A stretch of 64,000 nucleotides of DNA from Salminus brasiliensis. Taxonomy: Eukaryota; Chordata; Actinopteri; Characiformes; Bryconidae. Shown in pieces: positions 1 to 64,000 of this stretch. The notes beneath the pieces are model-generated. The model made no database searches and was not told the DNA's origin. It was given only the letters and a program-made list of their open reading frames with translations. The stretch lies in the NCBI RefSeq assembly GCF_030463535.1, contig NC_132881.1:49314703-49378702 (forward strand), in the 5' to 3' direction. Positions within the stretch are counted from its first letter, which is position 1, and each line of letters starts with the position of its first letter. The position numbers and the translations under genes are program-made.

Positions 1-180
1 TAAATACACTCTGCATACACTCCATATATACAAATAAACACTCTCTATATATATACTATATATATATATATACTCTATGTATATACACTCTCTCTATATA
101 TATATACACTCTATATATACACTCTATGTATATATACTCTATATATATACTCTCTATATATATATTCTATATATAAATCC
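1..180. repeat. AT-rich TA/CTATATA microsatellite
   Basis: Runs of TATATA interrupted by CTC and ACAC form a low-complexity tract. The short open frames here have no coding character. The following stretch to about 660 is unique sequence in which I recognise no gene. Confidence 0.85.
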
Positions 181-667
181 AGCGAAACATAAGAAGCAGC
201 TGATGCAGAATCTTCTGAGCTAGTTTTGTTGGAGGAGATACGAGGAGAGCAGGAGAAACACTGGAAGTATTTGTAAGTTGTCTGTCTGATGGAACACGGG
301 ATGGATTGTACTGAAGTCGCTCCACAGTCATTACTGTCAGACTGTAAACACCACACACACTGTGGGCAGGGTTCCCACGCCTCACTGTACTGTTAGCAAA
401 GCTGATTCTGTTTTGGGAGTGTTTGGGGACTGCAGTGAGATTAGAGGGTTCTGGGACTTTACCTTATCCACAGCAGAGTCACAGCAGTATGAGATTTTTT
501 AAAACCCTCTCTGAAAATATCACAGTATCACAGAACTTCACAATTCTCCTATTTCCTGCTCGTCTTCCTAATAGTAGTAGTTTTATTAGTAGTATCACTT
601 TACTTGGATGGTCCATTACAGACGCTCAACTGACCAGAACTCTAAATGATGGTCTATTGAATGTAAC

Positions 668-3288
668 CCTGCACCTAATACTAAAACTAACCCTAACCCT
701 AACCTTAACCTTAAAACTAACCCTGCACCTAATACTAAAACTAACCCTAACCCTAACCTTAACCTTAACCCTAACCCTGCACCTAATACTAAAACTAACA
801 TTGACCTTAACCTTAACCCTAACCCTGCACCCAATACTAAAACTAACCTTAACCCTAACCTTAACATTAACCCTAACTATACTAAAACTAACCCTAACCC
901 TAACCTTAACCTTAACCCTAACCCTGCACCTAATACTAAAACTAACCTTAACCCTAACCTTAACATTAACCTAACCCTAACTATACTAAAACTAACCTTA
1001 ACATTAACCTTAACCCTAACTATACTAAAACTAACCTTAACCCTAACCTTAACATTAACCTTAACCCTAACCTTAACATTAATCTTAACCCTAACTATAC
1101 TAAAACTAACCTTAACATTAACCTTAACCCTAACTATACTAAAACTAACCTTAACCCTAACCTTAACATTAACCTTAACCCTAACCTTAACATTAATCTT
1201 AACCCTAACTATACTAAAACTAACCTTAACCCTAACCTTAACATTAACCTTAACCCTAACTATACTAAAACTAACCTTAACATTAACCTTAACCCTAACT
1301 ATACTAAAACTAACCTTAACCCTAACATTAACATTAACCTAACGCTAACTACACTAAAACTAACCCTAACCTTAACCTTAACCTTAACCCTGCACCTAAT
1401 ACTAAAACTAACCTTAACCCTAACCTTAACATTAACCTAACCCTAACTATACTAAAACTAACCTTAACCCTAACATTAACATTAACCTAACGCTAACTAC
1501 ACTAAAACTAACCCTAACCTTAACCTTAACCCTAACCCTGCACCTAATACTAAAACTAACCTTAACCCTAACCTTAACATTAACCTAACCCTAACTATAC
1601 TAAAACTAACCTTAACCCTAACCTTAACATTAACCTTAACCCTAACTATACTAAAACTAACCTTAACATTAACCTTAACCCTAACTATACTAAAACTAAA
1701 CTTAACATTAACCTTAACCCTAACCTTAACCTTAACCCTAACCTTAACATTAACCTTACCCTAACTATACTAAAACTAACCTTAACCCTAACCTTAACCC
1801 TAACCTTAACATTAACCCTAACCTTAACATTAACCTTAACCCTAACTATACTAAAACTAACCTTAACCCTAACCTTAACATTAACCTTAACCCTAACCTT
1901 AACCTTAACCCTAACCTTAACATTAACCTTAACCCTAACTATACTAAAACTAACCTTAACCCTAACCTTAACATTAACCTTAACCCTAACTATACTAAAA
2001 CTAACCTTAACCCTAACCTTAACCTTAACCCTAACCTTAACATTAACCTAACCCTAACTATACTAAAACTAACCTTAACCCTAACCTTAACATTAACCTT
2101 AACCCTAACTATACTAAAACTAACCTTAACATTAACCTTAACCCTAACTATACTAAAACTAACCTTAACCCTAACCTTAACATTAACCTAACCCTAACTA
2201 TACTAAAACTAACCTTAACCCTAACCTTAACATTAACCTTAACCCTAACTATACTAAAACTAACCTTAACATTAACCTTAACCCTAACTATACTAAAACT
2301 AACCTTAACCCTAACCTTAACATTAACCTTAACCCTAACTATACTAAAACTAACCTTAACATTAACCTAACCCTAACTATACTAAAACTAACCTTAACAT
2401 TAACCTTAACCCTAACTATACTAAAACTAACCTTAACCCTAACCTTAACCTTAACCTTAACCCTAACCTTAACATTAACCTTAACCCTAACTATACTAAA
2501 ACTAACCTTAACATTAACCTTAACCTTAACCTTAACATTAACCTTAACCCTAACTATACTAAAACTAACCTTAACATTAACCTTAACCCTAACCCTAACC
2601 TTAACCCTAACCTTAACATTAACCTAACCCTAACTATACTAAAACTAACCTTAACCCTAACCTTAACATTAACCTTAACCCTAACCTTAACCTTAACCCT
2701 AACCTTAACATTAACCTTAACCCTAACTATACTAAAACTAACCTTAACCCTAACCTTAACATTAACCTTAACCCTAACTATACTAAAACTAACCTTAACA
2801 TTAACCTTAACCCTAACCCTGCACCTAATACTAAAACTAACCTTAACCCTAACCTTAACATTAACCTAACCCTAACTATACTAAAACTAACCTTAACCTT
2901 AACCCTAACCCTAACCTTGACCTTAACCCTAACCTTAACCTTAACCTTAACCTTAACCCTAACCTTAACCTTAACCTTAACCTTAACCCTAACCTTAACC
3001 TTAACCCTAACTATACTAAAACTAACCTTAACCTTAACCTTAACCTTAACCCTAACCTTAACCTTAACCTTAACCCTAACCTTAACCTTAACCTAAACCC
3101 TAACCTTAACCTTAACCCTAACTATACTAAAACTAACCTTAACCTTAACCTTAACCTTAACCCTAACCTTAACCTTAACCCTAACCTTAACCTTAACCCT
3201 AACTATACTAAAACTAACCTTAACCTTAACCTTAACCTTAACCCTAACCCTAACCTTAACCTTAACCCTAACCTTAACCTTAACCTTA
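668..3288. repeat. Telomere-like tandem array (CCCTAA/CCTTAA variants)
   Basis: About 2.6 kb is built of six-base blocks CCCTAA, CCTTAA and CATTAA, all in the C-rich orientation on the + strand. A recurrent insert of the type ACTATACTAAAACTAA divides the array into composite units of a few tens of bases. The earliest part also carries a CCCTGCACCTAATACT variant, which returns near 1,388, 1,538 and 2,818. The end grades into simpler CCTTAA-rich repeats. It is flanked by non-telomeric DNA on both sides, so it is an interstitial or subtelomeric array and not a chromosome end. The leucine/threonine-rich open frames across it are translations of the repeat. Confidence 0.93.
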
Positions 3289-3390
3289 GGCTGGGTTTAA
3301 CAAAGGGTTGAATTCAGATTCAGGTAAAGGTCAGTCTCAGGCAGCCTCCTCTCCCTGAAGTGGGCTGTCTGATTTTATTTATATAAACAC

Positions 3391-3541
3391 ATTTATCTGT
3401 CTGTCCATCTGTGAGTCTGTCTGTGTGTCTGTGTGTCTGTCTGTGTGTGTCTGTCTGTCTGTGTGTCTGTCTGTGTGTGTCTGTCTGTCTGTGTGTCTGT
3501 CTGTGTGTCTGTCTGTCTGTCTGTCTGTGAGTCTGTCTGTG

Positions 3542-3572
<31 letters not shown>

Positions 3573-4985
3573 GAGTCTGTCTGTGTGTGTGTGTCTGTCT
3601 GTCTGTGTGTCTGTCTGTGTCTGTCTGTCCGTCTGTGAGTCTGTCTGTCTGTCCGTCTGTGAGTCTGTCTGTGTGTCTGTCTGTGAGTCTGTCTGTGTGT
3701 CTCTCTGTGTGTGTGTCTGTGTGTCTGTCTGTGTGTGTGTCTGTCTGTGTGTCTGTCTGTCTGTCCGTCTGTGAGTCTGTCTGTGTGTGTGTGTCTGTCT
3801 GTCTGTGAGTCTGTCTGTGTCTGTCTGTCCGTCTGTGAGTCTGTCTGTCTGTCCGTCTGTGAGTCTGTCTGTGTGTCTGTCTGTGAGTCTGTCTGTGTGT
3901 CTGTCTGTCCGTCTGTGAGTCTGTCTGTGTGTGTGTCTGTCTGTGTGTCTGTCTGTCTGTCTGTGAGTCTGTGTGTCTGTCTGTGTGTGAGTCTGTGTGT
4001 CTGTCTGTCTGTGTGTGAGTCTGTATGTCTGTGTGTCTGTCTGTGTGTCTGTCTGTGTGTCTGTCTGTCCGTCTGTGTGTCTGTCTGTCCGTCTGTGAGT
4101 CTGTGTGTCTGTCTGTGTGTGTCTGTCTGTCCGTCTGTGAGTCTGTCTGTGTGTCTGTCTGTCCGTCTGTGTGTCTGTCTGTGTGTGTGTCTGTCTGTGA
4201 GTCTGTGTGTCTGTCTGTGTGTCTGTCTGTCTGTGTGTGTTTCTGTCTGTGAGTCTGTCTGTGTGTCTGTCTGTGTGTCTGTCTGTCTGTGTGTCTGTCT
4301 GTGTGTCTGTGTGTGTCTGTCTGTCCGTCTGTGAGTCTGTGTCTGTCTGTGTGTGAGTCTATGTCTGTCTGTGTGTGTGTCTTTCTGTCTGTGTGTCTGT
4401 CTGTCCGTCTGTGAGTCTGTCTGTGTGTGTGTCTGTCTGTGAGTCTGTCTGTGTGTGTGTGTCTGTATGTGTGTCTGTCTGTGTGTCTGTCTGTCCGTCT
4501 GCGAGTCTGTGTGTCTGTCTGTGTGTGTGTCTGTCTGTGTGTCTGTCTGTCCGTCTGTGAGTCTGTGTGTCTGTCTGTGTGTCTGTCTGTCCGTCTGTGT
4601 GTCTGTCTGTGTGTGTGTCTGTCTGTGAGTCTGTGTGTCTGTCTGTGTGTCTGTCTGTCTGTGTGTGTGTCTGTCTGTGAGTCTGTGTGTCTGTCTGTGT
4701 GTCTGTCTGTCTGTGAGTCTGTATGTCTGTCTGTGTGTGTGTGAGTCTGTATGTCTGTCTGTGTGTGTGTCTGTCTGTCTGTGTGTCTGTGAGTCTGTGT
4801 GTCTGTCTGTGTGTGTGTCTGTCTGTGAGTCTGTGTGTCTGTCTGTGTGTGTGTCTGTCTGTGAGTCTGTGTGTCTGTCTGTGTGTGTGTCTGTCTGTGA
4901 GTCTGTCTGTGTGTCTGTCTGTGTGTCTGTCTGTCTGTCTGTGTGTCTGTCTGTGTGTCTGTCTGTCTGTGTGTGTGTCTGTGTG
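3391..4985. repeat. TGTC/TGTG tandem array
   Basis: About 1.6 kb is made of CTGT and GTGT blocks, punctuated by CCGTCTGTGAGT variants. The lack of stops yields long spurious frames on both strands (Cys/Val/Ser-rich on +, Thr/Asp/Gln/His-rich on -). These are repeat translations with no start context or domain. Confidence 0.95.
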
Positions 4986-5412
4986 AAAGGTATATTATCT
5001 GTCAAATCTGAATGTCACCTGCTGACATGAAGCTCTAAGCCGTCTGAAGCATGTTTGCTCTTTTAGTAGCTTCTACATGAAATTCTGACAACACCTGAGT
5101 AAAGCTGCAGACAGGGTACTGACTGACACGCAGAGAAAACAGCCTGAGCTCCAAACACACACTGCCCTGTGTTCCTGTGTTTGAGGGCTGTTCCCATGTG
5201 CATAGTTTTAAGCCCAGTGTCTGTCCTCCTCACCTTACAATCTGTAAACAGTGCAGGTTCACGACCTCCAGGTCAGACACCTGGTCCCGTCCTCTCTGTA
5301 TAGATGTAGAAGATCTAACGTTTATTTAGATGGAAAAAGATGCTCCTCTTGCTGATGTGTTTCCTGTTCCTCTTCCTTTTCCCACCACTGAGCTCTACAG
5401 CCATCACTAAAA
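4986..5412. other. Unique intergenic DNA, nothing recognised
   Basis: The sequence is non-repetitive and of mixed composition. I see no splice-consistent exon, RNA gene or transposon terminus. Confidence 0.5.
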
Positions 5413-5700
5413 CTTCCCATGGTTACACAACTGTTTCCAGGGTAACACTACACACATTTCACAGTTACACTTCACTCATTTCCATGGTTACACTACATCA
5501 ATTTCAACAATTACACTACACACATTTCCATGCTTACACTACACCCCCTTCAACAGTTACACTACACCCATTTCAATGGTTACATACACTTGTATCCATG
5601 GTTACATTACATCCATTTCAACAGTTACACTACACCCATTTCAATGGTTACATACACTTGTATCCATGGTTACACTACACTGGTTTCCATGGTTACAGTA
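5413..5700. repeat. Minisatellite of about 24 bp (GGTTACACTACAC-type)
   Basis: About a dozen degenerate units carry a conserved GGTTACACTACA or CAGTTACACTACA core alternating with a CATTTC half. A block with CATACACTTGTATCCATG occurs twice (near 5,583 and 5,651), which shows a local duplication. Confidence 0.85.
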
Positions 5701-6809
5701 CAGATACAAACACCGACTCTCTCGCCCTGTGTTGCTCTCTCTACACTGGCAGTACTGAGAGAAGTCCAGTAGATTCTGTAGGAGAGGGGAACGCAGGACG
5801 AACCACAGAGGAATGTGTTCTAGCCTGTAATTCCACAGCTCAGCAGATTTAGCTCAAACTGAGGGGGCTGGTCTTACACCCACACATCTACACTGGTCAG
5901 GATCTACGTCTGGAGGGTGTAGTTACCACCAGTTACATTTACTCACTTAAGTAAGTACTTAAATACAATTTTCACTGACTTCTACTAATCTCAGTATTGG
6001 ACTCAAAAATACAAACATAGGAATTATATATATTAAATATCATATATAGTCATATTTTGACAGGTTTATACCTCCTTTAGCATTTTAAAGTTAATATTTG
6101 GATGGATTTGATTTCTACTAGCACTTTATTATTTTTTTATTAAGTTATTTGGGTGAATATGTACTTATGTCAGAATTCTGAAGATAATATTTGGGTGACT
6201 CTGCACTTCCATTAGCATATTAACGGTAAATATGTGGGTGAGTACTTTTAGTATTTTAAAGTAAATAGTTTTGATTTTGAAGATAATATCCAGTCACTAA
6301 GCACTGTTCAAACTAAACGTGTAACTAATGGGATCTTCAGTGGAGTGTGTGTTCTGCTCCACAGTTATCTCAGGCTTTAAGATCACTCAGTGTGTGTTTG
6401 GGTTGCTATTGTTTTGCACAGCCCGGCTTCACAGCCCAGCGCAGAACGATTAGCTATAATGAGGCGTACTTACAGGCGTGAGGAGGAGTGATGGAGCAGC
6501 CTGTCACGACAGACAGGCCTTTACTAATGAAGGAGAACAGCTCCCAGACTCTCCATACACTGCTGACCCCATTCAGGTGCAGGTAGCGCAGTGTAGGAAC
6601 CGGGGAATTCCAGACGTACACTCACTGTACAGCTGTTTATCTGAGCAGCAACACACACCTTATAAACAGCTCTGATCATCTGCCCAGTCCTTCACTGAGG
6701 TGGAGCAGGTGAGCTGCTGCTGGATCACATCCATAGTGTCAGGAGTTCACAGAGAGGATCAGCACCCAAACCTGAGCTCTGCTAAATGTGCTTCTCCTTA
6801 CTGAGATTA
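5701..6809. other. Unique intergenic DNA, nothing recognised
   Basis: The sequence is mostly AT-rich and unique. Around 6,050-6,290 there is a weak repetition of AATATTTGGGTGA-like strings at intervals of roughly 60-90 bp. No gene is supported. Confidence 0.45.
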
Positions 6810-7950
6810 ATTCTAATGTTATATAGAGTTAATTACAGGTAGACACTCTCACTGACCACTGACTTTATGTTTATGTGGGTTTATTCTAATGTTATATAGA
6901 GTTAATTACAGGTAGACGCTCTCACTGACCACTGACTTTATGTTTATGTGGGTTTATTCTAAGGTTATATAGAGTTAATTACAGGTAGACGCTCTCACTG
7001 ACCACTGACTTTCTGTTTATTTGGGTTTATTCTAATGTTATATAGAGTTAATTACAGGTAGACGCTCTCACTGACCACTGACTTTATGTTTATTTGGGTT
7101 TATTCTAATGTTATATAGAGTTAATTACAGGTAGACGCTCTCACTGACCACTGACTTTATGTTTATTTGGGTTTATTCTAATGTTATATAGAGTTAATTA
7201 CAGGTAGACACTCTCACTGACCACTGACTTTATGTTTATTTGGTTTATTCTAATGTTATATAGAGTTAATTACAGGTAGACGCTCTCACTGACCACTGAC
7301 TTTATGTTTATTTGGGTTTATTCTAATGTTATATAGAGTTAATTACAAGTAGACACTCTCACTGACCACTGACTTTCTGTTTATTTGGGTTTATTCTAAT
7401 GTTATATAGAGTTAATTACAGGTAGACGCTCTCACTGACCACTGACTTTATGTTTATTTGGGTTTATTCTAATGTTATATAGAGTTAATTACAAGTAGAC
7501 ACTCTCACTGACCACTGACTTTATGTTTATTTGGGTTTATTCTAATGTTATATAGAGTTAATTACAGGTAGACGCTCTCACTGACCACTGACTTTATGTT
7601 TATTTGGGTTTATTCTAATGTTATATAGAGTTAATTACAGGTAGACACTCTCACTGACCACTGACTTTCTGTTTATTTGGGTTTATTCTAATGTTATATA
7701 GAGTTAATTACAGGTAGACACTCTCACTGACCACTGACTTTATGTTTATTTGGGTTTATTCTAATGTTATATAGAGTTAATTACAGGTAGACGCTCTCAC
7801 TGACCACTGACTTTCTGTTTATTTGGGTTTATTCTAATGTTATATAGAGTTAATTACAGGTAGACGCTCTCACTGACCACTGACTTTCTGTTTATTTGGG
7901 TTTATTCTAATGTTATATAGAGTTAATTACAGGTAGACACTCTCACTGAT
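6810..7950 (+). repeat. 73-bp satellite, array 1 (forward orientation)
   Basis: About 15.6 head-to-tail copies of a 73-bp unit. Each unit starts ATTCTAATGTTATATAGAG, continues TTAATTACAGGTAGAC and ends TTATGTTTATTTGGGTTT. The period was measured from successive ATTCTAATG starts at 7,102 and 7,175. Units differ at a few fixed sites, for example GACGCTCTC or GACACTCTC and TTTATG or TTTCTG. The same unit recurs inverted at 13,815-16,947, as a single relic near 50,730 and again at the right edge of the window. Confidence 0.96.
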
Positions 7951-8107
7951 CCCTGTTTTTTATATATATGTATATTAAGTATACACTAACACACAAAGAT
8001 GCATACATTCAATGTCTACTTGCACATAAAGACACACACACATACAGACACACACACACACTAATGTGGAACATGTTTCCTAAACACGTTTTGACTACAC
8101 TGTGCAG

Positions 8108-8154
<47 letters not shown>

Positions 8155-8820
8155 CAGTCTGTCAGGATTTCTCTTCGCTTCACTAAAAGAGTTTTAATAA
8201 CAATCACTTCAGACATACGCTGGGTTTCTGACGAACCTGACTGATCAACAGAGCTCTCTGGGTTGCGGGGCTTTGATCTAAATGAATGACATTTAATTAA
8301 ACAGTATGCCTGGCTCAGTAATTAATATAATTAAAATTCACTATCATTTGCAAAGCATCATTCTTACCTCTTTCTCATTCTTGTTTTCTTATAGAAAAAT
8401 GGTGTAAATTTAAATGCTGATGTAATACAATGAATAAGTCCCAGGTACATCCAGCAGGACGTATTCTGAAACGATGGGAAAGGTTGAAAAAGAAGAGTCA
8501 GAGATCTGTTCCGCTCAACCTCTCCCAAAAAGAAGCTAAAATGTGATAAATAACGTGAGCAGCAGGTCCTGTAGGTCCTGTAAGTTGTGAGGTGGGACCT
8601 CCATGAGCATCAATGAGCCGTGAGTGCCCATGGCCCTGTCACCGAGCTGGTGTTCTCAGGGTGCTCTCGTGTCCGTGTTACCTTCTGGCTCTCTCCTTTT
8701 AATTATGCTGTAATAATCAGACCTGCCGGAGTCGTCAGACACTCTCTGATGCTGATGCTCAACATTCTCTGCCCTCCATAAAATTCCTCTCAGAACTAAC
8801 TTTTCTCTCTTTACCTTCTT
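7951..8820. other. Intergenic DNA with a GT microsatellite
   Basis: A GT run lies at about 8,110-8,153 and CACA-rich DNA at 8,030-8,060. The rest is unique AT-rich sequence with no supported gene. Confidence 0.5.
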
Positions 8821-8829
8821 CGAGTAAAT

Positions 8830-9335
8830 GGCCACCCAGCCCGACCTGCTGGAAGACTGCCCGCTGAGGTCCCCTCTACCTGCGTCAAACCAGCTGCCAC
8901 CTACCAGTCCGGCCAGCGGGTCCCCCCCAACCCGCCACCACCCATGGCTCTCCCGCCTGCCGCTGCTGCCTGTTTGGTGGCCGTGCTGAAACCTGGATGG
9001 ACTTGTGTCTGTCTGACACTATTAATATCACCACTATCAACTTTCTGTTGTACCTGGTTTGGTCATTTTTATCATTAATGTTTAAATAATTCTGATCAGA
9101 GGAGGACAGGTCGGGTCCCCCTTGTGAGCCTTGGTTCCTCCCAAGGTTTCTTCCTCCAGCTCTGAGGGAGTTTTTCGCCGTTGGCTTGCTCACGGGGGTC
9201 TTTGACGCTTCATGTTGTTTCTTCTTTCTTCTCTGTCTCTGTTCTTTATTAAGTACTAATTATGTAAAGCTGCTTTGTGACGACAACAGTTGTAAAAAGC
9301 TCTACAAATAAATCTGACTTGACTTGACTTGACCG
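8830..9335 (+). mobile_element. Non-LTR retrotransposon 3' tail, truncated
   Basis: The stretch resembles the 3' end of a common fish non-LTR element. It has a block with GGTTCCTCCCAAGGTTTCTT, then GTAAAGCTGCTTTGTGACG and a TTGTAAAAAGC motif. It ends in AAATAAA followed by tandem TTGAC repeats, the usual microsatellite-like tail. No intact reverse transcriptase frame is present. The element family is inferred from the motif order only. Confidence 0.6.
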
Positions 9336-9420
9336 TTCCCCAGTTAAAGATGGCCAAAGCTGTACTGGAACCAGTTTAACTACAGAAAATATCCACGTTA
9401 CATTTAACCCTGCTGTGCCG

Positions 9421-9464
9421 CACACACACACACACACTGACTGTGGCCAGTCGGCAACACATAT

Positions 9465-9502
<38 letters not shown>

Positions 9503-9523
9503 TCACGCACACACACACACACA
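9421..9523. repeat. CA microsatellites
   Basis: Two CA tracts are separated by a short unique spacer. Further CA tracts follow near 9,667-9,686 and 9,721-9,749. Confidence 0.9.
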
Positions 9524-9784
9524 TTCACAGATGTTTGGTACTAAAGGTGTGTGAGAGTGAACGTTAGTGCATCACACCGCTGCAGTTATGTAAACCGACC
9601 AAAGACCAGAACCAGTCAACCAGCACTGGAGTTTGCATTAGCACTGAGGGGGAGAATGCAAACAATACACACACACACACACACACTCATCCTTATGCAT
9701 ACAACCACCCATATGTAAACAAACACACACACACACACACACACACACAATCTAATCAATTTATATTGTGTATCATTCTTAATA

Positions 9785-12700
9785 ATGCTACACTACATTA
9801 CACCACATTACACTACAGTACACAACACACTCTTACACTACACACTGATTACACTACAGTACACTACACACTCTTACACTACAGTACACAACACACTCTT
9901 ACACTACACACTGATTACACTACAGTACACTACACACTCTTACACTACACACTGATTACACTACAGTACACTACACACTGATTACACTACAGTACACAAC
10001 ACACTCTTACACTACACACTGATTACACTACAGTTCCCTACACACTCTTACACTACACACTGATTACACTACAGTTCCCTACACACTCTTACACTACACA
10101 CTGATTACACTACAGTACACTACACATTCTTACACTACACACTGATTACACTACAGTACACTACACACTCTTACACTACAGTACACTACACTCTTACACT
10201 ACACACTGATTACACTACAGTACACTACACACTGATTACACTACACACTCTTACACTACACACTGATTACACTACAATACACTACACAGTCTTCCACTAC
10301 ACACTCTTACACTACAGAACACTACACTCTTACACTACACACTGATTACACTACAGAACACTACACACTCTTACACTACACACTGATTACACTACAGTAC
10401 ACTACACACTTGTACACTACACACTGATTACACCAAAGTACACTACACACTCTTACACTACACACTGATTACACTACAGTACACTACACACTCGTACACT
10501 ACACACTGATTACACCAAAGTACACTACACACTCTTACACTACAGTACACTACACTCTTACACTACACACTGATTACACTACAGTACACTACACTCTTAC
10601 ACTACACACTCTTACACTACACACTGATTACACTACAGTACACACACACTCTTACACTACACACTGATTACACTACAGTACACTACACACTGATTACACT
10701 ACAATACACTACACAGTCTTCCACTACACACTCTTACACTGCACACTCTTACACTACAGAACACTACACTCTTACACTACACACTGATTACACTACAGTA
10801 CACTACACATTCTTACACTACACACTGATTACACTACAGTACACTACACACTCTTACACTACACACTCTTACACTACACACTGATTACACTACAGTACAC
10901 TACACTCTTACACTACACACTCTTACACTACACACTGATTACACTACAGTACACTACACACTCTTACACTACACACTGATTACACTACAGTACACTACAC
11001 ACTGATTACACTACAATACACTACACAGTCTTCCACTACACACTCTTACACTGCACACTCTTACACTACAGAACACTACACTCTTACACTACACACTCTT
11101 ACACTACACACTGATTACACTACAGTACACTACACATTCTTACACTACACACTGATTACACTACAGTACACTACACACTCTTACACTACACACTCTTACA
11201 CTACACACTGATTACACTACAGTACACTACACTCTTACACTACACACTCTTACACTACACACTGATTACACTACAGTACACTACACACTCTTACACTACA
11301 CACTGATTACACTACAGTACACTACACACTCTTACACTACACACTGATTACACTACAGTACACTACACTCTTACACTACACACTCTTACACTACACACTG
11401 ATTACACTACAGTACACTACACACTCTTACACTATACACTGATTACACTACAGTACACTACACACTCTTACACTACACACTGATTACACTACAGTACACT
11501 ACACATTTTTACACTACACACTGATTACACTACAGTACACTACACACTCTTACACTACACACTGATTACACTACAGTACACTACACACTCTTACACTACA
11601 CACTGATTACACTACAGTACACTACACACTCTTACACTACACACTGATTACACTACAGTACACTACACATTTTTACACTACACACTGATTACACTACAGT
11701 ACACTACACACTCTTACACTACACACTGATTACACTACAGTACACTACACACTCTTACACTACACACTCTTACACTACACACTGATTACACTACAGTACA
11801 CACACACTCTTACACTACACACTGATTACACTACAGTTCCCTACATACTCTTACACTACACACTCTTACACTACACACTGATTACACTACAGTACACACA
11901 CACTCTTACACTACACACTGATTACACTACAGTTCCCTACACACTCTTACACTACACACTGATTACACTACAGTTCCCTACACACTCTTACACTACACAC
12001 TGATTACACTACAGTACACTACACATTCTTACACTACACACTGATTACACTACAGTACACTAGACACTCTTACACTACACACTGATTACACTACAGTACA
12101 CTACACACTGATTACACTACAGTACATTACACACTCTTACACTACACACTGATTACACTACAGTACACTACACACTGATTACACTACAGTACATTACACA
12201 CTCTTACACTACACACTGATTACACTACAGTTATCTACATACTCTTACACTACACACTGATTACACTACAGTTCCCTACACACTCTTACACTACACACTG
12301 ATTACACTACAGTACACTACACATTCTTACACTACACACTGATTACACTACAGTACACTAGACACTCTTACACTACACACTGATTACACTACAGTACATT
12401 ACACACTCTTACACTACACACTGATTACACTACAGTACACTACACACTGATTACACTACAGTACATTACACACTCTTACACTACACACTGATTACACTAC
12501 AGTTCCCTACATACTCTTACACTACACACTGATTACACTACAGTACACACACACTCTTACAAAACACTGATTACACTACAGTACACACACACTCTTACAC
12601 TACACACTGATTACACTACAGTTCCCTACACACTCTTACACTACACACTGATTACACTACAGTACACACACACTCTTCCACTACACACTCTTACACTACA

Positions 12701-12930
12701 CACTGATTACACTACAATACACTACACACTCTTCCACTACACACTCTTACACTACACACTGATTACACTACAATACACTACACACTCTTCCACTACACAC
12801 TCTTACACTACACACTGATTACACTACAATACACTACACACTCTTCCACTACACACTCTTCCACTACACACTGATTACACCGTATTACACTACACACTGC
12901 ATTACACTACACACTGATTACACTACAGTG
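9785..12930. repeat. 41-bp minisatellite (TTACACTACACACTGATTAC)
   Basis: About 3.1 kb of tandem DNA whose full unit is about 41 bp: TTACACTACACACTGATTAC, then ACTACAGTACACTACACACTC. Partial units lacking one half are common, as are variants with AGTTCCCTACA or AATACACTACACAGTCTTCC. Several multi-unit blocks are repeated almost unchanged, for example around 10,690-10,900 and 11,000-11,200. The threonine/histidine-rich frame at its start is a repeat translation. Confidence 0.93.
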
Positions 12931-13619
12931 TACAGGTTGGTGTAGACCCTGTCTAGAGTCTGGGGTTTAATATGGGACTGTGGTTAGTCCAGAGCCTAAC
13001 TAGAGTCTAAGAAAAGTATAACCTGAGTCTAGGATTAGTCTAGAGTCTAACCAAAGCCTAAATCTAAATCTAGGGTTGGTCTGGTCTAAGTAGAGTCTAA
13101 CTTCGGTCTAGGTGCAACTTTGAGCTAAGCAGACTGAAACATGAGCAAACATCTGTTTAGAATAAGCTTCAGCTCATCCCTCACTGACTCACTCAGGAGT
13201 GAGACACCCCTGGACCTGCCGGCTCCTCCGAGGTGGAAACAACAATAACGTGTTAATCTGTCTAATAAAACCCTGCTCCCCTCGGGGATCTGAAGCTCGT
13301 TGATCTGATCACACCCAGCAGCCTGAGGGGAAAGTGTAGCAGCTTCAACTCTGTAATCTGATCTTCACATCAGATCTCCCAAATAAAAGCATTACAACCC
13401 AAAGCCCTCGGCCAATACATCAAAACGTCAGCGTCAGCAGTGTGCTTCAGCTGGAGCGTGACTGACCGACTCGCTGGCTCACTGACTCCCCCACAGACCG
13501 CATGTCTGGGTAATTAGCCACTGCTATTATTCCTGATCACCGAGCATGAGGAGCTGAGAGAAGCTCCAGAGCAAATACACTGTTCAACATCTTACTGTCA
13601 ACACTGCTGTGCCCTAATA

Positions 13620-13665
<46 letters not shown>

Positions 13666-13814
13666 TGCTAACAATTACAAAGTAAACACGTCTGCTCTCG
13701 GCCCGTTCACATCTGCTTTAATCAGCAGGTGGAATTAGTCTCAGTGTAATTACTGCTAAAACCCCTATTAATCACCATCCCACTGATCTCAACACATCCA
13801 GCTCTGAACCCAAA
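12931..13814. other. Intergenic DNA with TCTAGAGTCTAA relic repeat and CA tract
   Basis: From 12,945 to 13,130 the strings GAGTCTAA and CTAGAGTCT recur irregularly, so this is a decayed tandem repeat. A CA tract lies at about 13,620-13,662. No gene is supported in the unique part. Confidence 0.5.
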
Positions 13815-16800
13815 AAGACAAAGTCAGTGTTCAGTGAGAGTGTCTACCTGTAATTAACTCTATATAACATTAGAATAAACCCAAATAAACATAAAGTCAG
13901 TGGTCAGTGAGAGCGTCTACCTGTAATTAACTCTATATAACATTAGAATAAACCCAAATAAACATAAAGTCAGTGGTCAGTGAGAGCGTCTACCTGTAAT
14001 TAACTCTATATAACATTAGAATAAACCCAAATAAACATAAAGTCAGTGGTCAGTGAGAGCGTCTACCTGTAATTAACTCTATATAACATTAGAATAAACC
14101 CAAATAAACATAAAGTCAGTGATCAGTGAGAGTGTCTACCTGTAATTAACTCTATATAACATTAGAATAAACCCAAATAAACATAAAGTCAGCAGTCAGT
14201 GAGAGTGTCTACCTGTAACTAACTCTATATAACATTAGAATAAACCCAAATAATCATAAAGTCAGTGGTCAGTGAGAGTGTCTACCTGTAATTAACTCTA
14301 TATAACATTAGAATAAACCCAAATAAACATAAAGTCAGTGGTCAGTGAGAGCGTCTACCTGTAATTAACTCTATATAACATTAGAATAAACCCAAATAAA
14401 CAGAAAGTCAGTGGTCAGTGAGAGTGTCTACCTGTAATTAACTCTATATAACATTAGAATAAACCCAAATAAACATAAAGTCAGCGGTCAGTGAGAGTGT
14501 CTACCTGTAATTAACTCTATATAACATTAGAATAAACCCAAATAAACATAACGTCAGTGGTCAGTGAGAGTGTCTACCTGTAATTAACTCTATATAACAT
14601 TAGAATAAACCCAAATAAACATAAAGTCAGTGGTCAGTGAGAGCGTCTACCTGTAATTAACTCTATATAACATTAGAATAAACCCAAATAAACATAAAGT
14701 CAGTGATCAGTGAGAGTGTCTACCTGTAATTAACTCTATATAACATTAGAATAAACCCAAATAAACATAAAGTCAGCAGTCAGTGAGAGTGTCTACCTGT
14801 AACTAACTCTATATAACATTAGAATAAACCCAAATAATCATAAAGTCAGTGGTCAGTGAGAGTGTCTACCTGTAATTAACTCTATATAACATTAGAATAA
14901 ACCCAAATAAACATAAAGTCAGTGGTCAGTGAGAGCGTCTACCTGTAATTAACTCTATATAACATTAGAATAAACCCAAATAAACAGAAAGTCAGTGGTC
15001 AGTGAGAGTGTCTACCTGTAATTAACTCTATATAACATTAGAATAAACCCAAATAAACATAAAGTCAGTGGTCAGTGAGAGCGTCTACCTGTAATTAACT
15101 CTATATAACATTAGAATAAACCCAAATAAACAAAGTCAGTGGTCAGTGAGAGTGTCTACCTGTAATTAACTCTATATAACATTAGAATAAACCCAAATAA
15201 ACATAAAGTCAGCAGTCAGTGAGAGTGTCTACCTGTAATTAACTCTATATAACATTAGAATAAACCCAAATAAACATAAAGTCAGTGGTCAGTGAGAGCG
15301 TCTACCTGTAATTAACTCTATATAACATTAGAATAAACCCAAATAAACATAAAGTCAGCAGTCAGTGAGAGTGTCTACCTGTAATTAACTCTATATAACA
15401 TTAGAATAAACCCAAATAAACATAAAGTCAGTGGTCAGTGAGAGCGTCTACCTGTAATTAACTCTATATAACATTAGAATAAACCCAAATAAACAGAAAG
15501 TCAGTGGTCAGTGAGAGTGTCTACCTGTAATTAACTCTATATAACATTAGAATAAACCCAAATAAACAAAGTCAGTGGTCAGTGAGAGCGTCTACCTGTA
15601 ATTAACTCTATATAACATTAGAATAAACCCAAATAAACATAAAGTCAGTGGTCAGTGAGAGCGTCTACCTGTAATTAACTCTATATAACATTAGAATAAA
15701 CCCAAATAAACATAAAGTCAGTGATCAGTGAGAGTGTCTACCTGTAATTAACTCTATATAACATTAGAATAAACCCAAATAAACATAAAGTCAGCAGTCA
15801 GTGAGAGTGTCTACCTGTAACTAACTCTATATAACATTAGAATAAACCCAAATAATCATAAAGTCAGTGGTCAGTGAGAGTGTCTACCTGTAATTAACTC
15901 TATATAACATTAGAATAAACCCAAATAAACATAAAGTCAGTGGTCAGTGAGAGCGTCTACCTGTAATTAACTCTATATAACATTAGAATAAACCCAAATA
16001 AACAGAAAGTCAGTGGTCAGTGAGAGTGTCTACCTGTAATTAACTCTATATAACATTAGAATAAACCCAAATAAACATAAAGTCAGTGGTCAGTGAGAGC
16101 GTCTACCTGTAATTAACTCTATATAACATTAGAATAAACCCAAATAAACAAAGTCAGTGGTCAGTGAGAGTGTCTACCTGTAATTAACTCTATATAACAT
16201 TAGAATAAACCCAAATAAACATAAAGTCAGCAGTCAGTGAGAGTGTCTACCTGTAATTAACTCTATATAACATTAGAATAAACCCAAATAAACATAAAGT
16301 CAGTGGTCAGTGAGAGCGTCTACCTGTAATTAACTCTATATAACATTAGAATAAACCCAAATAAACATAAAGTCAGCAGTCAGTGAGAGTGTCTACCTGT
16401 AATTAACTCTATATAACATTAGAATAAACCCAAATAAACATAAAGTCAGTGGTCAGTGAGAGCGTCTACCTGTAATTAACTCTATATAACATTAGAATAA
16501 ACCCAAATAAACAGAAAGTCAGTGGTCAGTGAGAGTGTCTACCTGTAATTAACTCTATATAACATTAGAATAAACCCAAATAAACAAAGTCAGTGGTCAG
16601 TGAGAGCGTCTACCTGTAATTAACTCTATATAACATTAGAATAAACCCAAATAAACATAAAGTCAGTGGTCAGTGAGAGTGTCTACCTGTAATTAACTCT
16701 ATATAACATTAGAATAAACCCAAATAAACATAAAGTCAGTGGTCAGTGAGAGTGTCTACCTGTAATTAACTCTATATAAAATTAGAATAAACCCAAATAA

Positions 16801-16947
16801 ACATAAAGTCAGCGGTCAGTGAGAGTGTCTACCTGTAATTAACTCTATATAAAATTAGAATAAACCCAAATAAACATAAAGTCAGTGGTCAGTGAGAGCG
16901 TCTACCTGTTAACTCTATATAACATTAGAATAAACCCTAATAAACAT
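13815..16947 (-). repeat. 73-bp satellite, array 2 (inverted, higher-order)
   Basis: About 43 copies of the same 73-bp unit as at 6,810, here reverse-complemented (CTATATAACATTAGAAT and TAAACATAAAGTCAGTGG). Diagnostic variants show nested periodicity. A GTAACT variant sits at 14,215, 14,799 and 15,817 (spacings 584 and 1,018). A CAGAAAG variant sits at 14,401, 14,985, 15,494, 16,003 and 16,512 (spacings 584, then 509 three times). A two-base deletion variant (AAACAAAG) sits at 15,131, 15,567, 16,149 and 16,585, the pairs being 1,018 apart. The array therefore grew by copying blocks of 7-8 and 14 units. Confidence 0.96.
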
Positions 16948-16994
16948 AGAATCATAAACACTGATGATAATGTTTAAGCTTTACATTAAACATC

Positions 16995-17000
16995 CCCCCC

Positions 17001-17033
<33 letters not shown>

Positions 17034-17036
17034 CCT

Positions 17037-17069
<33 letters not shown>

Positions 17070-17195
17070 CCTCTCTCTATCTCTCTCCCTCTCTCTCTCT
17101 CTATGTCTCTCTCTCTCCCTCTCTCTCTCTCTCTCTCCCTCTCTCTATCTCTCTCTCTCTCTCTATCTCCCTCTCTCTATCTCTCTCTCTCCCTC

Positions 17196-17259
<64 letters not shown>
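16995..17259. repeat. CT microsatellite
   Basis: A pure to slightly interrupted CT tract contains CCCTCTCTAT variants. The Ser/Leu and Arg/Glu open frames on it are artefacts. Confidence 0.95.
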
Positions 17260-17261
<2 letters not shown>

Positions 17262-17641
17262 CTGGGTGAGTGCAGGTCTTTGCCCTTTGCATGTCTTATG
17301 ATAACAAGCTCTTGGTTTACATAATCCATCAGTGGCCGAGCTCCGAGTGGAGATTTTAGACTGAGGCTTATTTTGGAAGGAGATGATGCTCCTCTAAAGA
17401 AGTCAAAACACGGCCTTCCAGGGATTAGGACTGGAGAGCAGAGCGGGGGTGAGGTGTGTGAGTGTGTGTGTACACATGATGAGTTTAATTCCAAAACACA
17501 TTATAGCATTACACACACATTACACCCCTCCAACACACACACACACACACACACATTTAACATTTCAGTCCAACACTAAAACAGCACTACTGAAAAAAAC
17601 TAAACAGGAACAAAAATAACCATATATGTTTAAGTGTGTAT

Positions 17642-17726
<85 letters not shown>

Positions 17727-18038
17727 TTTATACTTAATATTTATATTTCTACACATTACAGAGATTGTTTAATTTATTTCTGGTTCTGGATTTTAGGGCA
17801 AAATGTAAATCACACAGCAGCTGAGGACCCAGTAAAGCTGTATCCTAAAATATTATCAACAAAGTAAAATGTTCTATTTTATTGTTTTATATATACATTT
17901 ATTTATATATACTTTTATATGTTTTATTTAAATTTTCCTGGATCTTTACTGTTCACTAAGAGGGCATCTGATTTACTGATTTACTTTCCAGCTTAAACAT
18001 GAAACAGTGCATGTTAGTGTGAGTGTGTTTGTGTTGAC
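17260..18038. other. Intergenic DNA with long CA tract
   Basis: A CA tract of about 70 bp lies at 17,649-17,721, with a shorter one at 17,534-17,554. The rest is unique and I recognise no gene in it. Confidence 0.5.
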
Positions 18039-18187
18039 CACCCATCATTATCATTATTATTATCATTATCATTATTATTATCATTTTTATTATCATTATC
18101 ATTATTTTTTAGTATTTCATTATTATTATCATTATCATTTTTGTTATTGTTGTTAGTATTATTATCATCATTATTATTAATATTATT

Positions 18188-18229
<42 letters not shown>
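18039..18229. repeat. ATT/ATC microsatellite
   Basis: Trinucleotide-like runs of ATT and ATC pass into a pure AAT run at 18,190-18,229. Confidence 0.9.
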
Positions 18230-18230
<1 letters not shown>

Positions 18231-18261
18231 GAGAACAAATATTATAGAATTAGATTACAGT

Positions 18262-18805
18262 TTCTGTTTATTATCTAGAACCTGTTGGGTATTTCAGTGT
18301 ATTTGAATTCAACAGTTTTAGAACCTAAAATAATGACGCAGTATTCGACATGTTCTACCTTATACTCACTCAGTTAATATCTAGAACTTTCTTGCCATCT
18401 TGTGTAATTTATTTAGACTGCCTTCAAATGAACCATCATGTTGACCAAAATAATAACCCAACTTATCCATCACAGTTACTCCATTAATATCTAGAACGTT
18501 CTTGGTATCTCAGTGTAGTTTAGTTAGACGGTGTCGGAACCTACCAACAGTGAACCTTCAGTAAATGATCAGACACGTTTTTCATTTGTACCTCATACTT
18601 CTTCAGTTGGTTTGTAGAACTCTGTCATTTATTCAGACTGTCCTGGAACCCATCATGTTACTCAACATAATGATCTAGTACTTTAGAGTTTGCCCCTCAT
18701 TATACTTCTCTAGTTAATATCTAGAACCTTGTCAGCAGTTCAATGCAATATAATCAGACTGGCCTGAAACACGTTCCCCAAAATAATGACCTAGTACGTC
18801 AGGTT
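18262..18805. repeat. Degenerate tandem repeat of 100-120 bp
   Basis: The string TATCTAGAAC recurs near 18,272, 18,388, 18,497 and 18,717, with a degraded copy near 18,616. It is followed each time by a CAGTGTA...TTTAGAC-like segment and then by an AAATAATGA-like segment. Five old copies are visible. No coding frame spans them. Confidence 0.75.
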
Positions 18806-19007
18806 CTGTATCGACAGCTGTAACCGGGTGCATTCAGGGACGGTGCTGAGAGCTGAACCCGGTTCTCAGAGCCTCGGCTGTCGGCGGTGGACGTTGATGA
18901 GTGGAGAGAGGGACTTCCTGCCTGTGCAGGTGAGGAACGTGGCGCTGGTCCAGGATGCGGTCCAGCTTGGCAGATCCAGCCTGTCAACACACCGCTGTTA
19001 GCTAAAG

Positions 19008-19050
<43 letters not shown>

Positions 19051-19275
19051 TACACACACATACACTCTCCGCCTGCCCAGAACAGGCCCACTCCATTAGC
19101 TTCTGGAGCCCCTCACCCTTCCTCACACACTCACACTCTGGAGTGGCTACGCCTCAGTGTTTGCTGAAAAGCTGGCCGTCCAACGTGGAGAGGAATTCCA
19201 GTGACCGGCACGGCCTGAAACCCAGCACTGAAGGAGGACGGAGTCACTCCATCGGTCAGGACGTGTTTGGTATCT
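18806..19275. other. Unique intergenic DNA with CA tract
   Basis: A CA tract lies at 19,011-19,046. The GC-richer segment 18,870-18,990 reads as an open frame on both strands but shows no recognisable protein. Confidence 0.45.
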
Positions 19276-19279
19276 CATG

Positions 19280-19512
19280 AGCTTCGTCAGCCTAACAGGA
19301 CGTATAGCACATATATATAACGTCTATATGTCGACTGAAGACCCTCCTCTCCTGAGAGGATTAGTGTGCAGAGGGTAGAGAGTGTTCTGTGTTTAGTGGA
19401 GTCCAAGATTAGAGGATCTTCTGGACTCTAGTCTGTGTAAACTAGATAAGGGTGTTTTCTGAGTGACAGTGAAGCTCTTTGGTAAAAGTCTTAAATATAA
19501 AAATAAATGTAT
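19280..19512 (+). mobile_element. L2-type LINE 3' fragment
   Basis: The segment matches the 3' part of the better preserved copy at 60,960-61,505. Both share GACTGAAGACCCTCCTCT, then TGTGTTTAGT(G/A)GAGTC, then GATTAGAGGATCTTCTGGA and a CAGTGAAGCTCTT stretch close to the end. It is 5'-truncated and has no coding capacity. Confidence 0.75.
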
Positions 19513-20129
19513 AATAAAGGAACAGTTATCAATAATAAAGACTGAGCCTGTGTGGAAGTAGTAATACTGGCGAGATTTAACTGTTTAGTCTAAATAAAGC
19601 TGAGAACACTGAGAAATCCACATTGCACACTTCAAACTGGTCGTTTTTTCAGTGTGGTTTCCATGGACACTATTCCCACAATGCAACTGCAGACCTGTCT
19701 GTACCTGTTCCTATAGTGCACTACCTGTGTTATGCTGCTGGATGCTAAATTTCAGGGGGACAACGATGCATGAGCAGCAAAGTGATGGTGGCAGAAAAAT
19801 GACATGTTGGCATAGCAACACTTCATCACTTCCTGTGCTGATCACATCACTAACTCAGTAATGAGATTGTATCTCAGTTTAATAATCACAGGATCTCAAG
19901 ATAATGAGATAATGAGACAAAATCGTTGTTCTTTAGCTTACGATGAAACATGCTAGGCTAATGTAGCTAACATACACTGGACTTAGGCTGTCACCAGTCT
20001 CTTCTTCAGGGACATGTTTATTAGCATTCCGGTACAGCCTGAAGTCGCGGTTCCACACTGTTACCATATCCACTCTTCTCTCGGATGAACTGACGAAGTG
20101 TTTTTACAGCGTGAAGAATCAAACCTCAG
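19513..20129. other. Unique intergenic DNA, nothing recognised
   Basis: No tandem repeat, transposon end or plausible exon is visible here. Confidence 0.45.
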
Positions 20130-21605
20130 ACCCCAGACACGTCCCGGTAAACCTCAGAGCCCAGACACGTCCCGGTAAACCTCAGAGCCCAGACACGTCC
20201 AGGTAAACCTCAGAGCCCAGACACGTCCCGGTAAACCTCAGAGCCCAGACACGTCCCGGTAAACCTCAGAGCCCAGACACGTCCAGGTAAACCTCAGAGC
20301 CCAGACACGTCCCGGTAAACCTCAGAGCCCAGACACGTCCCGGTAAACCTCAGAGCCCAGACACGTCCAGGTAAACCTCAGAGCCCAGACACGTCCCGGT
20401 AAACCTCAGAGCCCAGACACGTCCAGGTAAACCTCAGAGCCCAGACACGTCCCGGTAAACCTCAGAACCTTAGACCCCAGACACGTCCCGGTAAACCTCA
20501 GAGCCCAGACACGTCCTGGTAAACCTCAGAACCTCAGAGCCCAGACACGTCCCGGTAAACCTCAGAGCCCAGACACGTCCAGGTAAACCTCAGAGCCCAG
20601 ACACGTCCTGGTAAACCTCAGAACCTCAGACCCCAGACACGTCCCGGTAAACCTCAGAACCTCAGACACGTCCCGGTAAACCTCAGAACCTTAGAACCCA
20701 GACACATCCCGGTAAACCTTAGACCCCAGACATGTCCAGGTAAACCTTAGACCCCAGACATGTCCCGGTAAAACTCAGAACCTTAGACCCCAGACACGTC
20801 CCGGTAAACTTCAGAGCCCAGACACGTCCCAGTAAACTTCAGAGCCCAGACACGTCCCGGTAAACCTCAGAGCCCAGACATGTCCCGGTAAACCTCAGAA
20901 CCTTAGACCCCAGACACGTCCCGGTAAACTTCAGAGCCCAGACACGTCCCGGTAAACCTCAGAGCCCAGACATGTCCCGGTAAACCTCAGAACCTTAGAC
21001 CCCAGACACGTCCCGGTAAACTTCAGAGCCCAGACACGTCCCGGTAAACCTCAGAACCTTAGATCTCAGACACGTCCCGGTAAACCTCAGAGCCCAGACA
21101 CGTCCCGGTAAACCTCAGAACCTTAGATCCCAGACACGTCCCGGTAAACTTCAGAGCCCAGACACGTCCTGGTAAACCTCAGAACCTTAGATCCCAGACA
21201 CGTCCCGGTAAACCTCAGAGCCCAGACACGTCCCGGTAAACCTCAGAGCCCAGACATGTCCCGGTAAACCTCAGAACCTTAGATCCCAGACACGTCCCGG
21301 TAAACCTCAGAGCCCAGACATGTCCCGGTAAACCTCAGAACCTTAGATCCCAGACACGTCCCGGTAAACCTCAGAGCCCAGACATGTCCCGGTAAACCTC
21401 AGAACCTTAGATCCCAGACACGTCCCGGTAAACCTCAGAGCCCAGACATGTCCCGGTAAACCTCAGAACCTTAGATCCCAGACACGTCCCGGTAAACCTC
21501 AGAGCCCAGACATGTCCAGGTAAACCTCAGAGCCCAGACATGTCCCGGTAAACCTCAGAACCTTAGATCCCAGACATGTCCAGGTAAACCTCAGAGCCCA
21601 GACAG
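20130..21605. repeat. 28-bp CpG-containing minisatellite
   Basis: About 50 tandem units of the form CCTCAGAGCCCAGACACGTC + CCGGTAAA (28 bp), with longer variants that insert AACCTTAGA. Each consensus unit has two CpGs (ACACGTC and CCCGG). Many units carry ACATGTC, TCCAGG or TCCTGG instead, the changes expected from decay of methylated CpG. From about 20,880 to 21,500 a two-unit block (AACCTTAGAtCCCAGAC, then GAGCCCAGACATG) repeats regularly. Confidence 0.95.
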
Positions 21606-24600
21606 GTTCTGGCTGATCGAGTCGCTGCTTTCTGACGGGCTGCGGTTTTACTGTACGACAGTTTTCCTACAGCAGCTTTTTTTGAGGCTGATCGGATACT
21701 GATTATTAATAAAACAGACGAGACGCTGGATTCCAACCAGCATCATATCAGATCAACAAATCATACTGAAACCTGCTGCTGGAAGGACGAACACGAGACC
21801 GAAAGACTTTTACTTTCTTTTCTGTTTGTTTTTTCACTGCTTTTATTTAATGCCGTATTTTTATTTGTTTGTACATTTGCTGGTGTGTGTGTGTGTGTGG
21901 GTGTGTTGTGAGTAGGGTTAGATTTCAGAGAGATGTAAAATAGAAAATCACTGTAAAACCCACACCCTGTTTGAGTGTCACTTTTAGAAAAGTCTGGTTT
22001 CTGCCACCTAATATAAAAAATATCATAATAGTTTTTTTAATTATAATATTATTATTATTTTACATCATTAAAGTAAGAAATGCTAAAAAAAAAAAACAAT
22101 GACAAGATCTACTCAGAATAATAATTAACAAAAACTGAAAACTCAGGATAATGAGATTACCTGAACACAATGACTTACACACACTATCACTGTATTACTC
22201 AGTAACTACAGGGACGTCTGTACAAACTGCTGCAGCGATTCTCCGCTAATAACAATGTATAACACTATAATAACTAATAAAGGATTATCTTATCTTAACA
22301 CTGTTATAACACTATAACACTTTCAGAACGCCGGCGGGACATTTAAAGGGGTTAATATTTCAAAATAATGAGATACTATCCAACATAATGAGCACAGATC
22401 CTAAGATACTGAGACAGTATCTGGAAATAATATTAACAACTTACTTAAATAATTAAATAATATATATATATATATTTATTTATTTTTAAATGGTGTAAAT
22501 GAGCTTCATTAGCTGTGCCTGGGTGTCTCTTATATACAACTGCTGAGTCGCTGTGTTGAGCTGTTGGGGTGAAAGTAATCATGTATTAGAGTAACTCTTA
22601 TGACTGAGCACTGGGTTAGTCACATCACCTGTAGACCTCAGAGCTGTGTCACGGAAATGACAACACTACTCAGCATTTCTTATCAGTTCTTATTATTACA
22701 GTAGCATATTATTCATTATATATATATTAATATTAATATTTGGATCTGAGAACCAGTTTTGAGTTTGATTCTCAAAAATTCTAAAAAAGAAGTGTGTGAT
22801 TATTATTATTTCAGTTTAGATCATTGATGATATACTTCAGTAAAACCTGACTGGAAAGCAGAAACACTGATTTAACCAGGAGCTTCGGTATGAAGGGTTC
22901 AGACGTCCTGCGTTGAGAAGTGTAAAGTAAGAGCTGTACTGGAAGGTTTAGCTGTCAGGTGACCCTCACCTGCGCCTCACCTGAGATATCTCACAATTCA
23001 TCTGAAATCTCCTGATTTGACTGCTGTTAAAACAGAGGGCCGTGCTCCCGCAGTCGGCCTTCACTCATTTACATCTTTTCACACAGCTGCAACCACCAGA
23101 CACCACCCAGAATCACCAGCCCCCTGCAGACCAAACAAGCTGGACCTTTACCCTCCCACTAAACACGGCCATTAGCGCTAAACATACTGCTTTTACACAC
23201 AAAAAGCTGCCGTGTTTTTAGATCAAAATAAACCGTGTTTCCACAAAAGGAGGAGCTGCTCACAGTTACGCCGCATCAGATTACACTGATAAGAGGAAAC
23301 TGCACAAAAGCAGAACCGGGGGGTTGAGTTTAGTCCCACTGCCGACAGAAATAAACACTAAAATACTGCAAATACCTCACTTCACAATCCAAACTCAATT
23401 AAACAGCATTAATAAAGAACAGATACAAAATGACAAGTTTCAATATTTGATCCACTTTTGACACAAATAGGTAAACAAAAAAAAACAAAAAAACTCTGAA
23501 ATACAAAAATCAAAAAACACTTTTCAAAAATTCAAGTTTAACTTTAAAACAGAGAGAAATAAAAACATACAAGAATATTAAAAAGTCAGGTCTGAGAACC
23601 ATTCTGCTGTTAACAAAACAGGTTAAAGAAAACTTTAATACTTTTTGAATTGTGAATTTATGATTATAATGATTGATTTTCTATCAAATACAATAAAACA
23701 ATATTATATAAAATTTAAATTTACAAAATAAACCAATTACAAAAATTAAAAATTAAAAAAATATTTTTAAACATGATTATGCCCCAAATGCAGTTCTGTT
23801 TTACTGCTAGATTAAAACACAGTGTAAATCATTTTGAGTTGAATGAGTATAAATTAATTTAAGTTTCTACATCTTTTAAACATTTCTTTATCTAAAAAAA
23901 AATGTTTGATTTGTAACAAAGGCTTTGATGCTAAAAGACAGAGCTCTAAAGCATCTGAGAATCAGTGTTACTCAATAACATCAGCCAGCTGATTTACTGT
24001 CCTTTTGAAGTGCTCTGTGCCTTTTACAAAAAAAGCTTATTATTATTATTATTATTATTATTATAAATTGAATCTGATTAATCTGTGAGTAAATATAAAT
24101 GAATAAATAAATCAAACTACAGTTGAACTGACAGCGGCAAACTGTGCAGTCAGAGCATGACAGGTTTAATAGAAATACGTGAAGGTCATCGTCGCGGACT
24201 CTCGGTCTCGCACTGTTTCACTCAGTGATCCTCATTAATAAACTCCTCTTATTAATCTTATCAGATCAATCCAGCAGCAGAAAGAGGCTTTTTAATCTCA
24301 ATTCTTACATTTTTGCATTTAAATTTGATAAATTGTCTGTTTGAGCAGTTGTTTAGATCTGGGGCAGGTTGTCACATGATGAGGAGCATGAGGAGCATGA
24401 GGAGGTGTGGCCAATCGCTCCTCAGGTGCTTTAGAGTGCAGGTAAGACGCTCATGTCACTCAGTCATCTCTCAAAGCCAGGCAGAGCCTAAGCCTTGGAA
24501 AAATGCTGTTTACATGAACGTCCTCGCGTCGTGGATTTCGCTCGGGCGAGAGTGGGGTTCTGGAGAGCTGGAGAGCCCTGCGGTTCTAGTGACCTCACTG

Positions 24601-24796
24601 GAGAGCTTCTGAAGAGAACTGTGAGTTCAGCCACCATGGCTGCTATCTATCTCTTATTGAAATATCTGCTGCTTCAGGCAGAAACCTGCTGCTCCTGATC
24701 CGAACAAAGCGAAACGACTTTCACATTCGCTAAAAGCCACAGGTACCAGACACACCTCTGCAGCTTGGTAGGCTGGGGTAACAGACCAACAGAAAG
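21606..24796. other. foxe1 upstream region, no other gene seen
   Basis: About 3.2 kb of mainly AT-rich unique DNA with small microsatellites (TA near 22,460, ATT near 24,040). GC content rises from about 24,400. Promoter and enhancer elements of foxe1 are expected here, but I cannot point to a defined one. Short frames at 24,313-24,700 have no recognisable product. Confidence 0.5.
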
Positions 24797-25852
24797 ATGC
24801 CGGTTGTCAAGGTGGAGAAAGAATCGCCGTCAACAGACCCTCAAACGGCTCTTCCAGAGGCCGACCCTCAGTCAACGGACCCTCCCAGGGGTCGTAGGAG
24901 GAAGAGACCCCTGCAGAGAGGCAAGCCACCTTACAGCTACATCGCCCTCATCTCCATGGCCATTGCCAACTCCCCGGACCGCAAGCTGACCCTGGGCGGC
25001 ATCTACAAGTTCATCACAGAGCGGTTCCCATTCTACCGGGACAACTCCAAGAAGTGGCAGAACTCCATCCGCCACAACCTGACGCTCAACGACTGCTTCG
25101 TGAAGATACCCCGGGAACCCGGGAGGCCGGGAAAGGGCAACTACTGGGCTCTAGACCCCAACGCAGAGGACATGTTCGAAAGCGGAAGCTTCCTGAGACG
25201 CCGCAAGCGTTTCAAGCGCTGTGATTTCACCACATATTCCTCCTACGTCCACGAGTCGCCCGTATTCTCGCAGGTCCAGATCGCTTGCCCCACTTACACC
25301 GGGTCCATCTACCCAAGCAACCCATACGGGCCGCAGCTTTCCTCACCCTACTACCCTTCATCCTCTTGCACCTTTGGCTCAGCCCAGTCCAGAGTCTTCA
25401 GCATCAACACCCTCATCGGATCCCACGGCAGTCTGGCCCAAAGTCCAGAGATTCCAGGTCAACAGTCCTGCCGAAGTTTTAGCCCCAGCGACGGTGGCCC
25501 AGGGTTCCAGGTCCAGCCGTGCAGCGGATCTGCGGTTCTTTCACGCCGCTCCAGTTCAACAGGACACGCCGGGTTCACGTACCCCAATCCTGGGTCACAT
25601 GGATACACCCAGGCTCAAGGACCATACACCCAAAGCAGTGGTCAAGGGTACACCGCCAATGGACGACTCGGGGTCGGCGGGTCACCCCCAATGGCTGGAG
25701 ATACAATCGGTGACCCATACGGTCGAGCTTCCCCTGGACAGCTGGGCTCTTTCGGCCAATACAACAACACCTGCATGACCGGCGGCTCCGGAGGATACCT
25801 TCGGCATGCTTCGTACCCGTCCAGCATGGACAGGTTCGTGTCTGCGATTTGA
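24797..25852 (+). CDS. foxe1: Forkhead box protein E1 (FoxE1-like), single exon
   Basis: An intronless 351-residue forkhead transcription factor. Residues 31-42 form a basic stretch ([12 protein letters not shown]). The forkhead domain follows at about 43-140, from [14 protein letters not shown] through the DNA-recognition helix [13 protein letters not shown] (87-99) to the wing with [13 protein letters not shown] and the second basic cluster RRRKRFKR (134-141), probably a nuclear localisation signal. The C-terminus is Ser/Gly/Tyr/Pro-rich and of low complexity. The basic leader and the FPFYRDN and [10 protein letters not shown] wording fit FOXE1 better than FOXE3. trmo, the neighbour of FOXE1 in human, is also in this window. 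In vertebrates FOXE1 acts in thyroid, pharyngeal and palate development. The start codon opens the frame directly before MPVVKVE. An AATAAA lies at 25,996. Confidence 0.93.
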
Positions 25853-25995
25853 ATCTGCTGAACTGTGAAGGTGCTGATAAACCACTGCTGCCTGTGATGA
25901 TGCCGCCGTCCCGTCTGAGGTTAAGAATTATTTTAGGGACAGTCTGCGGCGCTTCGGTTATTCTATGGTTATTCTTTTAGCATGCAGCAAAACCC

Positions 25996-26001
25996 AATAA
26001 A
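25996..26001 (+). terminator. foxe1: foxe1 polyadenylation signal
   Basis: A canonical AATAAA lies 144 bases after the foxe1 stop codon on the same strand. A longer 3' UTR using a later signal is not excluded. Confidence 0.65.
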
Positions 26002-26009
26002 ACCTTTGA

Positions 26010-27762
26010 AAGAATTATTTAAGGACTTTTGGACTATTCTGGACAGGTGATGGGCAATGGTGTTCTCAAAGAGAACAATGGTGGACACGCTTCTTTAGCC
26101 GTGGTTGAGCTCTGCAGCAGGTTGTTCTGGTGCAGTGATGATTAGGGATGTTCTCAGTTTGACTGCTACTATTGCAGAAATGCAAAATCTCAGGTCAAAT
26201 GAACGGTTCAGTTTTAGATGTTTTCACATCAGGATTCACTTGCAAACACAAGCCCAACATCATCAGGAGAAGCTCAAAGAAGATGGCATGATGCCACTGT
26301 GTAGATCAGTGTGACATGGCGAGGGTTTGGGTGTCACTGGTGTTGAGCCTCGTGTTGCCGGTGTGAAATGTGTTTAGGTGTGTTTCTGTACAGCTGTTGT
26401 TATTTTGAGAAGAAAAAAAAAAACTCTTTCCAGTGGTGTGTTATTTTTGTCTTTCTCCAGAATTCCCGCTGCAATCAAATGCTCATTGATGAGAGCTTTG
26501 GGCTCCTTCACCAATTAAGAAATGAAAAATATAAGAATGAAAGAACGAAAGAAACAAAACGTCTTTAACTAGACTAGAAAAGCCCGAACAGAAGGTCTGG
26601 GTCTGATTCAGGATGTGTTTTTATACAGAATTACTGATGGATCAAACCGTCCTCAGATCAACAAATCTCAAATTAGAAAACACCGGGGAGCGTCAGACCC
26701 TCTGACAGCTGGTTTAAGGAGACTTGTCTATAAATAAGTCAGGAATCCCAACTTAGCTAAACAATTATCAACAACTTCAACCCAAAAACTCCTGGGAAAC
26801 CAACAAAGTAAAAATCTTATATCTCCATTTCTCTCATTCCTCACTTTCCTCAATAATGAGATTCTGCAGTGGTTCTTTATACTGCATTAGAATATTAGGA
26901 TGAACGGACCAATAGAAATGCTCCAACATGACTCTCAATAAAAACCTTTACACTGACTCTCCACCGAAAGTTCAGAAGGTTCTTCCTCCTGCGGTAAAGC
27001 TGCTGTTCTGGAGATACGAGATTTTTTGTGTTACAGTGGCAATACAATACATACACCCTTACGGTCCAATACTTTTGGTTTAACATGACTGGAAGCATCT
27101 ACAGTAACGACAGATCAGACTGAGAAACGCTGAACTTATGAAGAAACAGCTGCAGAATCTCTGAGCCAACGTCCCGCAGATCAGAGTCAGAGTCACTTTA
27201 TTGATCCCAGAAGGGAAGTTACAGTTACAGCTGCAGCTCCGTTCATGTAAGAACACACCCGACAGCCAGCCAGCGAACACCCCCACCACACCCCCACCAC
27301 ACACACACACACACACACACACAGAGGAGAGGGAAGCTCTGGTATTTGGCTTCATTGTTCAGTCTCTGAAACCTCTTTCAGCTCAGTTGGATCTGAAGTG
27401 TGTTTTACACAACTCACTGATCCTGTCTCAGCCGACTGACCGGCACTCTGAGAGAGTTACAGCTCTGGACACCTGACAGTGTATAACACACTGACCGCAT
27501 ACTGAAACAGCAGCCTGCAGATCCACCGTCAGCACTAACGAGGAATCTGTGTTAAATAAACTCTTTTCACACACACACACACACACACTTCAGTTAGTTT
27601 GACTGCAGGGATGAAGACACTCAAAACTACAAAAATGTAAAAGTTTGACAAAACAGAGACTTAAATAGTCTGATTTTGTTTTATTAAATGTTAATTACAT
27701 TAACTAATTACCATAATGTATACAAATACATCCATATTCAAAAGTGTAAAAACAGTGTGCTC

Positions 27763-27793
<31 letters not shown>

Positions 27794-29215
27794 CACACAC
27801 ATAGACACACACACACATTTTTATATATATATAAATGTTATGCCACTAATAAAAACACCATAATGTCATATCCTATATGGAGAAATAATTCTGCATATTT
27901 GAAAACTCAAATGCAGTTTATTGACTAAATTGAACAGACTGAAAAATAAGACATTAATAGTGGTGTGAGCAAAAGTAATGGTCCAGTAAACATGTCCCGC
28001 TTTATTTCTTGTTTAATTCAGTAAATAAATAGAAATGATGTCTAAAATGTGCAGAGTACAGCATGTCATTTTTTCCCCCTATACTATACACACAACCTTT
28101 TGCACCCCTTTTTAAACACTGTAAATATAGAAATAAAGAAAAACAAGAAAAAAGGTTTTATATTTATTCGTGGAAGAAGGGGAAATGTTGGAGTTTTTGT
28201 AATTTCTCACTCAATCACTGTATTTAAGTTTAATTTCAGAATTTCTGGGGCAGATTTGTAAACGTTTTCCTAAGAAGAACCGTAGAGAAGATAAGATAAA
28301 CACCAAGAAGTTCAGAAGTTAGCAGTAAATCTCAGCTGCAGTTCTACACCAAAAAAACTTATTTAATAAATATTCTCTTTTATGTTAGTTTTATTATCAG
28401 ATTTTCCCCCCAATATGCTTTTCATTGTTTTCTTTTTGTGGCTGTTTGTAACAAATATTCTGCATTTTATAGATTTTCATAAACGTGACATTCTGTTCCT
28501 CCTCCGTTATTCAGTTATAAAACCTGAGCAAAATGGAGGAAACACAGAATTAAACTAAGCATTTATATAAAAAACAGAGGGGGGCTGTTATTTCTCCTAT
28601 ATAGAAACTAACTGTACTTTAATAGAATCTATGATCTTAAATTAGACATATCATTTTAGAGGCCGAACTACCAAATTAAGACTTCTAAAATGTTAAGAAC
28701 ATTAAAAAAAATATTTAAGAACTTATGTTTAAGAACAGCGATGGCATTGATAAAGGTTACGGAAAAAATAAGAAAATGATTAAGATTTGTATTCAATAAC
28801 ATCTCAATATATTATCTTTTTTTTTTTTTTTTAAAAGACACATTGTGAATCTGGCTCCTGTACTGTATACAGTACTCTAGTATTACTGAATACTTGTACT
28901 TTTACTCAACTTCTCTGGAAGGTCTAAATGAAAATGTCAGCAGTAAAAAGTGTGGAGTAAATGTACATCAGAAAAAGATCAGTCAAAAATGTCCTAGTTT
29001 AAAATAAACCCCGCCCACCTTACTGAGCAAGGATGAGTACCGTCCATTCCTCACACACACGCACGCACACACACACACGCAGATTTAGTAGTCCAGGTGA
29101 GCGCACCCCTAAACAAGGTTACTCATTAAGGTATAAAAATAATGATAATCATAAAATCAACTCTGATCATAAGAGTCTTATAATACATCTTCCAGTGTGT
29201 CCAACAGCAGTTTAC
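26010..29215. other. Intergenic DNA between foxe1 and the spag5 3' end
   Basis: AT-rich unique sequence. It holds a CA tract at 27,300-27,322, an AAT/ATA tract at 27,765-27,790 and a CACGCACA-rich tract at 29,051-29,080. At 27,186-27,230 the string CACTTTATTGATCCCAGAAG resembles the 3' end of a fish retroelement. No gene is supported. Confidence 0.5.
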
Positions 29216-29216
29216 T

Positions 29217-29615
29217 CAATCAGCCACAACATTAGAACCACTGCCAACTGAAGTGTATAGCACTGATGATCTGGGTCCAGTGTCTCCTGTCTGTGGAGGG
29301 GTGGATCTACACATCAGTCAGTGAGTGAAGAACAGTCAGTTCTTGAAGGTGATGAAGCAGGAAAATGGACAAGCATAAGAATCTGGGACACTTTGACAAG
29401 AACCAAACTGTGATGTTCTAGACAATGACTGGATCAGAACATCTTCAGAACATCAGGCATCAGGTCTTGAACTTAAAGGATCCGCTGCTAACGTCTGATG
29501 GTGTCAAGATACCACAGTGTCCAGATGCCTTCAGAGGTCTTCTGGAGACCATGCTTTAAGGGGTCAGCACAAGGGGACGAACACAATATGGTGGGTTTAA
29601 TGTTATGGCTGACTG
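29217..29615. mobile_element. Non-autonomous TIR element (CAGCCACAACATTAGAA family)
   Basis: A 0.4-kb element begins TCAGCCACAACATTAGAAC and ends GGTTTAATGTTATGGCTGA, so the ends are imperfect inverted repeats. The interior has no transposase. An internal part, from GTGTCTCCTGTCTGTGGAG onward, recurs at 55,809-55,995, and a weaker piece occurs near 59,640-59,770. Confidence 0.75.
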
Positions 29616-30454
29616 GTGTATGCTTTTTTTGGGCTCTTAAATGAAAATAAGTATAGTACATATTTTTATATAAACCCAACAGAATCTATTCTGGTTCTGT
29701 TTGTGAAAACGATTGTTTACCTCTTAGATTGGGTTTGTTTGTTCCCCTTAAATTATGATAACACATCCTGAATTCTAAAGCCAGAGCAGGAGTAAAACCA
29801 TAGGTAAGAAACAATGACGACGCTCCAAAAGCCAAAGCACTGCAAACACACCGTCCGTCTGCACAGACTACCTTTATGTGGTGGTTAAAACGCAGAGTAA
29901 TCAAGGGGACACTGAATGTCCAATCAGAGAGTCTGAGACAGGTAAACAGTAGATGACCGGTGCACTGCTTTACTGATTTCATAGAAATAAAACCCTAAAG
30001 GCTGTGTCTGAAGTGTAAGAAACGCTGCCTACTCAGACAGGACTCTGAGGCAGGACGGCACCCAATCACGTCTGAACAGATGTTTAGTAACACGGCCTCT
30101 GTTTTATTAGGTGAAAATGCTAAAAGCTAATGCTCATATCTAGTGGTGAGCCGTCAATACCCCGGCAACGCCAGGACGTACTGCTGCCTTCATGATCCGA
30201 TTACAGAGACCTTCATCACCACACTGCCTTCTGAGAGACCGAGGACAGCAAGCTACTTCCAGTACTTCCAGAGACGAACAGTATTTCACCTAAACTGAAT
30301 AGAAGTGTGGTCCAGCTGCGACTGCTGACCAGTCAAAAACACAGAGGTTGCAGTGTAGAGAAGTATCACTTCATAAAGTCTAGAGGGCGCTCTGGAGCCA
30401 GTCCAGAATGACCGGGTTCATACAGCCAATCAGCTGAAATTCAGAAAAACGTAC

Positions 30455-30460
30455 TTTATT
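30455..30460 (-). terminator. spag5: spag5 polyadenylation signal
   Basis: AATAAA reads on the minus strand 45 bases past the stop codon of the reconstructed spag5 gene, giving a very short 3' UTR. Confidence 0.7.
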
Positions 30461-30504
30461 TAACAAATACATATAAACAAACATACTGACTCATGTAAAA
30501 ACAC

Positions 30505-33500
30505 TCATCCGAGGAATTCCACCAGTTTCTGAAGTTCAGGACAGCTTTTCACCACCTCAGGAACAGAAGACAGAGCCTGCAATAAACAAACAAACAAACA
30601 AACAAACAAACAAAATCAAATCACAAGCTGGATACGAGACCTGACTGGGGTCAAATCTCTGACCTCACAATGACACCCACTGTAACAAGACCTTCGGCTG
30701 TAACAAGACCCGCTGACTGTAATGACAAACATGACCCATACAGTCGTTGGGGGAGGAGCTGAACCACTGTTTTCACAGCGTATAATTTCAGATATTCTCT
30801 GACAGTGTAAACACTGTTCGACACTGTCCAGGTTTCTGAATGCGGACCCTCACCTTTCTAACTGCCTCGATCATATCATCCAGCAGATGCAGCTCACGCT
30901 CCAATTTACTCTGATTCATGGTGTGCACCATTTGCTGAAAGAGAGAGCAAAAACAACAACGATTACGTAAGAAATTATTAATCTGCAGCAGTTCTAGTAT
31001 TTTCATTTGACTTATAAATCACAGTAGTCCTATAACTAAACACTCCATCCACTGAGATACAAACCAGCTGCATTGAGTTATGATCAGAAATTTCCCACAG
31101 ACCAACTGATTTAAAGCTCTGAATGAAAGTGCAGTTCTTACGTGTCTCTTTGCCCGTTCCAGAAGTTTCGTTCGTGATTCCTCCACCTCCAAGAGTTTAG
31201 TCTTTAGTTTCTCCACCTGTGGACAAAGAAAACGCTTAAAATATTCCATGCTTTGCCTTGTACTTATATTAGCATTTAAATCACACATAGACAAAGTTTG
31301 TGGACACTCCTTCTATTGAACGCATTCAGCTACTTTAAGTTGCTCCCATTGCTGACACAGATGTGCAAATGCACACACACAGCTTGTCTAGCCCCTGTAG
31401 AGAAGAAGTACTGCCAATAGAATAGGACTCTCTGGAGCAGATCATCATCATGACCCTATTGGCTCCATGCTGCCTAATAATGCCAGGCGTGGGCTAGAGG
31501 GGTATAAAGCCCCCCAGCATTGAGGAGCTGTGGAGCAGTGGAGAAGCTGTGCTCTCTGAAATGATGGTGGTGGAGCTCCATCCAGTACTTTTGGGATGAG
31601 TTGGGGGTGATCATCCACCCAACATCCTGACCTCACTAGAACTTCTAATTTAAATCAAATCTACACAGCAATGTTCCTCCAAAATCTAGTAGAAAGCCTT
31701 CTTCCCTGGACAGTGGACGAGCAGGTGTCCCAAAACTTTTGTCCATATATTTCTCAAATAAATAAATCAAGTAAGCTTCATCTACCTCTCTGAGTAGACG
31801 GATTCGATCATCCAGTTCCTTTGAGCTGGCTGTTGATTGGTCACCTGATTGTGTTAATGCAGCCCTTAAAGCCTGCACCTCCACCTGGGACTGTTGAAGC
31901 ATCCTCCGTAACTCCGCCCCCTCCCGTCGCAGCTCCTACAACAACAAAGAGTGAAAACGTTAAACTCTAGGGGTGTGTGGGGCCATCCTTTAGTTTCTCA
32001 GTGAGTGTGGATATGGAGAATGCTGTGTGTTGGGGTGTGTGGTTCACTTACATTGTTCTCTGCTCTGTATTTACTCACTGCCTCCATGTTCTCCTCCAGC
32101 TCACTGCAAAGCTTTCTCAGAGCTTTCTCATCCTGAGCATGCAAACACCGTGCAGAGAATTATTACCCTTTATTAAAGTATCGTTCACTTTAATGCTCTT
32201 TAATGCCTGTAACACAGCTGCCTTAACCTTACGCTGTACATCACACGCTCTATAATAAATCATATGATCCACACGCTCATTCTGACAGACTGTAATACAC
32301 TACAGGAAGCGTAGGGGGCGCTCTATAATGCTCTATAATAAATCATATGATCCACACGCTCATTCTGACAGACTGTAATACACTACAGGAAGCGTAGGGG
32401 GCGCTCTATAATGCTCTATAATGTTCATATGATCCACACACTCATTCTGACAGACTGTAATACACTACAGGAAGCGTAGGGGGCGCTCTATAATAAATCA
32501 TGATCCACACACTCATTCTGACAGAATATAATACACTACAGGAAGTGTAGGGGGCGCTCTATAATGCTCTATAATGTTCATATGATCCACACACTCATTC
32601 TGACAGACTGTAATACACTACAGGAAGCATAGGGGGCGCTCTATAATGCTCTATAATGTTCATATGATCCACACGCTCATTCTGATCGACTGTAATACAC
32701 TACAGGAAGCATAGGGGGCGCTCTATAACGCTCCATAAAGTTTAAATGATCAACATGCATACCAAAGGGGGAAACATTTGAAATAATCTAAAATAAATAA
32801 TAAGACCATTGATAATTTGGCATGCGAGCAGACTCTACTACTGAAGTATGAAGCTTGAGAGACAAATATTTCGAACCTGTGTTTTCTGCTGTAGAAGCTG
32901 AGCGTCCTTCTCCGCCTGAGCCTTCAGTCGGCTCACCTGCTGCTTCAGCTCTGCCTCCTCAACCCTGTGCCTGTCAGATTCCTTCTGAAGCGACTCCTGC
33001 AGGCCATCACTGGAACAACAGCAGGACTAAAGTCAGTAAATGTTTCTGGATTGGCCTCGATAAAGCTCCAGAGATGCTAACTAACACATTCTTTAGCCAC
33101 TATACATAGTAAATTATACACACACACACACACACACAATCAGGACAAAAGTGTTGACACCTGATTATTCATTGTTTCCTGTGAAATCAAGCGTATATCT
33201 ATCTATAGATAGCTGGTCCTGCTTCTGTTGGAGTAACTGTCTCTACTGTCCAGAGAAGACGACTTTCTACTAGATGTGGAGAAGGAGCATTGCTGTGAGG
33301 ATTTGATTGCATTCAGCAACAAGAGCGTTAGTGAGGTCAGGATGTTGGATGATGATCACCATCCACCTCATCATCCCCAACTCATCAAAGAAGTGCTGGA
33401 TGGAGCTCCTCCACCATCATTCCAGAGAACACAGTTCCTCCACTGCTCCACAGCTCCTCAATGCTGGGGGGCTTTATACACCTCTAGCCCACGCCTGGCA

Positions 33501-36037
33501 TTAGGCAGCATGGAGCCAATAGGGTCATGATGATGATCTGCTCCAGAGAGTCCTATTCTATTGGCAGTACTTTTTCTCTACAGGGACTAGACAAGCTGTG
33601 TGTGCATTTGCACATCTGTGTCAGCAATGGGTGCAGCTTAGAGTAGCTGAATATATTTATTAGAAGGGGTGTGCACAAATATTTGGACATATATTGTATA
33701 CTGTTAAGAGTTACACTATCGTAGAGGATAAACAGTGTGAGGAAGTGAGTGGGATGGTGTAGTTGATGTAGCTGTTCTCACATGCTGCTCTGCAGGCTGC
33801 TTAGTTCAGAGTCTTTGAGCTGCTTCTGATGCTCGATGGCCGTCTGGAGCTCCGACACACTGTCCCCGAGATTTGCCAGCAACTCCACCAGCGAAGTACT
33901 GCGGATAACATCTGATTGCATGCACACACGCACACACACAAAATAACACCACCACACATGACATAATCCAGCAAATGATAAAACAGAGCATTTATTAGCA
34001 GTCTCTCTCTTCGTTCACGCTCTCCTCAAACACTGCAGTATAAGTACCTCCTGCAAACATCCACTGCCCCCTGAACGATTTCAACGACCAACTTTGCATA
34101 ACAAAAAAATAAGCATTTATTTCATGTTTGCATAAAAGACGTGCGACTCATTTCAGCATTTGATATTCAAATGTCCTTTTTCTTACAGAATGCATAGGAT
34201 GCATAAAAGCTGCACATGAAGATGAAGAGGTGAATATTACAGGTGTCTTCAGCCACCTGCCAGCTCTGCCCCCACACCACTTCACCGGCTTATACAGCAC
34301 AGCTTGTGATTCCAAGCAGCAAAAACATTCCCTATTCATTTTACACCCCCACTTCCATCCCCTCCCCATCGCTCATCTTATTCAGCGTGTTTTAGTTACT
34401 TTGGTCACTTCGTGGAACAAATATTTGTGTAGACCCCTTCTAATAAATGCCTTCAGCTACTTTAAGCTGCACCCATTGCTGACACAGACGTGCAAATGCA
34501 CACACACAGCTTGTCTAGTCCCTGTAGAGAAGAACTGCCAATAGAATAGGACTCTCTGGAGCAGATACACCTGAACCCAATGTCCACCATGTCTAACGCC
34601 AGGTGTGGGCTAAAGGGGTACAGAGCCCGCTGATGACCCATTATACTTCTATTTATACCTTATTTTTTTGCAATAAATACAACAGACATTACTAATAAAC
34701 AGACAGGGGGAGGTGGGGGGTGTGGCCAATAGATACAGACCCAGGCACAGGGGGAGTCCTTCAGCTGGTCTCATAAAACTCAGCCCTTTTTCATTTGTGT
34801 GGTTAATAAAAGAGCGGTGCTTTCTAAGAAGTGTTAACATTCTTAAAATGAATGAAATGTTGATGATGCAGAGGAGAAAATAGGAACAACAGGAACATAC
34901 CATAGGACCCACTTTACATTCAGTGACTCTTAATAATTGGAGTTACTAAAAACAATAAATAAATAAATAGGCCAATCGCTGATACTAATGGATGGCAGGG
35001 CTGTAAGCCACATTAACCCGGCCAGGGAGACTTGGTAATGCTTAATTGCGCAGGGCTTCTGTAATGCTCTGCATTCTCCCTCAACATTAAAAGTACTTTG
35101 CTTTTTATAATTAACCACATTTAAACGCTGTGCACCAGCTGAGCAATCCGGAAACCCCCAGAACTGTGGTTCCAGTTCTGATAGCTTGCTGTGTTCTGGT
35201 ACTGGGCTGAGTGATGCACTCTCGAGAGAGAGAGAGAGAGGTATCCAGTTGGTGGGGCTAAAAGTCCTTATTCCTTACTCCCCCCACTGACAACCTTACA
35301 GTAAGTGTACAGTAAGGTACAGAAGTACAGTAAGTGTGCATTTACACAAGCTGTACTACAGTCATCCAGCTACAGTTACACTACAGTGGATAAATCACCA
35401 GTATTACAGTGTTATTGCATGTGTTTATAATAACACCAGTTATTAGAGACACATATGATGAAGTGGGGCAGACGTGTTTCCCACTGCACCGTGAAACCAA
35501 AGTGATAAGTACCATCACAGTCCTGGGCCGCAGAAGTAGCTAAACGTGTGAAGGCGCTGCTTTTGCTGCCAATTCCCTCCACTGGGCTGTTCTCCTCTGC
35601 TGGATACACTCCTGATACGATAGAATACAACAGGGAGAGAGAGAGAGCATTAGCTGGGTGATTGAGTGGATCAGGAAGTTTATTATCTGATTTATCGGTG
35701 AGAAAAGCTGCAGTATTAGACCTGGGTCAGCAGGTGGAGCCGCGTCACCCTCCGGCTCCGTAGACAGGGCCAGCATGACTGAGCTGACGAAAGAGGTCTG
35801 GGGCTTCTGGGGAGGCTGGAGCTGCTGCTGGGATGGCTCATCCTGACCTGGAAGCTCGGTGCTCTAGGGAGACAGAGTCAAGTTATTTATTTCACATACA
35901 AGACAAAAAAAAAAAAATAATAATATTAAAACAGTGGATTCCTTCAAGGTATTATACAGTTTCAGGTAGTAAACACAATTATCATTTATTTAAGATCATT
36001 TTCACTCAGGTGTTTAGTACTGTGCCTTTAAAGACAC

Positions 36038-36073
<36 letters not shown>

Positions 36074-38392
36074 AATGACCTCTGTTCTGACAGAGGTCAT
36101 TTGCATTGTGGGGGCAGTGGTGGCTCAGCGGTTAGAGCTCCGGGATATCGATAACAGGGTTGTGGGTTCGATTCCCGGGCTCGGCAAGCTGCCACTGTTG
36201 GGCCCTTGAGCAAGGCCCTTTACCCTCTCTGCTCCCCGGGCGCTGGAGTTGGCTGCCCACCGCTCTGGGTGTGTGTGTGTACTCACTGCCCCTAACACGT
36301 GTGTGTGTGAGTGTGTGTTCACTACCAGATGGGTTAAATGCGGAGGACACAAATACGTGCACCTTTACCTGACTGGCTGCTCTTTATGGTCTTGTCAGGA
36401 TGCAGTCTGAGCTAAACTATAGTAAAAGGGCAGGGGTAAACAGTGACACCTTTTTAGGTTAGATAAACCCTCATCAGACTCTCCGTGACAGAGCAGCATC
36501 TGGACATTCAGTAGATCATCAAGAGACTTTTACTGAATCCGAGTCCAAGTTCAGATCTGTAGCTGTTCACCTGAGAAATCACTGATCATCTAACAGCTCT
36601 AATATAGATCATCTCACCAGCCTCAACCTGCTGCTGACACCAGTCTGGAACTGGATTAGCCTGGGATTAAGGGGGCAGAGATAGTATTAGGTTCTGGATT
36701 GAGGTTAAGGTTAAGGTTAGGATTAGGGCCAGGATTAGGTTCTGGGTTGAGGTGGAGGTTAAGGTGAGGATTAGGGCCAGGATCAGGTTCTGGGTTGAGG
36801 TTAGGATTAAGGCCAGGGTTTGGTTTGGTTTAATGGGAGTAACATATTGAGTCTACTTGATGTTACAGACCAACAGTGAACCTAAACTGCTGTAGACTGC
36901 TCTCGAAAAGTGGACCCATGTCAGTGAATGAACTCAACTCATGGCAAAGCTAATCAGAGAAGGTAAATGTAAGCAAACCTTGGCAGTGGAGGCGTTTGTG
37001 CTGCTGGTCAGACAGCGCACTCGGTCCTGTAGGAGGGAAGCGTCCAGCGTAGCTTGAGCCAGCTGTGCCCCCTGCTCCAGCAGCATACCGCGGGCTTTTT
37101 CCTGCGTACTGACCAGCTCCTCCTGCAGGGAGTCCCTCTCAGCTCTACACAACACACAGACAAACATCAGGAGAATGAGGACATGAGGGTGTCTGTCAGG
37201 TCTGTCTCTATCACAGATTTATTATATTAATATATTAACAGATCAAACAGCCACACAGTCAACATTTCATGTTAGTAAGTGCAGTAAATTCTTTAATTAA
37301 AAGTGATTAATTCCTGGTGTGTGAAGAGTATAATATCTAAAACAGCAAACACACACACACACACACACACCTTATCAGGTAAGAGTGACGGTTTGAATGA
37401 CATTAAGTTGGTTGGTGCGGTGCAACAGATAACACCACTACCTGCTACCACACCATGTGGGAGGTTCGGTCTAGGTGACTGTGCTGCACTATACCAGTAA
37501 AAGCCCTTGGGCAAAACTCCCAACACTGCACTGGCCCACTTCTGTAATACCGGTAATACCTTGTAAGTCACTCTGGAAAAGAGCCTCAGCTAAATACTGT
37601 AAATATAACACTACACCTCTATTTTAAGTTAAGTGAATAGGTGGAGCTGACCTGCTGTAGGCTGCCTTCTTCGGGGAGGGGCTAAAGCCCTATGAGCTCC
37701 ATCCATTTTACTCTCTGAACTCAGACTTATTTAGGTATTTAAGTGTCTTTAAAAGTTACAGGTATTTGAACAGATTTTTAGTTTTAAATAAATAAATAAA
37801 TAAATAAATAATTAAATAACATCTGACTTTCTGGACACATATGGACACGTCCTCTATTATTTTAACAGGCCTACACACCCCTTGTGTCTAAATGCGTGTG
37901 TCCATGTCTGGTGTTTGAGTCTGTGTGTGTTACCGTAGCTGCTGCAGAGCCAGTCTGAGGTCCTCACACTCTAGATTTCTCTCCCGGAGCCCCTGCAGGT
38001 GTGATCGTAGCAGCCCCTCACTCTCAGTCAGCTGTTCCCGGGTCAGCTCATTCTCTGCCTGCAGGAACTAATAAAACCACATAAAGTCTTTATAAAACAA
38101 ACAAACCAGAACAGGTTTCTTCTTTCAACATTTTCACATTCTGAGCTACCAAAATTAATTAATAGTTAATAAAAGGATTTACAGTAACCTAATCAGCTCC
38201 ATTTGCAGTGAAGTGGGTTAAGCCCTTCCAGGCCTCAGAGTGGGTACAACTCCTGCAGTCAACTCGGGAGCACACAACTCTGAGTTATGATACTGGGCTC
38301 ACAATTCTACATACGGCATCCACACAGTAAACCAAGACTGAGGGATGTAATGGAAATGATCTAACTACAAGTGATGTGTCTGATGTGATATG

Positions 38393-38434
<42 letters not shown>

Positions 38435-41400
38435 AGGGGGGGTCTATCTGGACTGACTTCACTCATCTCCTGTGTGCTGGAGAGTTCGGTCTGTATCTGT
38501 GTGAGCCGGCGGAGCTTCAGGCGCTGGCTTTCAGTCTCAGCGTGGAGTTCGGTCAGCAGAGCGTCTCTCTGTGCTAAAGCCTCCTCCAGCTCCTCCACCC
38601 GCTGGTTGGACACCTCCACAGCAGCCTGTAGACTGCAGAGGAAGCGCACCATAACATCAAGACATCAAAAGTAATTTATAAAATCCTGATCTGTTTACAC
38701 AAAGAATCTGATGATGCACTTAATAAAATTAACAGTTAGGATATGCATTTATTCCAAGGGGGAAAGGAAACATCAGAGAGCAAAAAAAAAAAATGTAATA
38801 TAGAAAAGGACTGCAGTATTTCACTATATGGACAAAGTATTGGGACACGTGCACCTCATTCCACTTACATGAGCTTTTATGACATCCCCTTTTAAACCCA
38901 TAGGCATTAATAAGGAGTTGGTCCCTCTTTGCAGCTCTAACAGCTTTCACACTTCTGGGAAGCCTTTCTACAAGATTTTAAAGGGTAGGTTTTGCTCATT
39001 CTTCCAGAAGAGCATTTGTGAGGTGAGACACTGATGCTGGACAGGAGGACTTGGCTGTGGTGTTGGATGAGGTTGAGGTCAGGGCTCTTCTTCCACACCA
39101 AACTCACCCAACCCTGCCTTTACGGAGTTTGGTTTGTGCACTGGGGCACGGTCAGGCTTTCCCCAAACCACAGTGTCAGTGCTGATGTTAATGCGAGAGC
39201 AGATCTGGAGCTCTGCTGCAGTTATTGAGTCCGTTGGGGGCTTTTCTGCACTCTGCTCCGAGCTCAGCACTCGGCCCTGACCCCGCTCTGTAACTTTACG
39301 TGGTCTGACAGACACTCGGTGGCTGAGCTGCTCTCTGTGAGCTGTTCCTCCTAAACTCTTCCACTGTTCAATAATAACACCACTCACAGCTGATGGAGGA
39401 AGATCTAGGAGGGAGGAGATTTCACCAGCTGACTTGTTGTTGGTGCAGCGGTGTCTCCTATTACTGCCTTTCCTCCTTTCACTGATGTGTGGAGGAAAGG
39501 CAGACTGCAGGACTAGAGGCTGTTACAGCAGAGTTTATACAGCTGTAGCTGAATGAGACTGAATCAGACACTTGAATTCAATAATCAAGAGTCCCAATAC
39601 TTTTGTCCGTGTAGTGTAGGTTTTTCAGTACTGTGTCGATTCTTAAAATCACATTATTGATTATTATTAATAGTTCAGATGTGAAGATTGGTGTCAGACG
39701 GTTCATTTAGTGTTGTGTTTAAACCCTGACCACTAGATGGCAGCTTTGCACCTTGTCTACAGATTCAACTGTTCTGATTGGATGATTTTGTACATACAAT
39801 AACTAATATTAACTAACTTAAAGGTATCTTTGAACTATTAGTCTATTCTAACTAGCTAAGGTTTTCTTGGGTAAATAGCAAAGCACTTTGTAAGTCGCTC
39901 TGGATAAGAGCTAAATGCCATAAATGTAATGTAAATGTAAATAACTATGTATTGGGAAGCATATTGTATAGTCAGGTTCTTGCCAATGCAGGTGTGTGCG
40001 GTTTAAACAGTAGCTGGGGTCTTAGGACGTACCTGTCGGCTCTCTCCGTGGCCTCCTGGGTGTTGTGCAGTGAACGCTGCAATCTGAAATTACAAATAAG
40101 CTTCAGCAGAGAAACTCCCACTATAAAGGCTGAGGAATGACGGAGAAATTTAGAGATTTCATGTAGCTGTTCTTTTTATGAATTTTTTTTAAGTTTGTCT
40201 AGCGGTATCCTAGTTTGTTTATGTCCACAAACAGCCGTGAACGTCATTAGCTTCCCTTGCTAATAAGCACTTGTGTGAAGGAGGGAAATGAAAGAAAGCA
40301 GAAGGGGACAAAGAAAGTGCTGTGGAGCTTCTAGCCCTGCTTACAGAGCACAAAAGGCAAAAATACGTCAGACTTGGTGTGAAATTTCCATCATGTTAAA
40401 AATCTCAGCGTTGCACCCTGATAAAACACCCCCCAGCATCAAAACAATAAATCTGAATTAATCCTGTAATAAATGTGCGAATGAAGGAATATTCCACACA
40501 CACATTTCAACAGTTCAGTATCAGACAGAAAGTAAAGTGTGTGTGTGTGTCGTACTTGCTGGTCTCTGAGGCGAGAGCCTGCTCCAGGAAGGCGTAGGAG
40601 GCAAGTGTGGACGAGACGGTTGCTGAAAGCTCTGTGCTCTTCCTCTGCAGCCGAGAACGCTCTTCCTCTACCTCACCCAACTGCTCACGCAGAACTGCCA
40701 TTTCTAACCACACACACACACACACACCATGATGTTTTATTTTTCAAAAATGAAATTTTCTAATTTTAAGAAAAGAACTAGAACAGTTTCATTAAACTGA
40801 GCTGTAAGGAAACCTCGGCTTATATTAACCCAGCGTGATCCGACAGGTGTGTAAATATTCCGTCATGTCCTGTGAGAAAGGCACAGGGTTTCATTGGATA
40901 TGGCACAGATACCTTGGGACCCTTAAGTCTGTGGCAAACCTACAGCCTGCAGGGAACTGATGGCAGTGCATAAATTAAGCAATCACTCCCATCTCATTTA
41001 TGCCTGGATTTCTTGTCCCGAGTGAATCAGTCATTAATTTTACAGATTCTCATTACTCTACCCCCCCACAACTAATCCTGTCCAGTTCTGAGCGTAAAAA
41101 GGCTTAAAACAGGCTCTTTGCATTAAGCTGCAACACTGCACTTTATTAATGTAACAATGTTGAATTATTTTCTTTAATAAATCTTAATGATACAAAAATT
41201 TAATTTAAAATATAGTTTAGTTTGTTATTTATATCGTAGATTTATAAACAGTCATATAAACAGTCATACAGTCATATAAACAAACATATAAACAGTCCAT
41301 GAGTGATAAACTGCTTGGGCAGGGCAGGGCAGGGTCAGTGTCACCTTTTGCATGATTCTCCACGCCTGATATTTTTATAAACAATTTTATAAATAAAATT

Positions 41401-44400
41401 TAAAAAGTAAAAAAAAAAAAAAGGGGGGGGGGGCAGTTCCACAAACCAAACACAGATCTACTGTAAGCCAGTCAGGTCTCCCTCCACACCTGAGTTCATG
41501 ATGGTTATCTGTGTGTTCAGGTCAGTGATCTGCTGGTCAGCATCCTGCAGGCTGGAATGGACCTGCTCCAGTTCGGCCTCCATCTTGGAGATCAGACAGA
41601 CAGACAGACGAACGTTGTTTTTAAATGGAACAGAGGTTTGATGGATTAGACAGATTTGTGAAAAGCACTTTCTCTTGATACCTTAAACTAGGAAGAGGAA
41701 GCTGGTGTAGCTTAATGCAGGAGAGAGTATGATGGGATGTAATCAATCCAAAATCAAAAAGCACTGACTAATAATATGCATGCAGCAGCAGAGGAGACTG
41801 CCTATGTTTATAATATTTACATTTTCAAATTTATTTAAGGTCTCACTATAAGTCAAAATCCAGAGAAAATTAATCATTTTAAGCATTTCATGACATTAGG
41901 TCAAATTATTGAAATGAAGCAGTATTCCAATATACTGTAAAAATGAAGAAAAAGATCATTTTTAAATAGTAAGGCAGAATTAAGAAAATGTGCACTTTGA
42001 GTCTGTAATAGTATCCAGAGGTAAACTGACAGAACTCAAAATATTAAGTCAAAGTTGATCAAATGACTCAAATGTATTTTGAGGAGTCAATTTATTGAGA
42101 AGTCAGAACTGATTAGTCATTATTGTGAGATACCAGGTAAAAATCTGGAGAAAATGAGTCAACATTATAAAAATACTATGTCAGAAGTAAGAAAATGAGT
42201 CTGCATTGAGACACTTAGTCAAAATAAAGAAATCATTATTTTTAAAGTACTACATCAAAATGAAAAAATGGACCACTAAGGTGTGAGGAAAACAAAGATT
42301 CAGAGTCAAAATTCAGGCAAACGGCTCTCCGTTAGGTTCTTGCCCTCACTGGCACTACTCAGCAGTATTAAAAGGGATTCAGTCAATACCACAGAAACGT
42401 TTTTTTTTGTTTTTGTTTTTTGGGGGGGGGGGGGGGGTACCTTTCCCTATTAGTACCAGGACAGAGGTTGTGAGTGTATGTCAGTAGTGTAGATTCACCT
42501 GAGCTTTTTCCTCTACAGCTCGGTCTCTCTCAGCCTGGTGCAGTTGGCTCTGCTCTATAGCCGCTGACGCCCTCTGCTGGAGCCTCTGCAGAACTGGGTT
42601 CGTCCTCTGCAGCAGCTGCTGTGCTTTATGGAGCTAAAACGGAAAAGAAAGGAATTCCGCACTGTGTTTCTTTTCATCAGATTCTGCTTTAAAGCCAGAA
42701 TATTCAGACGCTGGTTGTACCTCAGCTGATAACTGCTCATGATCATCCAGCTTCTCTCTCAGCAGGGCACTGGCAGCAGAGAGGGACTCCACATAGGACC
42801 TGTTGAGCTCAACCTAAATACAGAACACACAGCGATGCTTCAGTGAGAGGATTATTATTAGTATCCCACTGAAATCAGAATTCCACACCAGAATAAATCT
42901 AATCAAATTCTGTGAAAGGCTGTTAAGGGAAAAAAGTGCCGTTAGGAAACACTGTGTGGTATCCCCAGACATGGGTCAGTGCAAGCAGGGGTTAGGCTGA
43001 GTTCAGACAGTGGAGCATATCCTACTAAAAGGCCCTATATCCTTTGAAAAGTAGCAGAGTTCATGGGCTCCACTTGTTCCTCCACGGACTGAGCTGTTTT
43101 CTGCAGTGGACACTTGAGGATCAAGCTGTTGTGTCACTTTTCACAAGATAATCAGTCAAAAATAAGGTGGGAACCATAATCTGTTATGGTAGATACAGAG
43201 CTGCATGTTAGAGCCATTTATAGAAAATTCTGGGCCTGAAATGGATCCACATTCCCTTTCGTTTATTTAATTATTTTACATTATGACTCTTTTGTAAAGC
43301 TGCTCTGCAAAACTTTCAACAATGCAGACAGATATTTTGTGAAATACGCTCCACTATTTGAACCGAGTCCTAGTGGTGTGTGTGAGTGAGAGAGAGTGAG
43401 AGACTCACCAGTTGTGGGTAGGTGTGTGTTAGAGCAGCTGTGAGTTCCTGCTGGGATCCAAGGCTTTGCTGGAGTTCAGAAACCTGCTCAGAGTGATGGA
43501 CACGCAGTTGCTCCAACACCCGCAACACCTGTATAGACAAATACATATACACTGTGTGTTAACCTATCCATGCAGTGAACACACACACATACACACACAC
43601 AGGACAGTGAGGTGGGCAGTCGTCACTGCAGCACAGTGCTCTAACCACTGAGCCCAAGGCTGGTGCTAACTGCACTGAAGACTAAAATGTTTTGTGCATG
43701 ATTTGTGCATGACTGGCTCAGCAGTGTCTCATCTGGCTGCATTCTGTAGTCAAGGAGCTGCAAACAGCCTGAACATATGATCACAATATGATGTTCAGGC
43801 CGTATCGAGCGGCTCTATAGTAAGACAGAGTCAGTCTTTACCGTTTCTCTCTCCTGTAGAGCCTCCTCCATGCTCTGCTTCATACAGTCTCTCTCCTGCA
43901 GACACGCTTCACACTTCTCTGCCATCTTCCTCAGAGTGCCCATACACCGGCCATACAGAGCCTTCATTTCACCCACCTAAAGACAGACAGACCAGTTTGA
44001 GTAATGCTCCTTTTACAACTAATCATGAAAACTGAATTTCTCTCACTGTACCAAAATAAAGCAGTGGATCTTTGCTGTCACAAAAACCCTTTAGCTCCAG
44101 AACAGCAGCTTTACAGCAAGAGGAAAAGCTCCTTAACCTTCAATGGAAGGCAATGCTAATATATTTTATTCCAGGTCATTTTGGAGCATTTCTATTGGTC
44201 ACTTAATCATAACATTCTGATATAGTGGTTCTTTACATTGTGTCCAAAAAAGAAACAATATAAGCCCAGTTAAAGTCCCAAAACATACCCATCACACCCC
44301 AGGCTATATAACAAAAATTAAATACATTAATTTGTAAATGAATTAATAAATAAAATAATAATAAATAAAAGTAATAATAATAATAATAATAATTGTTGTG

Positions 44401-47400
44401 GTTAATATAATAATAAAACAATTTGTTTGCATTATTAAGAAAAATAATGATAACAACAACAACAATAATAATAATAATTTGGGTAATTTTGCCCATTTCA
44501 ACCGGTTCATAAACCTCAGTAAAAAGTAAGTGTGATGTATATCCTGTACCAATGAAACATCCATACCATAATGTTTTATTTTTAACTTCTCGCCCACGCT
44601 TACTCCTAACACCAGCAGAGAGCCTGCAGAATATGCTAGAATGAATCTACCGCAGGTGGAAATTAGATTGAAACATTCAAACCATCTTTTCAATATTGTA
44701 GTTTATATAGCCATGAATAACGTCTGGTGCTGGTTTAATGATAAATAGTGGAAAGACACGAGAGTGAGAGACTATATAAAGTGCTAACCGGTTTAGCTTT
44801 AAACCCTCACCTTCTCTTGGGCTCTTCAACTTAAAGGTGTTTAGCTGGTTTACCTGCTTGTACAGCATCTCCTGATCTTCATTAACGATGCTTTCAACCT
44901 GATGCAGGCTGCTCAGGGCCTCCACAGTGTTCGTCTTAACACTCGTCTGCAAAAGAGCCACAGATCCACATGCAGTGTTCACCCCGGCTCACCACTCAAA
45001 TCAACGTACATACACAGAGCCTGAAGCTAATCACAGAGGATGAATCACACAAGCAGAAACTCCTGCCTCCGTCCTACCATAGTGTTCCTCATCTGCTGCA
45101 TGGCGTGATGAAGACTCTGAAGAGTGTCCTGGTCTTCCTCCAGAGTTTGGATCCTCTCCAGCGCGCTGACATACAGCTCTCTGTACGGCCCAGTCTGACA
45201 AACACACACACGCACATCAGCTACCAGTTATGTTGCTCCTTGTGTAATATACTAGAGTAGTATTTTTTTGTTTTGCCATATAATTTCTGATCAACCAAAA
45301 CCAACATCCTGAACGATTAAATTAATTTGTAAAACTTCAAGAGATTTGAACGTATTGTAGACTGGAAATAAATGTTTATTTTTTATGAGAGTGTTTGTAC
45401 TCTCTAGGTTTAGAGTCGTTCTGTCCTGGTGGCTAAAACAGTGCATAGTGCTCCTCCTCATTAAATTCCTGATTCAGCTCCTCAGCTGATTAGAAAGGCC
45501 TGTGTGAGCTGAGCGCAGCTGAAAACGGCCCAGAAGGAGCAGAGCTGGGGTTTAACCTGTAGTTTAGTGTGTTTACAAACTGAGGAAAACTAATCAAAAC
45601 ACCTTATCCAGACACTGCTGTGTCATATCAAATCAAATTCTGTGTATCGTTACACCCCTACAATACAATAATTACATTACATTACACTAGAGATGCACCG
45701 ATCTGATATTAGGATCGGATATCGGTCCCGATATTACCAAAATCAGCTGGATCGGGTATCGGATAAATACATCCATGGAACTGATCATTTCACTTTAATT
45801 GGTCGGTGTGAGACTGAACTAAATGTTTACATGTTTGTAATTTTTGGTTGCTGCTTGTATGTTTGACCAAGTTACTTATTTATTCTCAGGTTCAGCTGCT
45901 AGATTTGATTGAGTTACTGTTTATGCGAAATACTTAAAAAATAAGATTGCTAACTGTTTGTGTGATACATATTTTCAGTTTTGGCTGAAACATTTTATTT
46001 ATTTTAATTTATTTTAAATGTTTGACCCCTTTTTTATTTTGAATTTGAATATTATGTCTTGCAAAATTGTATTTTAGTGACAATTAAATATCAATTAAGT
46101 ACATTTATATCAATGTTGTTTTACCAAGTTAGTAAAGTAATGTTTAAGTCAATCCTGATGCCTTCAGTCTCTCCCACATGGTGAGGTATACAGTTTATTC
46201 ATTCAACAATGGTATCGGATCGGTATATGCAAAGTTTATGTATCTGTATCAGAACTGAAAAAGCCGGATCGGTGCATCCCTAATGAACACCACCACCACA
46301 GAGGAGTTCAGCAGTTAGGCTACTGCTGTGATGCAGTAGCAGTCCACAGCAGATGGGATTAGGACGGCACTACTTTCAGCATAGTCACTGCAATGTGTGC
46401 AATAGTCACACCGCAGGACGTGCAATACCACTCAATACACATTTAATTAAATGTTGCATCTTCTTCTATTGTGCCCCTTTTCCAGTACAGAGCCACCAGA
46501 GGCAGATATCTACACAATAAAAATAAAAATAATAATAATAATAATTATTATTATTATTATAATTATTATAGTTCAGACAAAATCTGAAATTCCTATATTT
46601 TATTAATTTCGCAATAAATATCACAGAAAAACATTAGCAATAGCAAAGTCAGTTTTTATAATATCGGGCAGCCCTAGTTGGCACTGCACTGGGTGTGGTG
46701 TGTTGGGTCTTACCTGGCTTAGCTGTGTGTTCTCTGTCTGGACGAGCCGGTCTCTGAGCTCAGATGGAGCAGGGCCTGGCCCAGTCGTGCGAGCCTGAGT
46801 AGAGGAGAGCTGCTGGGACAGAACCTCCACCATGATGAGCGTAGATAACATCTTCTGCTCCAGCTCAGACCTGGACAGAGACTGCAGACTGCTGGGACTG
46901 ACGCTGTAGTGGGTGGGTGGAGAAAACGGACATTACAGAGGTTACTGTGTTTATTTATTTATTTATTTATATATAAAATTAAGTAATTTCACATTTTTAT
47001 TTCAAATGTACCACACAATACTTAAAGGAGGAAAAGCAACCTGCTTAACTGAAATGCTGTTTAAAGAACACATACTAATATATATTTGTGTTTTTAAATA
47101 AATTTGATCAGATTTTGCTCCCACTTTCTCCAAATAGGACCGCCAATTATCCAACCCCAACATACTCTCCCCCATCGCGCGATGCCCCTGATACTAGTGA
47201 CGGCGGACCAACACACGCCCCTTCTAACGCGTGCTGCTCATTTTCTGAACTGCAGCCGATGCACCATCATCAGGTACCCAACGCGCCTGGAGGGAAGCGC
47301 CGCATTCCAGGCTTCAATGCACCATTCGCAAACGCCAGCAACGGTCAGCACGGCAGCGAAGCAATAAGGGAAGAGAGCGCCATCTATCCACCCTGAAGAG

Positions 47401-48677
47401 AACAAGGCCAATTGTGCTCTCTAGGGCCCCTGCTGCCGAAGGCTAGCAGCATGACTGGGATTCGAACCAGCGACCCTCTGATCATAGCGACAGCGCCTTA
47501 GTCCACTGGACCACTCGCACAAAACTTTTATTTTTTGACCAATATCTGATCCAGCATTTTCTTCGGACTTCTGTCTGGTCCACATAACTGGTACTGGATA
47601 AGCATGCCTTCTACTGAACACCAACACAGCAACTACTAACTTACCTCCACAGCAGAGGGTCAGTAGAGGTGCACGCATCCGACACCTCCTTCACCACTTC
47701 CACCAGTGCGGACGTGTTCACGCTTCGTTCAGCCCACTGTACCGGTGTGGTCCACGCTGCGGCGCTGTGGCGTCCCACTGGAGTGGTGCCCACCTCAGCA
47801 TTGTGGCACTGGGCTGGTGCTGGCGTGGGAGGGGCTGCGATTTTTCCTGAAGCCAAAATAAGCAGCTCTGCCATCTGCCTCAGCTGCTGCTGGAGAGGAC
47901 CCTTACCCATAGCGGAGAAGTCCAACGCGGGGGCTTTCTCTTTCGGCCTCACAGACGCCTTTACTTCCCTGCGTTTATGAGGCTGTGCGGATGTGGGAGT
48001 GAGGGGTAAGGCAGTGGAGTTGAACTGGGGTGGAGGCAGGGGGCTTTCAGGGAGCTCGGGCCACAGACGGCTCTCTAGGTTTCCCTCACCGTGGCCCTGC
48101 AGATACAGATATACAAACACAAATGAGAGGCAGAGAACTCACTGGCCACTTTATGAGAAACCCCTATACTTGTACTTCTCTATTGGCCACTTTATTAGAA
48201 ACCCCTCCCTCGTACTTCTCTACTGGCCACTTTATTAGAAACCCCTAGCTTGTACTTATCTACTGGCCACTTTATTAGAAACCCCTAGCTTGTACTTATC
48301 TACTGGCCACTTTATTAGAAACCCCTAGCTTGTACTTCTCTATTGGCCACTTTATTAGAAACCCCTATACTTGTACTTCTCTATTGGACCCTTTATTAGA
48401 AACCCCTAGCTTGTACTTCTCTATTGGCCACTTTATTAGAAACCCCTAGCTTGTACTTATCTACTGGCCACTTTATTAGAAACCCCTAGCTTGTACTTAT
48501 CTACTGGCCACTTTATTAGAAACCCCTAGCTTGTACTTATCTACTGGCCACTTTATTAGAAACCCCTAGCTTGTACTTATCTACTGGCCACTTTATTAGA
48601 AACCTCTACATTGTGCTTTCACTTATTATATTATATAAAATTATATAATTATATATATATAATTATATAAAATTATA

Positions 48678-48761
<84 letters not shown>

Positions 48762-51700
48762 TAAAACACTGATTTTAAATGCGAGCTTGTATCGCCCACT
48801 CTTACCCGGAGGACGCTGCTGCTGAGAGCTTTGTTCCTGGGAGTTGAGGGGTCTTGCAGGGTCAGGGCACTCCACAGTTGACTGTGTACAGGCACGGCAT
48901 CACCGAGACACTCCTGAACGCTTTCAGCACGCATGACTTCAGACCCAGAGTGGACGCCACTCAGCCCCAGAGCACTGTCCCGCACTATACTGGCATCCGT
49001 TTCCACAGCAGCGTGTGGAACCTGCGAGCTCCGGGCATCAACGTTTCCATATTCAGTCACAGAATTCCCAACTGCTCGGGAATAAGACGACTGCGTGTGT
49101 TGAGCAGCCACATTTTGGGCCCTGGCATTTCCTAATTTCAGCCCAAGATTCTCCGCAGCCATGGCAACAGCAGCTTGGAAGTAGGAGGATTCTGCGTTTT
49201 GGGCTGGCACATTTTGGGCACTGATATTTTCCAAATCAGATCCAAAATTCCCATTAGCTATGGCAACAGCAGTTTGGGAACATGACGATTCTACATTTTG
49301 TGATCCGATGTTTTCTGACTCTGGCCCAAAAGTTCCTGCAGCCATGGCAACAGAAGCTTGGGAGCAAGATGACTGGGTATTTTGGACCAGAACATTTTGA
49401 TCACAGACGCTTACCAGTTCAGGCTCAAAATTCCCAGTAGCTATGGCAACAGCAGCTTGGGAATAACACAATTCAGCATTTTGGGCGCTGACATTTGCAG
49501 ATTCAGGCCCAAAATCCCCAGTGGCCATGGCAACAGCACCTTGACAGTGAGGGAATTCTGCTTTTTGGGCCAGCACATGGTTTTCTTCATTACTGGAGAC
49601 TGATTGTTGGACGCAGAGCTCTTGACAGTGCAGTGAAGAAGAGTGCTCACTCTGGGCACCAGTGTTTCTACATTCGGCCTCAATGCCAACATTAACTTGG
49701 CAGCAAGACGGTTCAGGGTTTTGGGTCAGCATGCTCTGGACATCAGTGTTTCCAGATTCAGCCTCAACATTTCCAGAAGCCATGCCAACATGAGCTTGCA
49801 GATGAGGTGACGTGCCACGTTCACCAACATCTGAGAAGGCTTCCTTCTTTTCTGGTGAAGACTGACAGGCAGTCAACTCAGGCTGATCTTCTCCGCATTG
49901 GTCTTCTTCATTATCAGAAGCTGACTGCTGGCTGAGGACATCCTGACCCTGTACAACATCTGTAGTTTGTAGCTCGGTTTCTCTGCAGTGTAGTGACAGA
50001 GAGTGCTGACAGCCACTCAAGGATCTGAGATCTTCCTCAGCTTCAGCATTTGTAGAGACTGACTGCTGGCTGAGGTCATCCTGACACTGTAAGGCAAAGC
50101 AAGGAGATCTCATTTATATGGAACACCTCACAGACAGAGGTCAATCAAAAGGTCTGTACATAAATATAAGTAGAAAAAAAAATGTCTGACCTCTGTTTTG
50201 GTCTTTGAACCATTAACCGCTTTCAAAGCACTCTTCAATTCTTAATCTATGCTTTTAAGAAGGATTTACTTCATGGCCAAAAGTATTGGGACACCTGCTC
50301 ATTCATTCATTGTTTCTTCTGAAATCAAGAGTATTAAAAGGAGTCTATCCTGCTTTTGTTGGAGTAACTGTCTCTCCTGTCCAGAAAAGAAGACTTTCAC
50401 AGCATTGCTGTGAGAATTTGATTGCATTCAGCAACAAGAACATTAGTGAGGTCAGGATGTTGGATGATGATCATCACCCCATCTCATCATCCCCAACTCA
50501 TCTCAATTAAAACTACTGGATGGAGCTCCTCCACCATAATTTCACAGTTCTTCCACTGCTCCACAGCTCCTCAATGCTGGGGGGCTTTATACCCCTCTAG
50601 CCCACACCTGGCATTATTAGGCAGCATGGAGCCAATAGGGTCATCTAGTTTATCTGCTCCAGAGAGTCCTATTCTATTGGCAGTACTACTTTACTGACTG
50701 TGCACAGAGGCACAATAGTAAATATTACAGGCACTGACTTTATGTTATGTGGGTTTATAAATATATGTTATATAGAGTTAATTACAGGTAGACACTCTCA
50801 CTCTCACTCGAAAGCAGAGAGGCACATGTATGGTTGTAGGATTTGAGTTCTTACTTCTGAACCCACCTTATTTTTACTATGACGAAGGCGAGAGGGGTTC
50901 TGGCTCTGGTCGGACAGCTCTGTGCCAGCAACCATCTCTTCAGGAACTAATGAATTCTCCAATTCAGACTTCAAACTCTGAGATCCATCAGATCCTCCAG
51001 GACTGGCAGTTCCAGAGCTTTGCAATTGGACAGAAGAAAGCTGTAGTCTGGAGTGATCTTCATTCTCAGAGATAACTGGCTCTGGAATTGATGGGTTGGT
51101 GGCTTCGCCTCTATGTACAACATCATCTTCAACACGACAGTAAAGGTGGTCGGCATGTTCACCTTCAGGGGACAAAGCTGCAGAGCTTTCTCCATCATTT
51201 TCATTCAAACCACAGGTGAACATTTGTGGGAGACCATCTACAGCCAGGTTCTTTAGTAGCATGGACATCTCAGACATGCCACGTGTATTCTCAAGCTCGA
51301 GCTCCACTCCTGAGAAGTTTAGCGATTTCAACGTGACGTCTCCATGTTCCTCCACTAGCTGCCTCAACACCGTGGAGATATCCGCGCTGGAAAGATGCTG
51401 GATGTGACCTGCATTAGAAAGCTTCTCAGAATGACAGTAGGGGTGATCAGTATGGCGGCTGGGAGACACTGGTAGCTCTGAGTGCTCTTCAGAAAGTTCA
51501 GATTCATTCCCAAAACTCTCAGCAGGATCTCCCAGTGGGGAGTCTTCAGCCAGAATTGAGCCACCTTGCATGACTGACCCGTCTGCAACCTCAATCTCTC
51601 CTCCTGGACAAGTGAAGGACTTAAAGGTGATGTCTGCCTGTTCTGTAGAAGAAGAAACTGTAGAAGTAATGTCAGCTTGACCTGCAGAGCAGACCTCATC

Positions 51701-52673
51701 AAGCATTTTCCCTTCCTCATCAGACACATCAGCTGTGCAGGTAGTTTTGTCAGTGGGGTAAGTACAGTACGGATGGTCAGTATGTTCACTGCTGGCCAAC
51801 ATGGCCTCAGTATCTTCTCCATATGCTACAGTTGTGTTATTAAGAGTCTGTGGGCCGTCTTCCAGTGATAGAGCTCTAATAAGAGCAGACACTTCAGACA
51901 TTTCAGATTCTTCTGAAACTTCTACCTCCCCTCCCGAACACAAGAACGATTTGAATGTGATGTTTCCCTCGTGGTTATTGACAACATCTGCGCCCTCATC
52001 TCCATCTCCGCCTCTGCAGATGCTTGGGGAAAGGCTGGCGATGGTGGTGTGGTCAGGTTTTGTACCAGAGGCAGGGCTCGGGTTTTCATTCTGTGTAAAG
52101 CAGGGAGGAATAACACTCTTATTCACAAAGGAATTCCAGCAGTTCCTAAATGTAGACTTGGGAGTGTAGAGTGGGGGTTTGGTATAAAGTGTGGCTCATT
52201 GTGGAGACATTTACTGGGTTGACTCTGGTCTCAATCAGTATTGTGTATCCATAATCATGTGGAGATTTACCTTTCAGTATTAAACTCTTCAGGCGTCTGG
52301 TTCTACTCACCACTACTAAACACTCCTTTGTTTTTCAACATACCTCAGCCTGAGCTAGATTCTTGTCCTGCAGTGACGCTGTTTTAACAGTTGGTGTTTT
52401 CTGCAGCTGCACAGCCGGCCTTTCATTCTGGACCTCTCGCAGTGGAGTTCTGTCAGACCTCATCAGAGGCTGCTGGGAAGAGAAACACCCTGTTAGGCAA
52501 ATCCGCTAATGAACATAACCAACCTGACGCCATCATGCAGACATCCAATAACATGTGCTGCATTCTGCAGAGCAATGGTTTATCAATGCTTTTCCCTGTT
52601 AAATCAATAAATACATGAATAAAAATACAAGAGAGCAAATATAAGCACTTACCTGTCCTCTGGTATTCGACAT
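30505..52673 (-). CDS. spag5: Sperm-associated antigen 5 / astrin, 27 coding exons
   Basis: Astrin is a spindle and kinetochore protein that stabilises microtubule attachment and chromatid cohesion in mitosis. Coding exons in transcript order: 52673-52653, 52472-52344, 52090-50867, 50086-48806, 48096-47645, 46903-46714, 45194-45078, 44946-44854, 43976-43842, 43528-43409, 42813-42721, 42633-42499, 41583-41490, 40703-40556, 40083-40033, 38632-38458, 38058-37934, 37144-36979, 35863-35722, 35611-35513, 33911-33782, 33009-32877, 32132-32079, 31935-31786, 31216-31142, 30934-30854, 30576-30505. They total 5,685 nt and all phases agree (1,894 residues). Matches to human SPAG5 from memory include RTPLRE near the N-terminus, SVNTSALVE, a TLIMVEVLSQQL helix, SKSSAFTRLA and the end PEVVKSCPELQKLVEFLG. 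Everything after about residue 1,040 is coiled coil. The protein is about 700 residues longer than human, mainly in two repeat-rich N-terminal exons. Confidence 0.9.
31287..31752 (-). mobile_element. Intronic MITE, family A, copy 1
   Basis: The right end GGTGTCCCAAAACTTTTGTC is the reverse complement of the start of the copies at 33,134 and 50,271. The interior shares CAATAGAATAGGACTCTCTG and the CCAGCATTGAGGAGCTGTGG block with the other copies. No transposase is present. It lies in a spag5 intron. Confidence 0.8.
32225..32740. repeat. Intronic minisatellite of 60-85 bp units
   Basis: Six or seven units each contain ATGATCCACACGCTCATTCT, then GACTGTAATACACTACAGGAAG and GGGGGCGCTCTATAATG. Unit length varies through loss or gain of a CTCTATAATG block. 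It is intronic in spag5. Confidence 0.9.
33134..33697 (+). mobile_element. Intronic MITE, family A, copy 2
   Basis: It begins AATCAGGACAAAAGTGTTGA and ends GCACAAATATTTGGACATAT, forming imperfect inverted termini. The interior matches copy 1 in reverse orientation and carries the diagnostic TTGGAGTAACTGTCTCTACT near the left end. Confidence 0.8.
34430..34640 (-). mobile_element. Intronic MITE, family A, partial copy 3
   Basis: Only one end is present. It shares GCTACTTTAAGCTGCACCCA, then CAAATGCACACACACAGCTTG and CAATAGAATAGGACTCTCTG with copy 1 and in the same orientation, then breaks off after the GGTGTGGGCTAAAGGGGTA block. Confidence 0.75.
36071..36372 (+). mobile_element. tRNA-derived SINE preceded by a hairpin
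   Basis: The SINE head GTGGCTCAGCGGTTAGAGCT holds an A-box-like sequence and GGGTTCGATTCCCGG a B box. The body contains GGGCCCTTGAGCAAGGCCC and GGGTTAAATGCGGAGGACAC. Directly before it, 36,071-36,104 is a 14-bp perfect inverted repeat (GCAAATGACCTCTG / CAGAGGTCATTTGC) around a 6-base loop. It lies in a spag5 intron. Confidence 0.85.
36690..36835. repeat. G-rich degenerate minisatellite
   Basis: Three units of about 50 bp carry GGTTCTGGGTTGAGGT, GGATTAGGGCCAGGAT and GTTAAGG. The GGTTAGG/GGATTAGGG strings are telomere-like but probably coincidental. Confidence 0.75.
37397..37612 (+). mobile_element. V-SINE/tRNA-SINE-like element
   Basis: The head GTTGGTTGGTGCGGTGCAAC resembles a tRNA A box, and GGGAGGTTCGGTCTAGG a decayed B box. 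The tail is CTTGTAAGTCACTCTGGAAA and GAGCCTCAGCTAAATACTGTAAAT, the common tail of many fish SINEs. A solitary tail of the same kind lies at 39,885-39,940. Confidence 0.75.
38391..38432. repeat. GT microsatellite next to an exon
   Basis: About 21 GT units lie some 25 bases from the 3' boundary of the spag5 exon 38,458-38,632, inside the following intron. Confidence 0.95.
38822..39616 (+). mobile_element. Non-autonomous TIR DNA transposon, 0.8 kb
   Basis: It starts CACTATATGGACAAAGTATT and ends CAATACTTTTGTCCGTGTAGTG; the ends are inverted repeats of about 25 bp with few mismatches. No transposase frame is intact. The termini resemble those of the family A MITEs in this gene (GGACAAAAGTATTGGGACAC), so the two are probably related. 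It lies in a spag5 intron. Confidence 0.8.
39885..39940 (+). mobile_element. SINE tail fragment
   Basis: TTTGTAAGTCGCTCTGGATA followed by AGAGCTAAATGCC is the conserved 3' tail of a fish tRNA-SINE, without its head. Confidence 0.65.
45688..46282. mobile_element. hAT-like MITE with GATGCACCGATC termini
   Basis: The left end TAGAGATGCACCGATC and the right end GATCGGTGCATCCCTA are inverted repeats with one mismatch in 16. The interior repeats ATCGGAT and GATATCGGTC near the ends. It is about 0.6 kb long with no transposase. The hAT assignment is by resemblance of the termini. It lies in a spag5 intron. Confidence 0.8.
47125..47522 (-). mobile_element. tRNA-derived SINE, antisense
   Basis: On the minus strand the head reads GAGTGGTCCAGTGGACTAAG (A box) and about 40 bases later GCTGGTTCGAATCCCAGTCA (B box), a degraded tRNA outline. 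A body of about 300 bp follows. Because of its long non-tRNA body I call it a SINE and not a tRNA gene. It sits next to the spag5 exon at 47,645. Confidence 0.78.
47645..48096 (-). CDS. spag5: spag5 exon joining N-terminal region to coiled coil
   Basis: This 452-nt exon encodes a Pro-rich stretch (LPESPLPPPQFNSTALPLTP), a basic segment (PHKRREVKASVRPKEK), a helix QQLRQMAELLILASGK and the motif SVNTSALVEVVKEVSDA. The last resembles the VNTSVMLENL region of human SPAG5. The STDPLLW end continues into the next exon in phase 2. Confidence 0.85.
48145..48605. repeat. 40-bp minisatellite
   Basis: About 11-12 tandem units read TAGCTTGTACTTATCTACTG followed by GCCACTTTATTAGAAACCCC. The first units vary (CTATACTTG, CTCCCTCG) and the later ones are nearly identical. 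It begins about 50 bases upstream of the acceptor of the spag5 exon 47,645-48,096. Confidence 0.95.
48640..48762. repeat. TA microsatellite in spag5 intron
   Basis: AATTATATA blocks followed by about 40 TA units, ending only some 45 bases before the donor of the large exon ending at 48,806. The Tyr-Ile end of the open frame in this area is read-through into this tract. Confidence 0.95.
48806..50086 (-). CDS. spag5: spag5 exon with SQAAVAMATGNF tandem repeats
   Basis: A 427-codon exon starts with LSQQSVSTN / LSQQSASDN repeats. It then holds at least five tandem, diverged copies of a unit of about 35-40 residues, of the type SQAAVAMATGNFGPESENV followed by SAQN and NAESSC. The last copies are decayed. 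It ends at the donor CCGG|GTAAGA and stays in phase 0 at both ends, so it could be skipped without a frameshift. Human astrin, as I recall it, has no such repeat. Confidence 0.85.
50271..50690 (+). mobile_element. Intronic MITE, family A, copy 4
   Basis: It begins CATGGCCAAAAGTATTGGGA and shares TTGGAGTAACTGTCTCTCCT, GAGGTCAGGATGTTGGATGA and GAGAGTCCTATTCTATTGGC with copies 1-3. The right terminus is missing. Confidence 0.8.
50728..50808 (+). repeat. Solitary relic of the 73-bp satellite
   Basis: One diverged unit in the forward orientation is recognised from CACTGACTTTATGTTATGTG, TGTTATATAGAGTTAATTAC and AGGTAGACACTCTCACT. It follows the truncated end of MITE copy 4, just downstream of the spag5 exon 50,867-52,090. 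Confidence 0.85.
50867..52090 (-). CDS. spag5: spag5 exon with three diverged TFKSF/HPYC modules
   Basis: This 408-codon exon is acidic and lacks coiled coil. It contains three diverged modules. Each has a GNITFKSFLCSGGEVEVSE-like segment (the others read ADITFKSFTCPGGEIEVAD and GDVTLKSLNFSGVELELEN), then in the first and third a SEVSALIRALSLEDGPQ-like helix, and then an EHTDHPYC-like tail. The spacing is roughly 100-130 residues. The conserved TFKSF and DHPYC motifs look like short linear binding motifs. What they bind is not known to me. Confidence 0.85.
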
Positions 52674-52935
52674 GGCTCTTTGTTACAGAAGGTCGTCTGT
52701 AAAACATGTGGTGTAAATCAGGTATATGGGGGGAAAAAATAATAATAAATAAAAGCCACACTGTACAGGCATCATCTATATCTCAGATCAGTAAAATAAC
52801 CTTTATTTAATTCATAAACCAAAGTGTCCATTTATGATCTTGTTTTATATACACTTAAGTATCAAAAACTGTGCAACAGATTTTTTGTGTAATCAAATAT
52901 TGCAAGTATTTCAGGAACAATATATATATAGACAG

Positions 52936-53647
52936 TAGAGGTGGGTGATATGGTAAAAATATTATGTCACGATATTTAAATAAATTTTTTTCACAATACA
53001 CAATATTTATCACAATACATATAATACATGTAATTACAAACTAAATACATCAGTAGTGACAGATTCTTATAAACTACTACTCAGATACAGTGCTCTTCAT
53101 TCAACATCTGCTGCTCTTCATCTAATTAACCCAGTCTAATCACACGGTCAGTAATAAACCTGCAGCTGATCAGTGTTTATTAAGTGTATCTCCTCCATAT
53201 GATCAGAAAAGCTTACTGGTATAACCACAACATCATTTTTCTCGATACGATAGCAGGATTTAGCAGCCAGTAGCAGTTACACAATACAGCACAGTAATAC
53301 AAGGTGGTACATAGGTAATAAGGGTGGTACATAGGGCTGGGTGATATGGTAAAAATACCATATCACGACATTTTCACAATATACAATATTTATTACAATA
53401 CACAATACAATACAATACAGACAGAAAACTACTACTCACTGTTCCGAGTACAGTGATTTTTATTCGACATCTGCTGAACGTCATCTAATTAAACCAGCCT
53501 AATTACACTGTCTGTGATGAAACCTGCAGGTAGTCAGTGTTTATGTAGCACATCAGTATCTTTGATAAGATTAGAATGGCATATTGTGTATCGCAATAAC
53601 AGAATTTATCACAATACGATAAAGTATTGTCATATTGCCCAGCTCTA
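52936..53647 (+). mobile_element. Two tandem hAT-like MITEs (GGGCTGGGTGATATGG)
   Basis: The second copy (53,332-53,647) starts TAGGGCTGGGTGATATGG and ends CATATTGCCCAGCTCTA, its inverted terminus. The first copy (from 52,936, TAGAGGTGGGTGATATGG) shares the interior, including CATCTGCTG and TCATCTAATTAA, but lacks its own right terminus. Neither codes for a transposase. Both lie in the 5' UTR intron of spag5. Confidence 0.75.
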
Positions 53648-53683
53648 GTGGTACAGTATAAAAAGAAGTAGTCCAGACACAGC

Positions 53684-53685
53684 CA

Positions 53686-53719
<34 letters not shown>
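53684..53719. repeat. AAT microsatellite
   Basis: About ten AAT units. Confidence 0.9.
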
Positions 53720-53778
53720 TTAACATACATACATTTATCCCCTTGTGACTTTTATAGTTAATAGTTAATTCATGCCTC

Positions 53779-53890
53779 AACGTAATAAAATATTCACTAA
53801 AAATAAACAATACTGTAATCTATAGATAAATATATATATTTATCTATAGATTACAGTATTGTTTATTTTTAGTGAATATTTTATTACGTT
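53779..53890. repeat. Perfect 112-bp palindrome without spacer
   Basis: The left arm, 53,779-53,834, starts AACGTAATAAAATATTCACT. It is the exact reverse complement of the right arm, 53,835-53,890, which ends AGTGAATATTTTATTACGTT. I compared all 56 positions of each arm and found no mismatch and no loop. The symmetry stops abruptly on both sides. It lies in the first (5' UTR) intron of spag5. Confidence 0.95.
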
Positions 53891-54673
53891 AATATTTATA
53901 TATCTCACTTACTACACTGAGTCAAGAATATATACAAAAACATATCTACTGTACTAATTATCATCACTGTAGATGACACACAGAATAAATGCAGAAATAT
54001 TCATGTGAACCTAACCAGGGAGGAACGCAGAGAAGTCAAAGAATAAAGAGTGAATAATGTGCTAGAGGAGCAGGGTATCAGCAGATAAATGACCATACTG
54101 AATGAATATGTGCATATATGGGTATTTCAATAAAGTGTAATGTGTCAGTAGTGTCCAGGAGTGCAGATGTACCTGATGTACAGTAAACACAAAACATAAA
54201 AAAACAATAACACAAACAAACAGAGCACTAACCCTGAACTGATGAGGCTATATCGTGAACTCCAGAAGAGCAGGGAGTTTAGGTGACACTAAACTACAGA
54301 AATATCAGCATTTCCTTCCCTGCACTGCACTGCCTGGGCACCAAAACATGGGCTCCAGTCTGCTGCTGTACCTGCACATGGTGGGTGTTTCCATTATTTT
54401 GGACACTCCTAGTAATGCCAAAGCATGTGGAACTTTAAAGCTGATTATCTCGAGATAATCAGTCAAAGTTAAGCTAATATTCCCCTTAATCAGGATCTAG
54501 GTAGAATGTACTGCTCAGTGTTAGCTAGCTAGCTAAATGCTGTAGGCTAGCTGCTCCTGTGTTGTTTAGCTAGTGCTAAAGCTACATGAACAGCTACAGC
54601 CTCTCTCTTTGTGTTTATGGCTCAGAGCTGATGTGAGTCAAACTGATATTAAATAAAGGAGTAAAGGTTGTAG

Positions 54674-54677
<4 letters not shown>

Positions 54678-54744
<67 letters not shown>

Positions 54745-54746
54745 CT
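54678..54746. repeat. GT microsatellite near spag5 promoter
   Basis: About 33 GT units interrupted once by ATATG. It lies some 130 bases into the first intron. Confidence 0.95.
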
Positions 54747-54871
54747 GCTGGGTAGCTAGTGCTAGCTAACGTTAGACTGACCCTGCTCATCCAAAGCTTC
54801 ACACTTTAAGGCTACATGCAGTGTGACTTACTGAAACGCGGGCTGTGACACAGCTCCACACACACCCTTAC

Positions 54872-55045
54872 CTCCCGCTCCAGGTGCTGTAAGCCGTTAT
54901 TCCCGCGCTGTCACACTGTAACACTGTCAGTATCTCCGTGTTTCAGCATCGCTGCTTCAACCGCCGCCGCCGCCGCTGTTCAAACTCCGGCTGCTCTCCC
55001 CTCATTGGCCGAAACCGCCAGCACGTCATCACGGCCGCGAAACCG
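54872..55045 (-). promoter_or_regulatory. spag5: spag5 promoter and non-coding first exon
   Basis: This is the only CpG-rich block near the gene 5' end. On the minus strand a donor GGGAG|GTAAGG lies at 54,872, so exon 1 is non-coding. A second untranslated piece, 52,696-52,674, precedes the ATG. Upstream are a TTTGAA (54,979-54,984), which matches the CHR element of G2/M genes, and a CCAAT box (55,004-55,008) about 20 bases further out. A TTTCGCGGCC near 55,033-55,042 resembles an E2F site. A CCAAT-plus-CHR pair is known to give DREAM/MuvB and B-MYB control of mitotic genes, which suits astrin. The start site is not determined. Confidence 0.65.
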
Positions 55046-55419
55046 AGGCTGCGGCAACAGCGACCTCTGGCGTTTCTGTGCTGTTTAACCTCTTATTAAA
55101 CACGACCATAACATAAATACAAATATATATATTTCTTATTTACAATTGTATTTTTATATAATTTATGGACGCCTACTTCATCAGGTATATTATAGGTGAT
55201 TATATATATATATTACTTAACGACTTAACTTTTTTTAATGACTTTTATTCTATAATAATGGCTACTTTTAAGAAAATCAGCAATTATTCCAACACAATAA
55301 GTCAACAGAGAAAATAAGAACCTGTTCTGACACACTACGTCAACGTTTGGTCATACTGCTGCGTGGAAGCTTCCACATCATAATTAATATAAATCTTTTT
55401 TTTTAAATTATATATACAT

Positions 55420-55461
55420 ATTATAAATATTATATTATATTATATTATATTATATTATATA

Positions 55462-55514
<53 letters not shown>
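55420..55514. repeat. TATAT/TA microsatellite
   Basis: ATTAT pentamers pass into about 27 TA units. It lies about 400 bp upstream of the spag5 promoter. Confidence 0.95.
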
Positions 55515-55517
<3 letters not shown>

Positions 55518-55796
55518 GGGGGTGCTGTAAAATATTATAAAAATGATCTAAATTTCTGTTGTTTTTTCCCTGGTTTACCCCCTGTAGCTGCTTCTGAACA
55601 CGATGTGAATAATTCTAGATGAACAGACCAGTAGAAATGCTCTAAATGACTCTAGAATGAACTCTTATTTTACAATAACTTCCAGAGTAAAGTCATTATT
55701 TTGGAGGTGCATGTTCTTCAGTGATGGTGTATTCTAAAATGTATGTTTAATTTGTAATATCTAAAGGTAGAACATTTTACTGTATTGCCAAAATCA

Positions 55797-55998
55797 GTGA
55801 TGGGTTGCAGTGTCTCCTGTCTGTGGAGGGGTGGATCTACATATCAGTCAGTGAGTGAAGAACAGTCAGTTCTTGAAGGTGATGAAGGTGATGAAGCAGG
55901 AAAAACAGACAGGAGTAATAACCTGAGACACTCTGAGAAGAACCAGACTGTGATGTTCTAGATAATGACTGGGTCAGAACATCTCCAGAACATCAGGC
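55797..55998. mobile_element. Internal fragment of the 29,217 TIR element
   Basis: The fragment shares GTGTCTCCTGTCTGTGGAGG, then CAGTCAGTGAGTGAAGAACA, GTTCTTGAAGGTGATGAAG and ACTGTGATGTTCTAGA with the element at 29,217-29,615. Both termini are absent. A GGTGATGAA triplet block is duplicated here. Confidence 0.75.
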
Positions 55999-56295
55999 AG
56001 TGGTCAGTACCTGCCAAAACCTTTTCTTCTATATTTTTGTAATAATGTATGTGATACAGAACAGAGTGTTGTGTATAACTGAACAGTGAAAGTGGTTCAG
56101 CTCCTCTCTCAGTCTGTGTTCTAGATTCTTGAAAATGATAAAGTGTCAGAAACCACATAAGCGAGTCCATTACAGACACAGCCGTTCAACACACTGGTGG
56201 AGTATAAGCCTCCAGCACTTGCAGTCTACACCAGCACTGTAGCTAATGTGAGTTATTTGCCGGCTCTTGTTCCTGAGAGTCTTTCACCTCCGGGT

Positions 56296-58329
56296 TTAAT
56301 GTTCTTCTCTCCTCCTCAGTCTGAGGTTTTCCGGGCCAGGACTGCTGGGTCTCCTGCCCTTCGGCAGCTGGACGATGGGGATTGCAGCCAGGGTACAGCG
56401 CCTCCTGTACATCCTCATCTTCCTCTCCTTCTGCAGGGAATCGTCCAGAGCACCAAGAGACATCTTCCTGCTCCTCTGCCCGTGCAAAAGCTGAGACCTT
56501 TCAGACCTAGCAAGCCTGCAGCGCCATCTTGGGGGTGCCGGGCGGGGCCGGGCCTTTGGCCTGTAGGAGGAACTGCTCTGGGCCTGGAGGACCTCCATTA
56601 GAATCCTCATGTCCAGTCTCCAGCTTCTCAGCGTGGCTGGAGGAGAGCATTCATGTGCAGTCTTCTCATGAACCTCCTCTGATTTTTGAAGGTCTTTGGG
56701 TTCCGGTTTTCTTTGGACAGATTCTTGGCTTCTGTTTTCTGGGTTTGTAAGCACACCATGGAGGCCTGGTTCTGGATTTGGGGCTGGAGGAGAGCTTTTT
56801 ATCTGCGTTATATCCTTAACCTTCTCTGACGCAGCTTTGGACGCAGCTTTGGAAGCTGGTTGGTGTTTTGGTCTCTGGACGGTCTCTGGGTTTGCCCACA
56901 GGCTTTTGGAGAGGGCCTTGTATGGTGGCAGGTTTGTAAACATGCCACTGGGTCCTGGTTCTGGATTTGGGACCGGAGGACAGCTTTCTTCTCCATAATT
57001 TGTCTCCATCCTTCTGCTGAAGATCTGAGCTGCACATTTGTTGTCAGGGAGACGCGTTGGTCTCTGTTTTCTTTGGTTTGTCCACAGCTGTTTTGGGAGA
57101 GGTTTGTATGGAAGCCGGTTTGTACCCAAAGCCTTAGTGTCTGGTTCTGGAGTTCGGACTGGAGGAGAGCTTTCATCTCCACTTACTGTCTTACTGTCCA
57201 CGGTCTTCAGTGCGGCTTTGGAAGCTGGTTCCAGTGTTATCTGGATGGTTTCTTGGGTTGTCCACTTCTTTTTGGGACGGGATTTGTATGGAAGCAAGTT
57301 TGAGAACAAAGCCTTTGTGTCTGGTTTGGAATTCTGGACCGGAGAAGAGATATCATCTCCTTTCTTCATCTTGGATTCATCCTTGACCTTCTCTGGTCCA
57401 CCTTTCAAAGCTGGAAGATGTTTGGGTGCTTGTCGTCTTTGCAGGTTTTCCTGACCTGTCCACAGCTGTTTTGGCAGGGTTTTGTATCTCACTGGGTCTG
57501 GAACCATGCCAGCAGTTTCTGATTGTGGATTCTGGTCCTCAACCTTCTCCGAGTTGACTTTGGATGCTGGATTGGAAGCAGTGTGGTGTTTCTGTCCCAG
57601 CGACCTTTGGATGGATTCCTGGGTTCTCCATAGGTTTTGTGAGTGGGTTTTGTTTGGTAAAGGTTTTGTGAAGACTCCAGTGGGGTGAAGTTTTGGATTC
57701 TGGACTGGAGAGGAGCTTTCTTCTCTACTCTGCATCTCCATCCTACTCTTGACTGGCCTGGATGGAGCTTTGGAATCTGCTCGACGTTGTGGTCTCAGGG
57801 CGGTTTCTTGAGTTCTGCACGGCTGTTTTGAGAGAGGGATTTCGCGTGGCGAAGAATCTGTAAACTGGTCAGCAGCGTCTGGTCGTGGAGCCTGACCGCA
57901 GGGCGGCGGCGGCTGCTTAGCCACATTTTGAGACGTTAAACCGTACCTCCTCATGGTCTGCAGCAGCAGCTCTGTTATAGCCTGGCTCCCAGTCTGATTA
58001 GCATAGTCAAGTGCTGTTTGACCCTTCTGGTCACAGGCATTAAGGTCAAAGTCCAGAGCCTGAAGAAACAGCTGGACCAGACTGACCCGCTTGTACAAAA
58101 CTGCATAAATAAGAGCAGAGCGTCCAGAGCTGTCACTCAACCCCACATGACCTCTGTGCATCAGCAGCATTCTGGCCACGCCCACTGCCCAGTCCTCTCC
58201 ATCATGGAGGCAGCAGAGCATCAGCGGAGTTCGGCCTTCGGAGTCACGTTCGTTAACGTCCGCTCCGGATTCCACGAGTCGCCTCGTCACCAGGAAATCC
58301 CCCTGCAGGAGAGCTTTATGGAGATCCAT
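56296..58329 (-). CDS. Ankyrin-repeat protein with tandem LPYKxLPKxLW repeats
   Basis: A 677-residue frame. I start at the ATG of MDLHKALLQ because an acceptor (TACTACAG) lies just nine bases upstream on the minus strand, so the ATG opens a second exon and the first exon is non-coding or unseen. Residues 1-130 hold four ankyrin repeats: LHKALLQGDFLVTRRLVESG, then blocks opening EGRTPLMLCC, SGRSALIYAV and KGQTALDYAN. The middle, about 170-560, is basic and disordered, with about six copies of a unit of 50-60 residues. The unit core is SSPPVxNPEPxxxGxxTN, LPYKxLPKxLWxxQExxQR. The C-terminus is Arg-rich with a QKERKMRMYRRRCTLAAIPI segment. Short ankyrin arrays joined to long disordered tails occur in vertebrate ANKRD34/ANKRD63-type proteins, but I cannot assign it to a named family. 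Its function is unknown to me. Confidence 0.8.
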   Translation of the reverse strand: MDLHKALLQGDFLVTRRLVESGADVNERDSEGRTPLMLCCLHDGEDWAVGVARMLLMHRGHVGLSDSSGRSALIYAVLYKRVSLVQLFLQALDFDLNACDQKGQTALDYANQTGSQAITELLLQTMRRYGLTSQNVAKQPPPPCGQAPRPDAADQFTDSSPREIPLSKQPCRTQETALRPQRRADSKAPSRPVKSRMEMQSREESSSPVQNPKLHPTGVFTKPLPNKTHSQNLWRTQESIQRSLGQKHHTASNPASKVNSEKVEDQNPQSETAGMVPDPVRYKTLPKQLWTGQENLQRRQAPKHLPALKGGPEKVKDESKMKKGDDISSPVQNSKPDTKALFSNLLPYKSRPKKKWTTQETIQITLEPASKAALKTVDSKTVSGDESSPPVRTPEPDTKALGTNRLPYKPLPKQLWTNQRKQRPTRLPDNKCAAQIFSRRMETNYGEESCPPVPNPEPGPSGMFTNLPPYKALSKSLWANPETVQRPKHQPASKAASKAASEKVKDITQIKSSPPAPNPEPGLHGVLTNPENRSQESVQRKPEPKDLQKSEEVHEKTAHECSPPATLRSWRLDMRILMEVLQAQSSSSYRPKARPRPAPPRWRCRLARSERSQLLHGQRSRKMSLGALDDSLQKERKMRMYRRRCTLAAIPIVQLPKGRRPSSPGPENLRLRRREEH

Positions 58330-59398
58330 ATTTATGACTGTAGTAATAGAAAATAAAACATTATAGATCATAGAATTATTGAAAAAAATGACTTAACACA
58401 TAATAATAATAATAATAATAATAATAATATGATAATGTAATTATTAATCTATAAGTCACAAATAGATTAATTCAATATATTTTTTTATGTTAATGGAACT
58501 AAAATTAATGTCAAATATATGATAAATAGAAATTATATTATTTTTATTATAACAATTTACAAAATTCATCATTTATAATACAATGCGTACAATAATACAA
58601 ACTATACCAGACACCAGAGGTTATCAGATTATTATTATTTTAGTATTTTTATCAGAAGAAGAATGTCCTGTAGACTGAGGTTTCTGCCACTGCTGGTAGA
58701 TCCATAGGACCTTAAACAAGCAAGGGGACTCATTTACACACATCAGGGCGCCGATGTGTAATACACATTATAACCAACTTATAATAATGATTTTATTATA
58801 AAATGAATGATATTATTATTATAATGATATAAAAATTATAATGTAAAATAATGATATTTATTTAAATGAAGGATAAAGGATGCAGCGCGCAGTGTGTAGA
58901 TTAACTAATCACACTTACAGGTCATTAGATTCTAATATAAAGAACTATTATATTATTATAAAATATTATATATTTTAGAACTATTATAGAATTTGAATTG
59001 CATCAGAATCAAAATCACACAAGGGCGTAGTCTTGGTGCACACCTGTATGTATGTATTTACCTGTAAATAAAAGTAATAGAATTGAATAGAAATAAGAAA
59101 ATTAAATTAGAAATTAGATTAGAAATACCAGACAGAAGCAGACAGACCTGGCAGTGTAAAAGCAGCTAAACCTGAACAGGTGAAGGTGCTGATCTGAGGA
59201 AAAATCAGACCTGCTGATATTTACAGTACGCAGGTTCCAGTAGCTGGTCTAAGAGAGTGAGGTCACCTGCTCTGAGGAATCTTCTCTGGTTCTCAGGTTC
59301 TTCACATCCACCCCAAGTCTTACACCCCGACCGCTCACTTCCACTCTGCAGAGTGGTGTGTTGTTGCTATGGGAGAGAGGAGTGGTGCAGCCCATAAA

Positions 59399-59448
<50 letters not shown>

Positions 59449-59845
59449 CCAAACTCCTCACAGCAGCGTCCAGCAGCCGGTGACCAGGAATACGAAGTGA
59501 CCTTCATTAAAAATCTAATTATTCCATCACCCCGAGTGTCCTCGGTCAGCCAAGACACAGCCTGCTGCTTGAACACTAAGGCTGACAAGCCCTGGAAGCT
59601 TATACCTACCAATTAGCAGGGTGCCAATGCCCAGTCAGTGTGTGTGGCGCTGGTATGAGTGTATCAGGCACAGCAGTGTCACCGGGGTTGATACACACGT
59701 CAGAGTCGCTGCTAGGTTAAGACAAGAGCGGCTCAGTGGTCGGCCCTGATGAAGGTCTAGAGGAGGGTAACTCACACTGGTCATCATCAGAAATAAATAA
59801 ATAAACGAATAGAAATGAAATGAAAACAAGCCCATCTGCTTCAGG
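58330..59845. other. Intergenic DNA between ankyrin gene and trmo
   Basis: AT-rich sequence with an AAT tract at 58,402-58,428 and a CA tract at 59,407-59,445. A 5' non-coding exon of the ankyrin gene probably lies here, but I cannot place it. 59,640-59,770 resembles part of a fish TIR element. Confidence 0.45.
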
Positions 59846-59849
59846 AGCT

Positions 59850-59855
59850 TTTATT
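59850..59855 (-). terminator. trmo: trmo polyadenylation signal
   Basis: AATAAA reads on the minus strand about 250 bases past the trmo stop codon. Confidence 0.65.
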
Positions 59856-60104
59856 CAATATTCAATATAAACAACAATAAAGAAAACTCTGCAAGAGCAG
59901 CAGCAGCATGACTGACGGAGGAACATCACACCCTGAAGTGTGCTCCTCATCACGAGGACTGCTGACCGTGAGAGGGTTCGAAAAACAGTATCTTCTGAGA
60001 AAAAAAGAGAGCACTGTCCAGCAGAACACTGGGTACGTTTCTCAGTGAGGACGAGAGAGAAGTATCCAGTGTAACCTTGATTCGGCTCTCGAGGCAGAGC
60101 CGAG

Positions 60105-63100
60105 CTAACTCTGGCGCTCCTGTGTTTGGACGGCCCGGACTCGCAGCACCTCCACAAATCCATCCCCAAACCAGCAGGTGACGTCGGCCGTGTCCAGAGA
60201 GAAGAAAAAGAGCCTGTCGCTACAGCGGGTTCTCCGGTACACTGACCGCGGGTCAGCGGACAAAATCCCCCGAACAGCTGCCGCAGCCTCCTCTGGACCT
60301 TTCAGGAACTGGAATTTTGGCCTTCCTGTTTCTGAGTGAACACAATGAGAAGTGTCCTAATTAACATCTATATAACATCTAATAACATTAATGTCCAGTA
60401 TGAAGCTCTAATAACACTAATATCCAGTATGAAGCTCTAATAGCATTAATATCCAGTATGAAGTTCTAATAGTATTAATATCCAGTATGAAGCTCTAATA
60501 ACATTCATATCTAGTATGAAGTTCTAATAGCATTAATATCCAGTATGAAGCTCTAATAACATTAATATCCAATATGAAGTTATTATTAATAAGAGAAACA
60601 GAGAGAAAGAGAGAGAGAGAGGGAGAGAGAGAGAGACCTGTGCTCTCTGGAGGCAGGAACTGTGCGAGCTCTTCCTCAGCAGTCGGGGTGAAGCGGACGC
60701 TCAGTTTGGCCACTGGAGGGTCTCTGATCCAGCTGGCGATGCTGCTGTAGGAATCTGCTCCATAACACAACCTGGAAACAGACAGATTACATTTCCTTTA
60801 CTTTACATAATGATACTTTACATAATCTGTACATTAATAATGTTACTATTATTACAATTATCACCCAACATGTGCATGCTTTGTCCAGTCCTTACAAAAC
60901 ACATCAAATATGAAAATAAAAATCTGTTTCACAGCCAAATCATTTAAACGGAAAGTTCCTAACTTCAGCCATGTTCAGCTCCTCCTCTGCTGCTGCGTTC
61001 TCTCTTCACTGGCTTCCTGTAGCTGCTGCCCAGGTCATCAGATTCAGACCCCTGACTCTGGCCTACAAAGCCAAGACTGGACCAGCCAGCCCCTCCGTAC
61101 TTGATGGCAATGGTCAAAAGCCGATCTGCACCAAGAGCCCTTCCAGCTTCAAGTACGGCTCGGCTCGACCTGCCATCCTTTAAGATCCACGGAAGACGAG
61201 TGTCCAGACTTTTTACTGTCCTGCACCGAAGTGGTGGAACGAACTTCCCCTGGGTGTCCAACAGCAGAGTCCAACACTCGCTGTCCTCAAACCCAGACTG
61301 AAGACCCTCCTCTTCTGAGAGGACTTGGGTGAAGAGTAGAGTATTATGGTCTGTATATTGACTTGTGTTTAGTAGAGTCTAAGATTAGAGGATCTTCTGG
61401 ATTTTAGTCTGTTTAAACTAGCTGAGGTTCTTCTTCAGTAAACAGTGAAGCTCTTCTGTAAGACCTCTGGAGAAGAGCGTCTGCTAAAAGTCTTTAATGT
61501 AAATATTAATGGAAGAGAGAGTTTAGCTACAATAATTCCAATGATGAGACTAACAGTAACCTCTAGGGTCCATAACAAGTTAGTATATATATAATATCAT
61601 ATTCACTCTTACACTCACACAGCCCTACCTGGCAGCATCCTCTCTCTCAGGTTCAGGCTCAGTGGGCTTCCCTCTCTCAGGACACGGCTCCCCCTGCTGG
61701 AGGTACTCTCTCACCTCCGCCAGAGCTTTGGTGAAGCCGCTGTCAGAGGCCTGTGAGGGACCAGCTGAGGCAGGAAGCTGCACTTCTGGGTGCTGAAGCT
61801 CCTCAGGTTCTGCGTCCGTTTCTGAGCCCGGCGTGTCCTCAGTCTGCTCAGGAGCACTCATCTTTACCCGGTTACTCACGGACGGAGAGTCGTAGTCCGG
61901 GATGTAAGGTTTAATATCCAGCACAGGAGTCCCAGCAATCAGATCCACACCAGACAGGTGGAGGGTGTCACCTGTAATGCAGAGCCAAAGATTCACACCA
62001 CGGATCCACCCATCACACACTTACATGCACCTTTAAAGCTGATATATGTAAATTGGGTCTGTTCTGAATGGCTGATCTTGTGTATTGTGCCTGATTCAAA
62101 AGGCAGTCAAGGCTGAAACACCCCTTATAACTGAACGGGTGGGGCTACACTGCTGCAGGCTGAATGGGAGGGGCTAAACTGCCGTAGGATGAATGGGTGG
62201 GGCTAAACTGCGGTAGGCTGAACGGGTGGGGCTACACTGCTGTAGGCTGAATGGGTGGGGCTTAACTGCTGTAGTTAGCAGATGTGTCCTCACCTGTGAT
62301 GCTCTCCAGTTTGGCAAGGGTGAGGCCGATGGCGTTGGGTCGGTGGGGGCTGCGTGTGGAGTACACCCCCACCTTCTGACCGTTTAGCCGAGGGGGCTTT
62401 ACCTTGGCTTTGTAGCTCAGGTGGCCGTTCTTATGGAAGAGGAAGATGAGCCTGTGGGGAAGAAGAGACAGATCTACACTACTAAACTCTGAGTCTGAGG
62501 TGTCTTTTAGAATTCTCCACCCAGCTAAGCTTTACTAGTCCTGGTAGGACCACACACCAGACATGAGAGTAGTTCTCCAGGCCGGTCAGGGCATGGTCAG
62601 GGTTGTTGAAGACTGACGGCTGAATCTGCAGACTGGCGCGGGATAACGTGCAGACCGCTGGCTGGCGGGGGGTCCCGTTCTTATTGGAAAAGCATGAATC
62701 GATGTAGCCAATGGGGACGGTCTGAATACAGCCTGAGGAGAAGACACAGGAAGGAAGGAGGTATCGGATTCGAATGAGTGAACATCTCCAGAACATCACT
62801 GGACATAGTGCTCTCTGTTAGGAACTTGTATTAGCATAGAGACAGTAACCGAGATTTCAGGCACCAACCATGCGGTGGCGCTGCTGACAAAGCGCTATAC
62901 AGACTGGGGTCCCCAAACTCTACACACTGCGTAGGGTCCCCAGGACAGGCAATAGGGTCCACAGCTACAGAGTTCAGTGTCTAAGGCTGGAGTGGAGGCG
63001 GCCTGTCTGAGAGTGTGGCTAGATAGAAGGTTTTATGGTCAAATGAGACAAAATGGATGTGTGGTGCAGACCTAGCACCACCCACTCCCTAACAAACACC

Positions 63101-63451
63101 ACCCCAGCAGAGAAACATGGTGGTGGGAGCATCATACTGTGGGGAAGTCTACACTTCCGTCACATCCCGACTGCTCCAGGTCAAATCCACTGAGGCAGTG
63201 TACCGTTACACGAACTGTCACTGTCCAAATACTTATGGAGCTGTGTAGAAAATGTAAAGCATTTCCAAATCAACCCAGTTTTAGCAGATATCGCTCGCTC
63301 ACCTTTCTCTAAGGAGATCTCGGCCCCCTGCTGCAGATCCGGTGCTGCTGCTGGTCTCTTCTGCGCTTTCCCTCGACTCCAGACCTCCAGCTCAGACTGC
63401 AGAGAGGTCATGTGCTTCCTGTGGGCTCGGACAGAGCTCTCCAAGTGCTGC
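60105..63451 (-). CDS. trmo: tRNA (adenine37-N6)-methyltransferase TRMO, 5'-partial
   Basis: TRMO uses S-adenosylmethionine to methylate t6A37 of certain tRNAs, giving m6t6A. Exons in transcript order: 63451-63303, 62732-62558, 62451-62294, 61971-61629, 60771-60638, 60331-60105. All phases agree, giving about 394 residues. The first exon lies beyond the right edge. The TsaA-like domain begins at [20 protein letters not shown] and continues with [19 protein letters not shown] and [17 protein letters not shown]. It includes the family signature [20 protein letters not shown] and ends with [20 protein letters not shown] and IPDYDSP. A charged, poorly conserved linker follows. The C-terminal domain has [19 protein letters not shown], then [20 protein letters not shown] and [19 protein letters not shown], matching the human C-terminus. 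The first visible exon is a short helical, charged segment ([20 protein letters not shown]) not seen in human TRMO as I recall it. Confidence 0.93.
60365..60592. repeat. Minisatellite of about 29 bp in trmo intron
   Basis: About eight units of TCCAGTATGAAGCTCTAATA plus ACATTAATA, with AGTTCTAATAGC variants, followed by a GAGA tract at 60,601-60,636. It fills the last trmo intron, only 34 bases from the donor side exon. Confidence 0.9.
60960..61505 (+). mobile_element. L2-type LINE 3' fragment (ORF2 C-terminus)
   Basis: In a broken + strand frame the fragment reads SLHWLPVAA, then [15 protein letters not shown]. In the adjacent frame it reads [19 protein letters not shown]. These are typical of the C-terminal end of L2-type LINE ORF2. 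The 3' part shares GATTAGAGGATCTTCTGGA with the fragment at 19,280-19,512. It is 5'-truncated, frameshifted and antisense to trmo in its intron. Confidence 0.8.
62105..62278. repeat. 34-bp intronic repeat in trmo
   Basis: Four to five units of the type GGCTGAATGGGTGGGGCTAA + ACTGCTGTA. The last unit ends 16 bases from the donor boundary of the exon 62,294-62,451. Confidence 0.85.
63000..63240 (+). mobile_element. Tc1/mariner-derived remnant
   Basis: GAGAAACATGGTGGTGGGAG followed by CATCATACTGTGGGG is the familiar piece of fish Tc1-type transposase genes. TGTCCAAATACTTATGGAGC at the end resembles their terminus. No intact frame remains. It lies in the first visible trmo intron. Confidence 0.65.
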
Positions 63452-63789
63452 CTGTGGAAATACAGTTTCCCTAAAATGAGCAAACAGAGCAACCTACACA
63501 CAAGCGGACAAATCACCTGAGACAGAGCGAGTTTCCTGAAGAGCCTAACGAATGACTGTAAAGACTGTTGCTGTTGACTCCTCCCACAACAGCGTGACCA
63601 GGCGAACTCCAAACCCCTTACTGTTGGTGTTATTTATGATATAGAACTTCAGATTTGACTGATAATACAAATTATATCTAATATTATTCCTCTGGTTCAT
63701 TCTAACAGAACAAGTGGATCTCTCTCTCGCAGTGCCCTCTGGCTGTTGGAAGCAGAACTGCAGGATAAAAAACCCCACAACTTTGTGAT

Positions 63790-64000
63790 TTGTTATTTGT
63801 TATTCTAATGTTATATAGAGTTAATTACAGGTAGACGCTCTCACTGATCACTGACTTTATGTTTATTTGGGTTTATTCTAATGTTATATAGAGTTAATTA
63901 CAGGTAGACGCTCTCACTGATCACTGACTTTATGTTTATTTGGGTTTATTCTAATGTTATATAGAGTTAATTACAGGTAGACGCTCTCACTGATCACTGA
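63790..64000 (+). repeat. 73-bp satellite, array 3 (forward, cut by window end)
   Basis: Almost three units in the same orientation as array 1, with GATCACTGA in place of GACCACTGA. The array continues past the window. It lies upstream of the first visible trmo exon, so it is in the trmo first intron or the promoter region. Confidence 0.95.

Follow-up and report, generated by a model that had tools for sequence, protein, structure and literature searches.

Spacerless palindromes are well documented in the human reference sequence, where 783 of 100–200 bp and 718 longer ones have been catalogued (PMC7680136). Two lines of work bear on how such sequences may originate. Foldback inversions at double-strand breaks in yeast range from 2 to ~150 bp, and most are shorter than 14 bp (PMC11724301). 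Short-range template switches have been described from AT-rich DNA of great apes (PMC7954356), and template switching can create perfect hairpins and stems (PMC8794818). Palindromes can also be the unit of a transposon family, as is Made1 (PMC1784062).

A 112-bp palindrome of the fish Salminus brasiliensis shares properties with each of these systems. It is AT-rich and spacerless as are the human palindromes (PMC7680136; PATRR), but has 0 mismatches, whereas the human catalogue admits up to four. As in yeast foldback insertions, a short inverted duplication of adjacent DNA appears joined to the DNA of the other side; its 56 bases are within the yeast range and long for the class (PMC11724301). 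The yeast assay locus differs in having a 41-nt spacer, and the fish locus in having a second inverted segment and a break that is only hypothetical. The likeness to template switches of the four-point model lies in the insertion of a neighbouring reverse complement, a perfect inverted repeat made in one step and an AT-rich setting, and local inversions belong to the same class of events (PMC7954356, PMC8794818). Fifty-six bases is close to the largest pattern mentioned in the rRNA template-switch study (59 bp). The published cases rest on ancestor–descendant alignments, whereas here repeat copies stand for the ancestral form. Finally, the fish sequence resembles Made1 as a short palindrome that would give a hairpin if transcribed; unlike Made1, it is not itself the repeated unit (PMC1784062).

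The palindrome and its genomic setting

The window is the whole stretch of 64,000 nucleotides that was analysed, positions 49314703–49378702 of contig C4 in a 1.07-Gb assembly of 103 contigs. Recomputation places the perfect palindrome at 53779–53890, with two arms of 56 nt that are 100% complementary and a spacer of 0 nt. None of the 56 arm pairs differs, and the preliminary description of a 112-bp perfect spacerless palindrome at this place is thus correct. The arms have a G+C content of 9/56. If as many as three mismatches are tolerated, the symmetric region grows by one pair only, to 53777–53892. No other perfect spacerless palindrome in the window is as long, and the other 14 of the 15 listed are all within a (TA)n run at 48676–48763. 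In 30 windows simulated with an order-4 Markov model the longest arm was only 7–11 nt, and therefore a chance origin of the 56-nt arms is excluded. A search tolerating as many as three mismatches finds a 17-base stretch from the end of the arm nowhere in the window but at the two arm ends. Coordinates of the palindrome and of the repeat segments discussed below are in Table 1.

Table 1. Parts of the palindrome and of the dispersed repeat copy that contains it
Feature	Position	Strand	Remarks
Segment A	53648..53696	+	Left portion of this repeat copy, oriented as in the family; resumes after the nested hAT-like element
Segment P, 30 bases	53752..53781	+	Inverted here relative to other copies; in opposite orientation, just before C, in 13/14 copies
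Left arm, 56 nt	53779..53834	+	53782–53832 (segment C) is the part common to 13 other repeat copies
Central ATATATATAT	53830..53839	.	Self-complementary turn, 10-base AT run; from sequence and predicted folds
Right arm, 56 nt	53835..53890	+	Exact reverse complement of left arm; probably the derived, inserted copy; absent after C in 13/13 other copies
Bases between right arm and segment D	53891..53903	+	13 bases, A and T only; possibly continued inverted copy (alignment to copy L017); AT-rich, hence uncertain
Segment D of dispersed repeat	53904..54187	+	Directly follows C in other copies

The palindrome had been placed in the first intron of spag5. Long minus-strand open reading frames are found on both sides of it, and donor-like motifs are seen by eye on the minus strand at 54871 (GTAAG) and 52343 (GTATG). 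A position in intron 1 is therefore plausible by eye, but the name spag5 is unconfirmed: five open reading frames from the putative gene body all stay below the Pfam cut-offs, the match of one of them to MscS_porin (E 0.0056) being sub-threshold. The minus-strand reading frame at 50804–52195 encodes internal repeats of the form HTDHPYC ... ITFKSF.CPGGE.EV (by eye) and has no Pfam match.

Several other repeats are present in the window. A degenerate telomere-like TAACCT array of ~450 units lies at 688–3288, although the window is ~0.9 Mb from the contig end. A 73-bp satellite (96–100% matches) is found at 6810–7949, 13820–16948 and 63800–64000, in both orientations by consensus. Two spaced inverted repeat pairs, each 92% complementary, are at 31478–31611/33370–33503 (134 nt) and 33597–33685/34418–34506 (89 nt). 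A listing of local hairpins, with low-complexity arms removed, shows four besides the palindrome, with arms of 13–26 nt; a hairpin at 36069–36106 has perfect 17-nt arms and a 4-nt loop and is not of low complexity. A 20-base arm pattern gave 0 matches in viral_contigs and genome_contigs, and a blastn search with 53690–54000 gave none in plasmid or phage collections, all of these being collections without this kind of organism.

Segment order in the dispersed repeat

A search of the fish's own genome with the 112 bp finds the sequence itself complete and 10 other places with partial matches, mostly to one arm and with 77–90% identity, among the best candidates scored. A second full copy with the same ends is not present among these best candidates. 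The search for genomic copies of a single arm, which the preliminary description had proposed, shows that the arm belongs to a dispersed repeat, and 13 other copies carry segment C. The DNA to the right, 53891–54400, is found in at least 39 other genome places (best 40 of 342 candidates scored), with many matches stopping at 54187. By local alignment a single repeat copy covers 53648–54187. Nested at its left is a hAT-like element at 53332–53647 (ends placed by eye), which has a direct duplication, GTGGTACA, matching in 8/8 positions by the same test as was applied to the palindrome; copies L012 and L021 show the uninterrupted insertion site. A stretch similar to the hAT-like element is found upstream, with a related end near 52936.

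Where the parts are kept, the order in the family is A-P-C-D, whereas that of the window is A, inverted P, C, inverted C, D. Copies were counted as having C at a local score of at least 40, which gives 13 (10 in a first set, and L025, L027 and L028 in a second); L011, L013, L014, L019 and L020 score below 40 and were not counted, and L011, L013 and L020 match mainly the AT-rich centre. Copy L021 has lost C and was counted for P only. The identity of C to the other copies is 80–90%. In 12 of the 13 copies C is joined directly to D: nine have one base between them and L025 has −3, whereas the junctions of L012 and L010 were read from the alignment, because the best D match of the script lay elsewhere. 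The junction in the family is GATAAATATCTCACTTAC, with small changes, and a mirror arm after C is found in none of the 13. The exception is L018 (contig C6), where 264 bases that include a long TA run separate C from D. This region of L018 (1188–1500), and likewise L050, corresponds to the spot of the window's mirror arm, and the AT run with which C ends is a possible hotspot. It should be pointed out that these are paralogous repeat copies and not the orthologous locus of a relative; what the window's own copy looked like prior to the event is thus inferred from other copies.

This arrangement bears on whether the sequence is a palindromic MITE of ~108–112 bp that integrated whole, at a site such as TTAA. 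It has terminal inverted repeats, and near-perfect palindromic MITEs exist (Made1; PMC1784062). The symmetry extends to TCAA/TTAA with one mismatch, but the TTAA is of little weight, since 43% of 20000 random sites also show pairing of one or both outside bases. The left arm, moreover, is an ordinary portion of the larger repeat, and the right flank follows it directly in 12 of the other 13 copies. There is no target-site duplication among direct repeats of 2–11 bp sought outside the palindrome, and when the ends are shifted inward by as many as eight bases, the only words that repeat, CG, ACGT, TA and AT, are self-palindromic. The many copies with the same ends that were anticipated earlier for an ordinary foldback transposon were not found among the best candidates scored. 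Insertion of a MITE is consequently very improbable.

The same junctions bear on the converse, in which the palindrome came first and one arm was later lost from the other copies. Long palindromes are fragile and recombinogenic (reviewed in PMC7999016), and loss of an arm would be in keeping with that. However, the near-identical C–D junction in 12 of 13 diverged copies requires that the loss took place in their common ancestor, and that an arm pair free of differences was kept in this old copy alone. Such a history appears extremely unlikely.

Segment P provides a second departure from the family order. It was scored in 14 copies, the 13 with C and L021, and L009 is the one that fails, with no clear P (score 20). 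Scores in the inverse orientation are 25–56 against a null maximum of 21 from 300 1-kb pieces of the window, and those in the window's orientation are 13–24 against a null maximum of 25. The weakest inverse scores, 25–30, are those of L002, L003, L025 and L028, and are to be read with a null from 1-kb pieces and second-set loci of more than 3 kb. In the family, P is bordered by inverted words, TTATTAC before it and GTTATAA or GTAATAA after it (by eye), and it is between such words that an inversion by template switching is expected.

Foldback molecules produce spacerless inverted copies, and a foldback or chimeric molecule in the consensus would make the palindrome an artefact of assembly or library, as the preliminary description had considered. 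However, the copy is short and has a clean end, after which the repeat continues with the part that is expected there. Both flanks belong to one repeat copy in family order, and with a second inverted segment adjoining, the same place would have to harbour two rare artefacts. An artefact thus seems quite unlikely.

The predicted hairpin

Secondary structure modelling predicts an RNA fold of −70.9 kcal/mol (z −21) and a DNA fold of −51.5 (z −19.5). The strong RNA fold, together with sub-threshold Rfam microRNA matches (best 42.8 bits vs 100), might suggest that a functional hairpin, such as a small-RNA precursor, has been maintained. Yet none of the 16 listed Rfam matches reaches the gathering score, and 15 of them are on the palindrome, most occurring on both strands in mirrored pairs, a pattern to be expected of an AT-rich hairpin. 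The earlier proposal that the palindrome might be maintained finds no support here, and we regard it as very unlikely.

A probable local inverted duplication and its relative age

The joining of C to D in 12 of 13 copies, none with a mirror arm, argues for a local inverted duplication in this copy rather than a palindromic transposon, and the two neighbouring inverted segments, P and the copy of C, point to template switching. The palindrome is therefore best read, with a probability of about 0.88, as a template-switch (foldback) mutation that arose locally within an old copy of a dispersed repeat. The preliminary description had held that it is not a simple inverted segmental copy; the C–D junctions of the other copies indicate that a local inverted copy is what it is. 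The right arm reproduces the adjacent sequence exactly, as its reverse complement. In terms of exact symmetry there is indeed no duplication past the arms, but in the comparison with L017 the inverted alignment continues, with small gaps, to 53905, and the inverted segment may thus exceed the palindrome by as many as 15 bases.

The sequence of steps can be visualized as follows. A polymerase, or a broken 3′ end, would arrive at the AT run that ends C and turn back, copy C and at least three more bases (outer bases AAC/GTT) in reverse, and then return to D. The turn would be at ATATATATAT, and no spacer is visible because this sequence is self-complementary. The inversion of P, between TTATTAC and GTTATAA/GTAATAA, would be the same kind of event, and it may have formed part of a single complex event together with the inverted duplication of C. 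What the sequences display is the family order, the two inverted segments and the identity of the arms; the choice of an enzyme pathway, of replication or a break as the occasion, and of one event or two belongs to the interpretation.

An argument from the similarity of the right flank to the right arm (11/13) was dropped. The first 13 bases of the flank are all A or T, and the argument loses its force because of this: 74 of 850 sites with an all-A/T start of this length match in at least 11/13 positions. Against sites matched for AT content over 40 bases, where the similarity seemed strong, the counts are 64, 23 and 144 of 9730, and without TA runs 52, 11 and 132 of 9695; an all-A/T null without (AT)5 runs gives 9 and 80 of 596, and shuffles of the 13 bases give 94/20000. 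The hairpin at the junction (40/3000) was dropped as well: a self-complementary AT run is present at the turn, but 289 of the 850 all-A/T flanks are equally good. Unanchored local alignment of the flank is unremarkable (423/3000) and gapped anchored alignment uninformative (739/3000). The mirror model, left flank with right arm, has no support (score 0; 809/3000). The order modelled in the dropped argument, left arm with right flank, is the order found in the genome copies.

The D part of the window copy differs by 22–24% from L004, L017, L018 and L022, whereas the arms have 0 differences, and the duplication would therefore be later than the repeat. It is probably much younger than the repeat copy, unless conversion has evened out the arms. 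Exact symmetry alone dates weakly: by a simple Poisson calculation the probability of no difference at 112 sites is 0.33 at 1% substitutions per site, 0.11 at 2% and 0.05 at 2.7%. The palindrome had been thought possibly very recent, and this can be upheld only in the relative sense of identical arms in an old repeat copy.

A more specific history may be proposed tentatively, and is somewhat doubtful: a single germ-line template-switch event with two reverse excursions, in which 30 bases were inverted and the next 56 or more were inverted and duplicated. This would have formed a perfect intronic hairpin of the length of a small-RNA precursor at one stroke, with the order before the event kept by the other repeat copies.

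How perfect spacerless palindromes originate is difficult to determine when only one sequence is available. In the present case the order before the event can be read in other copies of the repeat, and the palindrome can therefore be traced to a local inverted duplication, an origin as a transposon being very unlikely. The class of event is already known, and the case is unusually well documented within one genome. Dispersed repeats can thus provide the reference against which template-switch events are recognized in one and the same genome, and a single step, next to another small inversion, can create a long perfect hairpin.
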